Of a stretch of DNA of 64,000 bases, positions 1 through 64,000 are shown piece by piece (position 1 is the first letter of the stretch; the number at the start of each line of letters is the position of its first letter). The DNA is from Natronobacterium haloterrestre. Lineage in GTDB: Archaea; Halobacteriota; Halobacteria; Halobacteriales; Natrialbaceae. The stretch spans positions 62,001 through 126,000 of the forward strand of contig NZ_FOKW01000007.1 in the NCBI RefSeq assembly GCF_900112205.1, read 5' to 3'. Under the pieces are notes generated by a model. The model did no database searches, was not told the origin of the DNA, and saw only the letters and a program-made list of their open reading frames with translations. The position numbers and the translations under genes were made by a program.

Positions 1-3
1 TCG

Positions 4-777
4 ATGACGCCGCCGCTTACTTACCTGGGATTTCACGCGGCGTTCGTTCTGCCACCGATCCTCGTCCTCGGGTGGCTCGCGGTCCGACGCCCGACGGCCT
101 GGCGGGACCGACGTGCCGTCACCGGTCTCGTGATCGTTCTCTTCCTCGCGGTGGCGTACACCACCCCGTGGACCAACCACATGATCCCGGAGGGGGTCTG
201 GTGGTACGGCGACGGTGCAGTGCTGGGTCGAATCTGGTACACGCCGCTCGAGGAGTACCTCTTTTTCGTCCTGCAGCCTATCCTGACCGCGCTCGTACTG
301 TTCCAGTTCCCCGCGAGGGCCGACCTGCCGCTTCGGATCCCCCGCAGTCACAGGCTCGCCGGTGCCCTCGGGGGGCTCGCGATCACCGTCGTCGGCTGGA
401 CGCTGTTCGCGGGTCCGACCTCGACGTACTACCTCGGCTCGTTGCTGCTGTGGGCGGGCCCGGTACTGGCGATCCAGTGGGCGTTCGGGCTCACGTACCT
501 GTGGCGGGTCCGTCGGCCGGTCGCGCTCGCGATCGCCGTGCCGACGCTGTATCTCTGTGTCGTCGATCGGATCGCCATCGAGTGGGGCATCTGGATCATC
601 TCCGGGAGCCACACCACCGGCTACACGATCGGGGGGCTCCCGATCGAGGAGGGACTGTTCTTCCTGCTGACGAACGTCTTCGTCGTCCAGGGAATCGTCC
701 TCTACGTCTGGCTGGTCGACCGCGTCCACGAACTCCCCGCACTCGAGCGGCTTCGAACCCCGAGTGATCTCCCGTGA
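4..777 (+). CDS. crtY: Lycopene beta-cyclase, integral-membrane type
   Basis: Predicted to cyclise both ends of lycopene to give beta-carotene, the precursor of retinal and C40 carotenoids, within the membrane. The 257-residue protein has about seven hydrophobic segments. It shows the duplicated Pro-x-Glu-Glu signature of lycopene-cyclase domains: P81-L-E-E84 followed by YLFF, and P213-I-E-E216 followed by GLFFLLTN. This corresponds to the bacterial CrtYc and CrtYd halves joined in one chain, as is usual in haloarchaea. The stop codon shares four bases (GTGA) with the start of the retinal-forming Brp/Blh gene, so the two are translationally coupled. The ATG lies only 3 bases inside the window, so an upstream in-frame start cannot be excluded. 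The family call is secure. Confidence 0.92.
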   Translation: MTPPLTYLGFHAAFVLPPILVLGWLAVRRPTAWRDRRAVTGLVIVLFLAVAYTTPWTNHMIPEGVWWYGDGAVLGRIWYTPLEEYLFFVLQPILTALVLFQFPARADLPLRIPRSHRLAGALGGLAITVVGWTLFAGPTSTYYLGSLLLWAGPVLAIQWAFGLTYLWRVRRPVALAIAVPTLYLCVVDRIAIEWGIWIISGSHTTGYTIGGLPIEEGLFFLLTNVFVVQGIVLYVWLVDRVHELPALERLRTPSDLP

Positions 778-1850
778 CCGCCACACCGTCCCGGTCCGAG
801 GGGTCGCTCGGGCGTTCGGACGCGAGCGGTGCGCGACGGCGGGCGGGACGGCTCAGTCTCGGGTTCGGTGCTGCCACGATCGTTGCCGGGTTGGCACTCG
901 TCGCCGCCGTCGACTCGCTCCCGCTTGTCTACCAGTACCTCCCGCTCGTGGCGACCGTCGTCGTCTTCGGCCTCCCCCACGGCGCGGTCGATCATCTCGT
1001 GCTCCCGCGCGCGCGGAACGACCCGGTCACGTCCCGATCGATGGCCGCCGTGGGAGTGCTCTATCTCGTCGTGGGGACGAGTTACGCGGCCGTCTGGTTT
1101 CTCGCACCGGCGCTCGCGTTCGCCCTGTTCGTTCTCGTGACGCTTTTCCACTGGGGACAGGGTGACGTCTACGCGCTGCTCGCGTTCACCCGCGACGGCA
1201 CCTACCTCGAGAGCCGTGCTGCTCGCGCGCTCTCGCTGGTCGTTCGCGGCGGGCTGCCGATGCTCGTCCCGCTGGTCGCGTTCCCCGAGCAGTACGCGTT
1301 CGTCGCCGGAACGCTGATCGGCCTGTTCGATCCCGCGGCGGCGGCCGCGCTCGAGCCGGTCTTCGAGCCTGCGGTCCGGGCGGCGGTCGGCCTCGGGTTC
1401 GGCGCGCTCGTCGTCGCCTCGCTCGTCCTCGGCTACCGTCGCAGCGCCGGTGACGCGCTCGAGCCCTGGCTGATCGACGTCGCCGAGACCCTCGGTCTCG
1501 TCGCCTTCTTCGCCCTCGTGCCCCCGATCCTGGCGATCGGGCTCTACTTCGCGCTGTGGCACTCCGTTCGACACGTCCTCCGGACGCTGCTCGTCGACGA
1601 CCCCGCGGTCGCAGCCCTCGCCGACGGGAACGACCTCGCGGCCCTGGGCCGGTTCGCCCGCGACGCCGCGCCGCTGACGGTCGCCGCCCTCGGGGTGCTC
1701 GGCGGGCTTGGACTGCTGGTACCCCGGACGCCTGCGACCGTCCCCGACGTCGCCGCCCTCTATCTCGTCTGTATCGCCGTGCTGACCCTGCCCCACGTGG
1801 TCGTGGTCTCGCTGCTTGATCTCGAGCAGCGGGTGTGGTCGACCCCGTGA
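774..1850 (+). CDS. brp: Brp/Blh family beta-carotene 15,15'-dioxygenase
   Basis: Predicted membrane enzyme that cleaves beta-carotene at the central double bond to give two retinals, the chromophore of microbial rhodopsins. The 358-residue protein has about eight hydrophobic segments. The conserved histidine positions of the family are visible: an LPHGAVDH motif near residue 66, HWGQGD near residue 124, a HSVRH motif near residue 262 and a late LPHVV. Translation starts at a GTG inside the GTGA overlap with the lycopene cyclase gene, so substrate and product steps are co-expressed. No opsin gene lies in the window; one may sit upstream of base 1. Family assignment is secure. Whether it should be named Brp or Blh cannot be decided from sequence alone. 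Confidence 0.9.
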   Translation: MTATPSRSEGSLGRSDASGARRRAGRLSLGFGAATIVAGLALVAAVDSLPLVYQYLPLVATVVVFGLPHGAVDHLVLPRARNDPVTSRSMAAVGVLYLVVGTSYAAVWFLAPALAFALFVLVTLFHWGQGDVYALLAFTRDGTYLESRAARALSLVVRGGLPMLVPLVAFPEQYAFVAGTLIGLFDPAAAAALEPVFEPAVRAAVGLGFGALVVASLVLGYRRSAGDALEPWLIDVAETLGLVAFFALVPPILAIGLYFALWHSVRHVLRTLLVDDPAVAALADGNDLAALGRFARDAAPLTVAALGVLGGLGLLVPRTPATVPDVAALYLVCIAVLTLPHVVVVSLLDLEQRVWSTP

Positions 1851-1871
1851 CCGTGAGCGGGCAGGCGCGGG

Positions 1872-1877
1872 TTTAAG
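1872..1877 (+). promoter_or_regulatory. TATA-like box for the TctA-family permease
   Basis: TTTAAG lies about 28 bases before the ATG at 1903, the spacing expected for a leaderless haloarchaeal transcript. It supports choosing 1903 rather than an earlier in-frame start that would run back into the end of brp. Confidence 0.6.
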
Positions 1878-1902
1878 TACGAGCGGGCGGCCAGAGGGGG
1901 CG

Positions 1903-3144
1903 ATGGCTGTCGGTCCGGTCGAGGTAGTCACCGATCCCGCGCTGTCGTTCCGGCTGCTCGCCTGGTCGCTCGCCGGCGCGGCGCTGGGGTGTTGTAGCGG
2001 CCTCGTTCCGGGCCTGCACGCGAACAACTTCGCGTTCCTGCTCGCCGGCGTCGCGCCGTCGGTCCCGGGGCCGCCGCTTTTCGTCGGCTCCGCGATGCTC
2101 GCGGCCGGCGTCGTCCACACCTTCCTCAACGCCGTGCCCGCGATGGCGCTGGGCGTGCCCGACGCCGAGATGGCCGTCACCGCCCTGCCGGGCCACCGGA
2201 TGGTACTCGAGGGCAGGGGATACGAGGCGATCCGGCTCTCCGCGCTCGGGAGCGTGCTCGCGGTGCTTGCCGCCGTGCCGCTCGCCGTCCCCGTTACGCG
2301 AGCCGTCACGGCGGTCTACCCGACCCTCCGGGCGAACCTCCCGCTCGTGCTTGCGGCGGTCGTCGTCGCGCTGCTCGCCTCCGAACGGACGTGGCGGAGC
2401 CGTGCCGTCGCCCTGCTCTCGTTCGCGCTGGCGGCGGGTCTGGGTATGCTGACCCTGGATCTCTCCCCCGACGCGCCCCTCGAGGCCGGCGGCACCCTCG
2501 CGCCGCTGTTCGCGGGCCTGTTCGGCGCGCCGGTGTTGATCGACGCCGCGTTCGGGAGCGGCATCCCGCCCCAGCGGGACGACGCGATCGCGATGTCCCG
2601 TCCGCTGGTTGGGACGACGGCCGTCGCCGGGGCGCTCGCGGGAGCCGTCGTGGGCTACGTCCCTGGGGTGTCGGCCGCGATCGCGGGCGTCGCGGTGCTC
2701 GCGCTCGTGCCGGGCGGTGCGGGCGACCGGGGCTATATCGTCGCGACCAGCGGCGTCGACACGGCCAACGCGATCTTCGCGCTGTTCGCGCTCGCCGCCA
2801 TCGACCGTCCCCGGACCGGCGTGATGGTCGCCTTCGAGCGGACGAACGCGCCGCTGGCGCTGCCCGTCCTGGTCGGGGTCGTGGTGCTCGCCGGCCTGAT
2901 CGGCTTCGTCCTCGTGATCGCCGTCGGGGACGCCTACCTCGAGTTGGTGGGGCGGCTGCCCTACTGGAAGGTCTCGGCGGCCGTCCTCGGGCTTCTGGTC
3001 CTCCTCTCGTTCCTGTTTACCGGCCCGATGGGGGTTGCCGTCTTCGCTGCCGCGGCCGTCGTGGGCATGGTCCCCGTACGGTTGCGAGCGCGGCGGGTCC
3101 ACCTGATGGGGGTGTTGATCGGCCCGCTGCTGTTCGGAGCGTAA
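1903..3144 (+). CDS. TctA-family (DUF112) membrane transport protein
   Basis: A 413-residue, very hydrophobic protein with roughly ten membrane segments. The N-terminal region carries the TctA/DUF112 signature around residues 24-40 (GCCSGLVPGLHANNFAF), and a related half-motif, GYVPGVSAAIAG, occurs in the second half near residue 252, consistent with the internal duplication of this family. Bacterial TctA is the large membrane subunit of tripartite tricarboxylate transporters. Haloarchaeal members are shorter and usually stand alone, and no TctB or TctC homologue is seen here, so the substrate is unknown. The start at 1903 is preferred because a TATA-like box lies 28 bases upstream and the hydrophobic domain begins soon after. 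The gene converges with the BtpA-like gene downstream. Confidence 0.75.
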   Translation: MAVGPVEVVTDPALSFRLLAWSLAGAALGCCSGLVPGLHANNFAFLLAGVAPSVPGPPLFVGSAMLAAGVVHTFLNAVPAMALGVPDAEMAVTALPGHRMVLEGRGYEAIRLSALGSVLAVLAAVPLAVPVTRAVTAVYPTLRANLPLVLAAVVVALLASERTWRSRAVALLSFALAAGLGMLTLDLSPDAPLEAGGTLAPLFAGLFGAPVLIDAAFGSGIPPQRDDAIAMSRPLVGTTAVAGALAGAVVGYVPGVSAAIAGVAVLALVPGGAGDRGYIVATSGVDTANAIFALFALAAIDRPRTGVMVAFERTNAPLALPVLVGVVVLAGLIGFVLVIAVGDAYLELVGRLPYWKVSAAVLGLLVLLSFLFTGPMGVAVFAAAAVVGMVPVRLRARRVHLMGVLIGPLLFGA

Positions 3145-3193
3145 CTCGAGTCGTCTCGAGCCGTGGCGCCGGGCCGTCGAGACCGAAACCCGG

Positions 3194-4024
3194 CTATTCG
3201 GCCGCGCTCGCCTCCCGCGCCGCCGTCATGACCCTCCCCACGCGCTCCGGGTCGACCGCGTTCGTCGTCTCGCCGCCGTCTTTCAGCGCCGTCCCGACGA
3301 CGACCCCGTCCGCGCCCGCCTCGAGACAGTCGCCGACGGTCTCTGCGGTGACGCCGCTGCCGACCAGTACCGGCGTCTCCGGCACGGCCGCAGCGACTCG
3401 GCGCACGTCCTCGAGCGCCGCTTCCCGTCCGGTTCCCGACCCAGAGACGAGGACGCCGTCGGCCCGCCCGCGTCCGACCGTCTCGCGCGCGGCGCGTTCG
3501 ACGCCAGCGTCGCCGATCGGCGTCGCGTGCTTGACGTGGACGTCCGCGAGCACGGCCACGTCGGCCTCGAGTCGCTCCCGCAGTCGCATCGTTTCGTGTG
3601 CCTGCCCCTCGAGGACGCCCTGGTCGGTCGCGGCCGTCCCGACGTGGACGTTGACCCGGACGAACGCGGCGTCGACCGCCGCCGCGATCGACAGCGCCGC
3701 CTCGGCGTCGTTCCGGAGGACGTTGACGCCGAGCGGGACGTCGACCTCGCGTCGAACCGCAGCGGCGACGGCGGTCATCTCCGCGACGACGTGTTTCGGC
3801 ACGGAATCGGGGTGGAACGGCGCGTCGCCGAAGTTCTCGAGAACGATCCCGTCGACGCCGCCGGCGACGAGTCGACGTGCGTCGGCAAGCGCCCGCTCCC
3901 GGACGAGTCCACGGTCGCCGTCGAACCCGGGTGCGCCGGGCAGCGGCGGCAGGTGTATCATGCCGATCACCGGACGAGCGGCGTCGAACCGCTCGAGGAA
4001 CGGCGGCTGCGATGCTGTGGCCAT
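3194..4024 (-). CDS. BtpA/SgcQ family protein
   Basis: A 276-residue soluble alpha/beta (TIM-barrel-like) protein. The N-terminal block with VIGMIHLPPLPG and the later runs GVDGIVLENFGDAPF, PLGVNVLRND and GADGVVVGTALK are characteristic of the BtpA/SgcQ family. BtpA is named for a cyanobacterial factor that stabilises photosystem I, but archaeal members have no photosystem and their role is unknown; the fold suggests a nucleoside- or sugar-phosphate ligand. The ATG at 4024 is chosen because the longer frame upstream has no family similarity. It runs convergently towards the TctA-like permease and diverges from the flavin reductase, so it appears monocistronic. Confidence 0.8.
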   Translation of the reverse strand: MATASQPPFLERFDAARPVIGMIHLPPLPGAPGFDGDRGLVRERALADARRLVAGGVDGIVLENFGDAPFHPDSVPKHVVAEMTAVAAAVRREVDVPLGVNVLRNDAEAALSIAAAVDAAFVRVNVHVGTAATDQGVLEGQAHETMRLRERLEADVAVLADVHVKHATPIGDAGVERAARETVGRGRADGVLVSGSGTGREAALEDVRRVAAAVPETPVLVGSGVTAETVGDCLEAGADGVVVGTALKDGGETTNAVDPERVGRVMTAAREASAAE

Positions 4025-4177
4025 GTGAGACCGTGACGCCTCGAGGGAGAAATACCGTTCGCTGGACCGCGCCGGACCCCGCCACGGCCTCCGAACGGGT
4101 TCGGGAGCGAACCGCAAGGCGGCAAAGCCGTCCCCGTCCGAGTGCGTTTTTCCCGCGGCGTGGCTACGCCCGCGTAC

Positions 4178-5284
4178 ATGAGTGACCTCTTCTCTCCGCT
4201 ATCGCTGCGGGACTGTGAGATACCCAACCGGATCGCGGTCTCGCCGATGTGTCAGTACTCCTGTGACCCCGACGGGCTGCCGACCGAGTGGCACCGCGTC
4301 CACCTCGGCAGCCGGGCCGTCGGCGGCGCGGGGATCGTGATGACCGAGGCGACCGCCGTCTCGCCCGAGGGACGGATCACGCCCCACGACCTGGGGATCT
4401 GGAGCGACGAGCACGCCGAAGCCCTGCGGCCGATCACCGAGTTCGTCCGCGACCAGGGGAGCGTACCGGCGATCCAGCTCGCCCACGCGGGCCACAAGGC
4501 CAGCAAGACCCGTCCGTGGGACGGCAACGTTCCCATCGCCCCGGACGAGACCGATCCCGACGGCGCGGACGGCTGGGAAGTCATCTCCACCTCGCCCGAC
4601 GCGTACCCGCCGTTCTCGGGCGATCGACCCGCCATGCGGAAGGCGACCCAGGACGACATCGAGGGCGTGATCGAGGCGTACCGCGACGCCGCCGAGCGTT
4701 CGCTCGAGGCCGGCTTCGAGATTGCGGAGGTTCACGCCGCCCACGGCTACCTGCTCCACGAATTCCTCTCGCCGGTCACGAACCGCCGCGAGGACGACTA
4801 CGGGGGGAGCTTCGAGGACCGGACGCGACTTCTCCGGGAGGTCGTCCGGGCCGTCCGGGACGTCTGGCCCGAGGAAAAGCCCGTTTTCGTCCGCATCTCC
4901 GGAACGGACTGGCTCGAGGACCGCGACTCCTGGGACGTCGACCAGTCGGTCCGGCTGGCGGACGACCTCGCCGAACTGGGCGTCGACCTGGTCGACGTCA
5001 GTTCCGGCGGGCTCCACCCCGAGCAGGACGCGCCGGGCGGGCCGAACTTCCAGGTGCCGCTGGCCGAAGCGGTTCGCCAGGGATCCGACGTGGCCGTCGG
5101 GGCCGTCGGCGGGATCACCGAACCCGAACAGGCCGACGCGCTCGTGCGAAACGACCGCGCGGACCTCGTGCTGGTCGGTCGCGAGTTCCTCCGGGATCCG
5201 TACTTCGGGCTCCGGGCAGCCGAGGACCTCGAGACGGACGCTCCCGAGGAGTGGCCGATCCAGTACCGGCGAGCGGTCCGGTAG
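4178..5284 (+). CDS. NADH:flavin oxidoreductase, old yellow enzyme family (YqjM-like)
   Basis: A 368-residue FMN-dependent TIM-barrel ene-reductase. Features of the YqjM-type old yellow enzymes are visible: the N-terminal LRDCEIPNRIAVSPMCQYS block that binds FMN, the QLAHAGHKAS segment, the active-site region EVHAAHGYLLHEFLSP with its paired histidines, and a C-terminal phosphate-binding AVGGI...VLVGREFLRDP. Such enzymes reduce activated alkenes with NAD(P)H, but the physiological substrate is rarely known. Start 4178 is the first in-frame ATG that leaves the usual short N-terminus; an ATG 36 bases earlier would add an unconserved extension. It stands alone between the divergent BtpA-like gene and the halocyanin gene. 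Confidence 0.88.
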   Translation: MSDLFSPLSLRDCEIPNRIAVSPMCQYSCDPDGLPTEWHRVHLGSRAVGGAGIVMTEATAVSPEGRITPHDLGIWSDEHAEALRPITEFVRDQGSVPAIQLAHAGHKASKTRPWDGNVPIAPDETDPDGADGWEVISTSPDAYPPFSGDRPAMRKATQDDIEGVIEAYRDAAERSLEAGFEIAEVHAAHGYLLHEFLSPVTNRREDDYGGSFEDRTRLLREVVRAVRDVWPEEKPVFVRISGTDWLEDRDSWDVDQSVRLADDLAELGVDLVDVSSGGLHPEQDAPGGPNFQVPLAEAVRQGSDVAVGAVGGITEPEQADALVRNDRADLVLVGREFLRDPYFGLRAAEDLETDAPEEWPIQYRRAVR

Positions 5285-5380
5285 TAGTAAAGGGTTCGGC
5301 GAACATCTTCTCCCCTCGTCCCAGCCGATGGGAGCAGTCGGACGCTTCAATGAGACGGTGGGCTATCGTTCGAACGACGC

Positions 5381-5866
5381 ATGACCGTTGACGAAGGGAG
5401 CCGTCGAACGTTCCTGAAAGCGGCCGGCGCGGCGGGTGCGACCGTGCTCGTGGCCGGCTGTTCGGGTAACGACGGGGACGGCGACGGCGAGGACGAGACG
5501 GAGAACGGTAACGAAGACGATGGCGGTTCCGACGGGTTCGAAATCGATCCCGGCACACAGATCGAACTCGACGGCCAGACCGCCGGCTGGGAAGGACTCG
5601 CCCCCGGCGACATCGAAGGCGAGCAGAACCCGACGCTGATCCTGCAGGAGGGCGAAGACTACGAGATCGGCTGGACCCAGGGCGACGGATCCCAGCACAA
5701 CATCGAGATCCGCGACGATGGCGGCGACGTCGTCGACGACCTCTCGACGGAGCAGGTCGCCGAACCCGAAGACCAGTGGCTCGAGTTCACGGCCAGCAGC
5801 GAGATGGCCAGTTACGTCTGCAACCCCCACGAGACCACGATGATCGGGGATATCGTCGTCGAGTAG
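5381..5866 (+). CDS. Halocyanin-like type 1 copper protein, Tat lipoprotein
   Basis: A 161-residue exported electron carrier. The N-terminus has a twin-arginine motif (R8-R9-TFLK) followed by a hydrophobic stretch and a lipobox ending at C27, so it is probably exported folded and lipid-anchored outside the membrane. A very acidic linker follows. The C-terminal cupredoxin domain shows the full type 1 copper ligand set: H106, C147, H150 and M154, the last three in YVCNPHETTM. Halocyanins accept electrons from membrane complexes at the outer face, as plastocyanin does. Redox partners are not evident from the neighbours, a flavin reductase upstream and an MscS channel downstream on the other strand. 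Confidence 0.9.
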   Translation: MTVDEGSRRTFLKAAGAAGATVLVAGCSGNDGDGDGEDETENGNEDDGGSDGFEIDPGTQIELDGQTAGWEGLAPGDIEGEQNPTLILQEGEDYEIGWTQGDGSQHNIEIRDDGGDVVDDLSTEQVAEPEDQWLEFTASSEMASYVCNPHETTMIGDIVVE

Positions 5867-5981
5867 CGCGCCCGACCGGAATCGCCCGACGGAATCGAAC
5901 GTCGCGAATCGCGTTGTCTCCGCCGGCGGTCGACCACCCGACCGTCGGTGTCATCCATCATCACCCTTCATCCTTCAGCAG

Positions 5982-7142
5982 TTACTCTCCCAGCGTCGAT
6001 GCCGGATGGTCGTTCTCGCTACCGGAAGTCGCAACCCGGAGCGAATCGTCCCGAACCGCGTGGGTCCGCTGGGGGTACGGGATGTCGATGCCCTCCCGGT
6101 CGAACGCCGAATGGATCGCCTCGATCGCCGCCGTTCGGGCGTCGTGTTCCCGACGCTTCGTCGGGTCGGCGATCCAGATCTGTACTTCGAGGGCGATCGC
6201 GGAATCGCCGAACCGCTTTGCCACCGCCTTCGGGGCCGGCGTATTCTTGATCTCCTCGACCTCCCGAACGGCGTCGACGGCCACCGATCGCGCGTGCCCG
6301 AGGTCCGCATCGTAGTCGACGCCGACCTCGAGGTCGATCCGGAGCTGGTCGTTGCGCGAGAAGTTGACGAGTTGGCTGTCGGTCACCTCGTCGTTCGGGA
6401 CGAGGACGTGGGTGTCGTCGAACGTCTGAATCTTGGTCGTGAAGATGGTGACGTCGGTGACGATCCCGTCCGTCTCGTTGACCTCGATCCAGTCGCCGAC
6501 GCGGAACGGCCTCGAGAAGAGCAGGATGAACCCGGCCAGCATCGCGGCGAGGGTCTCCCGGGCGGTAAGCGCGACGAGGGCCGTGAGCGCGCCGGCGCCG
6601 ATGAAGACGTTCGTCAGGTCGATCCCCCACAGCGTGAGGATCACCACGCCGACGAAGGAGACGATCGCCACGTCGGCGACGTGGTGGGCGACCTCGCTCT
6701 GGTGTTTCGTGATCGCCTTCGTCTCGGCCGCCTTGTCGATCGACCTGTTGACGGCCCTGATGGCGAGATACGCCGTTGCGAGAAGCGCGACGGTGACGAG
6801 TTGCTGGGCGGCGACCCACCGGCCGAACGTCATCGTCCGAAACGTGATCCAGAGCACGAACGTCACGCGCCAGACGACGCTGAGCGCGTACACGGTTCCG
6901 CCGACGACCGTCGCAAGCGCGAGGATCGACGCGATCTCGCCCGTCTGTGAGCCGAACCGCCGCTCGACTGTGGGCCGCAGTCGCGAGATTCCGAGGACCG
7001 CACCGGTCGCGAGGGCGACGATGGCTACCGTCGCGAGCAACTGGCTCTGGAGGGAGCCGAGATACGCGTCCTGGATGCGCGGGACCGGCTCGGGACGGAG
7101 CGAAGACTGCAAGACGTGAAGGCGAAAATGACGACCGACCAT
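5982..7142 (-). CDS. MscS-family mechanosensitive ion channel
   Basis: A 386-residue membrane protein. Four to five hydrophobic segments occupy roughly residues 30-190. The last of them, rich in Gly and Ala (IGAGALTALVALTARETLAAMLAGF), matches the pore-lining TM3 of MscS. It is followed by the conserved beta domain FRVGDWIEVNETDGIVTDVTIFTTKIQTFDD and by a C-terminal alpha/beta cytoplasmic vestibule domain. These channels release solutes on hypo-osmotic shock, which for a halophile means rain or dilution. The ATG at 7142 gives a longer N-terminus than the first membrane segment needs, so a start up to about 20 codons further in is possible. The gene is transcribed in the same direction as the thioredoxin-like gene upstream but is separated by 123 bases. 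Confidence 0.9.
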   Translation of the reverse strand: MVGRHFRLHVLQSSLRPEPVPRIQDAYLGSLQSQLLATVAIVALATGAVLGISRLRPTVERRFGSQTGEIASILALATVVGGTVYALSVVWRVTFVLWITFRTMTFGRWVAAQQLVTVALLATAYLAIRAVNRSIDKAAETKAITKHQSEVAHHVADVAIVSFVGVVILTLWGIDLTNVFIGAGALTALVALTARETLAAMLAGFILLFSRPFRVGDWIEVNETDGIVTDVTIFTTKIQTFDDTHVLVPNDEVTDSQLVNFSRNDQLRIDLEVGVDYDADLGHARSVAVDAVREVEEIKNTPAPKAVAKRFGDSAIALEVQIWIADPTKRREHDARTAAIEAIHSAFDREGIDIPYPQRTHAVRDDSLRVATSGSENDHPASTLGE

Positions 7143-7265
7143 CCCGGACGGATGGATAGCGGTCCACTCCGTTTGTATGCAGACCCGGCAGTTTCAACCT
7201 CGGCCCGGAGTCGCTGGCGGGCTGATTTCCGTCGAACGCGAGCGGGCGAGGGGCGACGGTGCGGC

Positions 7266-7829
7266 CTACCCGTCGCGCCACTTGATCGAACAGCCACGTG
7301 ACGGCTGCCACTCGAGGTCGACCTCCTCGCCGGCAAGGACCGCGTCGATGGCCTCGCGGATGTGATACCGCGTCGGCTCGTCGTCGGGATTCAGGGCGTC
7401 GTCGAGTCGGCCCTGGTAGACGAGGCGGAACTTGCCGTCGGCCCGCTCGAAGAGGAACGGATCGGGCGTGCATTCCGCGCCGTAGGCCTCGGCGACTTCC
7501 TGGCTCTCGTCCCGGAGGTAAGCGTCGTACCGGATCCGTCCGTCCGCGACGTACTCGCGCATCTTCTCGAGGGAATCCTCCGGGTACTCCTCGGCGTCGT
7601 TGGGGTTGATCCCGACGACCGAGACGTCGTCGTACTCGGCAGCGAGTTCGTTCAGGAGGTCGAACTTCGCCTGCGCGTACGGACAGTGGTTGCAGGTGAA
7701 CACCACCAGCAGCGCCTCGTCGTCCGCGAACGACTCGAGCCGGTACGTTTCGCCGTCGACGCCCTCGAGTTCGAACGCCGGGGCGTGGTCGCCGGCCTCG
7801 AGGTCGGTGTCTGACTCCCGTTGGACCAT
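7266..7829 (-). CDS. Thioredoxin-fold redoxin (AhpC/TSA-like)
   Basis: A 187-residue cytoplasmic thioredoxin-fold protein. The N-terminal APAFELEGVDGETYRL segment is typical of peroxiredoxin-like redoxins, and a CxxC pair (C46 and C49 in FTCNHCPYA) sits where the thioredoxin active site is expected. The family is widespread in haloarchaea and bacteria as small single-domain redoxins with no signal peptide; thiol-disulfide exchange or peroxide reduction is inferred. The start at 7829 is supported by a TATTAAG box 28 bases upstream. A much longer open frame continues upstream but only as an artefact of GC-rich coding DNA on the other strand. It diverges from the unknown gene at 7941. Confidence 0.85.
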   Translation of the reverse strand: MVQRESDTDLEAGDHAPAFELEGVDGETYRLESFADDEALLVVFTCNHCPYAQAKFDLLNELAAEYDDVSVVGINPNDAEEYPEDSLEKMREYVADGRIRYDAYLRDESQEVAEAYGAECTPDPFLFERADGKFRLVYQGRLDDALNPDDEPTRYHIREAIDAVLAGEEVDLEWQPSRGCSIKWRDG

Positions 7830-7853
7830 ACGTGAACGTGTCACCGCTCGGGT

Positions 7854-7860
7854 CTTAATA
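7854..7860 (-). promoter_or_regulatory. TATA box for the redoxin gene
   Basis: TATTAAG on the minus strand lies 28 bases before the ATG at 7829. This implies a leaderless transcript and fixes the start codon. Confidence 0.65.
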
Positions 7861-7910
7861 CCGCGGTCCGCGCGGCGGCCTCGCCTGTCGGCCGAAACCG
7901 ACGGCCCACA

Positions 7911-7918
7911 TATTTGTA
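7911..7918 (+). promoter_or_regulatory. TATA box for the unknown gene at 7941
   Basis: TATTTGTA lies 27 bases before the ATG at 7941. Together with the box at 7854-7860 it forms a compact divergent promoter region. Confidence 0.65.
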
Positions 7919-7940
7919 CCCCCCGCAACATCGATGGAGT

Positions 7941-8537
7941 ATGCAAACGCTCGAGGTCACCGACGAACAGTACGCGTTCATCCAGCGACTCCGCGCGGAG
8001 ATCTCCGAGGACGTCGTCGGCAGGTACGGGTTCGTCCGCGAACAGGACGCGATCCAGTTCCTGATCGACAACCTCGGCGACGAGGTAGACGTCGAACTGG
8101 ACGCCGAGTTCGACGCCTCGGCGACCGACGACGTCGCGGACTCCGTCGACGCAGCGATCGACGGCCAGCCGGACCCGAACGAACTCACCTACGACGAGGA
8201 GCCGGTCGAAGACGGTGCGGACGACGCTTCCGGGGAAGGAGACGACGGGGCCACAGAGGAGGAACTCGAGGACGGGAGTGAGGGGACGGACGATGCCGAC
8301 GCCGAGGACGCGACCGACGACGATGCCGGTGCCGGGACGAACGGTGACGGAGACGGCGAAGCCGACGACGACGACATGCTCGACGAGATGATGAGCCTCC
8401 TCGAGACCCACGACGACAAGTGGGAGGAATCCTCGTCCTCGGACTATCGCTACAGCGTCGAACTCCCCGACGGATCGACCGAAGAGGTCCAGACGAAAGA
8501 CGACGTGCGGGCGCTGCTGTTCAAGAACTACCGATAA
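7941..8537 (+). CDS. Conserved haloarchaeal protein of unknown function, acidic linker
   Basis: A 198-residue soluble protein that I do not recognise by function. Three parts are visible. The N-terminal 55 residues (MQTLEVTDEQYAFIQRLR ... QDAIQFLIDNL) are helical and resemble a small ribbon-helix-helix-like or dimerisation module. Next comes a long, low-complexity acidic linker at about residues 75-150, rich in Asp, Glu and Ala. The C-terminal 40 residues include SDYRYSVELPDGSTEEVQTKDDVRALLF, which looks like a compact folded domain. The ATG is fixed by a TATA-like box 27 bases upstream. There are no membrane segments and no operon partner. A DNA- or RNA-associated role would be a guess. Confidence 0.6.
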   Translation: MQTLEVTDEQYAFIQRLRAEISEDVVGRYGFVREQDAIQFLIDNLGDEVDVELDAEFDASATDDVADSVDAAIDGQPDPNELTYDEEPVEDGADDASGEGDDGATEEELEDGSEGTDDADAEDATDDDAGAGTNGDGDGEADDDDMLDEMMSLLETHDDKWEESSSSDYRYSVELPDGSTEEVQTKDDVRALLFKNYR

Positions 8538-8683
8538 CCGCAGTGCTCGAGTCCCGGGATCCCCCGAGGACGCCGACCGTAGCCGTCGTGTCTCTTTCTC
8601 CCCCTCGACCGATAAATCAGCTACTTAGACCGTCAAATCCGACGAAATCCGGCTTTTTGTACCGTCGGTTCGAACGGAGCCAC

Positions 8684-9967
8684 ATGGCCGTCCCCTCGAG
8701 GGACCGATTCGCCGCGCTGTACGAGGCCCTCGAGCGGGACGAACGGCGGGCGTTCGTCGCCGCCCTCTGGGACGCCTGCGGCTGGGACACGACGGTGGAG
8801 GGAGGCGTCGTCGTCGCCGTCCGCGACGGCCGAACTCGCCGGCTGAGAGTCGAGGTTCCTCCGACCGACGACGCCGTCGACCCCGCGAGCCTGCGGGATC
8901 GATTGCTCTACGCGATCGACCGCGAGGAAGGGGAACGGCTGTTCCGCGAGTACTTCGGGACGGCCCTCGAGGACGCGACTCGGACCGATGACGACGAGTT
9001 GGTGACCGACCCGGGGAACGAAACCCGCGACCGAAAACCCCCGATCGCGAGGCTGCTGCTCGTTTGCGCCGTATTGGGGATCGTCGTTGCGTCGCTGTCC
9101 TTCGGCCCGGCCGTGCTCGGCGGTCCCACCGTCGAACAGGGGTCGGAGGCCGAACCGGCGGCAACGGACCCGGACGACCGGGGCGACGCGGAGCCGGATT
9201 CCGACCCGCGATTGGACGGCCCGGAGTCGACGGCCGAAAACGCGGGTTCGGCGGCACTGACGGCCGAGGAGGGAGCGGGACTCGAGGGGACCCCCGGCAG
9301 TACCCAGGGGCCGCCGCCGGAGATCTTCCTCACCGGCGTGGACGATCCCGACCGCGTCGCCGCCGAGCACCTCGAGGCGCTCGAGGGGATCGACGCTCTG
9401 ACGCTGCAGGTCACGGTCGCCGGGCCTCGAGAAGCGACCCCCGCGGCGACGCCGCCCGGGGAGTTCCGCGTCCGGATCGAGGACGACGCTTACCGGTTCG
9501 AGGCAGGACCGGACTTCGGGGGTAACGACCGGGAGACCGCCGCGGAACGGTACGGCGACGGCGACTACGAGTACGTCGTCGTCGAAGGCGACGGTGGCCG
9601 CTCGTACGAACGCCGTCCGCTCGCACCGGACGCGAACCCGGCGAGACACAGCGCACGGATCGGGGCCGACCTCGCCGAAACGCACCTGATCGACCCGGAC
9701 GCCGACGTCTCGACCGCGCTGGTCGACGGGATCGTCGGGTACCGCGTGAACGCGACGGAGCCGCCGGCCCCGCTCGCGAACGCGACCGACGGCTACCGGG
9801 CCACCGCGTTCGTCGCACAGACCGGGGTCGTCCTCGAACTCGAGGTCACCTACCACCACTACCCGACCGGGGCGGACGTCCGGATCGAATTCCGGTATCA
9901 GGACGTCGGCGAGACCGTCGTCGAGCCACCCGCGTGGTACGACGCGGCCAGGTCCGCGACCGGCTGA
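8684..9967 (+). CDS. Single-pass membrane protein with a lipoprotein-like outer domain
   Basis: A 427-residue protein of unknown function. Residues 1-90 form a compact cytoplasmic module (RRAFVAALWDACGWDTTVEGGVVVAVRDG) that recalls haloarchaeal Mrr/restriction-like N-terminal domains, although no catalytic motif is clear. One hydrophobic segment lies near residues 118-142. An acidic Pro/Ser/Ala-rich linker follows. From about residue 205 there is a beta-rich domain resembling the LolA/LppX-like domain of haloarchaeal lipoproteins such as the one at 46540-47319. The architecture suggests an envelope sensor or scaffold. The ATG at 8684 is preferred over earlier in-frame starts because a TTTTTGTA box ends about 25 bases upstream. 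No operon partner is seen. Confidence 0.6.
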   Translation: MAVPSRDRFAALYEALERDERRAFVAALWDACGWDTTVEGGVVVAVRDGRTRRLRVEVPPTDDAVDPASLRDRLLYAIDREEGERLFREYFGTALEDATRTDDDELVTDPGNETRDRKPPIARLLLVCAVLGIVVASLSFGPAVLGGPTVEQGSEAEPAATDPDDRGDAEPDSDPRLDGPESTAENAGSAALTAEEGAGLEGTPGSTQGPPPEIFLTGVDDPDRVAAEHLEALEGIDALTLQVTVAGPREATPAATPPGEFRVRIEDDAYRFEAGPDFGGNDRETAAERYGDGDYEYVVVEGDGGRSYERRPLAPDANPARHSARIGADLAETHLIDPDADVSTALVDGIVGYRVNATEPPAPLANATDGYRATAFVAQTGVVLELEVTYHHYPTGADVRIEFRYQDVGETVVEPPAWYDAARSATG

Positions 9968-10080
9968 TTCCCGCCCGGGCCATGGATGGGACTCCCAGCC
10001 CGCTCGATCGCGTCCGTGTGGAACCGACAATTCTTTGACCGAGAACAATACTTTTGGTCGCGCTCGCGCTTCGAGGTGGT

Positions 10081-10566
10081 ATGAGCGAACGCGAGGTGCT
10101 CGAGTTGCTTCGAGAGAACGCGCGATACTCCGCGGAAGACATCGCGCGAATGACCGACCTCGAGGAGAGCGAGGTCGAAGCAGCGATCGAAGAACTCGAG
10201 GCCGCAGGCGTAATCCGCGGCTATCGGGCGGTCGTCGACTGGGACGCCCTCGAGGAAGAGACCGTCCGCGCCGAGGTCGAACTCAACGTCGAACTCGACC
10301 GCGAGACGGGATACGACGACATCGCCCAGCGCCTCGTACGGTTCCCCGAGGTGACGGCGCTCCGGCTGGTCAGCGGCGACTACGACTTCGACATGGAGAT
10401 CGAGGGCGATTCCATCCGGGAGGTGTCGCAGTTCATCAGCGAGAAGGTCGCGCCGGTCCCCGAGATCACCCAGACGGTCACCCACTACGTGATGACTTCC
10501 TACAAGGAGCAAGGGATCGAACTCGGCGACGGCGAGGAGGACGATCGTCTCTCGTTCTCGCCATGA
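10081..10566 (+). CDS. Lrp/AsnC-family transcriptional regulator
   Basis: A 161-residue DNA-binding protein. The N-terminal winged helix-turn-helix (residues 1-50, EREVLELLRENARYSAEDIARMTDLEESEVEAAIEELEAAGVIRGYRAVVDW) is followed by a RAM-type ligand/oligomerisation domain at about residues 60-145. Lrp-type regulators respond to amino acids and control amino-acid metabolism. The stop codon overlaps the start of the downstream aminotransferase gene by ATGA, so the two form an operon and the regulator probably controls that enzyme. The ATG at 10081 gives the normal Lrp N-terminus; the preceding in-frame start would add nine unconserved residues. Confidence 0.9.
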   Translation: MSEREVLELLRENARYSAEDIARMTDLEESEVEAAIEELEAAGVIRGYRAVVDWDALEEETVRAEVELNVELDRETGYDDIAQRLVRFPEVTALRLVSGDYDFDMEIEGDSIREVSQFISEKVAPVPEITQTVTHYVMTSYKEQGIELGDGEEDDRLSFSP

Positions 10567-11801
10567 CCCGCGAGTCCGACGCCGGTTTCGAGTCCGAGTC
10601 CGAGTCCGAGTCCGAGGTCGAGTTCGACTTCGAGCCCTCGGAACGCGTGCAGGCGGTGCCGCCCTCGGGCATCCGGCGGTTCTTCGAAATCGCCGAGGAG
10701 CGCGACGAGGTCATCTCGCTCGGGGTCGGCGAGCCCGACTTCGCGGCCCCCTGGGCGGCCCGCGACGCGGCGATCACCTCCCTCGAGCAGGGCAAGACCT
10801 CCTATACGGCCAACCGGGGGATGCGCGAACTCCGGGAGGCCATCGCCGACTACGCCGACGACCGGTTCGACCTGGACTACGATCCGGGCGAGGAGATCAT
10901 CGTCACCGCCGGCGCGAGCGAGGCCGTCGACCTCGCCTTCCGGGCGTTCGTCGATCCCGGCGACACCGTCGCCGTCGCCCAGCCGTCGTACATCTCCTAC
11001 GAACCCGGCGTGATCTTCGCCGGCGGGGAGGTGCTGCCCGTCCCGACCTACCGCGAGGACGACTTCCGGCTCACCGTCGACGCCCTCGAGGCGGCCGGTG
11101 CGGACGAGGCCGACCTGCTCGTGCTCTGTTACCCGAACAACCCGACGGGGGCGATCATGCGCGAGACGGACCTCGAGCCCATCGCCGAGTTCGCCCGCGA
11201 GCACGATCTGCTGGTCCTCTCCGACGAGATCTACGCGGAGTTGACCTACGACGGCGACGGCGAGCACACCTCTATCGCAACCCTCGAGGGGATGCGCGAG
11301 CGAACGGTCGTCTTCAACGGCTTCTCGAAGGCTCACGCGATGACCGGGCTCCGGCTGGGATACGCGCTGGCCCCCGCGGACGCGGTGGGCGCGATGAACA
11401 AGATCCACCAGTACGCGATGCTGTCGGCGCCGACGACGGCCCAGCACGCCGCCCTCGAGGCGCTCGACTCCTGCGGGGACGAGGTCCGGGACATGGTCGA
11501 TCAGTACGACCGACGGCGGCAGTTCGTCCTCTCGCGGTTCCGCGAGATCGGTATGGACGTCTTCGAGGCCAGGGGGGCGTTCTACTGTTTCCCCGAGGTG
11601 CCCGAGGGCTGGACGAGCGAGGAGTTCGCCGAGGAACTGCTCCGCGAACAGGGCGTCGCCGTCGTCCCGGGTGACGTCTTCGGGACCGGCGGGGAGGGTC
11701 ACCTCCGCGTCTCGTACGCGACGGGGCTGGCCGACTTACGTGAGGCGCTGGGGCGGATCGAGGCGTTCGTCGACGAGCACGCCGAGGGCTCCGAAGGCTG
11801 A
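10563..11801 (+). CDS. Class I/II PLP-dependent aminotransferase
   Basis: A 412-residue fold-type I aminotransferase. The conserved body starts at FEPSERVQAVPPSGIRRFFEIAEE, and the signatures are clear: SLGVGEPDF, the cofactor-binding GASEAVDLAFRAF, LVLCYPNNPTGA, VLSDEIYAEL, and the Schiff-base lysine in NGFSKAHAMTGLRLGY. The enzyme should transaminate aspartate, aromatic or related amino acids; specificity is not visible. The first 25 residues are an unusual extension of alternating Glu and Ser encoded by a GAGTCC hexanucleotide repeat. The ATGA overlap with the Lrp-type regulator gene shows translational coupling, and the regulator may sense its substrate or product. Confidence 0.9.
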   Translation: MTRESDAGFESESESESEVEFDFEPSERVQAVPPSGIRRFFEIAEERDEVISLGVGEPDFAAPWAARDAAITSLEQGKTSYTANRGMRELREAIADYADDRFDLDYDPGEEIIVTAGASEAVDLAFRAFVDPGDTVAVAQPSYISYEPGVIFAGGEVLPVPTYREDDFRLTVDALEAAGADEADLLVLCYPNNPTGAIMRETDLEPIAEFAREHDLLVLSDEIYAELTYDGDGEHTSIATLEGMRERTVVFNGFSKAHAMTGLRLGYALAPADAVGAMNKIHQYAMLSAPTTAQHAALEALDSCGDEVRDMVDQYDRRRQFVLSRFREIGMDVFEARGAFYCFPEVPEGWTSEEFAEELLREQGVAVVPGDVFGTGGEGHLRVSYATGLADLREALGRIEAFVDEHAEGSEG

Positions 11802-11832
11802 CGACGGACTCGAGCGCGGCCGAATGGTCCGA

Positions 11833-12372
11833 TCAGGACAGCCGCGCTGCGATGTCGGCCTCGGTAATGATCCCGACCGTCTCGCCGGCTTCGGTGATCA
11901 TCACGGCCTTGTAGTGCTCGAGCAGGTTGCTGATCTCGTCGAGCGTGGCGTCCTTCGAGACCGTCGGGAAGCTCTCGCTCATGTGTTCTTCGACGGGCTC
12001 GTCGCGTGCCTCCGAGTCGAGGTGAACGAGGTCGCTCTGGCTGATCGAGCCGACGGGGATCCCGTCCTGAATCACCGCGAGCTGGGAGTAGGCCTCCTCC
12101 TCCATCTTGCGGGCGGCCTCGCCCACGGAGTCGTCCGGCGAGACGCTGACGACCGCCTCGTTCATCAGGTCTTCCGCGCGGATGACGTCGCTTTCGGCTT
12201 TCTCGAGGGCGTTGACGATCCGCCGGAGCGTCGAGAGGCGCGGGTCGACGTCGCCGCCCTCGATCCGGGCGATCAGCGGCTGGGAGACCTCGGCTTTATC
12301 GGCGAGTTCGCTCTGGGTCAGCCCGAGTTCGGTACGCCGTTGGCGGAGGTCCGCCGGGGTCGGGAGTTCCAT
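11833..12372 (-). CDS. XRE-family regulator with paired CBS domains
   Basis: A 179-residue regulator. Residues 1-60 form a Cro/cI helix-turn-helix (LRQRRTELGLTQSELADKAEVSQPLIARIEGGDVDPRLSTLRRIVNAL). Residues 65-179 form two CBS motifs (EDLMNEAVVSVSPDDSVGEAARKM and EEHMSESFPTVSKDATLDEISNLL), which usually bind adenine nucleotides and so link transcription to energy state. This HTH-CBS architecture is common in archaea. The start at 12372 is chosen because it begins the HTH domain and lies about 27 bases after an AT-rich stretch resembling a TATA box. The gene diverges from the broken ASRT gene, with which it shares a 120-base intergenic region. Confidence 0.9.
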   Translation of the reverse strand: MELPTPADLRQRRTELGLTQSELADKAEVSQPLIARIEGGDVDPRLSTLRRIVNALEKAESDVIRAEDLMNEAVVSVSPDDSVGEAARKMEEEAYSQLAVIQDGIPVGSISQSDLVHLDSEARDEPVEEHMSESFPTVSKDATLDEISNLLEHYKAVMITEAGETVGIITEADIAARLS

Positions 12373-12492
12373 ACGGTACAATAACCACGGGTTATCAAAA
12401 ACACTTTGGGTCGGTCCCAGTATCGGGAAGCGACCGCGGGACCACCTGAGCGTACAAGCCAGCAGGTTATCCACGCGGTCGTGGACGATACG

Positions 12493-12822
12493 ATGATTCC
12501 GATGACTGGCAAGCACACGTGGGCGATCCCGGAGGGCTACATCCCACGGGAAAGCACCGGCCCCGAACCGGAGCTAATTAGCCACGAGTCTCTCTGTGTC
12601 CTCAACACCACGGACGAGGACGCGACGCTCGAGATAACGGTCTACTTCACCGACAGCGACCCGATCGGGCCTTACGAGACGGAGGTCCCCGCGAACCGGA
12701 CCAGACACTTTCGGTTCAACGAGTTCGAGGACCCTGAGCCCGTCCCGAAAGGCGAGCCGTTCGCGAGCGTGATCGAGTCGGACATCCCAGTGGTCTGCCA
12801 ACATACGCGGTTGGACTCGTGA
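12493..12822 (+). pseudogene. Sensory rhodopsin transducer (ASRT) family gene interrupted by TGA
   Basis: The reading frame encodes 109 residues that closely follow the ASRT family (the soluble transducer of Anabaena sensory rhodopsin): TWAIPEGYIP, SGPEP-like TGPEPE, SHESLCVLNTTDEDATLEITVYF, GPYETEVPANRTRHFRFNE, FASVIESDIPVVCQHTRLDS. A TGA at 12820-12822 then stops translation exactly where the family has Arg (codon CGA). The same frame continues after the stop with QAENALLSTVAY, which is the conserved family C-terminus, so about 15 codons to near 12867 have been cut off. The gene is therefore a fresh pseudogene, a truncated but perhaps stable protein, or a sequencing error. Start 12493 gives MIPMTGKHTW; 12502 is equally possible. 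It diverges from the XRE-CBS gene and precedes a sensor kinase. Confidence 0.8.
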
Positions 12823-12960
12823 CAGGCCGAGAACGCGTTGCTCTCGACGGTCGCGTACGGAGAGGGAGTCTCGTCCCTGTCAGTCACAGGGCCGTCCTCG
12901 TCCGCCGTCGCCCTGTGCGAACCGTCGCAGAACGGCCGACCGTTTGAGCGTCTACATCGG

Positions 12961-12988
12961 TATATCTAGCAACCTCTCGTCCCGAGAG
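12961..12988 (+). promoter_or_regulatory. TATA box and inverted repeat before the MASE3 kinase gene
   Basis: TATATC at 12961-12966 lies about 30 bases before the GTG at 12994. Between them is a perfect inverted repeat, CTCTCG-TCC-CGAGAG (12974-12988). A palindrome between TATA box and transcription start is a typical archaeal repressor position. The box overlaps the next in-frame stop (TAG, 12967-12969) of the ASRT frame. Confidence 0.45.
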
Positions 12989-12993
12989 AGGCC

Positions 12994-14994
12994 GTGAGTA
13001 CCGTTTCCCACCTGTGGATCGGTGAACTTCCCACCGCTCGAGCCGGAAGATTTTTTCATCGATCCGATAATAACAGCGGATGTGAAAACGTGGTGATCGG
13101 GCCAGATCGTCCGACGGTATCGATGACGTCCGCCCTGGTCTTGATCGGTGGCGTGAGCGCGCTCTACGTGGTCCAATTCCGGAACTACCTGCTCTTTCAC
13201 GGTCTCGTGGAAGTTTTCAGCATCCTCGTCGCCTTCTCCGTGTTCATCCTCTCCTGGCATGCGATCGAGGACATCGAGAGCCCATTCATCGCCGTCATGG
13301 GCGTCAGTTACCTGTTTATCGGTGGAGTCGATCTTCTTCATACGCTCGCGTACAAAGGCATGGGAGTGTTTCCGGAGGCGGGCGCGGATCTTCCGACGCA
13401 GCTCTGGATATTCGGACGGTACGTCGAAGCCTGGTCGTTGCTGGGCGCGGCGCTCCTCGGGTTTGTGGCTGCCCGGCGAACCTCCGTGGACGTCCAGTGG
13501 GACGAGCGGACGCTATCGTTCCTCGCCGCGGCCTACGCGCTCGTCGTCGGGATCGGTCTGAGCACCGTCTTCGTGTTCGATGTCTTTCCGACGACGTACG
13601 TGGAAGGGAGCGGCCTCACCTCGTTCAAGATCAGCAGCGAGTACGGCATTGTCGGACTTCTCGCGATCACTCTTGCCCTGCTGTACGGCTTCCGGGAACG
13701 GTTCGCGACGCGGGTGTACCAACTGCTTGCCGCGTCGATCGTGCTGACGATGGGGGCGGAACTCGCCTTCACGTTCTACGTCGACGTGTACGGGATCTCG
13801 AACGCCGTCGGCCACTTCTTCAAGATGGGCTCGTTTTACCTGGTCTACCTCGCCGTAGTGAAGACAGGAATTCGGGACCCCCAGAAGACGCTCTACCGGG
13901 AGATCGCTCGGCGAGAAGCGGAAACTCGCAAGTTCAAGAAGGCGGCCGACTACTCCGGCCACGCGATTATGATCACCGACGCCGAGGGAACGATCCAGTA
14001 CGTGAACCAGTCGTGGGAAGAGATGACGGGCTACTCGGCGGCGGAGGCGACCGGGCGCAACCCCCACATTCTCAGCTCTGGCGAACACGACGATCGATTC
14101 TACGAGGAGTTCTGGGGGACCATCCAGAACGGCGAGGTCTGGGAAGGCGAAATCATCAACGAACGCAAGAACGGCGAGCGGTTCGTCATCTCTCAGACGG
14201 CCGCGCCGATCGTGGGTGACGACGAGGAGATCCAGCACTTCGTTGCAGTTAACGACGATATCACTGAGCAGAAAGCCTACGAAGCGGAACTGGAGAGCGA
14301 CCTGCAACGGAGCGTCACGCAGTTGCAGGTCCTGGGTCGCGTACTCCGGCACAACATCCGCAACGAGATGAGCGTGATCATAGGGAACGCGGAGACGATC
14401 GCGGAGGACGCCTCCGACGACGTCGCCCAGCGGGCATCAGTGATCGCCGACGAGGGCAACCGAGTCCTCGAGCACGCCGAGAAGCAACGGGAAATCGTCG
14501 AACTCCTCCTCGAGCCCTCGAACAGGCGGCCGCTTTCCCTGGCGGAGGTGATCGAATCGGTCTCCGAGGAGTTGCAGCGTCGACACCCCGAGGCAGCGAT
14601 CGCCGTCGAGGAGTTCGAGGACGTGCAAGTGCGTACACTCCCCGAAATCGAGCAGGCCCTCACGGAGGTCGTCGAGAACGCGATCGTCCACTCCGATCGA
14701 GAGCACCCGGCGGTCACGATCGCTGTGTGGTCCGTCGACGGGCGGGTCGAGGTCCGTGTCGAAGACGACGGACCGGGAATCCCCGCCGCGGAACAGCGGG
14801 TAATCTCGGAAGACGCGGACATCAGCGCGCTCCTCCACAGCAGCGGCATGGGGCTGTGGCTAGTCGACCAGATCGTCGCGAAATCCGGCGGGGTGCTCCA
14901 TTTCGACGACGCCGATCCCCGCGGTAGCGTTGTCACTCTCGCTCTCCCACGGGCGTCGGCCGAGAAGAAGCACGTAGTGAACCCGCCCAGATGA
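12994..14994 (+). CDS. MASE3-PAS sensor histidine kinase
   Basis: A membrane sensor kinase of up to 666 residues. Residues from about 45 to 285 form a MASE3-type domain of seven to eight hydrophobic helices (including FLLFH-like YLLFHGLVEVFSILVAF and DLLHTLAYKGMGVFP). A PAS domain follows at about 310-425 (AADYSGHAIMITDAEGTIQYVN ... TEQKAYEAELE). Next is a haloarchaeal-style kinase core with the phospho-acceptor region LGRVLRHNIRNEMSVIIGNAE near residue 450 and an ATPase domain with VVENAIVHSD, DDGPGIP and SGMGLWLV. No receiver domain is fused and no response regulator is adjacent. The GTG at 12994 fits a TATATC box 30 bases upstream, but the ATG at 13123, just before the first helix, is a reasonable alternative. 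The input signal is unknown. Confidence 0.85.
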   Translation: MSTVSHLWIGELPTARAGRFFHRSDNNSGCENVVIGPDRPTVSMTSALVLIGGVSALYVVQFRNYLLFHGLVEVFSILVAFSVFILSWHAIEDIESPFIAVMGVSYLFIGGVDLLHTLAYKGMGVFPEAGADLPTQLWIFGRYVEAWSLLGAALLGFVAARRTSVDVQWDERTLSFLAAAYALVVGIGLSTVFVFDVFPTTYVEGSGLTSFKISSEYGIVGLLAITLALLYGFRERFATRVYQLLAASIVLTMGAELAFTFYVDVYGISNAVGHFFKMGSFYLVYLAVVKTGIRDPQKTLYREIARREAETRKFKKAADYSGHAIMITDAEGTIQYVNQSWEEMTGYSAAEATGRNPHILSSGEHDDRFYEEFWGTIQNGEVWEGEIINERKNGERFVISQTAAPIVGDDEEIQHFVAVNDDITEQKAYEAELESDLQRSVTQLQVLGRVLRHNIRNEMSVIIGNAETIAEDASDDVAQRASVIADEGNRVLEHAEKQREIVELLLEPSNRRPLSLAEVIESVSEELQRRHPEAAIAVEEFEDVQVRTLPEIEQALTEVVENAIVHSDREHPAVTIAVWSVDGRVEVRVEDDGPGIPAAEQRVISEDADISALLHSSGMGLWLVDQIVAKSGGVLHFDDADPRGSVVTLALPRASAEKKHVVNPPR

Positions 14995-15103
14995 CCAGCC
15001 TAATCGGGTCGAACAGCGGACCGTCCACGCCCACGCCGGGGAGTCCATCGCGACGGTTCGCCAATCGGTTTGGATACGACGGGGCGATCCTCGAGTGCGG
15101 TCT

Positions 15104-16609
15104 CTACGACGAACCGCTCCGTCGGCGGCGTGAGACACGCTCTTCGGACGTGTTTTCGGTGACGACCTCGTACAGCAGCGCCCGCCGTCCGTCCGCTTTC
15201 GGGCGCAGGATCCGGCCGAGCCGCTGGGTGAACTCCCGTTCGCTGCCGCTACCCGAGAGCACGACCGCGACCGAGGCGTCGGGGACGTCGACCCCCTCGT
15301 CGAGGACGTTCGAGGTCGCGATCCGGCTGTAGGTCCCCTCGCGGAACCGCTCCAGGATCTCTCGCCGTTCCGGGGTGGCGGTCCGGTGGGTGATCGTCGG
15401 GATCAGGAACCGCTCGCTGACGTCGTACGCGAGGTCGTTGTGCGCCGTGAAGACGATCGTGCGGGCGTCGCGGTGTCGATCGAGGATCGACTCGAGGGCG
15501 TCGAGTTTCGCCTCACTGCCGCGGGCGATCTCGCGGGCGCGCTGGCGGGCGAGCAGGGCCTCCCGCGCGGCGGGATCGGAACCGGAGCGTTTGACGAGTT
15601 CCTGGTAGTCGGAGCCGCTTCGCATTTGAATGTTCGACCGCGCGAGGTAGTCGGTGAACGTCTCCTGATTGTGCTCGTATTCCTCGCGCTCCTCGGGGGT
15701 CAGCGACACCTCGAGGCGCTTGACGTCGTAGGAAGCGAGGTGGTCGCCGGCGAGTTCGTCCGCGTCGATCCGGTGGACCAGCGGCCCGACGATCCGCTCG
15801 ACGACCTCGTGGGCCCCGTCCGGTCGTTCGAAGGTCGCGGTCAGGCCGAGTCGCGCGGGTGCGGCCAGCAGGCGGGCGATCTCGCGGTAGCCCTCGCCGC
15901 CGAGGTGGTGGACCTCGTCGAAGACGACGAGGCCGAACCGGTCGCCGACGGCGTCGGCCTTGCGGTAGGCGGAGTCGTAGGTGGAGACGGTGATCGGTTC
16001 GCGGCGTTGCTCGCCGCCGCCGAAACGGCCGATCGCGACGCCGTCCGATCCCCCGAGGCCCACGTTCGAGGCCGAGGCCCCGAACTCCGCCTCGAGTTCG
16101 TCGAGCCACTGCTCCTGGAGGTCGATCGTCGGGACGACGACGAGCGTCGGGACGCCGAGCCGTTCGATCGCGGCCAGCGCGATGACGGTCTTTCCGCTGC
16201 CGGTGGGGAGTTCGAGGACGCCGGCGGGTGCGCGCTGCGGAGCGTCGGAGGCGAAGTCGCCTCCGGACCCCGTCCAGCGGTCGGTCTCGAGCCAGTCCGC
16301 GAGCGCCTCGTGCTGGTACTCGCGGAGTTCGTACGTCGAGTCCAGGTCGGGAACGGACGGCAGGGAGAGGACCCGGTCGTCGATCGCCGTGGGGTCGAAC
16401 GCCGCCGCCAGCGCGTGACGGAGCGGAGCGTACCGCAGGGCGGGGACGCGATGGCCGCCCGTTCGGGGATCGTCCTCGAGTTCGAGTTCGAGTTCCGGTT
16501 GCCGTTCCCACAATCGGCGGACCGTGGCCTCCTCGAGGCCGTCGATGCGGACCGTCCCGTCCTCGTAGCGGAGTTCGATCGGCGACTCGGGCGTGGCGGA
16601 CCGCCTCAC
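15104..16609 (-). CDS. XPB/Rad25-type superfamily 2 DNA helicase
   Basis: A DNA-dependent ATPase and helicase of 501 residues. An N-terminal domain of about 95 residues resembling the XPB damage-recognition region precedes the Q-like LREYQHEALADWL. Then come Walker A LPTGSGKTVIAL, motif Ia, DEVHH as motif II (a DEVH variant), GLTATFERPDG as motif III, and the second RecA domain with RTIVFTAHND, SNVLDEGVDVP and QRLGRILRPK. Rad25/XPB proteins act in nucleotide excision repair and possibly transcription. The GTG at 16609 is preferred over a TTG nine codons earlier because a TATTTGA box (16633-16639) lies 27 bases upstream and itself covers the TTG. It diverges from the acetamidase gene. Confidence 0.88.
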   Translation of the reverse strand: MRRSATPESPIELRYEDGTVRIDGLEEATVRRLWERQPELELELEDDPRTGGHRVPALRYAPLRHALAAAFDPTAIDDRVLSLPSVPDLDSTYELREYQHEALADWLETDRWTGSGGDFASDAPQRAPAGVLELPTGSGKTVIALAAIERLGVPTLVVVPTIDLQEQWLDELEAEFGASASNVGLGGSDGVAIGRFGGGEQRREPITVSTYDSAYRKADAVGDRFGLVVFDEVHHLGGEGYREIARLLAAPARLGLTATFERPDGAHEVVERIVGPLVHRIDADELAGDHLASYDVKRLEVSLTPEEREEYEHNQETFTDYLARSNIQMRSGSDYQELVKRSGSDPAAREALLARQRAREIARGSEAKLDALESILDRHRDARTIVFTAHNDLAYDVSERFLIPTITHRTATPERREILERFREGTYSRIATSNVLDEGVDVPDASVAVVLSGSGSEREFTQRLGRILRPKADGRRALLYEVVTENTSEERVSRRRRSGSS

Positions 16610-16632
16610 GGCTCGAACTGGGGGATCGATGG

Positions 16633-16639
16633 TCAAATA
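16633..16639 (-). promoter_or_regulatory. TATA box for the XPB-type helicase gene
   Basis: TATTTGA on the minus strand lies 27 bases before the GTG at 16609 and covers an upstream in-frame TTG. This rules the TTG out as the start if the message is leaderless. Confidence 0.6.
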
Positions 16640-16725
16640 CTGTCGGGATCGATCGGGGCCGGAACCGGGAGCCGACCCGGAATCCGTGGCTGGCGACGCT
16701 CGAGAGCCGTTGCGCCCCCAGAGAC

Positions 16726-16732
16726 CTTTATG
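16726..16732 (+). promoter_or_regulatory. TATA-like box for the acetamidase/formamidase gene
   Basis: CTTTATG lies about 28 bases before the ATG at 16758. This fits a leaderless transcript and rejects the longer frame that begins inside the divergent promoter region. Confidence 0.5.
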
Positions 16733-16757
16733 CTCGTCCGAGCCCTGTAGGACGTCG

Positions 16758-17732
16758 ATGGCGAGCGATTCCGCGGTCGACGCCCCCGCCGTCGACCATC
16801 GGGTAGACGCAACCGACGACGCCGTTCACGGCGCCTGGAACAACGGCCTCGAGCCCGTCCTGACCGTCGCGTCCGGCGACGTCCTCGAGATCGAGTGCCG
16901 GGACGCGACCAACGGGCAACTCGGTCCGGACGCGACGGTCGCGGACCTGGCTACGCTGGACGTCGACCAGGTGCACGCGCTGACGGGGCCGATCGCCGTC
17001 GAGGGGGCCGAACCCGGGGACGTTCTCCAGGTGGAGGTGCTCGGCCTCGAGCACCGCGGCTGGGGGTACACCCTCGTCCTCCCGGGAGAGTCGGGGATGG
17101 GGTTGCTCCCCGAGGAGTTCCCGGAGCCGGCGATCCACGTCTGGGACCTCGCGGACGGCGTCGCTCGCTTCGTCGACGGGATCGAGGTACCGCTGACTCC
17201 GTTCCCCGGTATCGTCGGCGTCGCCCCCGCCGCGGACGGCGAGCACGACACGAACCCGCCGCGGGCGGTCGGCGGCAACCTCGACGTCAAACACCTCGGG
17301 GCGGGATCGACGCTGTCCCTCCCGGTCGAGGTCGAGGGCGCGCTGTTCAGCATCGGCGACTGCCACGCCGCCCAGGGCGACGGGGAGGTCTGTGTCTCGG
17401 GGATCGAAGCGCCGATGTCGGTCACCTGTCGGCTCACCGTCCGGTCGGACCTCGAGATCGATCGCCCGCGGTTCGAGACCGACGGGCCGTTCACGCCGAC
17501 CGGCAGCGACGAGCCGATGGTCGGGACGATCGGGCTCGGGGACGGCGTACGCGAGGCGGCGAGAGACGCCGTCTGCGGGATGATAGACCACCTCCACGCG
17601 GAGCGGGGTCTCTCCCGGGAGCAGTCGTACGTCCTCTGTTCGGCGGCCGTCGACCTGAAGATCAACCAGTTGGTCAACGAGCCGACCTCGACCGTCTCCG
17701 CGTACCTCCCGGAGAGCGTCTTTCCCGACTGA
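16758..17732 (+). CDS. Acetamidase/formamidase family amidohydrolase
   Basis: A 324-residue enzyme predicted to hydrolyse short-chain amides such as formamide or acetamide to the acid and ammonia in the cytoplasm. Family blocks visible include the N-terminal GAWNNGLEPVLTVASGDVLEIECRD, the central GGNLDVKHLGAGSTLSLPVEVEGALFSIGDCHAAQGDGEVC with its conserved Asp, His and Gln, and the C-terminal SAAVDLKINQLVNEP. The length is normal for the family. No urea or amide transporter is adjacent; the neighbours are a helicase on the other strand and a Bat-type regulator, so it seems monocistronic. Substrate preference cannot be read from the sequence. Confidence 0.88.
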   Translation: MASDSAVDAPAVDHRVDATDDAVHGAWNNGLEPVLTVASGDVLEIECRDATNGQLGPDATVADLATLDVDQVHALTGPIAVEGAEPGDVLQVEVLGLEHRGWGYTLVLPGESGMGLLPEEFPEPAIHVWDLADGVARFVDGIEVPLTPFPGIVGVAPAADGEHDTNPPRAVGGNLDVKHLGAGSTLSLPVEVEGALFSIGDCHAAQGDGEVCVSGIEAPMSVTCRLTVRSDLEIDRPRFETDGPFTPTGSDEPMVGTIGLGDGVREAARDAVCGMIDHLHAERGLSREQSYVLCSAAVDLKINQLVNEPTSTVSAYLPESVFPD

Positions 17733-17861
17733 TGGCGATTCGAAGACGGGCCGTTCGGCGTCGGTGGAACACATTTGTCGATCGGGCGCATACGAGAGGC
17801 ATGGATCGACACCGAGCGCTCGCGTTCCGGCCGATCGGAGGCGCGGACCCGACACGGGGCG

Positions 17862-19025
17862 ATGACTGACGAGGACGGATTCGACGGAGCGACGCCCGAC
17901 TCCGGACCGGAGACGGCGACCGACGAGTCCGGATCCGACTGCGACGACGATCGAACCCTCCCCGCCGACCTCGCGCGCCGCGCGTTCGACGTCGGGCCCA
18001 TCAGCACGGTGATCGTCGACTCGGACGGCTGTATCGTCTTCGCGAACGCTCGGGCCGCCGAAACGCTCGGGCTCTCCCGTGAGGAGATCACCAGCCGACG
18101 GTACGGAGCGGCGGACTGGAAGATCCACGACGACGACGGCGCGTGCATCCCCAGGGAGGAGCATCCGGTGACGTCCGTCCTCGAGACCGGCGAGTCCGTC
18201 TTCGGATTCGAACACTGGATCGAGCGACCGGACGGCTCGGAACGGTGGCTGACGTCCAACTCCGCGCCGGTGAAAGACGAGGACGGCACGGTCGAGTCCG
18301 TCGTCGTCTCCTTCGAGGACGTGACCGCCCTGAAACGCCGCGAGGAGCGGTTGACGAGCGACCACATGCGCCGACTCGAGTTCCGAACCGACGGATCGGC
18401 GGTGCCGCCCTCCCTCCGGGTCGATCGCGGCGAGTGGCGGATCGAGGTCGAATCGGTCGTCTCGATGCCCGACGGGGCGACCGTCCAGTACATGGGGACG
18501 ACGGACCTCACCGCGGGCGCGTTCGTCACCGCCGTCGAGGAGGTCCCCCACTACGTCGACGTCCGCCTGCTCAGTACGGCCGACGGCTACAGCCGAGTCG
18601 AGGCCCGCGCCGAGTCCGCGACGGTCTCGGAGGTGTTCCAGGAACTCGGCGGCCACCCAATCGCCGTCGTCATCGCCCACGACGAGGTCCGCTTTCTCGG
18701 TGACCTGCCGGGCGACGTCGATCACCGGCTGGCCGCGGAGGGCATCCGGGCGTTCCACCCCGAGGTCGAACTGGTGGCCGAGGAACTCGTCTACTCGCCG
18801 CATCTGCTGTACGACGTCGTCGTCGACGAACTCACCGACCGGCAGTTCGCTGCGCTCGAGGCGGCGTACTTCAGCGGCTACTTCGATACCCCCCGGACCA
18901 GCACCGGCGACGAGCTCTCGGAGCGGTTCGGCGTGACCAGACAGACGTTCAACCAGCACCTCCGCAAGGCCCAGCGGACCGTCTTCCGACAGCTGTACGA
19001 AAAGTCGGGGGAGAGGGCACGCTGA
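17862..19025 (+). CDS. PAS domain and Bat-type HTH_10 transcriptional regulator
   Basis: A 387-residue cytoplasmic one-component regulator. Residues 38-150 form a PAS domain (PISTVIVDSDGCIVFANARAAETLGLS ... VSFEDVTALKRREERL). Residues 165-320 form the bacterio-opsin-activator GAF/HTH-associated domain (LEFRTDGSAVPPSLRVDRGEWRIEVESVVSM). Residues 325-380 hold the HTH_10 DNA-binding domain (LTDRQFAALEAAYFSGYFDTPRTSTGDELSERFGVTRQTFNQHLRKAQ). Proteins of this architecture include Bat, which activates bacterio-opsin and retinal genes under low oxygen and light. The crtY-brp pair 16 kb upstream makes a similar role possible but unproven. The ATG at 17862 begins just before an acidic N-terminus. Confidence 0.87.
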   Translation: MTDEDGFDGATPDSGPETATDESGSDCDDDRTLPADLARRAFDVGPISTVIVDSDGCIVFANARAAETLGLSREEITSRRYGAADWKIHDDDGACIPREEHPVTSVLETGESVFGFEHWIERPDGSERWLTSNSAPVKDEDGTVESVVVSFEDVTALKRREERLTSDHMRRLEFRTDGSAVPPSLRVDRGEWRIEVESVVSMPDGATVQYMGTTDLTAGAFVTAVEEVPHYVDVRLLSTADGYSRVEARAESATVSEVFQELGGHPIAVVIAHDEVRFLGDLPGDVDHRLAAEGIRAFHPEVELVAEELVYSPHLLYDVVVDELTDRQFAALEAAYFSGYFDTPRTSTGDELSERFGVTRQTFNQHLRKAQRTVFRQLYEKSGERAR

Positions 19026-19072
19026 CTAGTCAGCGTCCGCGCTTACGTCGAGGGTTCCCGTACGGACGTGCA

Positions 19073-19411
19073 ATGAGCGACCACCTGACCCGGTCCGATT
19101 CCGGTCCGTCCCAGTCCCCCGATCATACGCCCGCCGAGAGCGACCTCACCGAAGTCGTCCACGCCCGATTCGACGCGAGCGACGATTCGGTCGTCGTCGC
19201 CGTCGTCGAAACCGTCGCGACCGTCGTCGACCGCGACCCCCTCGAGTTGCCGCCGCTGTTCGAAAGCGTCGACACCGAAGCCCTGGAAACGCTCGTGCGT
19301 TCGTCCCCCCGGAACCGGGAGACCAGCCTCGAGGTGACGTTTTCCTACATGGACTGTCCCGTTACGGTCTCGGCTCGCGGCGACGTCGTGGTCGAAGTAC
19401 CCGGTCGGTAG
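19073..19411 (+). CDS. HalOD1 output-domain protein
   Basis: A 112-residue single-domain protein. After a short polar N-terminus, residues 28-110 match the haloarchaeal HalOD1 output domain: an alternating pattern with VVVAVVETVATVVDRDPLELPPLFESVDTEALETLV and a C-terminal LEVTFSYMDCPVTVSARGDVVVEV. HalOD1 domains occur alone or fused to receiver domains in haloarchaeal signalling and are thought to be output modules; biochemical function is unknown. It lies 47 bases downstream of the PAS-Bat regulator on the same strand and may be co-transcribed with it. Confidence 0.85.
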   Translation: MSDHLTRSDSGPSQSPDHTPAESDLTEVVHARFDASDDSVVVAVVETVATVVDRDPLELPPLFESVDTEALETLVRSSPRNRETSLEVTFSYMDCPVTVSARGDVVVEVPGR

Positions 19412-19615
19412 CCGCGGTTTCTGGTTTCTGGACCGGCGCGAGTACTCGAGCCACGACTTCGGTCGGGAATGAGGGGGTTCCGAGCGCAGTCTCCCCATTG
19501 CCGGCCGGCGGACGTGTTCCGGGAACCGATACTGCTCGGATACTACGGGAGGTGATTTGCCCCCGCGTGAGCGGTGACCTCAACCCTTTTATTACCGCTG
19601 TTCGTTGACCCGAAC

Positions 19616-20848
19616 ATGAGCGAAGACGAGGGCACGAACCATTCGGCCCAGGGTGTCCCGTCAGAGGAGGAATCCGACGACGGCGAGACGACTGCCGACG
19701 AACGGTCGGCTGCCGGAGCCGAAACGGAACCAGAAACCGAACCGGACGCGTCCGACGGCGACTCGGCGCGCGGCGACGACGCGGGCGACGAAACGGAGGC
19801 TGCAAGCGACGATTCGACCCCGGCGGCGTCGGCCGACGCGGAGGTGGGGTCCGACCCCGAGTCGAACTCCGAGTCGGACTCCAAATCCGAACCCGAAGAC
19901 GACCACGTCCCGGAAACCAGCGCCGACGTCCAGCGCATCCTCGACCGCGTCACCGAGTACGACGACGAACTCGCCCACAAGGTCAACTCCATCGTCGACC
20001 AGGCGCGGGACCTCTCGGGCACCGTTTCCCACCAGCGCGAGGAACTCGAGGACCTCTCCGAGCGCGTCGAGTCCCAGGCCGAGACGATCGGCCAGCTCCA
20101 GGAGGAACTCGAGGCCCGCGAACGGGCGATCGAGGAGCGCGACGAGCAACTCGAGGAGTACGAGGAGGAGATCGAGGACCTGAAGAGCCGCCTCAAGCGC
20201 AAGCAGGCCGACTTCCAGAACTACAAGAAGCGGGCCAAGAAGCGTCAACAGCAGATCAAGGACCGCGCGACAGAGGACCTGGTCGAACGACTCGTCGACG
20301 TTCGGGACAACCTCAAGCGCGCCCTCGAGGAGGAAAGCGGCGACGCCGAGAGCCTGCGCGACGGCGTCGAGATGACCCTCCGGGAGTTCGACCGCATCCT
20401 CGAGGACGAGAACGTCACGGAGGTCGACCCCGAACCGGGCGACGAGGTCGACCCGCAGCGTCACGAAGTGATGATGAAAGTCGACAGCGACCGGCCCGAG
20501 GGGACGGTCGCCGACGTCTACACGCCGGGCTACGAGATGGGCGACAAGGTCATCCAGCACGCGCAGGTGACGGTTTCGAACGGTGAACTCGCCGAGGACG
20601 AAGGCGATGCGGAGGCCGAAGCCGACGAGGACGCGGACGAGGACGCGGACGAGGACGCGGAGGCCCAGTCTGCCGCCGACGAAGCCGACAGCGGCGAGGA
20701 CGCGGACGGGACCCCCGACGACTCCGACGACAGTGAGAGAGAGGCGGAGTCGGACGAGGCCAGCGACGAAAACGACGGCGAGAACGAGGGCGACGAAGCG
20801 ATCGAACTCGGCGGCGAGGTCGCCGGAGACGCCGAGGCCGACGAGTAA
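19616..20848 (+). CDS. grpE: GrpE nucleotide exchange factor
   Basis: GrpE releases ADP from DnaK and resets the chaperone cycle in the cytoplasm. This protein has 410 residues, about twice the usual length. The GrpE core lies at about residues 130-330: a long coiled coil with many Glu, Arg and Gln heptads, then KRKQADFQNYKKRAKKRQQQ, LVDVRDNLKRAL, and the C-terminal beta domain EVDPQRHEVMMKVDSDRPEGTVADVYTPGYEMGDKVIQHAQVTV. The first 100 and last 80 residues are low-complexity acidic extensions, the latter partly encoded by a GACGAGGACGCG repeat. A TTTTATTA box lies about 25 bases before the ATG. It precedes dnaK and dnaJ on the same strand, but each has its own promoter. Confidence 0.93.
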   Translation: MSEDEGTNHSAQGVPSEEESDDGETTADERSAAGAETEPETEPDASDGDSARGDDAGDETEAASDDSTPAASADAEVGSDPESNSESDSKSEPEDDHVPETSADVQRILDRVTEYDDELAHKVNSIVDQARDLSGTVSHQREELEDLSERVESQAETIGQLQEELEARERAIEERDEQLEEYEEEIEDLKSRLKRKQADFQNYKKRAKKRQQQIKDRATEDLVERLVDVRDNLKRALEEESGDAESLRDGVEMTLREFDRILEDENVTEVDPEPGDEVDPQRHEVMMKVDSDRPEGTVADVYTPGYEMGDKVIQHAQVTVSNGELAEDEGDAEAEADEDADEDADEDAEAQSAADEADSGEDADGTPDDSDDSEREAESDEASDENDGENEGDEAIELGGEVAGDAEADE

Positions 20849-20991
20849 GACGCTTCCTTCTCCGGCCGAATCGCGTTTTGGTTTCGCTCGAGCAACCCAT
20901 CTCGAGGCGACTCGATTCGTCCCGATCACGGTCGCCCCCGATCGTACCGCCCGCTGCGCTTTTATTCGCGACCTGACTCGAGCTAGTAACG

Positions 20992-20997
20992 TTTAAA
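20992..20997 (+). promoter_or_regulatory. TATA box of dnaK
   Basis: TTTAAA inside the palindrome GTTTAAAC lies 27-32 bases before the dnaK ATG at 21024. A strong box with an almost leaderless start fits a heat-inducible gene. Confidence 0.65.
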
Positions 20998-21023
20998 CCA
21001 AAGTGCGCACAATCCACTCCATA

Positions 21024-23030
21024 ATGGCGAGCAACAAGATTCTCGGAATCGACCTCGGGACGACGAACAGCGCGTTCGCGGTGATGGAAGGCGGCGATCC
21101 GGAGATCATCGCCAACGCGGAAGGCGAACGAACGACGCCCTCCGTCGTCGCCTTCACCGAGGACGACGAACGACTCGTCGGGAAACCGGCGAAGAACCAG
21201 GCCGTCCAGAACCCCGAGCGCACGATCCAGTCGATCAAGCGCCACATGGGCGAGGACGACTACACCGTCGAGATCAGCGAGGGATCGGAAGATCCCTCGA
21301 GCAGCCGGACGGAGTCCGGCGACGACGACGAGGAGTACACGCCCGAAGAGATCTCGGCGATGATCCTCCAGAAGATCAAGCGCGACGCCGAGGAGTACCT
21401 CGGCGACGAGGTCGAGAAGGCCGTCATCACGGTCCCCGCGTACTTCTCGGACCGCCAGCGCCAGGCGACCAAGGACGCCGGCGAGATCGCCGGCTTCGAG
21501 GTCGAGCGCATCGTCAACGAGCCCACCGCCGCGTCGATGGCCTACGGGCTCGACGACGAGTCCGACCAGACCGTGCTCGTCTACGACCTCGGTGGTGGCA
21601 CCTTCGACGTCTCCATCCTCGATCTCGGCGGGGGCGTCTACGAGGTCGTCGCCACCAACGGTGACAACGACCTCGGCGGCGACGACTGGGACCAGGCGAT
21701 CATCGACTGGCTCGCCGAGGAGTTCGAGGACGAACACGGCATCGACCTCCGCGAGGACCGCCAGGCCCTCCAGCGGCTGAAAGACGCCGCCGAGGAGGCC
21801 AAGATCGAACTCTCCTCGCGCAAAGAGACCGAGATCAACCTGCCGTTCATTACCGCGACGGACGACGGACCCATCCACCTCGAGAAGTCGCTCACCCGCG
21901 CGAAGTTCGAGTCGCTGACCGAGGACCTCATCGAGCGGACCGTCGAACCGACCGAGCAGGCCCTCGAGGACGCCGATTACGAGAAAAGCGACATCGACGA
22001 AGTGCTGCTCGTCGGCGGTTCGACCCGGATGCCCCAGGTCGAGGCGAAGGTAGAGCAACTCACCGGACAGGAGCCCCAGAAGAACGTCAATCCCGACGAG
22101 GCCGTCGCGCTGGGCGCGGCGATCCAGGGCGGCGTCCTCGGCGGCGAGGTCGACGACATCGTCCTGCTGGACGTCACCCCGCTCTCGCTCGGTATCGAGG
22201 TCAAGGGCGGGCTCTTCGAGCGCCTGATCGAGAAGAACACGACGATTCCCACCGAAGAATCCAAAATCTTCACCACGGCGGCGGACAACCAGACCACCGT
22301 CCAGGTCCGGGTCTTCCAGGGTGAACGCGAGATCGCCGAGGAGAACGAACTGCTCGGCGAGTTCCACCTGACCGGCATCCCGCCGGCACCCGCCGGAACG
22401 CCCCAGATCGAGGTCACGTTCTCCATCGACGAGAACGGGATCGTCAACGTCTCCGCCGAGGACAAAGGCTCCGGCGAGAGCGAGGAGATCACCATCGAGG
22501 GCGGCGCCGGCCTCTCGGACGACGAGATCGAGCGCCTGCAGCAGGAGGCCGAAGAGCACGCCGAGGAGGACCAGAAGCGCCGCGAGCGCATCGAGGCCCG
22601 CAACACGGCCGAGGCGACGATCCAGCGCGCCGAGAAACTCTTAGAGGAGAACGACGAGCAGGTCGACGACGACCTCCGAGAGACGATCGAGGCGGCCATC
22701 GAGGACCTCGAGGAGACGATCGACGACGGCGAGGCCGACGCCGAGGAGATCGAGACGGCGACCGAGGAACTGAGCCAGGAACTCCAGGAAATCGGCAAGC
22801 AGGTCTACCAGCAGCAGGCCGAGGGCGCAGCGGGCGCCGGCGGCGCTGCTGGCGGTGCCGCGGGCGGCGCTGCGGGTGCCGGCCCCGGCGGCATGGGCGG
22901 TATGGGCGGCGGCCCGAACCCCGGTCCGGGCGCCGGTGCCGGTGCGGGCGCCGCCGGTGCCGAGGACGACGAGGAGTACGTCGACGCCGACTTCGAGGAC
23001 GTCGACTTCGACGAGGACGACGAGGAGTAA
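21024..23030 (+). CDS. dnaK: Hsp70 chaperone DnaK
   Basis: The 668-residue Hsp70 binds exposed hydrophobic segments of client proteins in an ATP-dependent cycle with DnaJ and GrpE. Hallmarks include the N-terminal phosphate loop [34 protein letters not shown], the second phosphate loop [19 protein letters not shown], the adenosine loop [12 protein letters not shown], the interdomain linker [15 protein letters not shown], a substrate-binding beta domain, a helical lid, and a Gly/Ala/Met-rich acidic tail ending [19 protein letters not shown]. Residues about 83-103 hold an acidic Ser-rich insertion ([19 protein letters not shown]) within the ATPase domain. Its own TATA box gives an almost leaderless message. 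Gene order grpE-dnaK-dnaJ is conserved in haloarchaea. Confidence 0.96.
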
Positions 23031-23235
23031 ACGACGCCCGCGACGGCGACCCCGTTCGCCGTTCGGGGTGCCGTCGTGGTCGCTAACTGTACGAACGCGA
23101 AGCGCGTCACCGTAGTCGGATCGGACTCGAGGATTCGCCGATCCCCCTCTCGAGTGTGCCGTCGCTCGCCACTCGCGTCCCGTTCACAGCCTTCGTTCGT
23201 TTGAAGTGGCTCAACCGACTATCGGTGGACAACGA

Positions 23236-24393
23236 ATGAGCGAGGATTTCTACGACGTGCTCGGTGTGAGCCCCGACGCCTCCACCGAGGAGATCAAGAA
23301 GGCCTACCGGGAGAAGGCCACGGAATACCACCCGGACGTCAGCGACGATCCCGACGCCGAGGAGAAGTTCAAGAAGATACAGAAGGCCAAGAAGGTCCTG
23401 ACCGACGAGCAAAAGCGCAAGGCCTACGACCGGATGGGCCACGACCGCTACGAACAGGCCGAGAAACACGGTTTCGACGCCGGCGAAGGCGGCGCAGGTG
23501 GCATGGGCGGCGACCCCTTCGGCGGCATGGGCGGTGGCGGCATGGGCGGCGGCCTCGGCGACATCTTCGAACAGGTCTTCGGCGGCGGCGCGGGCCGCGG
23601 CCGACGCCGCCAGCGCAAGGGCCAGGACCTCCGAACGGAACTCGAGATCGACCTGGAGGAGGCCTTCGAGGGCGTCGAGAAGCAGTTCACGATCGAACGT
23701 CCCGAGGCCTGTGACGCGTGTAACGGCGAGGGCCATCCGCCGGACGCCGACTCCCGAACCTGTCCGGAGTGTCAGGGTCGCGGCCAGAAACGGCAGGTTC
23801 AGCAGACGCCGCTCGGCCGGGTCCAGCAGACGACCACCTGTCGCCGCTGTGAGGGCGAGGGGACGATCTACTCCGAGACCTGCAGCGAGTGTCGCGGCGA
23901 GGGGTACGTCCGCAACGAGACGACCCTGACCGTCGAGGTCCCGGCCGGCATCCAGGACGGCCAGACGCTGCGGATGGAACGCGAGGGCGCGCCCAGCCCC
24001 GACGGCGGTCCGAAAGGCGACCTGCTGATCGACGTCTCGATCCGCGAACACGAGCAGTTCGAACGCGAGGGCGACGACCTGCGCTACCGCCTCCCCATCT
24101 CGTTCCCGCAGGCGACGTTCGGCGACACGGTCGAGGTCCCGACGCTCGACGGCGCGGCCGAGTTCGAGATCCCCGCGGGCACCCAGAGCGGCGAGACGTT
24201 CCGCCTCGAGGGCAAGGGGATGCCCCGCCTGCGCGGGCGCGGCCAGGGAGACCTCTACGTGCAGGTCCAGGTCGTCACCCCCGAGAGCCTGAACGAGGAA
24301 CAGCGCGAGGCGCTCGAGGCGTTCGCCGAGGCCGGCGGGGACGAGATCGAGGTCAACGAAGGGTTCTTCGAGAAGATCAAGCGAGCGTTCTGA
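23236..24393 (+). CDS. dnaJ: Hsp40 co-chaperone DnaJ
   Basis: A type I DnaJ of 385 residues that delivers clients to DnaK and stimulates its ATPase. All domains are present: the J domain (residues 1-70) with its HPD motif in YHPDVSDDPDAEEKFKKI, a Gly/Met/Phe-rich linker (about 85-120), the zinc-binding region with four CxxCxGxG repeats (CDACNGEG, CPECQGRG, CRRCEGEG, CSECRGEG; about 158-227), and the C-terminal substrate-binding beta domains. A TTTGAAG box about 30 bases before the ATG gives it its own promoter, 205 bases after dnaK. Length and motifs are canonical. Confidence 0.96.
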   Translation: MSEDFYDVLGVSPDASTEEIKKAYREKATEYHPDVSDDPDAEEKFKKIQKAKKVLTDEQKRKAYDRMGHDRYEQAEKHGFDAGEGGAGGMGGDPFGGMGGGGMGGGLGDIFEQVFGGGAGRGRRRQRKGQDLRTELEIDLEEAFEGVEKQFTIERPEACDACNGEGHPPDADSRTCPECQGRGQKRQVQQTPLGRVQQTTTCRRCEGEGTIYSETCSECRGEGYVRNETTLTVEVPAGIQDGQTLRMEREGAPSPDGGPKGDLLIDVSIREHEQFEREGDDLRYRLPISFPQATFGDTVEVPTLDGAAEFEIPAGTQSGETFRLEGKGMPRLRGRGQGDLYVQVQVVTPESLNEEQREALEAFAEAGGDEIEVNEGFFEKIKRAF

Positions 24394-24826
24394 GGCGTTT
24401 AGCAACCGCGAGACGGTCGCTTGCTGCCGCTGGCCGTCCATTCATACCGGGATCCGGTGGTGGCCTCTCGCTCCCTTCCGCCCTCACGTCTATTCTCGGT
24501 GATAATATCCGCAGGGTGGGATTTCGGGTCGAATCGGTGATCACTGGGCTGTCTCCCCTCGAGCGTGGGCTACCGGCCGACCGGCAACGGGCCGACCCAA
24601 TTCGGTGTTACCCGCGCCCGGTCACCCGGTCAGTCGTCGAATAAATACTGCCGGTTCGCAACCTGAAATTCGGTATCCGTTTACGTTCTCCAGAGTGTGC
24701 TAGCCTGAACATTCGCCGTAACAGGTGATTTCCGGATTATGTCGCCGGTCGGGCTCGACGGTTTCTTTCCACACATTGTTTCTCATGCAAAATAGTGAAC
24801 CGTGGCCTGGAGATAGTACCGGTCGC
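24394..24826. other. Intergenic region after dnaJ without a recognised gene
   Basis: This 433-base stretch has mixed composition and no convincing open frame, tRNA or known RNA fold. The last part contains GTTTCTTTCC near 24761, which could be the TATA-like element of the downstream channel-like gene. The GC-rich middle (24540-24620) has short self-complementary runs of CCGG but no clear terminator. Confidence 0.4.
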
Positions 24827-25624
24827 ATGGTACGAATTCAACCCGCACAACAGGTACAGGTGCCCGAATGGTTGCAGGAGCCGGTTGCGGAACTGCTCAC
24901 GTTCCTGCCCCGGATCCTCGGAGCGCTGGTCATCCTCTTCGTCGGCTGGATCGTGGGTCGACTCGTCGCGCGAGTCGTCCGCGGGATCGCCGACGGCGTC
25001 GAACTCGACCGGATGGTCCTCGAGACGCCGCTCGGGCGGATATTAGGCGGCACGGAAGGGGCCGTCTCGAGAGCGTTCGGAAAGCTCGGAAAGTGGCTGG
25101 TCTACGGCCTCGCCGTCCTCGCGGCCGCGAACGCCCTCGCGATCCCGACGCTCTCCGAGTGGATCTCGACGGCCGTCGCTTACCTGCCCGCCCTCATCGC
25201 GGGCCTGCTCGTCATCGTCCTCGGGTTCATCGTGGCCGATTTCATCGGCGACGTGATCGAGCGGACCCGGGCGGCGACGGAGACGGCCTACACCAGTTGG
25301 TTCGCGGACGGCGCACGGATGTTCCTCTACTTCACGGCGATCGTCATCGGCCTCGACACGATGGGGATCGACGTTGGCATCCTGTACGTCTTCGCGCGGG
25401 CGCTGGCCTGGGGCCTGGCGGCCGCCGTCGCGATCGGTGCCGGCGTCGCCTTCGGGTGGGGCGGCAAGGACTACGTCGCCGAGAACATCGACCGCTGGAT
25501 GGGCCGCGCGAGTTCGGCCGGACCCGCCGAAGGCGGGACCGGAACCGGCGGACGGCAGAGTACGAGCGAGTCCCCCGGACCCGACCGCGAACCCGGTCCC
25601 GGGCCGGGTACCGAGGAGGACTGA
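24827..25624 (+). CDS. Mechanosensitive-channel-related conserved membrane protein
   Basis: A 265-residue membrane protein. It begins with an amphipathic segment, VPEWLQEPVAELLTFLP, followed by a Gly/Val-rich helix (ILGALVILFVGWIVGRLVARVVRGI). Three or four more helices follow, the last in GILYVFARALAWGLAAAVAIGAGVAFGWGGKDYVAENIDRWM. These repeats match the conserved TM-helix family found next to or within MscS-like proteins in haloarchaea, but there is no MscS beta domain, so channel activity is only inferred. The C-terminus is a Pro/Gly/Thr-rich tail. An ATG 14 codons earlier (24785) is possible. The stop codon is immediately followed by an 80-base inverted-repeat element. Confidence 0.7.
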   Translation: MVRIQPAQQVQVPEWLQEPVAELLTFLPRILGALVILFVGWIVGRLVARVVRGIADGVELDRMVLETPLGRILGGTEGAVSRAFGKLGKWLVYGLAVLAAANALAIPTLSEWISTAVAYLPALIAGLLVIVLGFIVADFIGDVIERTRAATETAYTSWFADGARMFLYFTAIVIGLDTMGIDVGILYVFARALAWGLAAAVAIGAGVAFGWGGKDYVAENIDRWMGRASSAGPAEGGTGTGGRQSTSESPGPDREPGPGPGTEED

Positions 25625-25704
25625 TACGGTTCACTGTAAGTCATTCCCGGCGCAACCGCCGCCCGGGTCGCGGTTGCCCCGGGACATCGGGACCGGGATC
25701 CGTA
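25625..25704. repeat. Copy 1 of an 80-base inverted-repeat element abutting a stop codon
   Basis: A long imperfect palindrome that starts with TACGG directly after the TGA of the preceding gene and ends with CCGTA. The inner stem is CCCGGCGCAACCGC (25646-25659) paired with GCGGTTGCCCCGGG (25670-25683), matching at 13 of 14 positions around a 10-base loop. The outer arms are symmetric in length. A second copy with the same inner arm and the same 16-base spacing lies at 27541-27619. It could act as a transcription terminator, an RNA-stabilising hairpin or a non-autonomous mobile repeat. Confidence 0.75.
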
Positions 25705-25762
25705 TGAGTCGATCCGACCTGACGCGGCCGCTGTCGGGTGACGGGCGAACCCGCTCGCCCGC

Positions 25763-26173
25763 TCACTCCGCCGGCGACGCCTCGGTTTCGGCTTTCGTCC
25801 CGCCCGTCCGAAACAGCGGACGGACCGGCACGACCACGGAGGAGCGAACGACCCGTCCGTCGATCGATCGCCACTTCTCGAGTCGCGCGAGGCGGTGGGT
25901 GTCGGCGTACGCCTCCTCGATTCGGTCGAGGATCGCGTCGAAGGCGTCCGCGTCGAAGTCGGCTGCCGGAACGCGGTCGGTGGTGACGGCGATCCCGCGC
26001 AGTTGTGGCACGACGTCGAGTCGCCCCTCGAAGAGGTACTCCAGGTCCTCGATCCGGTCGTGGACCGCGCCGACGGACGGCCCGTCCGTCCCCCCGGGGA
26101 ACGAGACGTAGGCCTGGTACTGATCCGGTCGACCCGTCACGCGACGCCTCCAGATCGTTCGTAGCCAGTTCAT
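25763..26173 (-). CDS. Conserved hypothetical protein
   Basis: A 136-residue soluble protein with no family I can name. It begins MNWLRTIWRRRVTGRPDQYQAYVSFPGG and has a regular mix of helices and strands, including VHDRIEDLEYLFEGRLDVVPQLRGIAVTTDRVPAADFDADAFDAILDRIEEAY. The basic N-terminus and acidic body are typical of haloarchaeal cytoplasmic proteins. There is no signal peptide, membrane segment or metal motif. It faces the membrane-protein gene at 26402 across a 228-base divergent region and has no operon partner. Reality is supported by normal codon bias and sensible composition, but function is unknown. Confidence 0.5.
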   Translation of the reverse strand: MNWLRTIWRRRVTGRPDQYQAYVSFPGGTDGPSVGAVHDRIEDLEYLFEGRLDVVPQLRGIAVTTDRVPAADFDADAFDAILDRIEEAYADTHRLARLEKWRSIDGRVVRSSVVVPVRPLFRTGGTKAETEASPAE

Positions 26174-26401
26174 CGGTTCCCCCCGGCCGCGGGCCGGTAC
26201 GACCGGTCGCCGGGGCGATCGGCGGCGCTCCCGTCGGCGGCGTCGGTCTGTCGCTGCGCCATTCGTGCTCAGGATCGACTTCGCGGCGCGGGTAATACGT
26301 CCTTTGTTGTGCGCCGCGCCCGTCAGTGACCCGGACTGTCTCCGGGTCCGACGGGTCCCGAGTCAAGAGACCTATGTACCGAGGGGCGAAACGGACGCCC
26401 C

Positions 26402-26842
26402 ATGCGACTCACGGAACCCGACCGCTCGATGCTTCTCACGGCCATCTCCGTTCCGCTCGTCGCCGCCGGGGTCGCGAGTACCGAGGGATTTACCCCGTCG
26501 GTCCGGACCCTGCTGGCGCTGGCGCTCGTCACCGTCGGCGTCTTCGGGACGACCCGCGCCGTCCGCGACAGGCCGGTCGACGCGCTGTGGGCCGCCGCGC
26601 GACGGTGGTGGGCGGTTGCCTTCGTTTCTTTCCTCCCCTACGGCCTCGCGACGGCCCCCGCGAACGAGGGTGCCGCGGCAGTCGGCGAAGCGCTCGCCGA
26701 CCCCGCGGTCCTCCTCGCGCTCGAGGCGATCGCCGGGACGGCGGTCCTCTGTGCGGTAGCGATCACGACGCTCTCAGCGATGGCGAGTTACGGGGTCCAT
26801 CCGGGTGCGCCGTCGCCCGAGGAGCGCGTTCTGGAGGACTGA
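26402..26842 (+). CDS. Small four-helix membrane protein of unknown function
   Basis: A 146-residue protein with four predicted membrane helices at about residues 9-26, 35-52, 67-85 and 105-128, and short charged loops. The N-terminus ([26 protein letters not shown]) and the short acidic C-terminal tail suggest both ends face the cytoplasm. No conserved catalytic or transport motif is visible. It sits 104 bases upstream of the DJ-1-like gene on the same strand but has a separate promoter context. Similar small membrane proteins are common in haloarchaea and mostly uncharacterised. Confidence 0.6.
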
Positions 26843-26946
26843 CGCCTCCGGACGGTCGTCGCTGGCCGTCGACCGCCCGGGAACCGGTCTGGTACACGAG
26901 AACTAGGTTCATGACCCTTCCCGTCGAACCCCTAGGTGGTGATTCG

Positions 26947-27540
26947 ATGACACAAACGACAGTACTGCTGCTGGCCGGTGACTTCGTCGAGGACTACGAG
27001 GTCATGGTCCCGTTCCAGGCGCTCCAGATGATCGGCTTCGAGGTACACGCGGTCTGTCCCGAGAAGGAAGCCGGGGACGCCTGCCCGACCGCAGTCCACG
27101 ACTTCGAGGGCGACCAGACCTACACCGAGAAGCCAGGACACGACTTCGAACTGAACCACGACTTCGACGCCGTCGACCCGAGCGAGTACGACGCGCTGGT
27201 CGTACCCGGCGGGCGCGCGCCCGAATACCTCCGGACCTACGACGAGGTCCTCGAGATCGTCCAGCACTTCTTCGAGGCGGACAAACCCGTGGCGGCGCTG
27301 TGTCACGGCCTCCAGATCCTCGCGGCCGCGGACGTGCTCGAGGGCCGGACCTGTACCGCGTACCCGGCGCTCGAGTCGGAGGTGAAGACCGCCGGGGCCG
27401 ACTGGGAGGACAGCGTGACCCGCGACGGCAACCTCGTGACGGGGCAGGCCTGGCCGGACCACCCCGAGTGGCTCGCCGAGTTCCTCGACTGTATGGGGAC
27501 GGACGTCGACCACGCCGAGCCGGCCGCGGCCGACGACTGA
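26947..27540 (+). CDS. DJ-1/PfpI family protein
   Basis: A 197-residue protein of the class I glutamine-amidotransferase-like superfamily. The nucleophile elbow is visible as [10 protein letters not shown] with C119, preceded by [15 protein letters not shown], which supplies the Gly-rich oxyanion region and a conserved acidic residue. Members act as deglycases/glyoxalases, cysteine peptidases or stress chaperones; the exact activity cannot be read here. A GGTGGTG stretch about 8 bases before the ATG could serve as a ribosome binding site, so this message may have a short leader, unlike many neighbours. The stop codon is followed at once by the second copy of the 80-base inverted repeat. Confidence 0.85.
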
Positions 27541-27619
27541 TACGGGGTGCTGTCCCGATGTCCCGGCGCAACCGCCGTCGGGTCACGGTCGTGCCGGAAC
27601 TCACGGACAGTAACCCGTA
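27541..27619. repeat. Copy 2 of the inverted-repeat element abutting a stop codon
   Basis: It starts with TACGG immediately after the TGA of the DJ-1-like gene and ends CCGTA. The left arm contains CTGTCCCGATGT followed by CCCGGCGCAACCGC (27562-27575). The right arm returns as a diverged complement (CGGTCGTGCCGG, then GGACAGTAACCCGTA). The distance between TACGG and the inner arm is 16 bases in both copies, showing common descent rather than chance. Confidence 0.75.
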
Positions 27620-27713
27620 GGAGAGCGGCCGAACCCGCTATACGACGGGCGCTGACGGTCCCCGCGACGGACCGATCGGCGGCCTTTTTTCGGATCGGTA
27701 CCGAGCTACGGGT

Positions 27714-28460
27714 ATGACCGCCGCGACCGTCGACGACCTCCTCACGCGAGACCTCCGCGACGACCGCACCGCGCTGGTCGACGCCACGGGGAAACCGTTC
27801 GACTACCACTGGCTGTGTACCTCCTCCTGGAAGGCGGGGAACTTCCTCCGGCACGCCGGCGTCCGGGAGGGCGTTACCGTCGGCGTCGTCGGCGACGGCC
27901 CGCTGGCGCTGCTCGCGTTCTTCGGAACGACGCTGCTCGAGGGCCGGACCCGGTTCGATCCGCCGACGGACCTCGCCGACGACGACCGCTTTCAGGCGCT
28001 CGTCGCACCGGTCGACGACCTCGAGAGCGGCCGGTACGACCTGCCGCGGGGTGCCCAGCGGGTGGGCTACGGCGACAAGCCCGAGGAACCCGACGTCCAC
28101 AACTTCGACGCCGGCCTCTGGAACGAGAACCCGTCGTTCCCGCCGCTGTCGATCGAACCGGCCACCGACCTGCTGACCGACGGCGACCGCACGGTCACGC
28201 ACGCGACCGCCCTCGAGACGGCCCGAGCCGTCGTCGAGGAGTACGGGCTCGAGCGCGGCGACCGGGTGGTCGTCCGCGAGCCCTTCGCCGATCTCCGCGT
28301 CGTGGCCGCCGGCGTGCTCGCGCCGCTGCTCGCGGAGGGAGTGATCGTCCTCGATTCGGACGCGGCCGACGACGGAACGGACGGTCGCGGCGAGTACGCC
28401 GTCTCCACCGGCTCGGTCCCCGAGTCCGACCGTATCGCCCCAGAAGACGTCTCCTTCTGA
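27714..28460 (+). CDS. Degenerate AMP-binding (ANL-like) N-terminal protein
   Basis: A 248-residue protein resembling the N-terminal part of acyl/acetyl-CoA synthetases: HWLCTSSWKAGNFLRHAGVREGVTVGVVGDGPLALLAFFGTTLLEGRTRFDP follows the pattern of the early ANL domain. However, the ATP-binding P-loop (a Ser/Thr/Gly-rich TSGTTG-type motif), the later acidic motifs and the C-terminal lid domain are absent, and the chain is less than half the family length. It is therefore unlikely to adenylate a substrate and may bind a ligand or act as a regulator. The ATG at 27714 is preceded by an AT-rich CTTTTTTCGG stretch. It converges with the FAD-Rieske gene, only 7 bases away. Confidence 0.6.
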   Translation: MTAATVDDLLTRDLRDDRTALVDATGKPFDYHWLCTSSWKAGNFLRHAGVREGVTVGVVGDGPLALLAFFGTTLLEGRTRFDPPTDLADDDRFQALVAPVDDLESGRYDLPRGAQRVGYGDKPEEPDVHNFDAGLWNENPSFPPLSIEPATDLLTDGDRTVTHATALETARAVVEEYGLERGDRVVVREPFADLRVVAAGVLAPLLAEGVIVLDSDAADDGTDGRGEYAVSTGSVPESDRIAPEDVSF

Positions 28461-28467
28461 GCCGGGG

Positions 28468-30018
28468 CTACAGCTCCCGGTAGAGCAACCCCTCGAGGGC
28501 CGGCCCCGACAGGACGTCGCCCTCGTGGGTGAACCGCGAGCCGTGACACGGACAGTCCCAGGTTCGTTCGGCGTCGTTCCAGCGGACGAGACAGTCCATG
28601 TGCGGACAGATCGCCGAGACGGCGTGGACCGTCCCGTCGTCGTCGCGGTAGACGCCCATCGGCCGGCCCGCACGTCGCACGACGCTCGCCTCGCCCGGCG
28701 ACAGCCCGTCGACGTCCGTCTCGAGCGACGCCAGCAGCGACTTGATCCGGTCGCCGACGAAGCTCCCGCCCACTGTCGCGTTCTCCTCGAGGAAGTTCTT
28801 CGCGGCGGTCGAGGTGGGGAGCCGCTGGGGGTCGAAGACGTCGGCCCACGGGTTCGTGCCGTCGACGATCAGGTCAGAGAGGATCATCCCGGCGGCGGTG
28901 CCGCCGGTCATTCCCCAGCCGTTGAACCCGGTGCCGACGTAGACGCCCTCGCTGACGGGGTCGATGGGCCCGATAAACGGCACCTCGTCGACCGGCGAGT
29001 AGTCCATCGTCGACCAGCGGTACTCGACGGACTCGACGTCGAAGTGCTCGCGGGCGAACGCCTCGCAGCGGCGGTACCGCTCGGAGGTCGGCGGGCCGTC
29101 GAGTCCCGGTTTGTGGCTCTGGCCGCCGACGATGAGGAGTTCCTCGTCGCCGTTCCCGTCGTCGACCGGCTGGGTCCGTATCGTCGCGGGCGGCGACGAG
29201 GTACTGTAGAACATGCCCTCGGGCGGGGTCCCCGCGATCCGGACGGCCAGCAGGTAGGCTCGCTTGGGATGCATCCGCGAGAAGTAGCCGGCCCGATCGA
29301 AGAACGGGAAGTGCGTGGCGACGACGACGTCGTCCGCGACGACCTCCCCGCGGTTCGTCTCGACGCGGGGAGGAGCGCCCGGCTCGAGGTCCAGCGCGCG
29401 CGTCTCCTCGAAGACGTGGCTGCCGTCGCCGTCGACCCGCTCGGCGATCGCAAGCAGGTACTTCCGGGGGTGAAACTCCGCCTGGTCGTCGAACCGGACC
29501 GCGCCCGGGACCTCGTAGGGCAACGGCGTCTCCTCGACGTACGAGGCCGGCAGTCCGACCCCCTGGGCCGCGGCCACCTCGTCGCGGACCGCCTCGAGGT
29601 CGTCGCTCGAGGCCGCGTAGGTGTACGCCTCCGTCCGCCGGAAGTCGCAGTCGATGCCGTGTTCCTCGATCCGGCGTTCGACCGCGTCGATCGCGGCCTC
29701 GTTGGCGTCGGCGTACCCCTTCGCCCGTTCGTCGCCGAACTGGGAGGTGAGCGTGTCGTAGATCAGGCCGTGCTGGGAGGTGAGTTTCGCCGTCGTGTGG
29801 CCGGTCGTGCTCTCGACGATCCGGTCCGACTCGAGGACGGCCACGTCGCGGCCGGCCTCTTTCAGTTCGATCGCGGCGGTGAGGCCCGTGATGCCGCCGC
29901 CGACGACCGCGACGTCGACCTCGAGGCCCCCGTCGAACGGGTCGTAGTCGGTCGTCGGCGTCGTGGCGAGCCAGAGGGATTCGGGTCGCCGGTCGTCTGG
30001 CGTGCTGGCGTCTGACAT
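28468..30018 (-). CDS. FAD-dependent oxidoreductase with C-terminal Rieske domain
   Basis: A 516-residue flavoprotein. Residues 30-65 hold the FAD-binding Rossmann motif (VDVAVVGGGITGLTAAIELKEAGRDVAVLESD), and the body is of the DAO/glycine-oxidase type, ending with GTGFNGWGMTGGTAAGMILSDLI near residue 375. A Rieske [2Fe-2S] domain follows at about residues 425-516 with the ligand boxes CPHMDC and CPCHGSRF. This fusion is known in bacteria and haloarchaea as a stand-alone oxidoreductase, but its substrate is not established. The Rieske centre probably passes electrons between the flavin and an external carrier. It diverges from the DUF892 gene and converges with the ANL-like gene. Confidence 0.88.
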   Translation of the reverse strand: MSDASTPDDRRPESLWLATTPTTDYDPFDGGLEVDVAVVGGGITGLTAAIELKEAGRDVAVLESDRIVESTTGHTTAKLTSQHGLIYDTLTSQFGDERAKGYADANEAAIDAVERRIEEHGIDCDFRRTEAYTYAASSDDLEAVRDEVAAAQGVGLPASYVEETPLPYEVPGAVRFDDQAEFHPRKYLLAIAERVDGDGSHVFEETRALDLEPGAPPRVETNRGEVVADDVVVATHFPFFDRAGYFSRMHPKRAYLLAVRIAGTPPEGMFYSTSSPPATIRTQPVDDGNGDEELLIVGGQSHKPGLDGPPTSERYRRCEAFAREHFDVESVEYRWSTMDYSPVDEVPFIGPIDPVSEGVYVGTGFNGWGMTGGTAAGMILSDLIVDGTNPWADVFDPQRLPTSTAAKNFLEENATVGGSFVGDRIKSLLASLETDVDGLSPGEASVVRRAGRPMGVYRDDDGTVHAVSAICPHMDCLVRWNDAERTWDCPCHGSRFTHEGDVLSGPALEGLLYREL

Positions 30019-30144
30019 GAAGGACGGCTACCCCCTTCCACGCTCGGCGACAAAAGACGCGGGCCTGCAAGGCGCTCGAGGCCGAACGCGGAGCCTGCGT
30101 ATTCGGGCCACAGGGTTACCGGTCCGTCCGCCGGCAATTCAATC

Positions 30145-30663
30145 ATGAACGCGAACGTCGACAGCCTGGACGAGCTGTTCGTCCACAAACTCGCCCAGCA
30201 GTACTACGCCGAACAGGAACTCGTCGAGGCGCTCGACGAGATGGCGATCAACGCGACCAACGACAAGCTTAGCGCCGGGTTCGCCGACCACCGTGACGAG
30301 ACCCGAACGCAGGTCGAACGGCTCGAGGACGTCTTCGCCGCGCTCGACCGGCCCGCCGAGAGCCGCGCCATGCCGGTCCTCGACGCCCTCGAGGAGGAAC
30401 GCCGCGAGTACGAGGACGCCATCGAGGACGACGACCTGCTGAACATGGTCTACCTGAACGCGGGGATGATGACCGAACGCATCGAGATGACGGCCTACGA
30501 GGGGTTGTCGACGATGGCGGGCCGACTCGATTACAGCGACGAGGTCCGCACGCCCCTCGAGTCGAACTACGACGAGGAGAAATCCGCCTACCGCGAACTC
30601 GACGCGATGAAGACCGCCTCCGACATGAAGTCGCTGTGGGACCGGCTGACGCCGGGGTCCTGA
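30145..30663 (+). CDS. DUF892 (YciE/YciF) ferritin-like protein
   Basis: A 172-residue all-helical protein of the ferritin-like DUF892 family. The start SLDELFVHKLAQQYYAEQELVEALDEMA is characteristic. Four helices can be traced, with carboxylate and histidine residues placed to bind a di-iron or other metal centre (E and H near residues 33-50 and 115-150). Family members are linked to general stress and osmotic stress in bacteria; a protective or iron-handling role is inferred. The stop codon lies 4 bases before the GTG of the alpha/beta hydrolase gene, so the two are probably one operon. Confidence 0.85.
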   Translation: MNANVDSLDELFVHKLAQQYYAEQELVEALDEMAINATNDKLSAGFADHRDETRTQVERLEDVFAALDRPAESRAMPVLDALEEERREYEDAIEDDDLLNMVYLNAGMMTERIEMTAYEGLSTMAGRLDYSDEVRTPLESNYDEEKSAYRELDAMKTASDMKSLWDRLTPGS

Positions 30664-30667
30664 ACGG

Positions 30668-31540
30668 GTGCTCCGAACCGACAGCGGGACCCTGCCGGGC
30701 GGCCACCCCTACGCCCGCGTCGGCGACGGGCCGCGGGCGCTGGTCGTCCTGCCCGGCTTCGAGGACTCGATGTTCCAGGGAGTCTACCCGCCCGTCGCCG
30801 GCTGGGCGCTCGCCCCCTACTTCGCCCGCTACCTCGACGAGTACACAGCGTATCAGGTCAGCCGCCCGCGCGGGCTGCCGGCCGGCTACGACGCCGCCGA
30901 CGCGGCCGAGGCCCACGCCCGCTCCCTCGAGGCGATCGCCGACTCGCACGAGCGCGTCGACGTCGTCGGCATCTCGATGGGCGGGCTGATCGGCCAGGCG
31001 CTCGCCCGCCGCCACCCCGAAGTGGTCGACCGGCTCGTACTCGCCAACAGCGGCTGCCGACTCGCGGAGAGCGCGCGCGGGAGAACCCGCGAGTTCGAAC
31101 GAGACGCCCGCGAGGGCGACTGGGCGTCGATCCGCTCGAAGCTCGCGGCCGATATGTACTCCGACGGGCGGGCCGTAACGTATCCACCGACGATCCGGAC
31201 GATCGGGCGGTTCCTCCTCCCGCGACCCGCCGAGCCCGCGGACGTATGGCGCTCGCTCGAGTTCGTCCTCGGGTTCGACTCGCGCGGGGACCTCTCCGAT
31301 CTCGAGCAGCCGACGCTGGTCTTCGGCGGCGAGCGGGATCCCTATTTTACGCCGGCAATCCTCCGCGAGACGGTCGAACGCGTCCCACGGGCTGACCTCG
31401 AGCTCCGGCCCGGCGCGAAACACGGGGCCTTCCACGAGCGGAAGGCGGCGTTCGACTCCCGTGTTCGGTCGTTTCTCGACGGGACGCCGGCCGCTCGGGA
31501 GGGGGAAGATCCGGCACTCGAGGCGGACGGCGGCCGGTAG
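30668..31540 (+). CDS. Alpha/beta hydrolase
   Basis: A 290-residue hydrolase. The nucleophile elbow GISMGGLIGQA near residue 104 supplies the catalytic Ser. A downstream acid is seen in VFGGERDPYFTPA, and the catalytic His in GAKHGAFHERK. The Gly-rich oxyanion segment VVLPGFEDSMFQG lies near residue 26. The length suits a monomeric esterase, lipase or related enzyme, but the substrate is unknown. The GTG at 30668 is chosen because it lies 4 bases after the DUF892 stop, indicating coupled translation, and no better start is found before the first beta strand. Confidence 0.85.
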   Translation: MLRTDSGTLPGGHPYARVGDGPRALVVLPGFEDSMFQGVYPPVAGWALAPYFARYLDEYTAYQVSRPRGLPAGYDAADAAEAHARSLEAIADSHERVDVVGISMGGLIGQALARRHPEVVDRLVLANSGCRLAESARGRTREFERDAREGDWASIRSKLAADMYSDGRAVTYPPTIRTIGRFLLPRPAEPADVWRSLEFVLGFDSRGDLSDLEQPTLVFGGERDPYFTPAILRETVERVPRADLELRPGAKHGAFHERKAAFDSRVRSFLDGTPAAREGEDPALEADGGR

Positions 31541-31609
31541 TCGCCGACGGGTTTCGGATCCCGACTCGGAACCGTCGGCTACAAGACCGACCGCGTCGAA
31601 TCGCGGGCC

Positions 31610-31915
31610 GTGCAACTCGAGTGCGTCTTCTTCGGGCCGTTCCGCGACGCCGTCGGCGAGAAGACGGTTCACCACGAGGTCGAGGGTGAGGCCGAACCGG
31701 ACGCCGATCGGGTCACCGTCGGAACCCTCCTCGCGGACCTCGAGGCGACCTACCCCGACCTCGAGGGGGAACTGCTCGCGGACGACGGAACCGCGACCGC
31801 CGGCGACACCGTCGTCACCGTCGACGAGCGCAACGTCACCCACCTCGATGGGCTCGAGACCGAACTGGACCCGTCGTCGGTCGTCCGGATGATCCCGTCG
31901 GTCTACGGCGGCTGA
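31610..31915 (+). CDS. MoaD/SAMP-type ubiquitin-like protein
   Basis: A 101-residue beta-grasp protein ending in the diagnostic Gly-Gly (SVYGG). It begins QLECVFFGPFRDAVGEKTV, as MoaD proteins and haloarchaeal small archaeal modifier proteins do. Such proteins carry sulfur for molybdopterin synthesis after C-terminal adenylation, and haloarchaeal SAMPs can also be conjugated to lysines. The gene converges with the tungsten/molybdenum AOR gene, 9 bases apart, which hints at a role in supplying its pterin cofactor. The start is a GTG; no earlier start is plausible. Sulfur carrier and protein modifier roles cannot be separated from sequence. Confidence 0.88.
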   Translation: MQLECVFFGPFRDAVGEKTVHHEVEGEAEPDADRVTVGTLLADLEATYPDLEGELLADDGTATAGDTVVTVDERNVTHLDGLETELDPSSVVRMIPSVYGG

Positions 31916-31924
31916 CGGCGAGGG

Positions 31925-33598
31925 TCAGTCGTCTGCGGGAGCGGACTCCGGGGCCCGCGAGTCGGGGACGGTCCCGTCGGCCGTCCAGCCGCGGGCGTCG
32001 TAGTACTCCGCGACGGCCTCCTCGAGGTCCGGGATCTCGTAAGGAAGATCGTCGTCCGCACGGTCGAAGCCGCGCTGGTTGTTGAAGTGGCGTTCGAGCG
32101 TGACCGTCCTCGCGCCGACCTCGAGCAACTCGTCGTAGTCGGCGTCGAACAGCGTCTCGAGGCGCTCGTCGGTGACGTAGTCGCTCCCGAAGGCACAGAC
32201 GACCCCCGAGTCGCGGAACGCGGCGTAGTTCTCCTGCTCGACGAGCGTCTCGGCCTTGCCGAGCGTCCCCTCCGGATCGAGTTCGCCGCTGTACTCGAGG
32301 GAGAGCATGCTCGCGTACATGTGGTCCGCGCCGCGGTTCGCGACGGCGTAGGACAGTCCCTGCCCGTGGAGCACGCGGCCGTCGTGGGCGGCGAACTCCA
32401 TGCCCTTGACGGTGTAGTTGTCGACGCCGAGGTCGTCGTGACAGCGGTCGACCCCCTCCGCGAGCAGATCGCCGATCCCCTCGCGGTAGGCGATCTTCTC
32501 GGTGATCTCGTGGGCGAGGTCGGCGTTGCCGAACTCGTCCTCGCTGTCGAGGTACGCGGCGACCGCGACGCCCGCGGAGATGGTGTCCATCCCCAGCCGA
32601 TCGCAGAGTTCGTTCGACTTCATCACGTCGACGACGTCGCCGACCCCCTGCAGCGAGCCGAAGGAGTAGACGGTCTCGAACTCCGGCCCCTCGGTCTCGA
32701 GGCCGGTCTCCTCGTCGCGGGTCGGGAGTTTACAGGCGTAGGCGCAGGCCGAGCACGCGCCTTTCTTGTACTTCTTCTCCTCGACGGCGTTGCCGCCGAT
32801 CCCCTCGACGTCCTCGAACTCGTAGTCCCGGAAGTACCGCGTCGGCAGCGAGAAGTTGTCGTTGATGAACTCCGTGCCGCCTGTCGTCCCCTGGCGGCGC
32901 ATCCGGTCGTCAGAGGTCGCCGCTTCCCGGTGGATCTCCGACTCCGGCGGGTCCGGGATCTCGACCTCGAGTTCGGGCGCGGCGTCGCCCTCGAAGGTGA
33001 CGCACTTGACGTTCTTCGCGCCCAGCACCGCGCCGAGACCCCCGCGGCCGAACGCCCGCGAGTCGAAGGTCATCACGGACGCGAACCGGACCAGGTTCTC
33101 GCCCGCGGGGCCGATGGCGATGCAGTGCTCGGGTCCGAGGTCGTGTTCGGCCTCCATGTAGTCCGAGGTCTCCGGTACCGTCGCCCCCTCGAGTTCGGGC
33201 ACCTCCTCGAACTCGACGCCCGAGTCCGTGACGTGGACCGCGAGCAACTCGTCGCTCTCGCCGACGACCTCGAGGACGCTGATGCCCGCGTCCACGAAGT
33301 TCCGCGAGAGGTAGCCGCCGGCGTTCGTCGAGACCAGCCCGTCGGTCAGCGGCGAGAGGCCGGTCATGTTCATCCGCCCGGTAAACGACATCGCCGACTG
33401 CTGGAGCGGTCCCGTCGAGAGGTACGCCCGGTTCTCCGGGCCGAACGGGTCCGCGTCGAACGGGATGCGATCGTGGGCGAGCGCGGTCGCGAGCGCGCGG
33501 CCCCCCACGTAGTTCTCGAGCAGGTCCTCGATCTCGGTCTCGGTCGCGGTCCGCTCACCGACGTCGACGGTGAGCAGTGGCCCAGCGGCGTGAAGCAT
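31925..33598 (-). CDS. Aldehyde ferredoxin oxidoreductase family protein (tungsten/molybdenum)
   Basis: A 557-residue enzyme of the AOR family that oxidises aldehydes to acids with ferredoxin as acceptor, using a bis-pterin tungsten or molybdenum site and one [4Fe-4S] cluster. The N-terminal domain starts LLTVDVGERTATETEIEDLLENYVGGRALATAL. The cluster ligands are visible as CxxCxxxC at about residues 281-288 (ACSACAYACKLP), with a fourth Cys near residue 467 (VCAFGSDY). The start at 33598 is fixed by a TATTAAG box 29 bases upstream; a longer frame adds 24 unconserved residues. It converges with the MoaD/SAMP-like gene. Which aldehyde is used is unknown. Confidence 0.9.
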   Translation of the reverse strand: MLHAAGPLLTVDVGERTATETEIEDLLENYVGGRALATALAHDRIPFDADPFGPENRAYLSTGPLQQSAMSFTGRMNMTGLSPLTDGLVSTNAGGYLSRNFVDAGISVLEVVGESDELLAVHVTDSGVEFEEVPELEGATVPETSDYMEAEHDLGPEHCIAIGPAGENLVRFASVMTFDSRAFGRGGLGAVLGAKNVKCVTFEGDAAPELEVEIPDPPESEIHREAATSDDRMRRQGTTGGTEFINDNFSLPTRYFRDYEFEDVEGIGGNAVEEKKYKKGACSACAYACKLPTRDEETGLETEGPEFETVYSFGSLQGVGDVVDVMKSNELCDRLGMDTISAGVAVAAYLDSEDEFGNADLAHEITEKIAYREGIGDLLAEGVDRCHDDLGVDNYTVKGMEFAAHDGRVLHGQGLSYAVANRGADHMYASMLSLEYSGELDPEGTLGKAETLVEQENYAAFRDSGVVCAFGSDYVTDERLETLFDADYDELLEVGARTVTLERHFNNQRGFDRADDDLPYEIPDLEEAVAEYYDARGWTADGTVPDSRAPESAPADD

Positions 33599-33623
33599 AC
33601 TGGGTGGGTGGGACGTACGATCC

Positions 33624-33630
33624 CTTAATA
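33624..33630 (-). promoter_or_regulatory. TATA box for the AOR gene
   Basis: TATTAAG on the minus strand lies 29 bases before the ATG at 33598, indicating a leaderless mRNA and confirming the shorter start. Confidence 0.65.
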
Positions 33631-33706
33631 CATCGGCTGTCGGCGAAGCGGCCGGTCGGTTCCGACGCAACGCGGGCCAGCCCGAGTGCGTCGGTGATCG
33701 AGCGTA

Positions 33707-35662
33707 TCAGTCGTCGTCGGCGTCCACCGCGACGACCTCGCCGCCGACCCTGCGCTCGAGGAAGTCCGAGAGCAGCCGGAAGGTGCGCAGTTTCTGCTCC
33801 TGGTCGGTGGAGGCGTGGCCCTCCTCGCCGAGTTCCTCGTACTCGAAGTCGCCGTCCTCGCCGCCCTCGTAGCCCAGTTCCTCGAGTCGGTCGCGGAACA
33901 GCCGCGCCTGGGAGACGGGAACGCGGCTGTCGTTGACCCCGTGGACCAAAAGCAGCGGGGCCGAGAGGTTCTCGGCGTGGGTGATGGGCGAGCGCTCCTC
34001 GTAGAGGTCGGGGTTCTCCTCGGGCGTCCCGAGGTACTTCTCCATCAGTTCGACGCGGTAGTGAGGCATCGTCGTCTCGTACTGTTCCTCGAGGTCCGTC
34101 AGCCCGATCCAGGCGATGCCGGCGTCGTAGAGTTCGGGATACTGGACGAGCTGCCAGTACGCGGAGTAGCCGCCGTAGGAGCCGCCGAAGACGGCGACGC
34201 GGTCCTCGTCGACCCAGTCGCGTGTCTCGAGGACGTGTTCGACCGCGGTGGCGACGTCGCCCTGCTCGGCGCCCCCCCAGTCCTCGATGAGTCGTTCGAC
34301 GAACTCGCGGCCGCGGCCGGTCGAGCCCCGATAGTTGACCTGCAGGACCGAGAAGCCCTGCGCGGCCAGCACCTGCACGTAGAGGTTGAACGATTTGTCG
34401 TCGCGGCCCCGGGGTCCGCCGTGGGGCATGACCACCAGCGGTGAGCGACCGGACCGGTCGCGATCCTCGTCGGAACTGCGCTCCGACGGCGGCGACGGCC
34501 GCTCGCCCGAATCGTACAGCAGACAGCCGATCTCGAGTTCCTCGGAGGGGTCGTGATCGACCGCCTCCGCGGGCGTCTCCGGAACGCCGTCCGAATCGAC
34601 GGTGAAGTACTCGGCGTCGGCGAAGTCGTCGCGGTCGAAGGGGCCGTACTCCGCCTCGAGCAGCGTCTCGTACCCGTCGTCAGCCAGATCGTAGACCAGC
34701 AACTCGGGCCGTTTCGTCGGCGTCGTGTGGACGAGCAACAGTCGGTCGTCGTCCAGACAGACGTCGTTCGGACCGATGCGACCGAACGACGTCACGCCCT
34801 CCGGAACGTCGAGTTCGCGACCCTCGCCGCTCTCGAGGTCGTAGACGACCGGGACCGTGACGGCGTCCCGGGTGCGCAACGCGAGGACGCGCTCACCGTC
34901 GGGCAGGAACGTGATCGGCGTCTCCTCGTACTCGTCGCCGCCGAACCAGACGGCTTCGTCGTCGGCGAGGTCGTACACTCCGACCCGGCCGAGATCCGGC
35001 GTGTTGTCGGAGACCAGTAACCGGTCGCCGTCGGGGCCCCAGTCGACCGGCATCGATTCGGCGCCGACGTCGCCGATCTCGAGGTTTCCGGGATCGGAGC
35101 CGTCGGCGTTCGCGACGTAGACGTCCCGGTTGTCGAAGTCGTCGGTCTCGTTCGTCGAGTACGCGATCCGGTCCCCCGACGGCGAGAACGACGAGCCCCA
35201 GACTGCCCGCTCGTAGTCGGTAAGCTTCGTCGTCTCGCCGTCCGCGAGGTCGTGCCGGTAGACGTTCATCTGGCCGTCGCGGTTCGACCCGACCAGCAGT
35301 GCTTCGCCGTCCTCGCTGACGTCGTGGAGCGTCACCTGTCCGTCCATCTCGAGGACGGTTTCGACGTCGCCGTCCCGCGATATGGCGAAGATGTCGTTCT
35401 GCTCGTCGCCGCCCTCGTCGCGGTGGAAGTAGACGCGGTCGCCGTCCGGGTCCCACTTCAGATACCAGCGGGCGTTCCGAGGGACCTCGCCGTCCGACCA
35501 CTGCTCGAGATCGCCGGTCTCGGCGTCGATGACGTGGAGTTCGTTGCGTCCCGTGATATCGTAGTAAACGGCGACCTCGTCGCCGTCCGGCGAGACGACC
35601 GGGTGGGCGACGGTCGGGAGGTTCGCGAGTTCCTCGAGCGGATCGTCGACTGAATCGACCAT
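33707..35662 (-). CDS. S9 family prolyl oligopeptidase-like peptidase
   Basis: A 651-residue serine peptidase. The N-terminal 380 residues form a beta-propeller with TolB/WD40-like repeats (for example VSPDGDEVAVYY, WDPDGDRVYFHR, FSPSGDRIAYSTNE, WGPDGDRLLVSDN). The C-terminal alpha/beta-hydrolase domain has the nucleophile in GGSYGGYS near residue 494, the acid in GVNDSRVPV near residue 579 and the His in GEEGHAS near residue 614. Family members act as oligopeptidases or acylaminoacyl peptidases in the cytoplasm, with the propeller gating access. No signal peptide is seen. The ATG at 35662 gives a normal N-terminus. No partner gene is adjacent. Confidence 0.9.
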   Translation of the reverse strand: MVDSVDDPLEELANLPTVAHPVVSPDGDEVAVYYDITGRNELHVIDAETGDLEQWSDGEVPRNARWYLKWDPDGDRVYFHRDEGGDEQNDIFAISRDGDVETVLEMDGQVTLHDVSEDGEALLVGSNRDGQMNVYRHDLADGETTKLTDYERAVWGSSFSPSGDRIAYSTNETDDFDNRDVYVANADGSDPGNLEIGDVGAESMPVDWGPDGDRLLVSDNTPDLGRVGVYDLADDEAVWFGGDEYEETPITFLPDGERVLALRTRDAVTVPVVYDLESGEGRELDVPEGVTSFGRIGPNDVCLDDDRLLLVHTTPTKRPELLVYDLADDGYETLLEAEYGPFDRDDFADAEYFTVDSDGVPETPAEAVDHDPSEELEIGCLLYDSGERPSPPSERSSDEDRDRSGRSPLVVMPHGGPRGRDDKSFNLYVQVLAAQGFSVLQVNYRGSTGRGREFVERLIEDWGGAEQGDVATAVEHVLETRDWVDEDRVAVFGGSYGGYSAYWQLVQYPELYDAGIAWIGLTDLEEQYETTMPHYRVELMEKYLGTPEENPDLYEERSPITHAENLSAPLLLVHGVNDSRVPVSQARLFRDRLEELGYEGGEDGDFEYEELGEEGHASTDQEQKLRTFRLLSDFLERRVGGEVVAVDADDD

Positions 35663-35879
35663 ACCGTCGGCTCTCACCGAACGCACGTAAAGTTTCGAGC
35701 ACCGGCGAACGACGATCCGGCGGCGAAACCGGGGTTCCAGGGCGGTACTGCCGTCCGGTGATCACGCCGCGACCGCGGCCGACCACTGCCCGCCCGCGCT
35801 CGAGAACGGGGCCCGGAAACCCCGCGACGACGCCGAGATCCCACAAATCCTTTTGACCGCACGGCTCCTATGTCGAACC

Positions 35880-36476
35880 ATGTACGTCCGGGACGCGAAA
35901 AACAGGGAGGAAGTCTGGCTGCTCGATCACATCGAGGAGATGGGGCTCGACGAGACGGCGTTCCGGTCCCGGGACTACGTCATCGCCATCGACGAGGAGT
36001 CCGGCGAGAAGGCCGGCTTCGGCCGGATCCGCATCCACAAGGTCGAGGACGACGATGACGACCGGGACGAAGTCTGCGAACTCACGAGCATCGGCGTCCT
36101 CGAGAACTGGCGCGGCCAGGGCGTCGGCGCCCACATCGTCGAACGGCTGATCGAGTACGCCGGTGACGACGGGTTCGACACCGTCTACGCGCTCACGAGC
36201 GAGGGGGGATACCTCGCGCAGTTCGGCTTCCGCCGGATCGAGGAGTCGTCCCTGCCGGCCCCGCTGCAGGATCGACTGTCGGACAAACGCGACGGCGTGG
36301 ATCCGGACGCGGTGCCACACGCGATCGACGTCGATCGGTTCCGGATGCCCGAGCGACTCCGGGAGGCGTTCAAGCACGCGCCCGAGGGCCGCGACGAAGT
36401 CTCGAACGAGGAATCGGCCGAGGACTTCGGAATCGACGCCGATTCGGCGACCTACAAGTACGATACGGGTCGGTAG
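35880..36476 (+). CDS. GNAT family N-acetyltransferase
   Basis: A 198-residue acyl-CoA-dependent acetyltransferase. The central GNAT motif A is clear: ELTSIGVLENWRGQGVGAHIVERLIEYA, with the RGQGVG pyrophosphate-binding loop near residue 78. Motif B-like YLAQFGFRRIEE follows. The last 60 residues (after LSDKRDGVDPDAVPHAIDVDRFRMPERLREAF) are a charged tail not needed for the fold. The substrate amine is unknown. A TTTTGA box ends about 25 bases before the ATG at 35880, supporting that start over an ATG ten bases earlier in a different frame. Confidence 0.87.
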   Translation: MYVRDAKNREEVWLLDHIEEMGLDETAFRSRDYVIAIDEESGEKAGFGRIRIHKVEDDDDDRDEVCELTSIGVLENWRGQGVGAHIVERLIEYAGDDGFDTVYALTSEGGYLAQFGFRRIEESSLPAPLQDRLSDKRDGVDPDAVPHAIDVDRFRMPERLREAFKHAPEGRDEVSNEESAEDFGIDADSATYKYDTGR

Positions 36477-36685
36477 TCGCGCCGGCGGCAACCGTAGCGT
36501 CGGATGGGATCGGATCCGATCTCTCCTCTTTGCTACCGTGTCCTCGCTCGTCCGCCCCGATCAGCGGCCGCCTCTCGGCTCGCAGACTGCGGCATCCGAC
36601 GGACTTGCGGCCGCGGGCGCTCGAGGCCGGGCAAACCTGGTACGTACATCAACCTTGAAGCCACCTCGCCTCTTCGGTAATCATA

Positions 36686-38371
36686 ATGTTCGATTCCGAC
36701 GAACTCGAGGAGATCCGTGCCAGCAAGGAGGAGTGGCACGAGGAGGAAGTCGAGCCGGTCCTCGAGCGCTTCGGGGAGCGCAAGGAAACGTTCACGACGG
36801 ATACGGGCGGGCAGGAGGTCGATCGGCTGTACACGCCCGACGACGTCGCCGACCTCGACTACGAGGAGGACCTGGGGAACCCGGGCGAGCCGCCGTACAC
36901 GCGCGGGGTGTACTCGACGGGGTATCGCGGTCGGCTGTGGACGATGCGCCAGTACGCCGGCTTCTCGACGCCCGAGGACACCAACGAGCGGTACCACTAC
37001 CTCCTCGATCAGGGCCAGACGGGGCTCTCGATGGCCTTCGACCTGCCGACCCAGATGGGGTACGACTCCGACGACGAGATGGCCGCGGGCGAGGTGGGGA
37101 AAGCCGGCGTGGCGATCGACTCGCTTTCCGACATGGAGACCGTCTTCGACGGCATCCCGCTGGACGAGGTCTCGACGTCGATGACGATCAACGCGCCCGC
37201 CTCCGTCCTGCTGGCGATGTACATCGCCGTGGGCGACAAGCAGGGCGTCGACCGCGAGGAACTGCGCGGGACGATCCAGAACGATCTCCTCAAGGAGTAC
37301 ATCGCCCGGAACACCTACATCTACCCGCCCGAACCCTCGATGCGGATCATCACGGACATCTTCGAGTTCTGCGCGGCGGAGACGCCGAAGTTCAACACCA
37401 TCTCCATCTCGGGGTATCACATCCGTGAAGCCGGCTCGACAGCGGCCCAGGAACTGGCCTTCACGCTCGGCAACGGCATCGAGTACGTCGAAGCCGCCCT
37501 GGAGGCGGGACTGGACGTCGACGAGTTCGCCCCACAACTGTCTTTCTTCTTCAACGGCCACAACAACATCTTCGAGGAAGTCGCCAAGTTCCGCGCCGCA
37601 CGCCGGATGTGGCACGACATCATGGACGAGCGGTTCGACGCGGACGATCCCAAGTCCAAGCAACTCAAGTTCCACACCCAGACCGCCGGCTCGATGCTGA
37701 CCGCCCAGCAGATCGAGAACAACGTCGTGCGCGTCGCCTACCAGGCGCTCGCGGCCGTCCTCGGGGGCACCCAGAGCCTGCACACCAACGGCAAGGACGA
37801 GGCCCTCTCGCTGCCGACCGAGGAGTCCGTGCGAACGGCTCTCCGGACCCAGCAGATCCTCGCCCACGAGTCCGGCGCTGCAGACACCATCGACCCGCTC
37901 GCGGGGAGTTACTACGTCGAGTCGCTGACCGACGAGGTCGAGGCGGAGGCCTACGAGATCCTGGACGAAGTCGAGGACCGCGGCGGCATGCTCGAGGCCG
38001 TCGAGCAACAGTGGGTCCAGCGCCAGATCCAGGACACCGCCTTCGACCGCCAGAAGGAGATCGAGGAGAAAGAGCGGGTTATCGTCGGTGTCAACGAGTT
38101 CGAGATCGAAGACGAAGAGCCCGAGATGGACGTCGAAGAGGTCACCGAGGAAGACGAGCAGCGACAGATCGACCATCTCGAATCCGTCCGCGCGGAGCGG
38201 GACACCGAAGCGGTCGACGCGACCCTCGAGGCACTGCGGGACGCGGCGCGGGGCGACGACAACCTGATGCCCTATATTATCGACGCGGTGAAGGCGTACG
38301 CGACGGTCGGCGAGATCTGTAACGTCATGCGCGACGAGTTCGGCGAGTACCAGCCGGGCAGCGCGCTCTGA
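36686..38371 (+). CDS. mutA: Methylmalonyl-CoA mutase large (catalytic) subunit
   Basis: A 561-residue catalytic subunit that interconverts (R)-methylmalonyl-CoA and succinyl-CoA. The TIM-barrel domain is recognised by [77 protein letters not shown] and [48 protein letters not shown]. The cobalamin-binding domain (DxHxxG) is absent, as expected for archaea where it is a separate small subunit; that gene is not in the window. Methylmalonyl-CoA epimerase is encoded 1.5 kb downstream. The pathway serves propionate and branched-chain amino-acid breakdown or the methylaspartate cycle. A CCTTGAAG box lies about 29 bases before the ATG. Confidence 0.95.
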
Positions 38372-38457
38372 ACGGCGGGTTCCGTTCCGTCGATCCGGTT
38401 CGGTTTTCGATCCCTCGCGGCCGAGCTTTGAATACGCGAGCCGTGCTCTCGAGGCGT

Positions 38458-39291
38458 ATGGACATGCCCCTCTCGACTGCGACCGTCTCGGCCGGCGGGG
38501 CCGAGGTTCCGGCACTGGGATTCGGCACTGCGCGGATGACGGGCGAGGAGTGTCGTCGGGCCGTCGAGACCGCCCTCGAGGTCGGCTACCGTCACGTCGA
38601 CACCGCCCAGATGTACGACAACGAGGCGGCCGTCGGCGACGCCATCGCCGCCAGCGACGTCGATCGCGAGGAGGTCTTCGTCGTCACCAAGGTCCACCCG
38701 GACAACGCGGCCCGCGAGGACGCCCTCGCCACGACTCGAGCGAGCCTCGATCGGCTCGGGCTGGCGACCGTCGATCTCCTCCTGTTGCACGCACCGAGCG
38801 ACCGCGTCCCGCTCACGGAGACCCTGGGCGCGATGAACGACCTCCAGTCGGAGGGCGTCGTCGATCACATCGGCGTCAGTAACTTCACCGTCGGCGGCCT
38901 GGACCGCGCCCGCGAGCTCTCGGAGACGCCGATCGTGACCAACCAGGTGAAGTACCACCCCTATCACGGCCAAGCGGACCTGCTCGAGTACTGCGCCGAG
39001 CACGACGTCTGCCTGACGGCTTACAGCCCGCTCGCGGAGGGTGCCGTGCCGGGCGACGATCGGCTCGCGGAGATCGGCGATCGGTACGACAAGTCCGCGG
39101 CCCAGGTCGCGTTGCGCTGGCTGATTCAGCAATCCCCAGTCACGGCGATTCCGAAGGCCGCAAGCCCCGCACACATCGAGGCCAACGCCGAGGTGTTCGA
39201 CTTCGAACTCACCGCGGACGAGATGGCGGCCGTCGCCGACCTCGAGGACGACGCCTGGGAGCGGCTGGCCGCGACGCTCGGCCTGCGGTGA
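38458..39291 (+). CDS. Aldo/keto reductase
   Basis: A 277-residue NADPH-dependent TIM-barrel oxidoreductase that reduces aldehydes or ketones. The catalytic tetrad is visible: Asp and Tyr in YRHVDTAQMYDNEAAVG (about residues 46-56), Lys in FVVTKVHPDNA, and His in VDLLLLHAPSD. The C-terminal NADPH-binding segment is SPVTAIPKAASPAHIEANAEVFDFEL. It resembles the 2,5-didehydrogluconate/xylose reductase branch, but substrate specificity is not evident. The ATG at 38458 is preferred over an earlier in-frame ATG that would add ten residues. It lies between mutA and the mce region and converges with the ybjQ-like gene across a heptanucleotide repeat. Confidence 0.9.
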   Translation: MDMPLSTATVSAGGAEVPALGFGTARMTGEECRRAVETALEVGYRHVDTAQMYDNEAAVGDAIAASDVDREEVFVVTKVHPDNAAREDALATTRASLDRLGLATVDLLLLHAPSDRVPLTETLGAMNDLQSEGVVDHIGVSNFTVGGLDRARELSETPIVTNQVKYHPYHGQADLLEYCAEHDVCLTAYSPLAEGAVPGDDRLAEIGDRYDKSAAQVALRWLIQQSPVTAIPKAASPAHIEANAEVFDFELTADEMAAVADLEDDAWERLAATLGLR

Positions 39292-39309
39292 CTCCCGACG
39301 GGGCCGCCG

Positions 39310-39379
39310 CTACCGGCTACCGGCTACCGGCTATCGGGTATCGACTACCGGCTACCGGCTATCGGCTACCGGCTACCGA
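39310..39379. repeat. Tandem heptanucleotide repeat, ten units of CTACCGG
   Basis: Ten consecutive 7-base units fill the space between two convergent genes: three CTACCGG, one CTATCGG, one GTATCGA, two CTACCGG, one CTATCGG, one CTACCGG and a final CTACCGA. The last unit overlaps the stop codon (TAG on the minus strand, 39373-39375) and last sense codon of the ybjQ-like gene. The length implies recent slippage. Each unit holds the palindrome CCGG, but no single strong hairpin forms. Confidence 0.85.
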
Positions 39380-39687
39380 AGCCGCACCGCAGTCCCGTAG
39401 GCCATCACTTCGGAACCGCCCTCGGTGATCTGTGAGGTCTCGAGGCGGACGTTGACCACGGCGTCGGCGTCCATCCGCTCGGCGTCGTCCTCCATGCGGA
39501 CGATCGCCTCGTCGCGGGCCTTCGAGAGGAGTTCGGAGTATCCCTTGAGTTCTCCCCCGAGGACATTGCGCAGCCCCTGGGTGATGTCCCGGCCGACGTT
39601 TCTCGCCTCGACCGTATTCCCCCGAGCGATACCGAGCACTTCGACGATTTCCCCATCGGGGACGGTTTCGGTGTTGGTGATGTACAT
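39373..39687 (-). CDS. YbjQ/UPF0145 family protein
   Basis: A 104-residue cytoplasmic protein of the YbjQ (UPF0145) family, whose members form oligomers and have been described as putative heavy-metal-binding proteins; function is not settled. Typical blocks are VPDGEIVEVLGIARGNTVEARNVGRDI and LRNVLGGELKGYSELLSKARDEAIVRMEDDAERMDADAVVNVRLETSQI, with a C-terminal strand VMAYGTAVRL. The start at 39687 is fixed by a TATATC box 29 bases upstream (39714-39719); the longer frame reads through the promoter. The 3' end runs into a tandem heptanucleotide repeat. It diverges from the epimerase gene. Confidence 0.87.
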   Translation of the reverse strand: MYITNTETVPDGEIVEVLGIARGNTVEARNVGRDITQGLRNVLGGELKGYSELLSKARDEAIVRMEDDAERMDADAVVNVRLETSQITEGGSEVMAYGTAVRLR

Positions 39688-39713
39688 TGGCCGGTTTTTC
39701 GGGAGGAAAACCG

Positions 39714-39719
39714 ATATAC
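39714..39719 (-). promoter_or_regulatory. TATA box for the ybjQ-like gene
   Basis: TATATC on the minus strand lies about 29 bases before the ATG at 39687, which fixes the start and rejects a 156-codon frame that reads through the promoter. Confidence 0.6.
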
Positions 39720-39841
39720 GTTCCGCGCGGTTTCTCGGCTGGAGAACGCGCGCGAGCGAGTACGCACACGGAACCCTCGAGTGACCCGTCGCGTCGCGAA
39801 CGACCCCATCGTATTTAGGACCCATCTTCGAATGATCGACC

Positions 39842-40225
39842 ATGCACTTCGATCACGCGGGCATCGCGACCGACGACGCCGCCACGCTCGCGGAGCTGTA
39901 CGGCGACCTGTTCGGCCTCGAGACGGTCCACGAGGAGGTATTCGACGGGATGCGCGTCGTCTTCCTCGAGTGTGGCGACGGCTACTTCGAACTGCTCGAG
40001 CCGATCACCGAAGGGACGATCTCGCGGTACCTCGAGGAGAACGGGCCGGGGATCCACCACCTCGCGCTCGCGACCGACGACATCGAAGCGGGACTCGAAA
40101 CGGCCCGGGAACACGACGTGTCGCTCATCGACGAGGAACCGCGTTCTGGCGCGTGGGGGCACACGGTGGCCTTCCTCCATCCGAAGGATACGGGCGGAAT
40201 CCTGCTGGAGCTGGTCGAACACTGA
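39842..40225 (+). CDS. mce: Methylmalonyl-CoA epimerase
   Basis: A 127-residue vicinal-oxygen-chelate enzyme that interconverts the (S) and (R) isomers of methylmalonyl-CoA, feeding the mutase encoded upstream. Metal ligands and the paired beta-alpha-beta-beta-beta modules are visible: HFDHAGIATDD at the start, GDGYFELLEP, GIHHLALATDDIEAGLETA, and GAWGHTVAFLHPKDTGGILLELVEH at the end with the terminal Glu ligand. Length is normal for the family. It lies 1.5 kb from mutA with an aldo/keto reductase gene and ybjQ between, so the two are clustered but not in one operon. The start is the first ATG after a divergent promoter region. Confidence 0.93.
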   Translation: MHFDHAGIATDDAATLAELYGDLFGLETVHEEVFDGMRVVFLECGDGYFELLEPITEGTISRYLEENGPGIHHLALATDDIEAGLETAREHDVSLIDEEPRSGAWGHTVAFLHPKDTGGILLELVEH

Positions 40226-40341
40226 CCCGGTGAGTGTCGTCACTGCTGGGGTACGTGTACTCGTCGCCGTCGGGAGTCCTCGCTCCCCGTCGCAGTATCA
40301 CACAAGAAAACTGCTCGAAACCGAAACTACTCGAGTCCGAG

Positions 40342-40536
40342 TTACAGTCGGGTGACGTTGGTCGCCCGGGGGCCCTTGGGGGCCTGTTCGATGCTAAACT
40401 CGACGTCCGTTCCCTCTTCGAGGTCCGGGCCGCCAACGTCTTCCATGTGGAAGAATACGTCGTCGTCCGCGTCGTCCGTCGAAATGAAACCGTAACCGCC
40501 TGTGTCGTTGAAGAAATCAACGTTACCTTTCGCCAT
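40342..40536 (-). CDS. cspA: Cold shock domain protein
   Basis: A 64-residue single-domain cold shock protein that binds single-stranded RNA or DNA. Both RNA-binding motifs are present: RNP1 as GGYGFIST near residue 13 and RNP2 as DVFFHMEDV near residue 26. The C-terminal strand EGTDVEFSIEQAPKGPRATNVTRL is standard. Such proteins melt RNA structure and aid translation. The start at 40536 is the conserved MAKGNVDFFN; the much longer upstream frame is not coding. TTATCC on the minus strand about 28 bases upstream may be the TATA-like element. Confidence 0.95.
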   Translation of the reverse strand: MAKGNVDFFNDTGGYGFISTDDADDDVFFHMEDVGGPDLEEGTDVEFSIEQAPKGPRATNVTRL

Positions 40537-40693
40537 TGCTTCTAAAGGGAGGGGACACCCGCGGATAAGGGTTCCGTGAGTCGAGTGCACACGAGGCTCG
40601 ACGCGTCGGCCGCTCCCTCGCTCGAGCCGCATCCCCGACGAGTCCGGTGGAGCGGGTACCAAACCCTTTGGCGCTTCGCGCCCACGGGGCAGT

Positions 40694-40927
40694 ATGAGTC
40701 TGTTCGAGAGCCTCGGCGAGAAAGTCGAACGGTTCAAACAGGAAGCCGAGGCAGCGCGGGACGAGGCGACCGGGAGTGGGGACGAAGGTGAGAGCGAGAG
40801 CGAGAGCATGAGGGAGGCCGACTCCGACTCGGAGTACCGCTGTCTCGAGTGCGACGCCGAGTTCCGCGACGAACGGGAGGCGTGCCCGAACTGCGGCGCG
40901 GAGGCCGTCGTCTTCGACGGCGAGTAA
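40694..40927 (+). CDS. Small zinc-ribbon protein
   Basis: A 77-residue protein. The first 25 residues form a charged helix (MSLFESLGEKVERFKQEAEAARDEA), followed by a Ser/Glu-rich linker and a C-terminal zinc ribbon with two CxxC pairs (CLECDAEFRDEREACPNCGAEAVVF) at about residues 51-75. Haloarchaea encode many such micro-proteins with paired CxxC motifs, and several are linked to stress or biofilm phenotypes, but this one has no assigned function. The ATG at 40694 has an AAACCCTTTGG stretch about 25 bases upstream. The stop codon is one base from the 3' end of the convergent flavoprotein gene. Confidence 0.75.
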   Translation: MSLFESLGEKVERFKQEAEAARDEATGSGDEGESESESMREADSDSEYRCLECDAEFRDEREACPNCGAEAVVFDGE

Positions 40928-40928
40928 G

Positions 40929-41585
40929 CTACCCGAAGTTCTCGATCAGCGCCTCGTCCGGATCGCCGCCCGCGTCATCGATCGCGTCCGCGACGAACGT
41001 GACGAACCCCTCGAAGCCGAAGGCGTAGAGCTGTCCGGCCTCGTGGTGGCGTTCGATCGCCTCGGCCAGTTCGTCGTCCGCGTCCCCGTCGACGACGCGG
41101 ACCGTTGCGCCGTCCGCCTCGAGGGCCTCGAGTCGCTCCCGGTGGGCGGGTTCGTCGTCCTGGTAGATGACGACCGCATCGTGGCCCGCCTCGTGGGCCG
41201 CCTCCGCGATGGAGACCGCGGGACCGACGCCCGGACCGCCGGCGACGGCGACGACGTCCTGATCGCGCTCGTAGGTGATCGTCCCGTAGGGGCCGTCGAC
41301 GTGGACCGTCTCGCCGCCCTCGAGGTCGGCGAGCCAGGGCGAGAGGTCGCCCTCGGGGTCGACGCCGACGGTGAGTTCGAACGTCTCCCCGACCGACGGC
41401 GACGAGAGCGTGTAGTGGCGCTCCAGGACGTCGTCTTCGTCGTCACCCTCGGGGGCGGCCCGCAGCAGCACGAACTGTCCGGGGAGGGCGTCGAACTCGT
41501 CGGGCGTCTCGAGTTCGAGGGCGACGGTATCCGATCCGACCTCGCGTACGGATTCGACGGCAACTGGCGTTCCGGCTATCTCCAT
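40929..41585 (-). CDS. FAD-dependent ferredoxin/NAD(P) reductase-like protein
   Basis: A 218-residue flavoprotein of the ferredoxin-NADP+ reductase superfamily. The FAD domain occupies residues 1-100, with PGQFVLLRAA and the flavin-contacting HYTLSSPS. The NAD(P) domain follows with AVAGGPGVGPAVSIAEAA near residue 115 and the late AFGFEGFV segment. There is no iron-sulfur or globin domain, so it probably acts as a separate reductase partner of ferredoxin or another carrier. The neighbouring KorAB enzyme on the other strand uses ferredoxin, making an electron link plausible but unproven. The start at 41585 gives the usual short N-terminus. Confidence 0.85.
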   Translation of the reverse strand: MEIAGTPVAVESVREVGSDTVALELETPDEFDALPGQFVLLRAAPEGDDEDDVLERHYTLSSPSVGETFELTVGVDPEGDLSPWLADLEGGETVHVDGPYGTITYERDQDVVAVAGGPGVGPAVSIAEAAHEAGHDAVVIYQDDEPAHRERLEALEADGATVRVVDGDADDELAEAIERHHEAGQLYAFGFEGFVTFVADAIDDAGGDPDEALIENFG

Positions 41586-41689
41586 GTCGATCGGTTGGCC
41601 GGGGAACTGAAAAGGCGTTCCGTTCTGCGTTGAATCCGCTTCGGGACGTGAAGTTTGACTCGGCCACGAGTACCCGGTACTGGGGGGAT

Positions 41690-41729
41690 AGGCTTTCAGA
41701 AGCCTTTTTAGCGGCTGGAGGCAAGCCTC
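41690..41729 (+). promoter_or_regulatory. kor promoter: TATA box flanked by two inverted repeats
   Basis: TTTTTA at 41705-41710 lies about 28-33 bases before the korA ATG at 41738. A perfect inverted repeat, AGGCTT-TCAG-AAGCCT (41690-41705), abuts it upstream. A second, GAGGC-AA-GCCTC (41718-41729), lies just downstream. Both contain AAGCCT, so they may be two sites for one regulator. Confidence 0.5.
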
Positions 41730-41737
41730 TCGATAAC

Positions 41738-43480
41738 ATGGTTGAGGACCTCAACTGGGCGATCGGAGGCGAGGCCGGGGACGGTATCGACTCCACTGGC
41801 AAGATCTTCGCCCAGGCGCTTTCCCGCGCTGGACGGCACGTGTTCACCTCGAAAGACTTCGCGTCTCGAATCCGTGGCGGGTACACGGCCTACAAGATTC
41901 GGACGTCGGTCGATCAGGTTCAAAGCGTCGTTGACCGCCTCGACATTCTCGTCGCGCTCACCCAGCGCACGATCGACGAAAACGTCGACGAACTACACGA
42001 GGGCAGCGCCGTCATCTACGACGGCGAACGCTCCTGGGAGGCCGAGATTCCCGAGGAAGTCACCGGCGTCGACGTTCCGCTGAAATCCATCGCGGAGGAG
42101 GCCGGCGGCGCGATCATGCGCAACACCGTCGCGCTCGGTGCAGCCTGCGAGATCACCGGCTTCGACGTCGAGTACCTCGACGAAGCCCTCGAGAAGCGCT
42201 TCGGCGGCAAAGGCTCCAAGATCGTCGAGAACAACAAGGAAGCCGCCCGCAAGGGCCAGGAGTACGTCCGCGAGAACTACGACGTCGACCTCGGCTACGA
42301 CCTCGAGACGACGGACAACGACTACGTCCTCCTGAACGGCAACGAAGCGATCGGGATGGGCGCGCTCGCCGCCGGCTGTCGGTTCTACGCCGGCTACCCG
42401 ATCACGCCCGCGACGTCGATCATGGAGTACCTGACCGGGCGTATCGAGGACTACGGCGGCCACGTCGTCCAGGCCGAGGACGAACTCTCCGCGATCAACA
42501 TGGCGCTGGGTGCCGCCCGTGGCGGTGCCCGATCGATGACCGCGACATCGGGTGCCGGGATCGACCTCATGACCGAGACGTTCGGGCTCGTCGCCCAGAG
42601 CGAGACGCCGCTGGTCATCGCCGACGTCCAGCGCTCCGGTCCCTCGACCGGGATGCCGACGAAACAGGAACAGGGAGACCTCAACATGGCGCTGTACGGC
42701 GGTCACGGTGAGATCCCGCGGTTCGTCGTCGCGCCGACCTCGATCACCGAGTGCTTCTGGAAGACGGTCGAGGCGTTCAACCTCGCCGAGAAGTACCAGA
42801 CGCCGGTGTTCCTCGTCTCGGATCTCGCGATGTCGGTCACCGAACAGACGTTCCCGCCGGAGGCCTTCGATATGGACGAAGTCGAGATCGATCGGGGCAA
42901 ACTCGTCGACGACGACGAGGTCGACGAGTGGCTCGACGCCCAGGGCCGGTTCCGCGCCCACGCCGTCACCGAGGACGGCATCAGCCCGCGTTCCATCCCC
43001 GGCACCGAGGAGGGCGCTCACATGAGCACCGGCCTCGAGCACGACGAACTCGGCCGTCGGACCGAGGACCAGGACGAACGCGTCCAGCAGGTCGACAAGC
43101 GCTACCGGAAAGTCGAGACCGCCCAGGAACGGGAGGACTGGGACTACCGCGAGTTCGGCGACGAAGACGCCGACAACCTCGTCATCTCGTGGGGCTCCAA
43201 CGAGGGCGCGCTCGCCGAGGCGCTCGACTACCTCGAGGAGGACGTTCACGTCATCTCCGTGCCGTACATCTTCCCGCGGCCGGACCTGACCGAGGAGATA
43301 GAGGCCGCCGACGAGGTGATCGTCGTCGAGGCGAACGCGACCGGGCAGTTCGCCGACCTCCTCGAACACGACGCACTTACACGTGTGAAACGCATTAACA
43401 AGTACACCGGCGTCCGCTTCAAGGCGGACGAACTCGCCGAAGAGATTTCCGAACAACTCTCCGCGGAGGTGCCAGCATAA
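41738..43480 (+). CDS. korA: 2-oxoacid:ferredoxin oxidoreductase alpha subunit (fused gamma-alpha)
   Basis: A 580-residue subunit that, with the beta subunit encoded next, decarboxylates a 2-oxoacid to its acyl-CoA and reduces ferredoxin. The N-terminal 190 residues are the gamma domain (LNWAIGGEAGDGIDSTGKIFAQALSRAGRHVFTSKDFASRIRGGYTAYKIR). The alpha/pyrimidine-binding domain follows with NGNEAIGMGALAAGCRFYAGYPITPATSIMEYL, EDELSAINMALGAARGGARSMTATSGAGIDLM and GMPTKQEQGDL. Two-subunit KorAB and PorAB look alike; the lengths here (580 and 287) fit the haloarchaeal 2-oxoglutarate enzyme better than the longer pyruvate enzyme, so korA is an inference. The stop overlaps the korB start by one base (TAATG). 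Confidence 0.87.
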   Translation: MVEDLNWAIGGEAGDGIDSTGKIFAQALSRAGRHVFTSKDFASRIRGGYTAYKIRTSVDQVQSVVDRLDILVALTQRTIDENVDELHEGSAVIYDGERSWEAEIPEEVTGVDVPLKSIAEEAGGAIMRNTVALGAACEITGFDVEYLDEALEKRFGGKGSKIVENNKEAARKGQEYVRENYDVDLGYDLETTDNDYVLLNGNEAIGMGALAAGCRFYAGYPITPATSIMEYLTGRIEDYGGHVVQAEDELSAINMALGAARGGARSMTATSGAGIDLMTETFGLVAQSETPLVIADVQRSGPSTGMPTKQEQGDLNMALYGGHGEIPRFVVAPTSITECFWKTVEAFNLAEKYQTPVFLVSDLAMSVTEQTFPPEAFDMDEVEIDRGKLVDDDEVDEWLDAQGRFRAHAVTEDGISPRSIPGTEEGAHMSTGLEHDELGRRTEDQDERVQQVDKRYRKVETAQEREDWDYREFGDEDADNLVISWGSNEGALAEALDYLEEDVHVISVPYIFPRPDLTEEIEAADEVIVVEANATGQFADLLEHDALTRVKRINKYTGVRFKADELAEEISEQLSAEVPA

Positions 43481-44343
43481 TGAGCTCCGACGTCCGATTC
43501 ACAGACTTCAAATCCGACAAGCAGCCGACCTGGTGTCCCGGATGCGGCGACTTCGGGACGATGAACGGCATGATGAAAGCCCTCGCCGAAACCGGCAACG
43601 ATCCCGACAACACCTTCGTGGTGGCCGGGATCGGCTGTTCGGGCAAGATCGGGACCTACATGCACAGCTACGCGCTGCACGGGGTCCACGGTCGCGCCCT
43701 GCCGGTCGGGACCGGCGTCAAGATGGCCCGCCCCGACATCGAGGTCATGGTCGCCGGCGGCGACGGTGACGGCTACTCGATCGGTGCCGGTCACTTCGTC
43801 CACGCCGTCCGACGCAACGTCGACATGTCCTACGTCGTCATGGACAACCGCATCTACGGGCTGACGAAGGGCCAGGCCTCGCCGACCTCGCGGTCGGACT
43901 TCGAGACCTCGACGACCCCCGAAGGACCGAAACAGCCGCCGGTCAACCCGCTCGCGCTGGCGCTCGCTTCGGGTGCCTCCTTCATCGCCCAGTCGTTCGC
44001 CTCCGACGCCCTGCGCCACCAGGAGATCGTCCAGAAAGCGATCGAGCACGACGGCTTCGGCTTCGTCAACGTCTTCAGCCCCTGTGTCACGTTCAACGAC
44101 GTCGACACCTACGACTACTTCCGGGACAACCTCGTCGACCTCGAGGAAGAGGGCCACGACCCGACCGACTACGAGGCCGCCAAGGAAGTCATCCTCGACA
44201 GCGACAAGGAATATCAGGGCGTGATGTACCAGGACGAGAACTCCGTCCCGTACCACGAGAAACACGGCGTCACCGAGGACATGTCCGAGATTCCGGACGG
44301 CGCACCCGAAGACGCGATGGACCTCGTCCGCGAATTTTACTGA
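43480..44343 (+). CDS. korB: 2-oxoacid:ferredoxin oxidoreductase beta subunit
   Basis: A 287-residue thiamine-diphosphate subunit. The iron-sulfur ligands are visible as CPGCGDFG near residue 19, GIGCSGKIGTY near residue 52 and FSPCVTF near residue 205. The ThDP-binding motif is GGDGDGYSIGAGH near residue 94, followed by DMSYVVMDNRIYGLTKGQASPTS. It supplies the active site of the KorAB complex, linking 2-oxoglutarate (or pyruvate) oxidation to ferredoxin in the cytoplasm. The ATG overlaps the korA stop by one base, so the two are translated together. Confidence 0.9.
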   Translation: MSSDVRFTDFKSDKQPTWCPGCGDFGTMNGMMKALAETGNDPDNTFVVAGIGCSGKIGTYMHSYALHGVHGRALPVGTGVKMARPDIEVMVAGGDGDGYSIGAGHFVHAVRRNVDMSYVVMDNRIYGLTKGQASPTSRSDFETSTTPEGPKQPPVNPLALALASGASFIAQSFASDALRHQEIVQKAIEHDGFGFVNVFSPCVTFNDVDTYDYFRDNLVDLEEEGHDPTDYEAAKEVILDSDKEYQGVMYQDENSVPYHEKHGVTEDMSEIPDGAPEDAMDLVREFY

Positions 44344-44819
44344 GGTCTTCAGCACTCTCGAGTCGATTTCGTCTCGTCTCGTCTCGCCTCGCCTCATCTC
44401 GTCTTCTCGTTCGACCAGCACACGTCCTGACGACCCGAGAGCCGATTACCCTGTAATTCGATACTCGGTCTCTTATCCCTCTTCTAGTTGGATGATGTAG
44501 TATTTGTCGAACGTAGTCCGATACAGTTTGCAATGCGAATATAAAACAGCAATTTATTTGGATGGGTTACAGACAAATGTATTTTGACTTTATAACGGAA
44601 CGGATATCATGTTCTTGGGGTCGCTTGAACCCATATAGGAGTACACGATCGGTCATCAGGTGTGTAACCAGCCGAATCGTTTTACGATTCCCGCCGGCAC
44701 GGTCGGCCCGCGTCAGCCGTCACTCGAGGGCGGCACTTCGTGTCGTTCTCGAGTGTGCTCTGGAGCGGGAATCCGGGAACCGCACGTACTTGTCGCCGGA
44801 CCACGAACGTCACGGTCGA
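44344..44819. other. Gene-free region with a pentanucleotide repeat and an AT-rich patch
   Basis: This 476-base gap after korB contains no supported gene. Bases 44371-44405 are seven units of a degenerate GTCTC pentamer (three GTCTC, two GCCTC, ATCTC, GTCTT). From about 44440 to 44640 the sequence becomes markedly AT-rich for this genome, with runs such as GAATATAAAACAGCAATTTATTT, then returns to GC-rich. The patch may be a remnant of integrated foreign DNA or a promoter-dense region; I see no inverted termini or transposase remnant. Confidence 0.5.
44371..44405. repeat. Degenerate GTCTC pentanucleotide tandem repeat
   Basis: Seven 5-base units in a row after the korB stop codon: three exact GTCTC, two GCCTC, one ATCTC and one GTCTT. 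This looks like a slippage-prone microsatellite in the 3' untranslated region. Confidence 0.75.
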
Positions 44820-45251
44820 ATGGCCGTCTCGGAGTATCTCCTGGTGCGGACGCTTCACGTTCTCACCGCGTCCCTGTTGACCGGTGGCACAGCCCTCCTG
44901 TGGCTCGCATTTCGCGTCGACGACGTCGCAGTAGCGCTCCTGACGTGGTTCGAAGGATTCTTCTGGGCTGGGGCGGGGCTGATCGTGTTCACCGGATTGG
45001 GGAATCTCGTCGCGTTCGGCGTTCCGGGCCCGGGAACCACTCGAGGGGCGGCCCTGTCGATCAAACTCGGCGTGATATTCGCTCTCGTCGTCGGCTCGCT
45101 CGTCCGGACGTTCGCCGTCGCTCGCTACGGTCGTGCGGACGTCCAGGCCGTCAACGAGGACGACGACTGGCTCCGGCAGCTATACGCCGCCACCGGCTGG
45201 GGCCTCGCTGCGATCATCGTCCTCGCGGGGGTGCTCGCGCGTGGTCTCTAG
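44820..45251 (+). CDS. CopD-like four-helix membrane protein
   Basis: A 143-residue membrane protein with four predicted helices. The first, RTLHVLTASLLTGGTALLWLAF, has a His followed by a Gly-Gly pair as in CopD/heme-copper-type membrane proteins, and GVIFALVVGSLVRTFAVARYG forms a later helix. Assignment to CopD is tentative; a role in copper handling or heme/quinone binding is only suggested. The ATG at 44820 begins just before the first helix, and the upstream open frame runs through the AT-rich intergenic region without conservation. It overlaps the next gene by 11 bases, so the two membrane proteins are probably made together. Confidence 0.6.
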   Translation: MAVSEYLLVRTLHVLTASLLTGGTALLWLAFRVDDVAVALLTWFEGFFWAGAGLIVFTGLGNLVAFGVPGPGTTRGAALSIKLGVIFALVVGSLVRTFAVARYGRADVQAVNEDDDWLRQLYAATGWGLAAIIVLAGVLARGL

Positions 45252-45732
45252 GTGGCGCGCACTCGAGGTCGTCGCGACCGCCACGGCGGCGCTCGCGATG
45301 GTCGTCGTCTCTGCTGTCCTCGCCGGTCACGTCAATGGCGGACTGACGGACGTCTTGCTCGAGATCGACACTCCGACGGCGGGCATCCTGTTCGGCTACC
45401 TGTGGCTGTTGACGCTGGTGGCGGCCGCTGATCTCGAGATTACGCGGCACGAGCCGGCCGATGGCTCGTCTCGCGGCCCGTTGCGGGCCGTCGGCTGGAC
45501 CGCTGGTACAGGGGCCGGCATCGCACTGGTGTATTTGACCGTCGTGTTCATCGTCGGGTTCGTCGCGCCGGGGCCGGGATCGATCGATCCGGGTTCGGTC
45601 GCTGTCGGACGGGTCGTCGGAGGAGGGACTGCAGCCGGGGCTGGGATCGGGGGCGTCGCGGGCGCGATTCTGCACGGTTGTGACCGCGCAGCGGCGGCCG
45701 TGACGACCGTCGAGTCGCAGCGGAACGAGTGA
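45241..45732 (+). CDS. Membrane protein, partner of the CopD-like protein
   Basis: A 163-residue protein with four predicted membrane helices (about residues 7-27, 38-58, 77-102 and 112-142), the last being Gly/Ala-rich. One helix carries a His (VLAGHVNGG). I recognise no family. The GTG at 45241 lies inside the end of the upstream gene (11-base overlap), and an earlier start would extend far into that gene in a different frame. Tight overlap and similar topology suggest a two-component membrane complex located at the edge of the cytochrome c maturation region. Confidence 0.55.
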   Translation: MVSRWRALEVVATATAALAMVVVSAVLAGHVNGGLTDVLLEIDTPTAGILFGYLWLLTLVAAADLEITRHEPADGSSRGPLRAVGWTAGTGAGIALVYLTVVFIVGFVAPGPGSIDPGSVAVGRVVGGGTAAGAGIGGVAGAILHGCDRAAAAVTTVESQRNE

Positions 45733-45813
45733 CAGGGATGTGCGTCGGACGGGATTACCGCGGCGGTAGAAGAACCACGAACGTTTTTTCCGTGACGCCC
45801 GAACTGCGAGCCG

Positions 45814-46437
45814 ATGACCTCGGATAGCGACTTCGACGGAGCGTCGACTGGCGGCTCCGGTGCGACCCCGAACCGCCGTCGCTTTCTCGCGTTGAGCAGC
45901 CTCGGCGCTTCGGGACTTGCAGGCTGTATGGACCTCGGCGGCGAGACCGACGACGGCGCGGGTCCCGACTCGCTGGATGGCGATCCGCAAGCGGCCACCT
46001 CGAGCGGCGAAACCCGAACCGTGACGATAATCGTGCAACCGGATCCCGACGGGCTCTGGGAAGCTCAGCGAGAGATCTCGAGCGCTCTCGAGGACGGCGA
46101 ACTGGATCGAGAGGAGGCGGAACGAGAACTCGCACAGCGGGAACAGGAGCTGATCGAAGCGGCGATCGAGGACGCGAGTAGCCGCATCGACGAAGTCGGT
46201 GCGACGGTACTCGATACGGTCGAGCGCGAGGGCACGCTGCTCGTCGAGGGTGAACCGCTCGCGATGGTCGATTTGCTGGAGACGCCGTCGATCTCTGCGA
46301 TCCTGTCGGAAAGCCGGTTCGAACGGGCACAGCGTCGGGAAGAGGCTGGTGAACGTCCGACCGACGGGATCGAGCCGGACGACCCAGCGACGAACGAGTC
46401 GGTGTCCGAATCCGAATCCCAGAGTAGCGACGACTAG
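45814..46437 (+). CDS. Tat-exported lipoprotein of unknown function
   Basis: A 207-residue secreted protein. A twin-arginine signal (NRRRFLALSSLGASGLAGC) with a lipobox Cys near residue 38 predicts folded export and lipid anchoring. The mature region is short: an acidic linker, then about 100 residues of helix-rich sequence (VQPDPDGLWEAQREISSALEDGELDREEAERELAQREQELIEAAIEDASSRIDEV), likely a coiled coil, and a strand-rich patch (ATVLDTVEREGTLLVEGEPLAMVDLL). No enzymatic motif is seen. The ATG has a GTTTTTTCC stretch about 25 bases upstream. Confidence 0.65.
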   Translation: MTSDSDFDGASTGGSGATPNRRRFLALSSLGASGLAGCMDLGGETDDGAGPDSLDGDPQAATSSGETRTVTIIVQPDPDGLWEAQREISSALEDGELDREEAERELAQREQELIEAAIEDASSRIDEVGATVLDTVEREGTLLVEGEPLAMVDLLETPSISAILSESRFERAQRREEAGERPTDGIEPDDPATNESVSESESQSSDD

Positions 46438-46539
46438 AACGGTGAGGAAGGCGACGACGGAGGCCGAGAAGAAACACGGAGACGAAGACGAAGGATAGCG
46501 TCGTACTGCCGCAACCGAGTATCCCCCGTCTCTCTCGAG

Positions 46540-47319
46540 TCAGTCCGCGCTTTCTTCGTCGTCGGTCTCACCGGCGGTGGCTTCAGCCGGTATCTCATCG
46601 GGAACCGTAACGTCGACCTCGTCGTGGTCGGTAAACGTCGTCTCGACGGTGACGATCGCGGGCTCGCCGCCCTGGCTCACCTGCATTCGCATGTCGGTTC
46701 CGTAGAGGGTGTCCGTCTCCGTATCGATCAGGACGTAGTAGGCGAACTCCTCGAGACTGGTTGTAACGTGGCCCGAACCGTCGATCCCCGCGAGTTCCGT
46801 CTCGCGTTCCTCGGAGACGTTGAGTTCGTACATCGTCGTCTCGACGCCGTCGACGGTCTCGGTCCGGATCGGTTCGAACGTCGCGTTCTCGAAACTCCCG
46901 GTCGCCGACTCGAGCCGATGGGTCTCCGTCCAGTTACCGTTCTCCGTTCGCACCCACTCGCCGTCGTCGTTCGTGTACCGGGTGTCTTCGAGGACGTATT
47001 GTTCGGTTTCGGTCGTCCGTGGATCGGTCCCGACGTGTGTTTCGGTCGTCATCGTCAGGTGGGCCCGTCGGCTAGTCACGTCGATGGCCCCGTCGATAGT
47101 CGTCGTCTCGTTGACCATCGCCGCCCGGAGCGTCCGCTCTACTTCGACGTGATAGCTCTCGGTAGCCTCGACGTTGGTCTCGAGCGCGCCGGCGTCGACG
47201 TCGACATCGCTCTCCTGAGGGTCGTCCTCGAGAAAGCCGATGCTCCCCGTACAGCCGGCGACGAGGAGGAGACTACAGACGACGAGCACCGCTCCGATGG
47301 GACGAATCGCTGACGCCAC
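46540..47319 (-). CDS. Haloarchaeal lipoprotein with LolA/LppX-like domain
   Basis: A 259-residue predicted lipoprotein. The N-terminus (ASAIRPIGAVLVVCSLLLVAGC) is a signal peptide with a lipobox Cys at about residue 23; it lacks a twin-arginine pair, so Sec export is expected. The mature part is an all-beta domain with alternating short strands (TTTIDGAIDVTSRRAHLTMTTETHVG, EQYVLEDTRYTNDDGEWVRTENG, DTETDTLYGTDMRMQVSQGGEPAIVTVETTFTDHDEVDVTVP). The pattern resembles LolA/LppX-like lipoproteins and the outer domain of the protein at 8684-9967. The start is a GTG, supported by a TTTAGG element about 28 bases upstream. Function is unknown. Confidence 0.7.
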   Translation of the reverse strand: MASAIRPIGAVLVVCSLLLVAGCTGSIGFLEDDPQESDVDVDAGALETNVEATESYHVEVERTLRAAMVNETTTIDGAIDVTSRRAHLTMTTETHVGTDPRTTETEQYVLEDTRYTNDDGEWVRTENGNWTETHRLESATGSFENATFEPIRTETVDGVETTMYELNVSEERETELAGIDGSGHVTTSLEEFAYYVLIDTETDTLYGTDMRMQVSQGGEPAIVTVETTFTDHDEVDVTVPDEIPAEATAGETDDEESAD

Positions 47320-47543
47320 AGTGGCCCACGATTCGGGTGACCGATTCCTAAACCTTTCTTTCCCCGGGCTCTGGCGAGTCGCCCCTGCAGTCCGGACGGT
47401 CCGACAGCCCTTCCGCTTGTGGCCTCGACTCGTTCACCGACGACCCACACTCTCATTTAAAAACCCGCCATATGTCCGAAACCGTCGAAATGAGCTTCAA
47501 AACTCAACGAGACGGGGTTCTACGCCGGTGGGAACCCCCCGAA

Positions 47544-47551
47544 TATTTATA
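47544..47551 (+). promoter_or_regulatory. TATA box of the cytochrome c peroxidase gene
   Basis: TATTTATA lies about 30 bases before the ATG at 47578. It supports a leaderless transcript and rejects an ATG eight codons earlier, which would sit only a few bases after the box. Confidence 0.7.
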
Positions 47552-47577
47552 CGATGCCCGGCGAAACTCGAACCCGC

Positions 47578-48951
47578 ATGGGGTATAGTCGACAGCTGCT
47601 ACTGCTCGTAGCCATCAGTCTCCTGACCGTCGCTGGTGCGGGAGCTGTGGCTGGGGCGGACGCTACTGAGGCGCATAGCGCTGAACCGGTGGTCGAGGGC
47701 GATGTCGCCCCACAGGTTCAGGAAGACGACGACGAAGAAGACGATGAAACGGAGGAGTTGCCGGTAGAGCCTCCGACGGAAGAATCACACCCGGGCTACG
47801 AATACATCCAGCAGGAGGGTGACACCGAAGCGAAGATCGAGCTCGGCGAACAGTTGTACTTCGATCCGCGGATCTCCGAAACGGGGACGATCTCGTGTAA
47901 CACCTGCCACAATGTGATGGAAGGCGGGGACGACAGTCGGCCGACGGCGATGGGAGTTCACGGACAGACCGGTCCGGTGAACTCGCCGACGGTCTGGAAC
48001 TCCGGGTTCCACCACACCCAGTTCTGGGACGGTCGCGCCGACACCCTGGCCGACCAGGCCGAAGGTCCGATCGTCGCCGACGTCGAGATGGGCATGCCCG
48101 ACCACGAGGCCGCACTCGACCGCGTTCGTGCCGTCGACGGGTACGTCGAACAGTACGAGGAAGTGTACGGTGACGAAGTCGAGAGCGACGATCCCGAGGA
48201 TCTCGTCACGCTCGAGCACACCGTCGACGCGATCGCGGCCTACGAGCGAACGCTCGTGACGCCGAACAGTTCCTACGACCAGTACGTCGAGGGTGACGCG
48301 GACGCGCTGACCGAACAACAACTCGACGGCATGGAGTCGTTCCAGGAACTCGGCTGTCAGAGCTGTCACTCCGGGCCAATGTTCAGCGGTCAGTGGGACG
48401 ACCCCGAGTCCGGTGAGGGCGTCTACCAGCGCCACCCGACCTTCGAGGACAACCCGCAATGTGAGGAGTACGTCGAGGAGTACGACCTGATGGAGAATCC
48501 GGGTCGTGCGGGCGTCACTGACGACGAGGCCGACGAGTACATGTACAAGGTGCCGACGTTGCGAAACGTCGAACACACCGCACCGTACATGCACACGGGC
48601 GAAGTACCGACCCTCGAAGAGGCCGTCCGCGTGATGGCAACCTGCCAGCTCGACGAGGAGCCGTCCGACGAGGAGGTCGAAGACATTACCGCCTTCCTCA
48701 CGAGCCTGACGGGCGAGTACCCCGAACAGGAGATGACGCGGCTTCCGGCACCGAGCGGCGAATCGATGATCCCGGCGGACGCTGACGCCGAGTTCGAGGA
48801 TATCGAGGAAGAACCTGAAGAGGACACAGACCAGGTCGAGGCCGATGGTGGCGACGGGATTCCCGGAATGACCATCGCCACGGCGGTCATCGCACTGGCG
48901 ATCGCGACTGCTACAGCACTGGTCGGCTACACCCGACGCCTCGACGAATAG
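47578..48951 (+). CDS. Di-heme cytochrome c peroxidase (MauG/CcpA family), membrane-anchored
   Basis: A 457-residue exported c-type cytochrome. A Sec signal peptide (residues 1-28) precedes an acidic linker. Two heme-attachment motifs are present: C107-N-T-C-H111 and C260-Q-S-C-H264. Conserved family segments include GEQLYFDPRISETGTISCNTCHN, NSPTVWNSGFHHTQFWDGRADTLADQAEGP and KVPTLRNVEHTAPYMHTGEVPTLEEAVRVM. It should reduce hydrogen peroxide outside the membrane or oxidise a protein partner. The C-terminus has an acidic linker, IPGM, one hydrophobic helix and TRR, like a variant archaeosortase sorting signal. It needs the Ccm system encoded downstream for heme attachment. Start fixed by a TATTTATA box. 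Confidence 0.9.
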   Translation: MGYSRQLLLLVAISLLTVAGAGAVAGADATEAHSAEPVVEGDVAPQVQEDDDEEDDETEELPVEPPTEESHPGYEYIQQEGDTEAKIELGEQLYFDPRISETGTISCNTCHNVMEGGDDSRPTAMGVHGQTGPVNSPTVWNSGFHHTQFWDGRADTLADQAEGPIVADVEMGMPDHEAALDRVRAVDGYVEQYEEVYGDEVESDDPEDLVTLEHTVDAIAAYERTLVTPNSSYDQYVEGDADALTEQQLDGMESFQELGCQSCHSGPMFSGQWDDPESGEGVYQRHPTFEDNPQCEEYVEEYDLMENPGRAGVTDDEADEYMYKVPTLRNVEHTAPYMHTGEVPTLEEAVRVMATCQLDEEPSDEEVEDITAFLTSLTGEYPEQEMTRLPAPSGESMIPADADAEFEDIEEEPEEDTDQVEADGGDGIPGMTIATAVIALAIATATALVGYTRRLDE

Positions 48952-49026
48952 GCGACCGTCCTCCCTTTTTTGGGAACGAACGATAACTCTTTCAGCAGCC
49001 GATCCAAACCACGAGACGTCCGACGA

Positions 49027-49488
49027 ATGACTCCCCGGAAGCTCCTCACGATAGTCGTTCTCATCGCCGTGCTGGGGTTTGGCTACTACTCGATGAACGC
49101 AGCCCCGGTCCTCAGCGATCACGACTACACCTACCAGGGCGGGATCGAGTGGCACGAGGATCCCGACGAGGCGATCGCCGTCGCCGAGGAGCAGGACAAA
49201 CCCGTCCTCGTCTACTACTGGACGACCTGGTGTACGTACTGCCAGGAGTACTCCGACAACCATTACCAGAACGAGGAGATACGCGGCGAACTCGACGAGT
49301 ACGTGCTCCTCGCGATCAACCTCGACGAGCCCGGGCCCGGTGCATCCCTCGCTTCCGAACACGAGGCGGCCTACCCGCCACAGCACGTCATCATGACCGC
49401 CGACGGCGAAGAAGTGTCCCGACTCGGCGGCTACGTCGAGGAGGACCGATTTCTGGAGGAGCTCCGGAGCGGGGCCGATTCGGCATAG
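49027..49488 (+). CDS. Membrane-anchored thioredoxin-like protein, probable CcmG-type role
   Basis: A 153-residue protein with an N-terminal signal anchor (residues 4-24, KLLTIVVLIAVLGFGYYSM) and an external thioredoxin fold. The active site is WTTWC69-TYC72, and the cis-Pro region is seen in AAYPPQHVIMTADG. Its position between the di-heme peroxidase and ccmF points to reduction of apocytochrome CXXCH thiols before heme ligation, the job of CcmG in system I; electrons would come from the CcdA-like protein encoded 4 kb downstream. The sequence resembles thioredoxin_7/DsbD-gamma-like domains more than classical CcmG, so the role is inferred from context. It ends 27 bases before ccmF. Confidence 0.75.
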   Translation: MTPRKLLTIVVLIAVLGFGYYSMNAAPVLSDHDYTYQGGIEWHEDPDEAIAVAEEQDKPVLVYYWTTWCTYCQEYSDNHYQNEEIRGELDEYVLLAINLDEPGPGASLASEHEAAYPPQHVIMTADGEEVSRLGGYVEEDRFLEELRSGADSA

Positions 49489-49515
49489 TTAACGCCAAAG
49501 TGATAGCCAGAGTCA

Positions 49516-51849
49516 ATGATACCGAACACACTCACACCCGGAACGCTGTTGATCGCGATCGCAGCGTTCGCGAGTAGTCTCGCGGCGATTCTCCTGTTGT
49601 ACGGCTACGTCTACCGAACCGACGAACTCCGACCCGTGACACTCGTGGCCGCCAGCACGTCGACCCTCTCGCTGGTCGTCGCCCACACGTACCTCACCTA
49701 CCAGTTCGTCGTCGGCGATTACACCAATGCGTACGTCTGGCAGAACTCTGCAGACTACCTCGCGCTGCTTTACCGCCTGACAGGTCCGTACGCGAATCAC
49801 GAGGGATCGATCCTCCTCTGGGCGACCTTAACTGCGGTCGTCGCCACGTGGACGGTGTACTCGAGTCGGTTCGAGGGCCGGGGAGCGAACCTCGCACAGT
49901 CGATCTCGCTAGGTATCGTCGCTGCCTTCGCGACCATGCTCGTCGCCCAGAGTCCCTTTACCCCGATCGAAGTCGCGTTTCCGGACACGCCAGCGGGATT
50001 CGTCCCGCCGGACGGTGACGGCCTGAACCCGCTGCTGGTCGATCCCTGGATGGCGATCCATCCACCGATCACGTTCAGCGCCTACGCGCTGTTGATCGTT
50101 CCGTTCGCGCTCGGAGTTACGCACTTCGTCTCCCTGTTCCGGGGTGAAGACAGCGTCTTCGACGAATGGCTCGGGAGCATGCGCCAGTGGCTGCGAGTCT
50201 CCTGGCTGCTGTTGACCGCGGCGATCGTCTTCGGCGGCATCTGGGCCTACGGCGTCCTCGGGTGGGGCGGCTTCTGGTCGTGGGACCCCGTCGAAACCGC
50301 CGTGTTGATCCCCTGGCTCGCACTGACCGGCTCCCTGCACGCGATCAACCGCTACGGCAAGACCGGCGAGTATCCGATCTTCGCGCCAGCGTCGGCGACG
50401 CTCGTTTTCCCGATCGTAACCTTCGCGACGACGGTCGTTCGCAGCGGGGTCTTCCGGAGCGTTCACTCCTTTGCAGCGGGCGGGATCGGAACCGGCATCC
50501 TGTTCCTGCTCGGCGTCACTGGAACGACGGCGATCGCTCTTCCGTTCACCTACTGGTTCCTCGAGGCAGAGGAGGGGAGCCGAGATGCCGACGAGCCCTG
50601 GCTGAGCCGCCGTACCGTCTATCACGGAGCCGTGCTTGCCTTCGGCGTCCTCGCCTTTGTTTCGATCTGGGGGCTGTCTTTCCCCGTGATCCGCAACGCT
50701 GCGACCGGTGTCGAGGTCAGCGTCGGTCAGGACCACTACAACCTCTGGAGTTATCCCGTCGTCGTGGTGGGTCTGCTGGCGGGCGGGATGTACGCGCTGC
50801 TCGATCTCCGACGGCGAAAGCTGGCGATCGGCGCGACGGCGGCCGTCGCGGTTTCGACCCTCATCGCGGCGTTTATCGCCCCCTCGGCGAATTGGTACCT
50901 GAGCGATCCCGCTGCCCACGATCCACTCGTCTATCGGATCGTCGGTTCGGTCAGCGTCCTTTCGATCGTCCCGCCAGCGGCGTATTTCGCGGGTTCGTGG
51001 ATCTGGCGGTACGTCGACCGAATCCGGGGCGTCCCGTCGAGAACGTTCAAGATCCGCGAGACGGGGATCGTTCTCACTCACGTCGGCGCTGCGATGTTGA
51101 TCGTCGCTGTCTCTTTCATCTACCTGTTCTCGACGTCGGCATCGGTCGCAGTCGTCGGAATCGACGATGCCGGGACCGACCCGGAACCGATCGTCGAGGA
51201 GTCGCCCGACGGCGAATACGAAGTCCACGTGAGGAACTACGAGACCGTCGAAGAACCGACGATAGAGGAGGCGGCACGGAGTCCCGAGGAGGTACTGGCC
51301 GTCGACGAGGACGCCTCGCTGGTTCGGGGGGAGATAACCGCCATCGATTCGATCGACGGGACCGCGATCGCCCGGCTCGAGGACTCGAGCGTCTGGCTCG
51401 CGGGTGCCGACGACTCGCTTTTCGAAGAAGGGGACGAAGTCATCGCCCGTGGGACCGTTTTCGAGGGGGAGACGGCGGCAACGGACGCCCAGGCGTTCGT
51501 CTACACGGACGCTGACAACATGGGCCCGGTGTCGGATCCACCTCGTGACGTCCACACGCCGCGAGTGACCTCGCACGAACTCGACGTGACGGTCTACGAG
51601 GGTGGCGAGCGCGTCGCCGAAGGGACGCTCGCCGAGCAGGAGTACCTGCACTCACAGATGAACACCAACGATGCCGTGATCGAACGCGGGATCGCCGGCG
51701 ACACGTACGTCGTTGGGTCGATCGACGAACGCAGCGCGTCCATTACTATCGACACTTACCCGCTGGCGAACCAGATCTGGTTCGGTGTCGTACTTATGAT
51801 CGTCGGGATGACAGCGGTGACGCTGGCTGACAGTCGACGCGACCAGTAA
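49516..51849 (+). CDS. ccmF: Cytochrome c heme lyase subunit CcmF
   Basis: A 777-residue polytopic protein with about 14 membrane helices. The heme-handling WWD motif is visible near residue 255 (GILGWGG-like GVLGWGGFWSWDPVETAVLIPW), and other family segments include ANHEGSILLWA, DPWMAIHPPITFSAYALLIVPFALGV and RYGKTGEYPIFAPASATLVFPI. A soluble external beta domain lies at about residues 560-745 between the last helices. CcmF ligates heme to the CXXCH of exported apocytochromes, receiving it from CcmE. The protein is longer than E. coli CcmF (about 650). The ATG at 49516 lies 27 bases after the thioredoxin-like gene, implying one operon with it. Confidence 0.92.
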   Translation: MIPNTLTPGTLLIAIAAFASSLAAILLLYGYVYRTDELRPVTLVAASTSTLSLVVAHTYLTYQFVVGDYTNAYVWQNSADYLALLYRLTGPYANHEGSILLWATLTAVVATWTVYSSRFEGRGANLAQSISLGIVAAFATMLVAQSPFTPIEVAFPDTPAGFVPPDGDGLNPLLVDPWMAIHPPITFSAYALLIVPFALGVTHFVSLFRGEDSVFDEWLGSMRQWLRVSWLLLTAAIVFGGIWAYGVLGWGGFWSWDPVETAVLIPWLALTGSLHAINRYGKTGEYPIFAPASATLVFPIVTFATTVVRSGVFRSVHSFAAGGIGTGILFLLGVTGTTAIALPFTYWFLEAEEGSRDADEPWLSRRTVYHGAVLAFGVLAFVSIWGLSFPVIRNAATGVEVSVGQDHYNLWSYPVVVVGLLAGGMYALLDLRRRKLAIGATAAVAVSTLIAAFIAPSANWYLSDPAAHDPLVYRIVGSVSVLSIVPPAAYFAGSWIWRYVDRIRGVPSRTFKIRETGIVLTHVGAAMLIVAVSFIYLFSTSASVAVVGIDDAGTDPEPIVEESPDGEYEVHVRNYETVEEPTIEEAARSPEEVLAVDEDASLVRGEITAIDSIDGTAIARLEDSSVWLAGADDSLFEEGDEVIARGTVFEGETAATDAQAFVYTDADNMGPVSDPPRDVHTPRVTSHELDVTVYEGGERVAEGTLAEQEYLHSQMNTNDAVIERGIAGDTYVVGSIDERSASITIDTYPLANQIWFGVVLMIVGMTAVTLADSRRDQ

Positions 51850-51864
51850 CGAGCCCCGTCTTCG

Positions 51865-52542
51865 CTATTCTTCGACGATGTACTCGAACGTCATCCAGCC
51901 CGCAAGCAGGACGAGCAGGTCGTAGGTCACCAGGATCCGGAACCACGCCGAGGTCATCCCCTCCGAAAGTCCGGGGGCAGTCAATGCCGTCCCCGAGAGG
52001 ATGGTCGGGATAACAAGCGGGACGAGCAGGACCGGCAGTAGCGATTCCTGTAACTGGGAATGGAGCATAAGGATCGACAGCAACACGCCGACAGCGCTGA
52101 ACCCGAGCGCGGCAAGTGGGACGACCAGCAACACCGTCGTGAGCGTCGCCATGTCGAACGCGTAATCGAGGAAGACGACGACGAATCCCAGGCTCAGGAG
52201 CCCGATTCCGGTAATAAAGACCGTCGAACTCGCGACTTTCCCCAGGTAGATCGCCGACCGGTCGACCGGCGCAAGCAGCAGGCCGGCGATGGCCTCGTTT
52301 TTCCCCTCGAGCGCGACGGCGTGGGACATGCCGACCGCACCGCCGAAGACGACGGCCAGCCACAGGGCGCCGCGGGCGAGCACGTCGCGAGAGCCGACCT
52401 CCTCGCCGAAGACGAACGAGAAGACGACGATGATGAGCAAGGCGAACACGAAAGCGGCGTTCGTCGTCTGCTTGCTGCGGGATTCGACCAGCAGGTCCTT
52501 GCGGGCGATGGTGTAGACGACCCGGAGGTAGTCCCCGATCAT
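51865..52542 (-). CDS. ccmB: Heme exporter permease CcmB
   Basis: A 225-residue ABC permease with six predicted helices. The start DYLRVVYTIARKDLLVESRSKQTTNAAFVFALLIIVVFSF is the classical CcmB N-terminus, and RGALWLAVVFGGAVGMSHAVALEGKNEAIAGLLLAPVDRSAIYLGK follows the family pattern. With CcmA it forms the ABC unit of cytochrome c maturation system I, which drives release of heme-loaded CcmE from CcmC. The ATG overlaps the ccmA stop by ATGA, so ccmA and ccmB are translated together. It converges with ccmF, 15 bases away. Confidence 0.93.
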   Translation of the reverse strand: MIGDYLRVVYTIARKDLLVESRSKQTTNAAFVFALLIIVVFSFVFGEEVGSRDVLARGALWLAVVFGGAVGMSHAVALEGKNEAIAGLLLAPVDRSAIYLGKVASSTVFITGIGLLSLGFVVVFLDYAFDMATLTTVLLVVPLAALGFSAVGVLLSILMLHSQLQESLLPVLLVPLVIPTILSGTALTAPGLSEGMTSAWFRILVTYDLLVLLAGWMTFEYIVEE

Positions 52543-53348
52543 CCGTCGTTTGGCCCTCCGTCGTCGCCGGGTCCGCCTGAGCTTTCGGTTCCCGTCCCCA
52601 CAGCCGTCGACCGCGTCGGAACCGCCGTCGCGCTCGTTACCGCCCGCGGTTCGCCGCCCGTACAGCGTCGTTCGTACTCCTCGAGCACGTCACTCGCACC
52701 CTCGAACGCCGTCGTCTCGAGGTCGCCTACGAGGCGGCCGTCGTTCATGAACAGCGCGCGATCCGCCAGCCGGTAGCCCCGCTCGAGATCGTGTGTTGCC
52801 GCGAGGACGGTCCGATCCTCGAGATCCTCGAGGACTGCCGCGACGCGTTTCAGCGAGGTCTGGTCGAGCCCGGTGTAGGGTTCGTCGAACAACAGGAGAT
52901 CGGGGTCGTGGACGAGTGCCCGGGCGAGCGAGACGCGCTTGCTCATGCCGTGGGAGAAGCCGCTGACCCGTTCGCCCCCGCGGTCGGCGAGGCCGACCGT
53001 CTCGAGCAGCCCGTCACAGACCGTCGCGTCGACGTCGTGTAGTCGGGCGTGCAACCGGAGGTTTTCCCGTGCCGTGAGTTCCTCGTAGAGCATCGTCTCG
53101 TGGGCGACGACGCCGAGCCGAGAGCGAACCGCCGCGTTGCCGCCGACCAGCGGCTCGCCTTCGATCTCGATCTCGCCCTCCGTCGGGCGGGACAGCGACG
53201 CGAGCATCCGGATGAGCGTCGTCTTTCCGGCGCCGTTGGCACCGAAGAGGACGACCGTCTCACCGGCATCGAGAGTGAAAGAGACGTCGTCGACGCCGAC
53301 GTGCGTGCCAAACCGCTTTGTCACGCCGGAGACGGAGACGAAAGCCAT
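52539..53348 (-). CDS. ccmA: Heme exporter ATP-binding protein CcmA
   Basis: A 269-residue ABC ATPase. Walker A is GANGAGKTTL near residue 37. The signature region is SGFSHGMSKRVSLARAL, a variant of the usual LSxGQ typical of CcmA-like ATPases. Walker B is DLLLFDEPYTGLD, and the switch His is in AATHDLERG. The last 50 residues form a low-complexity tail of Thr, Gly and Ser. It powers the CcmABCDE heme-release step. The start at 53348 is fixed by a CTTAAG box 28 bases upstream that is shared with ccdA on the other strand. The stop overlaps ccmB by ATGA. Confidence 0.93.
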   Translation of the reverse strand: MAFVSVSGVTKRFGTHVGVDDVSFTLDAGETVVLFGANGAGKTTLIRMLASLSRPTEGEIEIEGEPLVGGNAAVRSRLGVVAHETMLYEELTARENLRLHARLHDVDATVCDGLLETVGLADRGGERVSGFSHGMSKRVSLARALVHDPDLLLFDEPYTGLDQTSLKRVAAVLEDLEDRTVLAATHDLERGYRLADRALFMNDGRLVGDLETTAFEGASDVLEEYERRCTGGEPRAVTSATAVPTRSTAVGTGTESSGGPGDDGGPNDG

Positions 53349-53373
53349 TGCCCGACGCTTGGCGGACGCATGA

Positions 53374-53379
53374 CTTAAG
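53374..53379. promoter_or_regulatory. Palindromic TATA element shared by ccmA and ccdA
   Basis: CTTAAG, its own reverse complement, has its centre 28.5 bases from the A of the ccmA ATG (53348, minus strand) and 28.5 bases from the A of the ccdA ATG (53405, plus strand). One symmetric box could therefore position transcription in both directions to give leaderless mRNAs. Confidence 0.6.
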
Positions 53380-53404
53380 CATTGTAATTCCGTACTGTCG
53401 CTCG

Positions 53405-54085
53405 ATGGAGCTACCGACGCTGTCAGTCGTTCTCCTGGCTGGTGCGGCCACGATTCTGACGCCGTGTTGTCTCCCCCTGTTGCCACCGCTGCTATCGGGC
53501 AGCGTCGGTCACCGTCTCCGCCCCGTGGCGATCGTCTCGGGCAGCCTGCTTTCGTTTATCCTGCTCGGCGTTCTCGTCGGTACTCTGGGTTCGTTTTCGC
53601 CGGAGACGCTTCGTGCGCCGGCGTTTCTGGCGATCGTCGCATTCGGCGCGGTGATGGTCGACGACGACCTGCACGGGATCTACTCGCGATACGCCTCGCG
53701 ACTCTCGAGTACCGCCACCGAACGCGTCGCTGCGCTCGACGAGCAACGACACCCGCTCGCGTCGGCGTTCTCGCTCGGTCTCCTGCTCGGGGTGATCTGG
53801 CTGCCCTGTGTCGGCCCCGTACTGGGTGCCGTCCTCGCGTACGCCGCGACGACCGGGGCAGCACTCGAGAGCGGTGCGTTCCTGTTCGTCTACGGCGTCG
53901 GGTTCGCGATCCCGCTTTTGGGCGTCGCCTACGGCGGCAAGATAGCGGGCCGGTCGATCGCGGACTACCTCGGGGTACTCGGCCGGCGGGACGTGGTTCG
54001 GCGGGCGGTCGGCGTCGTCCTGCTCGTGACCGGCGTCGCCCTGCTGTTCGAGGCCGACCGGGTTTTCCTTTCGGCGCTGTACTGA
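53405..54085 (+). CDS. ccdA: CcdA/DsbD-type thiol-disulfide electron transporter
   Basis: A 226-residue membrane protein with six predicted helices. The two redox-active cysteine regions of the CcdA family are present: TPCCLPLLPPLLSG with C21-C22 at the start of the first helix, and LGVIWLPCVGPVLGAVLAYAA with C135 in the fourth. CcdA carries electrons from cytoplasmic thioredoxin across the membrane to extracellular thioredoxin-like proteins, keeping apocytochrome c cysteines reduced. The membrane thioredoxin-like protein at 49027 is the likely acceptor. The start shares a symmetric promoter with ccmA. The unusual adjacent Cys-Cys in the first motif may not change function. Confidence 0.88.
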   Translation: MELPTLSVVLLAGAATILTPCCLPLLPPLLSGSVGHRLRPVAIVSGSLLSFILLGVLVGTLGSFSPETLRAPAFLAIVAFGAVMVDDDLHGIYSRYASRLSSTATERVAALDEQRHPLASAFSLGLLLGVIWLPCVGPVLGAVLAYAATTGAALESGAFLFVYGVGFAIPLLGVAYGGKIAGRSIADYLGVLGRRDVVRRAVGVVLLVTGVALLFEADRVFLSALY

Positions 54086-54406
54086 GGACCGAGACTGCTA
54101 GCTGATATCGCGCCGAAACGGAATGCGGCGTCTGGAGGTGTAATTCCGCCCTGGTCGCGCCGAGACCGTGCTGGAGTCGACCGACGTCAGTATCCGCCTC
54201 GTCCTGGCCGCCCAGAACCGCCGTCGAGGTTCCGCCATACACAGATCACCCGGTTCGGACGAGCGGGCACTGTCCCGACGACTCGAGCGAGAGTGTGCTA
54301 TCCCCATCGGTCGGTCCGAAGGTCCGGGGAGAACGTGACGACAGACATTCCTACTGTGTCGCGACTGGCGAAGGTTTGATGTGACGACGCCCGGAAGGGA
54401 GACGTA
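54086..54406. other. Intergenic region between ccdA and ccmE
   Basis: No supported gene is seen in these 321 bases; open frames on both strands have poor composition. The only clear element is TTTGAT at 54375-54380, about 29 bases before the ccmE ATG, which could be its TATA-like box. Confidence 0.45.
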
Positions 54407-54877
54407 ATGGATCGGAAAGTAAAGGTAGTGGTCGGTGGCGTCGGTATCGCCGTTCTCCTGGCGATCCTGGCGACCACGACGATGGGATCGGCCGCCCAGT
54501 TCGTCACCCCGACCGATCTCGCGGAAACGGACGACCACGACGATACCGTCGTCAAACTCGAGGGGCAGGCCGTCAACGTCGACGATGGCGATCCGATCAC
54601 CTTCGAAGTCGCGGACGAGAACTACACCAAGCCGGTGACCTACGACGGCGAGATGCCCGAGACCATGTCCGACGGCCGGGTCGTCGTCGCCGAGGGGTAC
54701 TTCGACGGCGAGGAACTCGAAGCCGACGACCTGACGGTCAGGGCTCACGAGGGCGAACATCCCGAGGATCACCCCGCAACCGAGACGAACGAAACGTCCG
54801 AGCACCTCGAGGACCACGCCACGACTGACGGGAACGAAAGCGACGAAGGCGGTGAACACGACGGGACCGATAGCTAG
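54407..54877 (+). CDS. ccmE: Heme chaperone CcmE, variant heme-binding motif
   Basis: A 156-residue membrane-anchored protein. One N-terminal helix (residues 6-28, VKVVVGGVGIAVLLAILATTTMG) is followed by an OB-fold domain with the family segments VVKLEGQAVNVDDGDPITFEVADENYTKPVTYDGEMPETMSDGRVVVAEGYFDGEELEADDLTVRAHEGEHPEDH. CcmE binds heme covalently on the outer face and passes it to CcmF. The usual HxxxY heme site (or the archaeal CxxxY) is here H114-E-G-E-H118, so the axial Tyr position is a His. The C-terminus is acidic and rich in His. A TTTGAT box lies about 29 bases upstream of the ATG. Confidence 0.87.
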   Translation: MDRKVKVVVGGVGIAVLLAILATTTMGSAAQFVTPTDLAETDDHDDTVVKLEGQAVNVDDGDPITFEVADENYTKPVTYDGEMPETMSDGRVVVAEGYFDGEELEADDLTVRAHEGEHPEDHPATETNETSEHLEDHATTDGNESDEGGEHDGTDS

Positions 54878-54998
54878 CTCGAGTCGTCCGCTTTCGACGC
54901 CGACCGCTGTTTTCGTATCCACAATCGAAGTTTCCGATAGCGTACTTTTTGTTCCCGATTTCTCACTGTCGATTCCTGAATGCGGATAACGAGGGCGG

Positions 54999-55008
54999 TT
55001 TTTAATTA
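54999..55008 (+). promoter_or_regulatory. TATA box of the mini-ORF and molybdoenzyme operon
   Basis: TTTTTAATTA is the strongest TATA-like element in the local region. Its centre lies 27 bases before the ATG at 55031, placing the expected transcription start at the mini-ORF start codon rather than at the molybdoenzyme gene 113 bases further on. Confidence 0.7.
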
Positions 55009-55030
55009 GACGGCTCCCCGAGTACCCCCC

Positions 55031-55147
55031 ATGATACAGGGGATCGACGGAACGTCGATCGATCAGGGACCCACCTTCGACGTCGGAACCGCTCCACCCG
55101 AGCGGGTGGCCCGAGCGGGACGGCCGGACCGGGTGATCCATCGATGA
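55031..55147 (+). CDS. 38-residue leaderless mini-ORF coupled to the molybdoenzyme gene
   Basis: An open frame of 38 codons beginning MIQGIDGTSI and ending in a basic stretch. It starts exactly where a leaderless transcript from the TTTTTAATTA box should begin, and its stop codon overlaps the molybdoenzyme start by ATGA (55144-55147). The peptide is hydrophilic with no known motif. It may be a leader cistron that loads ribosomes for the membrane enzyme, a regulatory peptide, or a small partner protein. Comparative data would be needed to tell whether the amino-acid sequence or only the coding is conserved. Confidence 0.55.
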   Translation: MIQGIDGTSIDQGPTFDVGTAPPERVARAGRPDRVIHR

Positions 55148-56655
55148 CCGAGCGACGGCTCGTCACTGTCGTGACGTTGCTCGCCGCGGGTATCTCGGCA
55201 GTCGCAACGTCGTTCGGAATCTACGCGACCTCCGAGCGGTTCCTCGTCTCGTCGTTCAATCGACTCGTCCTCGAAGTACTCCCGGGCTGGTTCGTCTCCG
55301 CGGTCATCCAGCGGTTCGGGGATCTCGCACTCGAGTTGAGTCTGCTCTTTTCGGGCGTCCTGCTGTCCGTGATCGTCGGTTCCCTGGCCCTGGCCGGATA
55401 CCGGCTGGGTGCGAGCGCGTTGCCCGCTTCCCGGGAACTGGTCGGGGCCGTACTCTCGGTCGTGTTCGTCTTCCTGGCAGCGTATCTCGTGGTCGGCGTC
55501 GCCCGCGCGGCCATCCTTCCGGCGGTCGTCGGCGGCGCCGTCGTCGCGGGATTCGATCACCTCTCGACCGCGGGAGACGCGAGTGCCGATGTGAGCCCCG
55601 ACCGGCGTTCGGTCGTCCAGGCGGTCACAGTCGTCGCTGGGTACAACGTCGTCGCTCACGGACTCGGCTTCCTTCGCCGGAGCCAGACCCAGCGAACCGA
55701 ACGCGAACTGCAGGAACGCGCGACGCGACTCGAGGCCGAACACCTGGTCTCCGAGGCCGACGACGCCGGACTGGAAGCCGACGGAATCAAGCCGTTGATC
55801 TCCGAAATCGGCGAATTCTACAAGGTCGATATCAATCCGAGTCCACCCTCGATCGATCCCGACGGCTGGCGCCTCTCCGTAACGGGGCTCGTCGAGGAGG
55901 AACTCGAACTCGACTACGACGACGTCCGTGGGTACGAAACCCGCAACCGGTACAAGGCGATCCGTTGTCTGAGCGACGACATCGACGGTGAACAGCTGGA
56001 TACCGCCGTCTGGATCGGTGTTCGGATGGCAGACATCCTCGAGGAGGCCGGGATCGAAGACGAGGGGGAGTACGCGTTGCTGTCCGGCGCCGACGATTAC
56101 TACTACTCGGTCCCGCTCGAGGACCTCGAGGAGTCCATGCTCGCGTTCGGGATGAACGGGATGGAGCTTCCCGCCGGTCACGGCTACCCCGTTCGACTGC
56201 TGGTTCCCGACCGCTGGGGGAAACTCCACGTCAAGTGGCTCACGGATGTCGAGATCATCGACGACGGGGAAGGCGGTTACTGGGAGGAACGCGGCTGGCA
56301 CGGAATGGGGCCGGTCAACGCGGTCACGAAGGTCGACCGGATCAATCGGCTCGAGGACGGCGGTATTCAGCTGGTCGGACACGCCTACGCGGGTGCCCGC
56401 GACGTCGAGACGGTCGAGGTGTCGATCGACGGCGGCGACAGCTGGGAGTCGGCGACGCTGAGCGATCCGCTTCCGGATTCGGACACGACGCGCCAGTGGT
56501 TGTACGAAATCGATCCTGACGAGGGTGATCCGGACAGCTACGACGTCTACGCGCGAACGATCGACGGTGAGGGGACCGTCCAGCCGGAAGCCCGATCGGA
56601 CCCGTTCCCGGACGGGGCCACCGGATGGGCCCACAGGTCCGTTCGTCGGGGCTAA
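55144..56655 (+). CDS. Sulfite-oxidase-like molybdopterin oxidoreductase with N-terminal membrane domain
   Basis: A 503-residue protein. Residues 1-185 contain four or five hydrophobic helices with a positively charged C-terminal end (RRSQTQRTERELQERATRLEAE). The external or cytoplasmic catalytic domain (about residues 210-500) is of the sulfite oxidase fold: GWRLSVTGLVEEELELDYDDVRGY, the molybdenum-ligand region KAIRCLSDDIDGEQLDTAVWIGVRMADIL with C275, GYPVRLLVPDRWGKLHVKWLTDVEI, and a C-terminal dimerisation domain with VEVSIDGGDSWESATL. Haloarchaeal members often serve as membrane-bound sulfite or nitrate-related oxidoreductases; the substrate is unknown. Position inside the cytochrome c region suggests electrons go to or from a c-type cytochrome. 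Translation is coupled to a mini-ORF by ATGA. Confidence 0.85.
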   Translation: MTERRLVTVVTLLAAGISAVATSFGIYATSERFLVSSFNRLVLEVLPGWFVSAVIQRFGDLALELSLLFSGVLLSVIVGSLALAGYRLGASALPASRELVGAVLSVVFVFLAAYLVVGVARAAILPAVVGGAVVAGFDHLSTAGDASADVSPDRRSVVQAVTVVAGYNVVAHGLGFLRRSQTQRTERELQERATRLEAEHLVSEADDAGLEADGIKPLISEIGEFYKVDINPSPPSIDPDGWRLSVTGLVEEELELDYDDVRGYETRNRYKAIRCLSDDIDGEQLDTAVWIGVRMADILEEAGIEDEGEYALLSGADDYYYSVPLEDLEESMLAFGMNGMELPAGHGYPVRLLVPDRWGKLHVKWLTDVEIIDDGEGGYWEERGWHGMGPVNAVTKVDRINRLEDGGIQLVGHAYAGARDVETVEVSIDGGDSWESATLSDPLPDSDTTRQWLYEIDPDEGDPDSYDVYARTIDGEGTVQPEARSDPFPDGATGWAHRSVRRG

Positions 56656-56742
56656 CTCCCCTCTCCAGCCGTCAGATCGAAAAAATTCACCGGCCTCGCT
56701 CGAGGCCTCGGACGTCAGTGCCGGTCGATCGTCCCGGCGGCG

Positions 56743-56886
56743 TCAATCCTGTCCACTCGATTCGCGCTCTGCCGTTACGTCCTCGAGACGCTGCTCGAGT
56801 TCCGACAGTCGATTCCGAAGGTAGAACACGTAAACGACGAGCGCTCCGAATACGGCACCGTAGGCGAACAGCAACAGGTAGTCCAT
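56743..56886 (-). CDS. ccmD: CcmD-like small membrane protein
   Basis: A 47-residue protein following ccmC by 6 bases. It has one membrane helix (DYLLLFAYGAVFGALVVYVFYL, residues 2-23) followed by a short charged coiled coil (RNRLSELEQRLEDVTAERES). This is the architecture of CcmD, which stabilises the CcmABC heme-release complex; sequence conservation of CcmD is always weak, so the call rests on size, topology and position. The frame ends TGA at 56743-56745. It would be missed by a minimum-length gene filter. Confidence 0.8.
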   Translation of the reverse strand: MDYLLLFAYGAVFGALVVYVFYLRNRLSELEQRLEDVTAERESSGQD

Positions 56887-56892
56887 GGCTGA

Positions 56893-57639
56893 TCAGTACT
56901 CCTCCGTCGGTTTGTAGGTTTCCGTCCGCGAGCGCTTCTTCAGCGAGTCGACACGGGTCGTGAGTTCGTGCAGACGAACCCTGGCCGCAAGCAGGGACAG
57001 GTAGAGAAACAGGACGGCGACGAGCGACACGAACAGCACCGAGGCCGTAATGGCGGCTTCCGCGTCGGGGTTGCCGACCGACGGCGCGTGCAGCCGGGCG
57101 GTCCACAGCCGCGTCGACGCGTAGGAAATGGGAACGGTAATGAACCCGATGACGCCGTAGACGGAGGCGAGACGGGAGACTCGGCCCGCTCCGCCGCCAC
57201 TCGAGTAGATGATCAGATAGCCCGCGTAGATGAACCAGACGAACAGGAAGGTAACCAGCCGGATATCGGACCAGTTCCACCAGGTGTTCCAGATGACGCG
57301 TCCCCACGCGCTGCCCGTGACCAGCGTCAGCGTCGCGAATACGAACCCCAGTTCGGCAGAGCCGTGGGCGAGTTGTTCCCAGAACCGAGTGCCGGTGACG
57401 AGATAGCAGACGCACCCGAGGAAGGTAACCGTCAGCGCCAGACCACCGACCAGTGCGAGCGGGACGTGCCAGTACGCAATGAGGTTGACCCCGTGGCTGA
57501 CGCCGTACATCGAGTCCGACGCATAGCCAAACACTAGCCCGAGCGATGCGAGGCCGAACAGTAGCGTGAGATACCCGTGCACGGAACTACGGAGTATCCG
57601 CCGTAGTAGTCCGATCGTCCGTTTTTCGTACGAGCCCAT
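56893..57639 (-). CDS. ccmC: Heme handling protein CcmC
   Basis: A 248-residue membrane protein with six predicted helices. The WWD heme-binding motif is WGRVIWNTWWNWSDIRLVTFLF near residue 118, flanked by conserved histidines in SHGVNLIAYWHVPLALVG and ARLHAPSV. CcmC loads heme onto CcmE. The C-terminal 40 residues are charged (RVRLHELTTRVDSLKKRSRTETYKPTEEY). The start at 57639 is supported by GTTTTTTGAG about 27 bases upstream; the longer frame adds 16 unconserved residues. It is followed 6 bases later by the ccmD-like gene in the same operon and diverges from hemE. Confidence 0.93.
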   Translation of the reverse strand: MGSYEKRTIGLLRRILRSSVHGYLTLLFGLASLGLVFGYASDSMYGVSHGVNLIAYWHVPLALVGGLALTVTFLGCVCYLVTGTRFWEQLAHGSAELGFVFATLTLVTGSAWGRVIWNTWWNWSDIRLVTFLFVWFIYAGYLIIYSSGGGAGRVSRLASVYGVIGFITVPISYASTRLWTARLHAPSVGNPDAEAAITASVLFVSLVAVLFLYLSLLAARVRLHELTTRVDSLKKRSRTETYKPTEEY

Positions 57640-57756
57640 ACTCCCGGGTTCGCTGCCACTCTCAAAAAACATCCGTCCCGTTCCCACCGTTCGGAGAGTT
57701 CTCGGCGTCGGATGGGTGACCGCCGACCTCCGTCGGCGAACGTGTCAGGTTCAACC

Positions 57757-57824
57757 TATATAAGAGGACTGTATTTTACAGACGTACCGGCGTAACCAGT
57801 TACTAATAAGTAGGGGCTACTTAT
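57757..57824 (+). promoter_or_regulatory. Upstream TATATAAG box and hairpin before hemE
   Basis: A strong TATATAAG (57757-57764) and, 42 bases further, a perfect 8-base inverted repeat ATAAGTAG-GGG-CTACTTAT (57806-57824) lie in the ccmC-hemE spacer. They are separate from the TATTAGG box (57891-57897) that fits a leaderless hemE start. The hairpin could be an operator or an RNA structure in a longer hemE transcript. Confidence 0.45.
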
Positions 57825-57890
57825 GCACCATTGTCATCGACTGACAGGATAGTTCACGTTGTCCATCCTCGCTGCGACGGGTTTCACAAC

Positions 57891-57897
57891 TATTAGG
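57891..57897 (+). promoter_or_regulatory. Proximal TATA-like box of hemE
   Basis: TATTAGG lies about 28 bases before the hemE ATG at 57922 and supports that start over a GTG/TTG-type extension of 21 codons upstream. Confidence 0.55.
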
Positions 57898-57921
57898 CCA
57901 GCCCCTCGCTTACGGGTGGCC

Positions 57922-58932
57922 ATGAAAGACCTGTTCCGCAAGGCAGCCCGGGGCGAACCCACCGAGCGCCCCCCGGTGTGGATGATGCGCCAGGCCGGCC
58001 GGTACCTGCCGGAATACCGGGAACTCCGGGAGGACTACTCGTTCCTCGAGGCCATCTCCACGCCGGAAGTCGCGGCCGAGATCACGCTCCAGCCCTGGGA
58101 GCGGTTCCGTCCCGACGCCGTCGTCATGTATTCGGACATTCTGACCGTGCTCGAGCCCCTGGGGTTCTCCTATCACCTCGAGTCCGGCGTCGGCCCGGTC
58201 GTCGAGAACCCGGTCGAAGCGCCTGCAGACACCCGCCGCGAACGCGGCGACGTCCGCGAACAGCTGTGGTACGTCGGCGACCTGCTCGAGCGACTCACGG
58301 ACGAACTCGGGGACCAGGCCGCGACGCTTGGCTTTGCCGGCGGTCCGTTCACGCTTGCCGCCTACGTCTGTGAGGGGACGCCCTCGCGGTCGTTCATGGC
58401 GGTCCGTCGGCTCCGGGCGGAACACCCCGAGGCGTTCGAGCGACTGCTCGAGGCCTTTACCGACGTGCTGGTCGAGTACGTCGAGTTCCAGGTCGAGTCG
58501 GGTGCCGACGCCGTCCAGCTGTTCGACACCTACGCCGGGTTGCTCTCGCCGGCCGACTACCGGGAGTTCCTGCTCCCGTTACACCGGAGGGTCCTCGAGG
58601 CCGTCGACGCCCCGACGATCGTGTTCGCGCGCAACGTGAGCGGCAACCTCGATCTGCTGGCCGACAGCGGGGCCGACGTGGTCGGCCTCGACTGGACGGT
58701 CGACCTCGAGTCGGCACACGAGCAACTCGCGGACGAGGACGTCGCGATCCAGGGCAACCTCGATCCCGCCCTGCTGTACGGCGATCCCGAGACGGTTCGC
58801 GAGCGCACACGCGACGTCATCGACGCGGCGGGCGACGCCGGCCACATCCTCAATCTGGGCCACGGCGTCGACCGGAACACGCCGGTCGAGAACGTCGAGG
58901 CGTTCTTCGAGACGGCGAAAACCGTCGAGTAG
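57922..58932 (+). CDS. hemE: Uroporphyrinogen III decarboxylase
   Basis: A 336-residue cytoplasmic TIM-barrel enzyme that decarboxylates the four acetate side chains of uroporphyrinogen III to give coproporphyrinogen III. The substrate-binding N-terminal motif RPPVWMMRQAGRYLPEYRE is intact. So are the glycine-rich GFAGGPFTLAAYV, the catalytic Tyr/Asp region VQLFDTYAGLLSPADY and the C-terminal LNLGHGVDRNTPVENV. The presence of hemE with hemH and hemY nearby indicates porphyrin-route heme synthesis in addition to or instead of the siroheme-based archaeal route. It converges with hemH, 13 bases away. Confidence 0.95.
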   Translation: MKDLFRKAARGEPTERPPVWMMRQAGRYLPEYRELREDYSFLEAISTPEVAAEITLQPWERFRPDAVVMYSDILTVLEPLGFSYHLESGVGPVVENPVEAPADTRRERGDVREQLWYVGDLLERLTDELGDQAATLGFAGGPFTLAAYVCEGTPSRSFMAVRRLRAEHPEAFERLLEAFTDVLVEYVEFQVESGADAVQLFDTYAGLLSPADYREFLLPLHRRVLEAVDAPTIVFARNVSGNLDLLADSGADVVGLDWTVDLESAHEQLADEDVAIQGNLDPALLYGDPETVRERTRDVIDAAGDAGHILNLGHGVDRNTPVENVEAFFETAKTVE

Positions 58933-58945
58933 AACGGATCTAGTT

Positions 58946-60010
58946 CTAGTTTTCCGGCGGCAGTCCCGCGTTGAAACAGTACGTCCCCGGCTCGTCGCGG
59001 CACTGACACTGCCGGAGCTGATAGTACGACGGCTCGAAACCGGACAGGAACGGCTCCACGACGTCAGCGAGCAGCCCGGGGAACCGCGGGTCGTCGTGGG
59101 GCACCGGGACCCGGTGGAGGTCGAGGCCGACTTCGGCGGCGTCCTCCGCGAGGTCGACGTCGAGTTCGACCAGCGTCTCGGACTGCTCGTGCATGAAGCT
59201 CATCGGCTCGACGACGACGCGTTCGGCCTCGTCGCCCAGGTCCTCGACGACCTCCTCGGTCTCGGGCTCGGTCCAGTCGATACCGCGGTTCTGGTGGTTC
59301 TGGTAGCCGATCTCGTACTCCTCGAGGCCGATCATGCTGGCGATCGCTGCGGCGTGTTCCTCGACGTACTGGTCGTACCGGCTGCCCTCCTCGAGGTACT
59401 TCGTCGGCGTGCCGTGGGCCGAGAAGACGAACGCGGTGTCGGGGTCCGAGAGGTCGAGCCCCTCCTCCTCGGCGAACTCGCGGATCCCCTCGGCGCGGAT
59501 CCGGTTGTAGACCGGCGCGCGGTGCCAGCCGGTGATCGAGGAGAAGTCGGGTTCGTAGCCGTCGACTTCGTCGATCGACTCCTCGAGCGAGTCGATAGCG
59601 GAGACGGTCGTCGACGGCCCACAGAGCGGGTAGATCGGCACCGCGAGCACGGACTCGAAGCCTTCCTCCGCCAATTCCTCGGCGACGTCGGGGATCAGCG
59701 GCTCCATGAACTGCATCGCGTGGTAGATGGTAACGTCGTGACCCCGTTCCTCGAGCGTCTCGTCGAGGGCTTCCGCCTGTGCGGTCGCCTGTGGCTGCAG
59801 CGGCGAGCCGCCGATCTCCTCGTACTCCTCCATCAGCCCCGGCAGCCGGCGCTTGGCCAGTTCGCGGGATCGTTCCCAGGCCGCTTCCTCGGATTCGGCG
59901 TCCTCGAGCGAGGCGTTGTCGTAGAAAATTCGTGTGAGGTACTCGAGCACGACGTCGCGGTCCGGTTCGGACGGCTCTCCGAAGTTCAGCAGGACGATAG
60001 CGGTCTCCAT
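58946..60010 (-). CDS. hemH: Ferrochelatase (protoporphyrin or coproporphyrin)
   Basis: A 354-residue enzyme that inserts Fe2+ into a porphyrin. The catalytic His is in VFSAHGTPTKYL near residue 197 and the catalytic Glu in MSFMHEQSETLVELD near residue 278. PQATAQAEALDETL and PIYPLCGPSTTVSAIDSL are also family segments. The C-terminus carries three Cys in a CxCx7C pattern (near residues 333-344), perhaps iron-sulfur ligands as in some bacterial ferrochelatases. Whether the substrate is protoporphyrin IX or coproporphyrin III is undecided. A TATACC box lies 27 bases upstream of the ATG, in the 63-base gap after hemY, so hemH has its own promoter. Confidence 0.92.
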   Translation of the reverse strand: METAIVLLNFGEPSEPDRDVVLEYLTRIFYDNASLEDAESEEAAWERSRELAKRRLPGLMEEYEEIGGSPLQPQATAQAEALDETLEERGHDVTIYHAMQFMEPLIPDVAEELAEEGFESVLAVPIYPLCGPSTTVSAIDSLEESIDEVDGYEPDFSSITGWHRAPVYNRIRAEGIREFAEEEGLDLSDPDTAFVFSAHGTPTKYLEEGSRYDQYVEEHAAAIASMIGLEEYEIGYQNHQNRGIDWTEPETEEVVEDLGDEAERVVVEPMSFMHEQSETLVELDVDLAEDAAEVGLDLHRVPVPHDDPRFPGLLADVVEPFLSGFEPSYYQLRQCQCRDEPGTYCFNAGLPPEN

Positions 60011-60073
60011 GATCGGCTGTTAGGAGAGGTCCGGTATAGGTACTTCGGAGACGGAAGACCGGACAGCCTGCGC

Positions 60074-61381
60074 TCAGTTCGATTCGGCGACGGCGGCCGA
60101 CCGGCTCCGGTCCCCCTCGTCCTCGGCGAGTTTGCCGGCAAGTCGTTTCGCGTTCCGGATCCGTCCGGGAATTCCGGGACGGCCGACGTAGTTCGCACAG
60201 AAGTGAATCCCCTCGGGTGGCTGGAGGTCGTCCATCGCCGTCCACGAGCGGTCGTAGGCGGGCATCCCCGGATCCCACCGGTGGACGTGGATCGGCGTCG
60301 CCGAGGCACCGGTGAGCCGTTCGAACTCCGCCGCGGCGACCGCCCCGAGTTCCTCGTCCGAGCGGTCGGGCATCTCCGGATCGCTCGCCGGGTCGACGTA
60401 GCAGGTGAACAGCCGGTCGCGGTCGAGGAAACTCGCGTTCCAGGTGCTGCCGCTGATGCCGACGTCCGATCCCGATGGAACGAGCGCGCCGATCCCGTCG
60501 CGCTCTAGGTCCGACTCCACGAAGACCATCCCGATGGGGTTGTAGTTGAACTCCCGGAGCGTCGTCGCGAGTCCGTCGTCGACCGACTCGAGCAACGCGG
60601 CGCTCGTCGGAGCCGGTGTCGTCAGGACGACGTCGTCGACCCGCTCGGTTCCGTCGGGAGTGACGATCTCGTATCCTTCTCCCGTTTCCTCGATCCGTTC
60701 GACGGGCGTCTCGAGGGCGATCGAATCGGCATGTTCTTCGTATAATCGTTCAGATAGTTTTCCGAGACCATCGTCGAACGAACATATCGGCGGTGCGTCC
60801 CGACCCGAGACGACTTTCCGGGCTACCCACGTCAGGATGCTCCCGTCGATCCCGGCTCCGTCGAGGGCTCGACCGAGCGAGTACTCCATCAGCATGTCCC
60901 TTGGGTCGGTCCCGTAAAGACCGCTGTACAGCGGACCGAAGTACCTCCGGGCGGCCTGTCGACCGAACTTCCGTACGAGGAACTCGTCGACCGTCTCGCC
61001 GGGGCGCTGTGGATCGGTGAAGGGTTCTTTCAGGATGCGGAGTTTTCCCCGGGGACTGAGCAGGTCCGTCGTGATCGCCTCCCGCACCGACAGGGGGACG
61101 ACCTCGAGGGAGCCGTCGTGGTAGACGTAGAGCGGTTGATCGTCGTCCCCGATCCGGAGCTGGTCGCGAAGTTCGAGGTCGTCGACCAGCGACTCGATAC
61201 CGGGCGTGAGCCGCAGTCGCTGCGGACCGAGTTCGAGGACCCGGCCGTCGACCCGACGGCTCCGCATGACGCCGCCAGGTTCGTCGCGCGCCTCGAAGGC
61301 TGCGACGTCCGCGCCGCGTTCCTCGAGCGATCGGACGAGCGTGAGCCCGCTGATACCGGCTCCGACGACGCCGACGGTCAT
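60074..61381 (-). CDS. hemY: Protoporphyrinogen/coproporphyrinogen oxidase, FAD-dependent (HemY type)
   Basis: A 435-residue flavoprotein that oxidises the porphyrinogen ring by six electrons. The FAD motif is VGVVGAGISGLTLVRSLEERGADVAAFEARDEPGGVMRSRRV at the N-terminus, and a C-terminal FAD segment is ICFCANY-like IHFCANYVGRPGIPGRIRNAKRLAGKL. The middle includes a substrate region with LLSPRGKLRILKEPF and LYSGLYGTDPRDMLMEYSLG. HemY-type enzymes of the coproporphyrin branch (CgoX) are soluble, and no membrane helix is clear here. It lies upstream of hemH on the same strand, and the pair works in sequence with hemE. Confidence 0.88.
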   Translation of the reverse strand: MTVGVVGAGISGLTLVRSLEERGADVAAFEARDEPGGVMRSRRVDGRVLELGPQRLRLTPGIESLVDDLELRDQLRIGDDDQPLYVYHDGSLEVVPLSVREAITTDLLSPRGKLRILKEPFTDPQRPGETVDEFLVRKFGRQAARRYFGPLYSGLYGTDPRDMLMEYSLGRALDGAGIDGSILTWVARKVVSGRDAPPICSFDDGLGKLSERLYEEHADSIALETPVERIEETGEGYEIVTPDGTERVDDVVLTTPAPTSAALLESVDDGLATTLREFNYNPIGMVFVESDLERDGIGALVPSGSDVGISGSTWNASFLDRDRLFTCYVDPASDPEMPDRSDEELGAVAAAEFERLTGASATPIHVHRWDPGMPAYDRSWTAMDDLQPPEGIHFCANYVGRPGIPGRIRNAKRLAGKLAEDEGDRSRSAAVAESN

Positions 61382-61635
61382 CTCATCGCCCCGTTCCGCT
61401 TCGCCGTGTTCGATCGTCGATTCCGGTGGGCACTGCCGTATCCATTGTCGGACGTTGCTAACTCAGCGACATAACGATTCCGTTGTCGCGGTTTCACTCT
61501 GCGAAACATAACTAAATATGGATATACATTCTTATCTGATATATTCGAGAGGTTCAGTCAGTTCTGTGACTATCCAGCGGTGGAAAACGATGTGACGATC
61601 GGTCCGGACGACCGAACCGGAAAGGAACGATGCCG

Positions 61636-61923
61636 TTAGTCGTCGGCCGGTGCCGCGGGGGAGTCGATCTCGGCCGTCGGCGGTGCACTCGTCAGCTTGT
61701 ACACACCGTAGACGAACCAGACCAACAGCCCGAGCGCGATGATGTACGCTCGCAGGTCCGGCGACACTACCGGCGTCGCGACGATCGCTCCCTCTTCCTC
61801 GACGGGGACGTGCGGCGCTCCCGCGAGGTCGTTGATCAGGCCCATGACGACGATCCCAAGCAGCATGAGACCGCCGCCGAGACCCATAGCGATCCGGTCG
61901 ACTACGTCGGTTGTTGTCGTCAT
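61636..61923 (-). CDS. Small two-helix membrane protein in the DoxX operon
   Basis: A 95-residue protein with two predicted helices (about residues 9-31, RIAMGLGGGLMLLGIVVMGLIND, and 59-78, AYIIALGLLVWFVYGVYKLT) and a Pro/Ala-rich C-terminal tail. It begins 5 bases after the DoxX-family gene, so the two form an operon. No family is recognised; it may be a partner subunit of the DoxX protein. The ATG at 61923 is preferred over one ten codons earlier, which would lie within the end of the DoxX gene. Confidence 0.65.
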   Translation of the reverse strand: MTTTTDVVDRIAMGLGGGLMLLGIVVMGLINDLAGAPHVPVEEEGAIVATPVVSPDLRAYIIALGLLVWFVYGVYKLTSAPPTAEIDSPAAPADD

Positions 61924-61928
61924 CGTGA

Positions 61929-62465
61929 TCACCCCATGAGGTACCGCAGCCATTTGCGATTCTGTACGTAGTCGGTCCCCTCGAGGTACGCGTCGATTCC
62001 GAAGACGCGGCCGGCACCGAACACGATCAGCGTCAGGAACAACAGTAGTCCCATCAGGTCGCCGTTGACGAAGCCGTGGCTCCAGTCGGCGTTCCCGAAG
62101 TAGAAGAAGAACATCAGGATCGCCCCGTTCGCCGCGGCGAGCCTGGTCAGACAGCCCACTATCAGGCCGAGTCCGATCGCAAGCTCACCCCAAGGGATCA
62201 TCAGGTTCGGCAACCATACCGCGTTGGCGGCGAACCACGACGTAATCGGGTAGATGAGCGTCCCCTCCGCGGCGTACATCATCCACCCGTGGGCGTCGTA
62301 GAACACCCCGTGTTCGACGATTTTGGACAGTCCTGCTCCCAGGAACCACCAGCCGACGATGAGCCGCAGGAACACCAGCCAGTAACTCGTCCACGGCTTG
62401 TCGAGTTCGAACGCTACCGAGCGTCCGAACAGTTCGGTCCGGACAGGTTGTGTGTCGTATGTCAT
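61929..62465 (-). CDS. DoxX/DoxD-family membrane protein
   Basis: A 178-residue membrane protein with four or five helices. Features of the DoxX family are YWLVFLRLIVGWWFLGAGLSKIVEHGVFYDAHGWM, LMIPWGELAIGLGLIVGCLTRLAAANGAILMFFFYFGNADWSHGFVNGDLMGLLLFLTLIVF. DoxD/DoxX proteins form part of thiosulfate:quinone oxidoreductase in Sulfolobales and act in redox membrane complexes in bacteria; here no DoxA partner is seen, so the substrate is unknown. A TTATAAA box lies about 140 bases upstream, giving a leader of about 110 bases. It shares a promoter motif with the Cys-rich gene at 62679. Confidence 0.85.
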   Translation of the reverse strand: MTYDTQPVRTELFGRSVAFELDKPWTSYWLVFLRLIVGWWFLGAGLSKIVEHGVFYDAHGWMMYAAEGTLIYPITSWFAANAVWLPNLMIPWGELAIGLGLIVGCLTRLAAANGAILMFFFYFGNADWSHGFVNGDLMGLLLFLTLIVFGAGRVFGIDAYLEGTDYVQNRKWLRYLMG

Positions 62466-62581
62466 GTTGAATCCACCCTGTTTCGCGGTGCGGTCGAAGT
62501 CCGTTTCGTTCGTAGTCGATTCCGGTGTCGCCCGACACGGGTCGTCACACCTGGTAGTAGTCCGTCCCGTGCGGTAGGTTT

Positions 62582-62608
62582 GATACTGAATACTACAGTT
62601 TTTTATAA
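62582..62608 (-). promoter_or_regulatory. Composite promoter of the DoxX operon
   Basis: On the minus strand TTATAAA is followed four bases later by TGTAGTAT and then TCAGTATC. The same TTATAAA-N4-TGTAGTAT arrangement occurs in the promoter of the Cys-rich gene (63088-63122), so the two are probably controlled by one factor bound just downstream of the TATA box. Confidence 0.6.
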
Positions 62609-62678
62609 GGAGAACCGAACCGTGTCGGGAGACCGACCACAGTCGCGGTCAGGAGGACGCGCTCGCCCGACCGACCCA

Positions 62679-63059
62679 TCACGCTCGTCCGGCAGTAGTA
62701 CAGCGAACCCGAAACTCGCCGACCCACCCCTCGAGTCGTTCCAGAAGGGGGAGAAATTCCTCGTCGCCGAAGGTCGACCAGCATCCTCCCTCGATCTCAC
62801 TCTCGATCTCGATCCGCAAAGTGACGGTCGTCCGGCGGTCGCGCTCGCGACGGTCGACGGTAACGTCCCTGACACCCTCGACCTCGAGGCACTCGAGACA
62901 CCAGTCGAACAGCCAGCCTTCGTGTTCGGGACGGTGGTCGACGAGTCCGTGGTCGATCTCGTACTGGATTTCACACAGGCACGACCGCGTGTCGGTTCGG
63001 TCGGCACACTCCCCGAGAACGGCGGGTTCGCTCCAGGAGGGGTCTCGCTCGAGGGACAT
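62679..63059 (-). CDS. Cysteine-rich small protein of unknown function
   Basis: A 126-residue acidic protein with seven cysteines: C18, the close pair C27 and C29 (SCLCE), the CxxC pair C54 and C57 (DWCLECLE), C93 and C120. No family is recognised. The arrangement suggests zinc or an iron-sulfur cluster, or a redox-active disulfide. The second half is strand-rich (GVRDVTVDRRERDRRTTVTLRIEIESEIEGG). Its promoter carries the same TTATAAA-N4-TGTAGTAT element as the DoxX operon downstream. A regulator gene with the CXCX7C motif lies immediately upstream, so the protein probably belongs to a small redox-responsive regulon. Confidence 0.6.
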   Translation of the reverse strand: MSLERDPSWSEPAVLGECADRTDTRSCLCEIQYEIDHGLVDHRPEHEGWLFDWCLECLEVEGVRDVTVDRRERDRRTTVTLRIEIESEIEGGCWSTFGDEEFLPLLERLEGWVGEFRVRCTTAGRA

Positions 63060-63087
63060 ACGAGTACTAACGATACCGACAACGAAG

Positions 63088-63122
63088 GTAGTACGTCTCT
63101 ATACTACACGGGTTTATAACCC
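63088..63122 (-). promoter_or_regulatory. Composite promoter of the Cys-rich gene with inverted repeats
   Basis: The TATA box sits in the palindrome GGGTT-TAT-AACCC (63110-63122). Read on the minus strand, TTATAAA is followed after four bases by TGTAGTAT. The latter is one arm of an inverted repeat, GTAGTA-N8-TACTAC (63088-63107), at the expected transcription start, a usual archaeal operator position. Confidence 0.6.
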
Positions 63123-63200
63123 CTCCACTACCGGTTCCACTCCGAGAGCCGGTCCGTGGCGGAACTGGTCCACCCCGTCGATCCGGCGCGTGTCGCCGGT

Positions 63201-63857
63201 TCAGCCCCGAACGAGCGAGTTGACTAGTTTCGACTCGACCGTGTTGAGCCGCTGGGAGACCGCGGACCGAGAGACGCCCAGTTCGTCCGCGAGGTCGCCG
63301 AGGTCCGCCCGACGGGGCGTCTCGTAATACCCCGACTCGACGGCGGCGACGACCGCCTCGCGCTGTTTTTCCGTTAGCCCGTCGGCGTCGGGATCGGGGG
63401 TGGTCCGGCCGTCGGCGTCCGGCCCGGAACTCGTGATCCGCTCGAGTTGGACCGTCGCCCCTGTCTCCCGGAGATCGTTGACGATCCGCTCGAGTTCGGT
63501 TCGGTTCGGCGTCGTCAGCGAGACCCGAAGCGAGTCGCGATCGACGCCCTCGATCGACGTGATACAGTCGTGACGCTGGAAGACGGGACAGATACAGCGA
63601 TCGGTGACGTCCGTCCGGATATATTGCGATCCGCCGTCGCTCGGGTCGGTCACCTCGGATCGGCACTCGCAGCCGTCGCTACAGTCACCGTCTCGACAGA
63701 GGAGGTCCTGATCGATCGCAGCGTCGCGGTCGCCGGCGTCCAGAACGGAACAGTATGCCTCCGAATGTGGCTCGATCCGGAACTGGGCGCGAACGTAGCT
63801 CGAGGGATCCGGGGCGGAAGCCGACTCGGACTCACGAGCGGATTCCTGCAGCGCCAT
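63201..63857 (-). CDS. Cysteine-rich HTH_10 regulator of the NarO/DmsR type
   Basis: A 218-residue regulator. The N-terminal half is rich in cysteine: C36, C54, C59, C63, C65, then C88-x-C90-x7-C98 (DRCICPVFQRHDCI). A CXnCXCX7C arrangement is the feature reported for haloarchaeal NarO and DmsR, oxygen- or redox-responsive activators of anaerobic respiration genes. The C-terminal HTH_10 domain is LTEKQREAVVAAVESGYYETPRRADLGDLADELGVSRSAVSQRLNTVESKLV (about residues 161-212). A TTTATTAA box (63881-63888) lies about 27 bases upstream of the ATG. A second, similar regulator gene ends just upstream at the window edge. It probably controls the Cys-rich gene and DoxX operon. Confidence 0.85.
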   Translation of the reverse strand: MALQESARESESASAPDPSSYVRAQFRIEPHSEAYCSVLDAGDRDAAIDQDLLCRDGDCSDGCECRSEVTDPSDGGSQYIRTDVTDRCICPVFQRHDCITSIEGVDRDSLRVSLTTPNRTELERIVNDLRETGATVQLERITSSGPDADGRTTPDPDADGLTEKQREAVVAAVESGYYETPRRADLGDLADELGVSRSAVSQRLNTVESKLVNSLVRG

Positions 63858-63945
63858 TACGTCCGTTCATTCGAGGGCTGTTAATAAAGGCCGACGGAGA
63901 ATCCCCAATCGATGGGAATGCAGTCGCTCCGAACGGCGGGAGGCG

Positions 63946-64000
63946 TCACGAGTCGGTGAACGAACGTACGAGCGTCGTCTCGACGGCGTTGAGCCGCTGT
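63946..64000 (-). CDS. Second HTH_10 regulator, C-terminus only (cut by window edge)
   Basis: The last 17 codons of a minus-strand gene reading QRLNAVETTLVRSFTDS and a stop at 63946-63948. They align with the C-terminus of the neighbouring regulator (QRLNTVESKLVNSLVRG), so a tandem paralogue continues beyond base 64000. Nothing more can be said of its N-terminal sensor domain. Confidence 0.75.
   Translation of the reverse strand, partial: QRLNAVETTLVRSFTDS

Follow-up and report, generated by a model that had tools for sequence, protein, structure and literature searches.

The 56-base gap between ccmA and ccdA very likely constitutes a compact two-way core promoter, in which one TATA box would serve two divergent leaderless transcripts. 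Judged from its sequence, this is probably a previously undescribed and conserved example of the archaeal promoter type with a shared TATA box, directing two mRNAs of the same pathway. Our literature search, which covered a limited set of listings, found no described haloarchaeal ccm promoter of the shared-TATA type. The promoter lies within a cytochrome c maturation cluster that, together with hemE and a molybdopterin oxidoreductase gene, occupies positions 49516-58932 of the window (the whole stretch of DNA analysed, 64,000 nucleotides). The source is a haloarchaeon, with a G+C content of 66% in a 262.9 kb sample of the contig (L066-L075 plus the window) that was used for composition and box distances. 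The features of the locus are as follows.

49516-51849, plus strand: ccmF
51865-52542, minus strand: ccmB (Pfam CcmB, 4.5e-18), overlapping the end of ccmA and running in the same direction
52539-53348, minus strand: ccmA-like ABC transporter ATPase (Pfam ABC_tran, 6.9e-33), predicted leaderless
53359-53391: 33-base conserved core, comprising both BREs, the TATA box and the outer bases TT.G.GGACG and TAATTCC
53367-53373, plus strand: BRE-like flank CGCATGA, towards ccdA, the first seven positions of the motif match at −38
53374-53379, both directions: CTTAAG, predicted shared TATA box, the best motif site for both genes
53380-53386, minus strand: BRE-like flank TACAATG (as read on that strand), towards ccmA, the first seven positions of the match at −38
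53405-54085, plus strand: ccdA, DsbD transmembrane domain family (Pfam DsbD_TM, 4.1e-17), predicted leaderless
54407-54877, plus strand: ccmE
55144-56655, plus strand: molybdopterin oxidoreductase
56893-57687, minus strand: second Cytochrom_C_asm protein, ccmC-like
from 57928 (start of the match), plus strand: hemE

The ccmA-like protein scores 125.3 bits against the NCBIfam ccmA model, slightly below the cut-off of 131.6, and by context we take it to be the ATPase of a haem exporter. Its gene begins at a minus-strand ATG (53348) and ccdA at a plus-strand ATG (53405); these assignments are supported by the alignment of the first residues of both proteins at these starts in most relatives. By eye, no Shine-Dalgarno-like stretch precedes either start. 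The order and orientation of the cluster differ between relatives, and in L052 ccmF is inverted relative to ccmA.

The centre of CTTAAG (53376.5) is 28.5 bases from the start codons of both ccmA and ccdA, exactly as the initial annotation had it. A single TATA box thus stands at the canonical distance from a start on both strands, and each side of it carries a BRE-like flank in the window. Both TTAA (59 seen, 217 expected) and CTTAAG (5 seen, 23.7 expected) are depleted in the 262.9 kb, so base composition alone would not lead one to expect such a box in the space separating two start codons. CTAG is also strongly depleted there, with 64 occurrences against 825 expected. When we searched the 60 bases preceding each of 300 candidate ATG starts of the contig sample for TTAA, 17 of the 24 matches lay at 24.5-29.5 bases, with a peak at 27.5 and 28.5 bases from the ATG (five matches each).

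A promoter motif fitted in an unsupervised manner to 281 candidate starts of the contig has a BRE-like AA ahead of a T-rich box, and its sites mostly begin at −38 to −36. Neither ccmA nor ccdA was among the training starts, both having been excluded by the rules of the crude gene caller. In each direction the best match nevertheless begins at −38 and lies over the same CTTAAG: CGCATGACTTAAGC for ccdA, with a score of 7.87, and TACAATGCTTAAGT for ccmA, with 8.61, so that in the window the ccmA-side flank is the stronger of the two. Scores as high are reached by 0.11% (ccdA) and 0.07% (ccmA) of coding-background windows. Each direction taken alone would thus be called a leaderless promoter, the two using one box but different BRE-like flanks. 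Among the divergent gene pairs that the crude caller delivered from the 262.9 kb, 0 of 41 have coinciding boxes, a count that is only rough because the caller omitted the ccmA-ccdA pair itself.

The initial annotation had proposed checking whether the spacing is conserved. Relatives of ccdA were sought in a mixed set of 100 relatives, in 125 genomes from the family and in 392 from the order, sets that overlap, with one additional scan of named genomes, and spacing was counted over the 18 distinct genomes in which ccmA and ccdA stand head to head. Homologues of ccdA without an adjacent head-to-head ccmA were excluded from the count, those of L057-L065 among them; in L060, L064 and L065 the two genes are not head to head. 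A start-to-start distance of 57 is found in 11 of the 18, namely nine Natrialbaceae and two MAGs labelled Halobacteriaceae and Halovenus (L021 and L022). It is 58 in L009, 55 in L033 and L038 (the gap of L038 being identical to that of L023, Haloplanus ruber) and 54 in L035-L037. All but one of the head-to-head genomes (17 of 18) therefore fall within 54-58, of which 9 of 17 belong to one family, so that the shared-box genomes are not independent. The exception is L010, with a distance of 103 by homology, or about 91 from the nearest ATG, and with separate boxes; because it keeps the head-to-head order, sharing of the box is not obligatory. For contrast, the gap between ccdA and ccmE ranges from 56 to about 771 in eight Natrialbaceae.

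In the same eight Natrialbaceae, 26 of the 33 columns of the core (53359-53391) are invariant and mean pair identity is 93%, against 1 of 23 flanking columns (identity 46-48%) and 8 of 164 fourfold sites of ccmA and ccdA (identity 44-49%). The conserved core thus has sharp limits, with the box roughly at its centre. Together, spacing and alignment indicate that the shared-box geometry is maintained by selection, with the spacing nearly locked. Could the conserved stretch instead be coding, with a longer N-terminus of ccmA or ccdA running through it? The reading frames would allow it in the window, where that of ccmA is open upstream to a GTG at 53486 and that of ccdA to a TTG at 53318. Yet the core is invariant far beyond the fourfold sites, the spacings of 54, 55, 57 and 58 are not all in one frame and inspection by eye shows a TAG that ends the ccdA frame in both L005 and L008 and, inside the gap in the window, no ATG, GTG or TTG in frame with ccmA. 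We consider such an extension highly improbable, and rejected it on core invariance, the TAG stops and the frame-breaking spacings.

The conservation also bears on whether a TTAA came to lie midway by accident, without any promoter role. The bare pattern CAT-N(23-27)-CTTAAG-N(23-27)-ATG is present in 61 of the 125 family genomes, which is not above control, and in the organism's own genome it occurs once, against three times for a reversed control that centres on GAATTC, itself commoner (33 seen in the contig sample). As it is not enriched over this control, the bare pattern is uninformative alone, and it is the conservation that rules out chance. The conserved spacing and sequence, the score and placement of the motif for both genes and the depletion of TTAA leave an accidental origin a practically negligible probability.

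In every relative measured, the ccdA start lies 26.5-28.5 bases from the shared box. This steadiness is relevant to a one-way interpretation, by which CTTAAG would drive ccmA only, ccdA would be transcribed from another weak box or by read-through, and the symmetry would be a by-product of compact spacing. In line with it, the ccmA-side match is the stronger one in most relatives (in L035 the order is reversed, with 9.51 for ccdA and 7.12 for ccmA). Moreover, when unconstrained, the best match for ccdA lies away from the shared box in three relatives (L021, L022 and L009), whose ccdA direction scores only 3.92, 3.92 and 5.63, respectively, at that box. However, the shared box is the best ccdA match in the window and in all eight Natrialbaceae rows, and the site that ranks next for ccdA in the window, with a score of 6.26 and beginning at −30, would put the start inside the gene. 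As to read-through, the window has no same-direction gene just upstream of ccdA. Transcription of ccmA only from this box thus appears improbable to us, and we favour a promoter that works both ways.

At such a two-way promoter, TBP would bind the near-symmetric CTTAAG and TFB would take one side, contacting CGCATGA for rightward or TACAATG for leftward transcription, and the side taken by TFB would set the direction that RNA polymerase faces. The predicted start in each direction is some 28 bases past the centre of the box, on the start codon's A or close to it, which would yield a leaderless ccdA mRNA one way and a leaderless ccmA-ccmB mRNA the other. Because the two complexes would overlap, only one could be loaded at a time. 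From the arrangement of the elements we infer the protein binding, the transcript starts, the mutual exclusion and the co-transcription of ccmB. The earlier proposal of one TATA box for two divergent transcripts of the same pathway thus gains support from motif position, spacing and core conservation, its leaderless transcripts being a prediction.

The same proposal had gone further and regarded the exact symmetry as a promoter design, which the sequences do not support. The canonical box distance of 27.5-28.5 already makes equal distances common: pairs of leaderless genes sharing a box would be exactly equal in about 20% of cases by chance, as calculated from the sum of squares over the 18 TTAA matches at 24.5-31.5 (64/324). 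Box distances were measured in 12 representatives, with L003, L004, L036 and L037 added from the motif scan. The ccdA/ccmA distances are 28.5/28.5 in the rows with a spacing of 57, and the pairs 28.5/26.5, 26.5/31.5, 28.5/27.5 and 26.5/27.5 are found at the spacings of 54, 55 and 58. Nor is a perfect palindrome with equal distances kept across relatives; of the 17 shared-box genomes, 10 have CTTAAG and the other 7 have GTTAAG, GTTAAA, TTTTAA or TTTTTA in its place. On this comparison of sequences, what selection keeps is a near-central box with a workable BRE per side, not a perfect palindrome, and the exact symmetry of the box placement is incidental.

A fixed ratio of the two transcripts, which the symmetry had been thought able to give, is likewise unsupported. 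The BRE flanks score unequally, both in the window (7.87 for ccdA, 8.61 for ccmA) and still more so in L021 and L022, where the ccmA direction reaches 11.07 and the ccdA direction 3.92. In E. coli, competition at bidirectional promoters is avoided as long as basal activity is low; once one side is strongly activated it can repress the other, and a fixed ratio is then lost (PMC12825309); such a ratio is therefore not generally expected. What the two directions share at these bacterial promoters is the −10 box, with starts commonly 18 bp apart (PMC12825309), in contrast to the TATA box and the predicted distance of 57 between starts here.

The closest counterparts known to us are the BRE-TATA-BRE promoters of P. 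furiosus, at which RNA is initiated in both directions, its two 5' ends lying 49-50 bases apart; this was seen in vivo, and bidirectional initiation was reproduced in vitro for one promoter (PMC6640164). TBP binding is described there as symmetric, with TFB setting the direction, and the other RNA is an antisense transcript regarded as probably non-functional (PMC6640164). The ccmA-ccdA promoter resembles them in having a near-symmetric TATA box with a BRE on each side, the starts being about 50 bases apart there and a predicted 57 here. It differs in that both directions would enter conserved protein genes of the same pathway, and in that it comes from a GC-rich haloarchaeon, with genes predicted to be leaderless. 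Selection apparently keeps a shared-TATA promoter for two mRNAs of the same pathway, as opposed to the probably non-functional antisense RNA of P. furiosus. In Haloferax volcanii, core promoters consist of a TATA box and a BRE and transcripts are mostly leaderless (PMC4983044); these ordinary promoters serve one gene, whereas the ccmA-ccdA promoter would serve two. The latter offers a natural test of the choice of direction by TFB at a near-symmetric box, and also of competition between the two directions.

Two further systems may be compared. Like ccmA and ccdA, the haloarchaeal gas-vesicle genes gvpA and gvpD have divergent, closely set promoters between genes of the same pathway; unlike them, they use separate TATA boxes and have a known activator, GvpE. 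As cited in PMC12825309 and PMC10268837, Warman et al. 2021 reportedly described bacterial and archaeal promoters that are bidirectional owing to symmetry of the DNA sequence, and the likeness is that a symmetric core element lets the machinery load either way.

The extent of the core raises the question of whether an operator is overlaid on the bidirectional promoter. A regulator, for example a redox- or haem-responsive one, would then bind the outer bases (TT.G.GGACG and TAATTCC), and its site would account for a large part of the core conservation; this would supplement the two-way promoter and not replace it. The outer conserved bases fall outside the TATA box and the BREs, and the conserved stretch measures 33 bases against roughly 13-18 at two one-way promoters of these genomes, those of ccmE and hemE, a comparison made by eye on motif-picked rows, with hemE in 6 of 8 genomes and one ccmE row one base off. 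Against this, footprints of TBP and TFB in both orientations could account for much of the core, and with up to 3 mismatches no further copies of the 23-base core or of its 22-base left half were found in the organism's own genome, so that no regulon is seen. The 18-base right half, on the ccmA side, has two weak relatives in that genome with 3 mismatches each. We treat an operator as a possibility that we hold at somewhat less than even; the outer bases may be operator or upstream promoter contacts. A bolder and rather unlikely version is that a regulator, or a dedicated TBP/TFB pair from the haloarchaeal set, fixes the direction of TFB loading at the 33-base core, which would then be a composite element. 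If so, a single site would determine how cytochrome c assembly is balanced between the export of haem (ccmA-ccmB) and the reduction of thiols (ccdA), and the shared TATA box would be a direction switch, conserved in Natrialbaceae and more loosely beyond.

Several observations accompany these results. One of the half-core relatives, in L078, is centred 30.5 bases before a frame of 159 aa that starts with ATG. The one-way promoters of ccmE (GCGAAGGTTTGATG, window 54360-54400) and hemE (TTTCACAACTATTAGG, window 57880-57930) are both visibly conserved across Natrialbaceae. On the ccmA side of the box, L021 and L023 carry short inverted repeats, seen by eye, CGTTC-GA-GAACG (5+2+5) and GCCACCT-TCGAG-AGGTGGC (7+5+7), respectively. 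Being absent from the Natrialbaceae rows, the repeat was dropped as a candidate conserved element, and its presence at about the same place in these two genomes is possibly due to chance or to a local operator. In Natronorubrum bangense JCM 10635 (L020), the ccmA-ccdA pair with its 57-base spacing is located on the plasmid NZ_CP031306.1, and the unit may therefore move between replicons.

Follow-up and report, generated by a model that had tools for sequence, protein, structure and literature searches.

A conserved box between the TATA region and the predicted start of haloarchaeal redox-associated promoters as a candidate operator of DmsR/NarO-type regulators

Introduction

To our knowledge, HTH_10 (Bat-like) proteins are very numerous in haloarchaea, and few of them have a known binding site. 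DmsR has been reported as a positive regulator of dms in anaerobic respiration (PMC1447603), and NarO has been described as an oxygen sensor (PMC11218638) that also represses dms with nitrate (PMC10062603). A CGAA-N4-TTCG palindrome has been reported for NarO-regulated denitrification promoters (PMC5746218).

The window analyzed here is a 64-kb stretch of contig C12 from the 4.5-Mb genome of Natronobacterium haloterrestre (G000). The original prediction for this stretch held that two of its promoters share a TATA box followed at identical spacing by a common sequence and that, together with the redox-type regulator next to them, they form one small regulon with no described counterpart. The last point stands in part. 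The regulator class is known from DmsR and NarO, so the system is not without relatives, but in the open-access literature we found no description of the box, of the small-protein family or of a DoxX/HTH_10 regulon, although the primary papers on NarO and DmsR might contain one. Here we report where the box lies, how far it is conserved across genera and which genes follow it, and show that in this genome it is confined to promoters near DmsR/NarO-type regulators.

Results

Both window promoters carry TTATAAA-N4-TGTAGTAT without mismatch on the minus strand, as TTATAAAAAACTGTAGTAT at 62608-62590 and TTATAAACCCGTGTAGTAT at 63119-63101. The DoxX-operon promoter box (62586..62608, minus strand) consists of TTATAAA at 62608-62602, AAAC, TGTAGTAT at 62597-62590, TC, and AG at 62587-62586. 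The small-protein promoter box (63097..63119, minus strand) is likewise an exact match, with TTATAAA at 63119-63113, CCCG, TGTAGTAT at 63108-63101, AG, and a second AG at 63098-63097. When up to 3 mismatches were allowed, the window held 2 matches, compared with a mean of 0.01 in shuffled sequence, and none of 100 shuffles contained two. The predicted sharing of one element with identical spacing was thus confirmed by two exact copies, and the same spacing recurs in relatives.

Random occurrence of the motif throughout the genome had been named as a reason to abandon the element. A search of the whole 4.5-Mb genome with up to 2 mismatches returned 4 sites versus 0 for the reversed pattern, and the sites are enriched beside regulators, so the element withstood this check. 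The third site (C12:186621, 1 mismatch) lies in the promoter of a short HTH_10 gene 62 kb away, whose neighbors are a third DmsR-like regulator paralogue and a copper-type P-type ATPase. The fourth, TTATATA-N4-TGTCGTAT at C15:75205-75223 (L007:4206-4224), has 2 mismatches and is followed after about 20 bp by an HTH_10 gene; the protein has the helix SAFLERL, and the gene is divergent from a paaA-like gene. The pattern AA-N4-TGTARTAT-NNAG has 3 sites in this genome, at the DoxX, small-protein and short HTH_10 genes, versus 0 for the reversed control, and all 3 adjoin DmsR/NarO-type HTH_10 regulators.

Two symmetrical sequences were also considered. The inverted repeat GTAGTA-N8-TACTAC, to which the original prediction had drawn attention, does occur in the second promoter; a search of 311 loci, however, found it in this genome and one sister species only, and we rejected it as a functional unit. 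The palindrome CGAA-N4-TTCG is absent from both window promoters, and the window as a whole contains 5 copies versus 2.75 expected by chance.

Across haloarchaeal genomes, the conserved part is TGTARTAT-NNAG, at a constant position downstream of the TATA box and ahead of the predicted start. The conserved columns in 27 aligned boxes were a TATA region ending in AA four bases before TGTARTAT, a C before the box, TGTARTAT itself, and AG after 2 free bases. The 27 boxes also keep a purine six bases before a conserved A, which lies about 30 bases after the TATA centre and fits a start site (A in 20/27, A or T in 26/27). The column p-values are inflated, because the position weight matrix (PWM) was trained on the same sites as were aligned and the relatives are not independent; PWM scans covered selected loci only. 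We place the element between TATA and start: conservation sets in at the TATA region, continues across the box and reaches the initiator, whereas the sequence farther upstream, before the TATA region, is unconserved. From this alignment, we predict minus-strand transcription starts at 62575 for the DoxX operon, where the conserved A follows the AG by 11 nt, and at 63086 for the small-protein gene, whose copy has a T in this column. The TATA box proposed as part of the element is TTATAAA in both window promoters, but in relatives it has to be relaxed to an A/T-rich stretch ending in AA, and the sequence there is often degenerate.

Small-protein promoters carry TGTAGTAT-NGAG in G001, G003, G084, G068, G014, G028, G102 and G009, and TGCAGTAT in G002; the box is kept even where the TATA sequence has become CTTAAAC, GTAAAAAC or TCAAAAAC. 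In orthologous DoxX-operon promoters the box is kept in G001 and G014 and has varied to TGTACTAT in G085 and TGCAATAT in G021. The box stands ahead of DoxX operons in four lineages and ahead of the small-protein gene in at least nine genomes.

The first gene of the DoxX operon (61929..62465, minus strand) encodes a DoxX-family membrane protein of 178 aa that scored 32.0 bits against Pfam DoxX (cut-off 23.6) and 29.0 bits against DoxD (cut-off 22.7). Against NF041179, the curated equivalog model for DoxD as small subunit of thiosulfate:quinone oxidoreductase (TQO), it scored 25.5 bits, below the cut-off of 300. The second gene (61636..61923, minus strand, start picked by comparison with relatives) encodes a two-helix membrane protein for which no Pfam family scored above cut-off, and a two-helix gene also directly follows DoxX in G001, G014, G021 and G085. 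Orthologous DoxX operons that share the box or a variant of it are 70-98% identical and have the same two-helix second gene. At more distant DoxX genes the box is absent, and a different TATA-proximal sequence is common to them. The TATA-proximal sequence common to a second DoxX subfamily (about 50% identical; L085-L102) is TTAAACACCCTCTATCGCGTGGG, and in many cases an inverted repeat, for example TTCCCGAACAACGGGAA, comes after it; a different regulator may use TTAAACACCCTCTATCGCGTGGG as its box.

The region beside the DoxX operon (window positions 57859-61381) contains genes of the uroD-like, ferrochelatase and protoporphyrinogen-oxidase-like types. Haloferax volcanii is reported to have no uroD, cgoX or cpfC (PMC5746218), and the presence of such genes here suggests that haem synthesis in this haloarchaeon may follow a classical or a coproporphyrin route.

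The second box precedes a gene (62679..63059, minus strand) for a small acidic protein of 126 aa, which we assign to a ferredoxin-like family without a name on the basis of an alignment and an AlphaFold2 model. Relatives were found in 11 of 121 genomes by sequence search, this one included, and in 2 more via the motif. In several genera the gene lies directly downstream of a DmsR-like regulator. The family alignment (14 members, built from DNA references) shows invariant Y, H, E, W, L, W, R and L. The original prediction had singled out the seven cysteines of this protein, a trait that did not survive comparison: no cysteine is conserved in the alignment, and the G068 member has a single one. 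We therefore rejected the idea of a redox protein acting through seven cysteines. The model has a beta-alpha-beta-beta-alpha-beta sandwich fold (mean pLDDT 78.7, core >90), for which Foldseek searches of the PDB returned generic alpha+beta barrel matches with best TM-scores of about 0.55. A Pfam search gave no match for any member of the family. We also rejected the possibility that the protein is a fragment of the regulator sensor domain, as hhalign gave a probability of 0.4% and the Foldseek matches were generic only.

The predicted link to the neighboring redox-type regulator was supported. Regulator A (63201..63857, minus strand) is a DmsR/NarO-type protein with a C-terminal HTH_10 domain (PF04967, residues 161-212, 71.9 bits, cut-off 23.1) and a partial DmsR_N domain (PF24277, profile positions 80-142 of 143, 33.1 bits, cut-off 27). 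Its recognition helix is SRSAVSQRL. It contains CICPVFQRHDC, an instance of the CxCx7C pattern that we take to define NarO, and C36, C65, C88, C90 and C98 are invariant in six aligned orthologues. A structure model of regulator A was of low confidence (pLDDT 62.6) and was left out of the analysis. The 3' end of a tandem paralogue, regulator B, lies upstream of A at 63946..64000 on the minus strand, and the gene runs past the window to the equivalent of position 64668 (L005:6947-7669); regulator B has the motif CFCATLSRFDC and the helix SKSAVSQRL. Regulator A adjoins the DoxX and haem genes; relatives adjoin genes of anaerobic respiration, namely NrfD/FeS in G035 and nar in G243.

An imperfect palindrome, ATCCCCAATCGATGGGAA, lies upstream of regulator A at 63901..63918 and is not significant by itself in the window. 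Similar TTCCCA-N6/7-GGAA sequences precede many Cys-type HTH_10 regulators (L006:7159, L190:9319, L194:10982, L196:10771, L197:8902 and L188:9902), and a second tier of control is possible. As a genome-wide element, TTCCCA-N6-TGGGAA was discarded after it was found in 1 place versus 6 control matches.

The 4.5-Mb genome has 63 HTH_10-domain genes, and about 7 of the roughly 46 helices that could be read are of the SQRL type. Where a Cys-type regulator stands beside a box, its recognition helix reads SA[VI]SQR[LI]; the NarO-type protein next to the nar promoter with the box in G243 is one such case. In Haloferax larsenii, NarO has the helix STFAEHL, and the nar promoter carries another sequence where the box would lie. 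The correspondence between box and helix is imperfect, since a fifth DmsR-like regulator in this genome, with the helix SALSQRL, stands beside a dms-type operon and no box was found nearby.

We then compared the distribution of boxes and regulators. Across 125 genomes of the family, AA-N4-TGTARTAT-NNAG occurred at 31 sites and the reversed pattern at 17; 17 of the 31 box sites lay within 1.5 kb of an HTH_10 gene, versus 1 of the 17 reversed sites (Fisher p=6e-4). The box was present in 12 of the 27 genomes in which regulator A has a close relative (E of about 1e-28 or lower, a cut-off set after seeing the data) and in 9 of 98 others (p=9e-5). We regard the next comparison as the fairest. Among 13 loci chosen by the regulator alone and outside the PWM training set, 7 had a box variant scoring above 13.6 bits, compared with 1 of 44 comparison loci (p=5e-5), the 13.6-bit cut-off having been fixed after the scores were seen. 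Two of the 13 loci, in G118 and G036, repeat the arrangement of regulator, box and small protein. A close regulator was present in G017, G024, G106, G121 and G022, and no recognisable box was found there.

Other genomes supported the proposed small regulon and showed it to be wider than could be seen from the window. Short HTH_10 genes are preceded by the box in G001, G070, G122 and G021, and more weakly in G068 and G085. The box stands ahead of an ETF beta (electron-transfer flavoprotein) gene in G014 and, in G035, of a two-domain 2Fe-2S ferredoxin gene and a 4Fe-4S/NrfD operon, with weaker variants before FeS/NrfD genes in G009, G102 and G028. In G058, from another family, boxes occur at an EB_dh-family gene, a 2Fe-2S ferredoxin gene and hemA, encoding glutamyl-tRNA reductase (L181:9115-, 10836- and 10911+), and no HTH_10 gene was found within 9 kb of them; the ferredoxin and hemA box sites are also present in G168. 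In G243 the box is in the promoter of a nar (nitrate reductase) operon preceded by a NarO-type gene with the helix SAISQRL. The ETF, NrfD/FeS, EB_dh, ferredoxin, hemA and nitrate reductase boxes are each found in single lineages. We rejected the box as a universal NarO site, because most nar promoters have other TATA-proximal sequences. Haloarchaeal nar promoters (L148-L171, L178:2270-2330) have conserved TATA-proximal sequences of their own, for example TTTAAACACCCACCATCCTGTGGTCG...GTTACCGG, and TATAAAAAACCGCCATATAATGGGCC preceded by CGAACATGTTCG.

Discussion

Sequence comparison suggests that TGTARTAT-NNAG is probably the operator of DmsR/NarO-type regulators with the SAVSQRL helix and that these would control a small respiratory or redox regulon. 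The putative operator would start four bases downstream of the AA in the TATA region and end about 11 bases before the predicted start. It would be bound by HTH_10 proteins with the SAVSQRL helix, namely regulator A and/or its paralogue B and, in many genomes, also a short sensor-less HTH_10 protein whose own promoter carries the same box. By homology to DmsR and NarO, the CxCx7C motif may sense oxygen or redox state through a metal center, and the Cys-type regulators would open box promoters at low oxygen, in line with reports on DmsR (PMC1447603) and NarO (PMC11218638). The short HTH_10 protein may then occupy the same box and close the promoters again. The predicted output in this genome would be the DoxX operon, the ferredoxin-like small protein and the short HTH_10 gene 62 kb away.

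As to the direction of control, homology favors activation and position favors repression by occlusion. We lean slightly toward activation by the Cys-type proteins combined with repression by the short form, and hold this loosely because activators do not usually act from between TATA and start, a position more often seen with repressors. It is quite conceivable, if somewhat less so than the contrary, that the regulators are purely repressors, which would sit on the box and block assembly of the pre-initiation complex until an oxygen, sulfur or metal signal releases them. The position overlaps the RNA polymerase footprint, and a short sensor-less HTH_10 gene with the box in its own promoter is the usual layout of negative autoregulation. 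Yet several box promoters have poor TATA sequences, and the characterized relatives NarO (PMC10062603) and DmsR (PMC1447603) are reported as activators.

The box might also be read by the general transcription machinery. TFB and RNA polymerase contact DNA just downstream of the TATA region, and a core-promoter element similar to a downstream B-recognition element or an initially melted region, read by a TFB/TBP pair rather than by HTH_10 proteins, would account for a box directly downstream of the TATA region, at a fixed distance from the predicted start, that is kept where the TATA sequence is degenerate. We consider this improbable. An element of general factors would be scattered over many promoters, whereas this genome has only 3 copies in 4.5 Mb, all of them by HTH_10 regulators; other families, such as the nar promoters and the second DoxX subfamily, have other conserved sequences in the same place; and the box co-varies with the recognition helix.

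It is similarly unlikely that the box, though real, is the site of some other, unlinked regulator and that the DmsR/NarO-type genes are adjacent because of a shared redox neighborhood. In many genomes the cluster does include 2-oxoacid:ferredoxin oxidoreductase and FixA/ETF genes, and the G058 boxes have no HTH_10 gene found nearby. However, at the third locus, 62 kb away, the regulators and the box recur without the other neighbors, and the box both matches the recognition helix and is enriched in loci selected by the regulator. The last reading, that the two window boxes are one promoter copied with its genes and devoid of regulatory meaning, would suit their shared strand, their separation of about 500 bp and their near-identity in a sister species, but is already contradicted by the pattern of conservation: the two promoters retain the box between flanks that bear no relation to each other, G014 has this pairing too, in different surroundings and again with unrelated flanks, and the box persists at about 50% protein identity.

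A broader and more speculative extension would be that a class of haloarchaeal HTH_10 regulators acts from operators between TATA and start, with the helix setting specificity (SAVSQRL reading TGTARTAT-NNAG, other helices other TATA-proximal boxes) and sensor-less short forms competing for the same box. We regard this extension as rather doubtful; were it true, it would define a separate type of archaeal regulatory architecture, with a predictable code of its own. For the DmsR/NarO class itself, an asymmetric TATA-proximal box tied to one helix type is a directly testable candidate site, which suggests that regulator specificity may be readable from sequence. It would also link DoxX membrane proteins and a nameless small-protein family to the control of anaerobic or redox respiration.

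Among described systems, Bat has the same kind of HTH DNA-binding domain and a light/oxygen regulon (PMC1447603). Unlike the present regulators, whose N-terminal domain is of the Cys type and whose candidate box is downstream of TATA, Bat carries GAF/PAS sensor domains, and its UAS lies 5' to bop. The CGAAYATDKTYG semi-palindrome of Haloferax mediterranei denitrification genes is, like our box, a conserved promoter element of anaerobic respiration, and no regulator is assigned to it (PMC10062603). It differs in sequence and symmetry, the present box being asymmetric and downstream of the TATA region. NarO of Haloferax volcanii is likewise a Cys-type HTH_10 regulator, and in G243 it is a NarO-type gene that precedes the boxed nar operon, but the element reported for NarO is a palindrome (PMC5746218). 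DmsR of Halobacterium shares with regulator A the HTH_10 C-terminus, the DmsR_N domain and a gene adjacent to its targets; it is reported to activate the dms operon (PMC1447603), whereas the predicted targets here are DoxX, the ferredoxin-like small protein and a short HTH_10 regulator.
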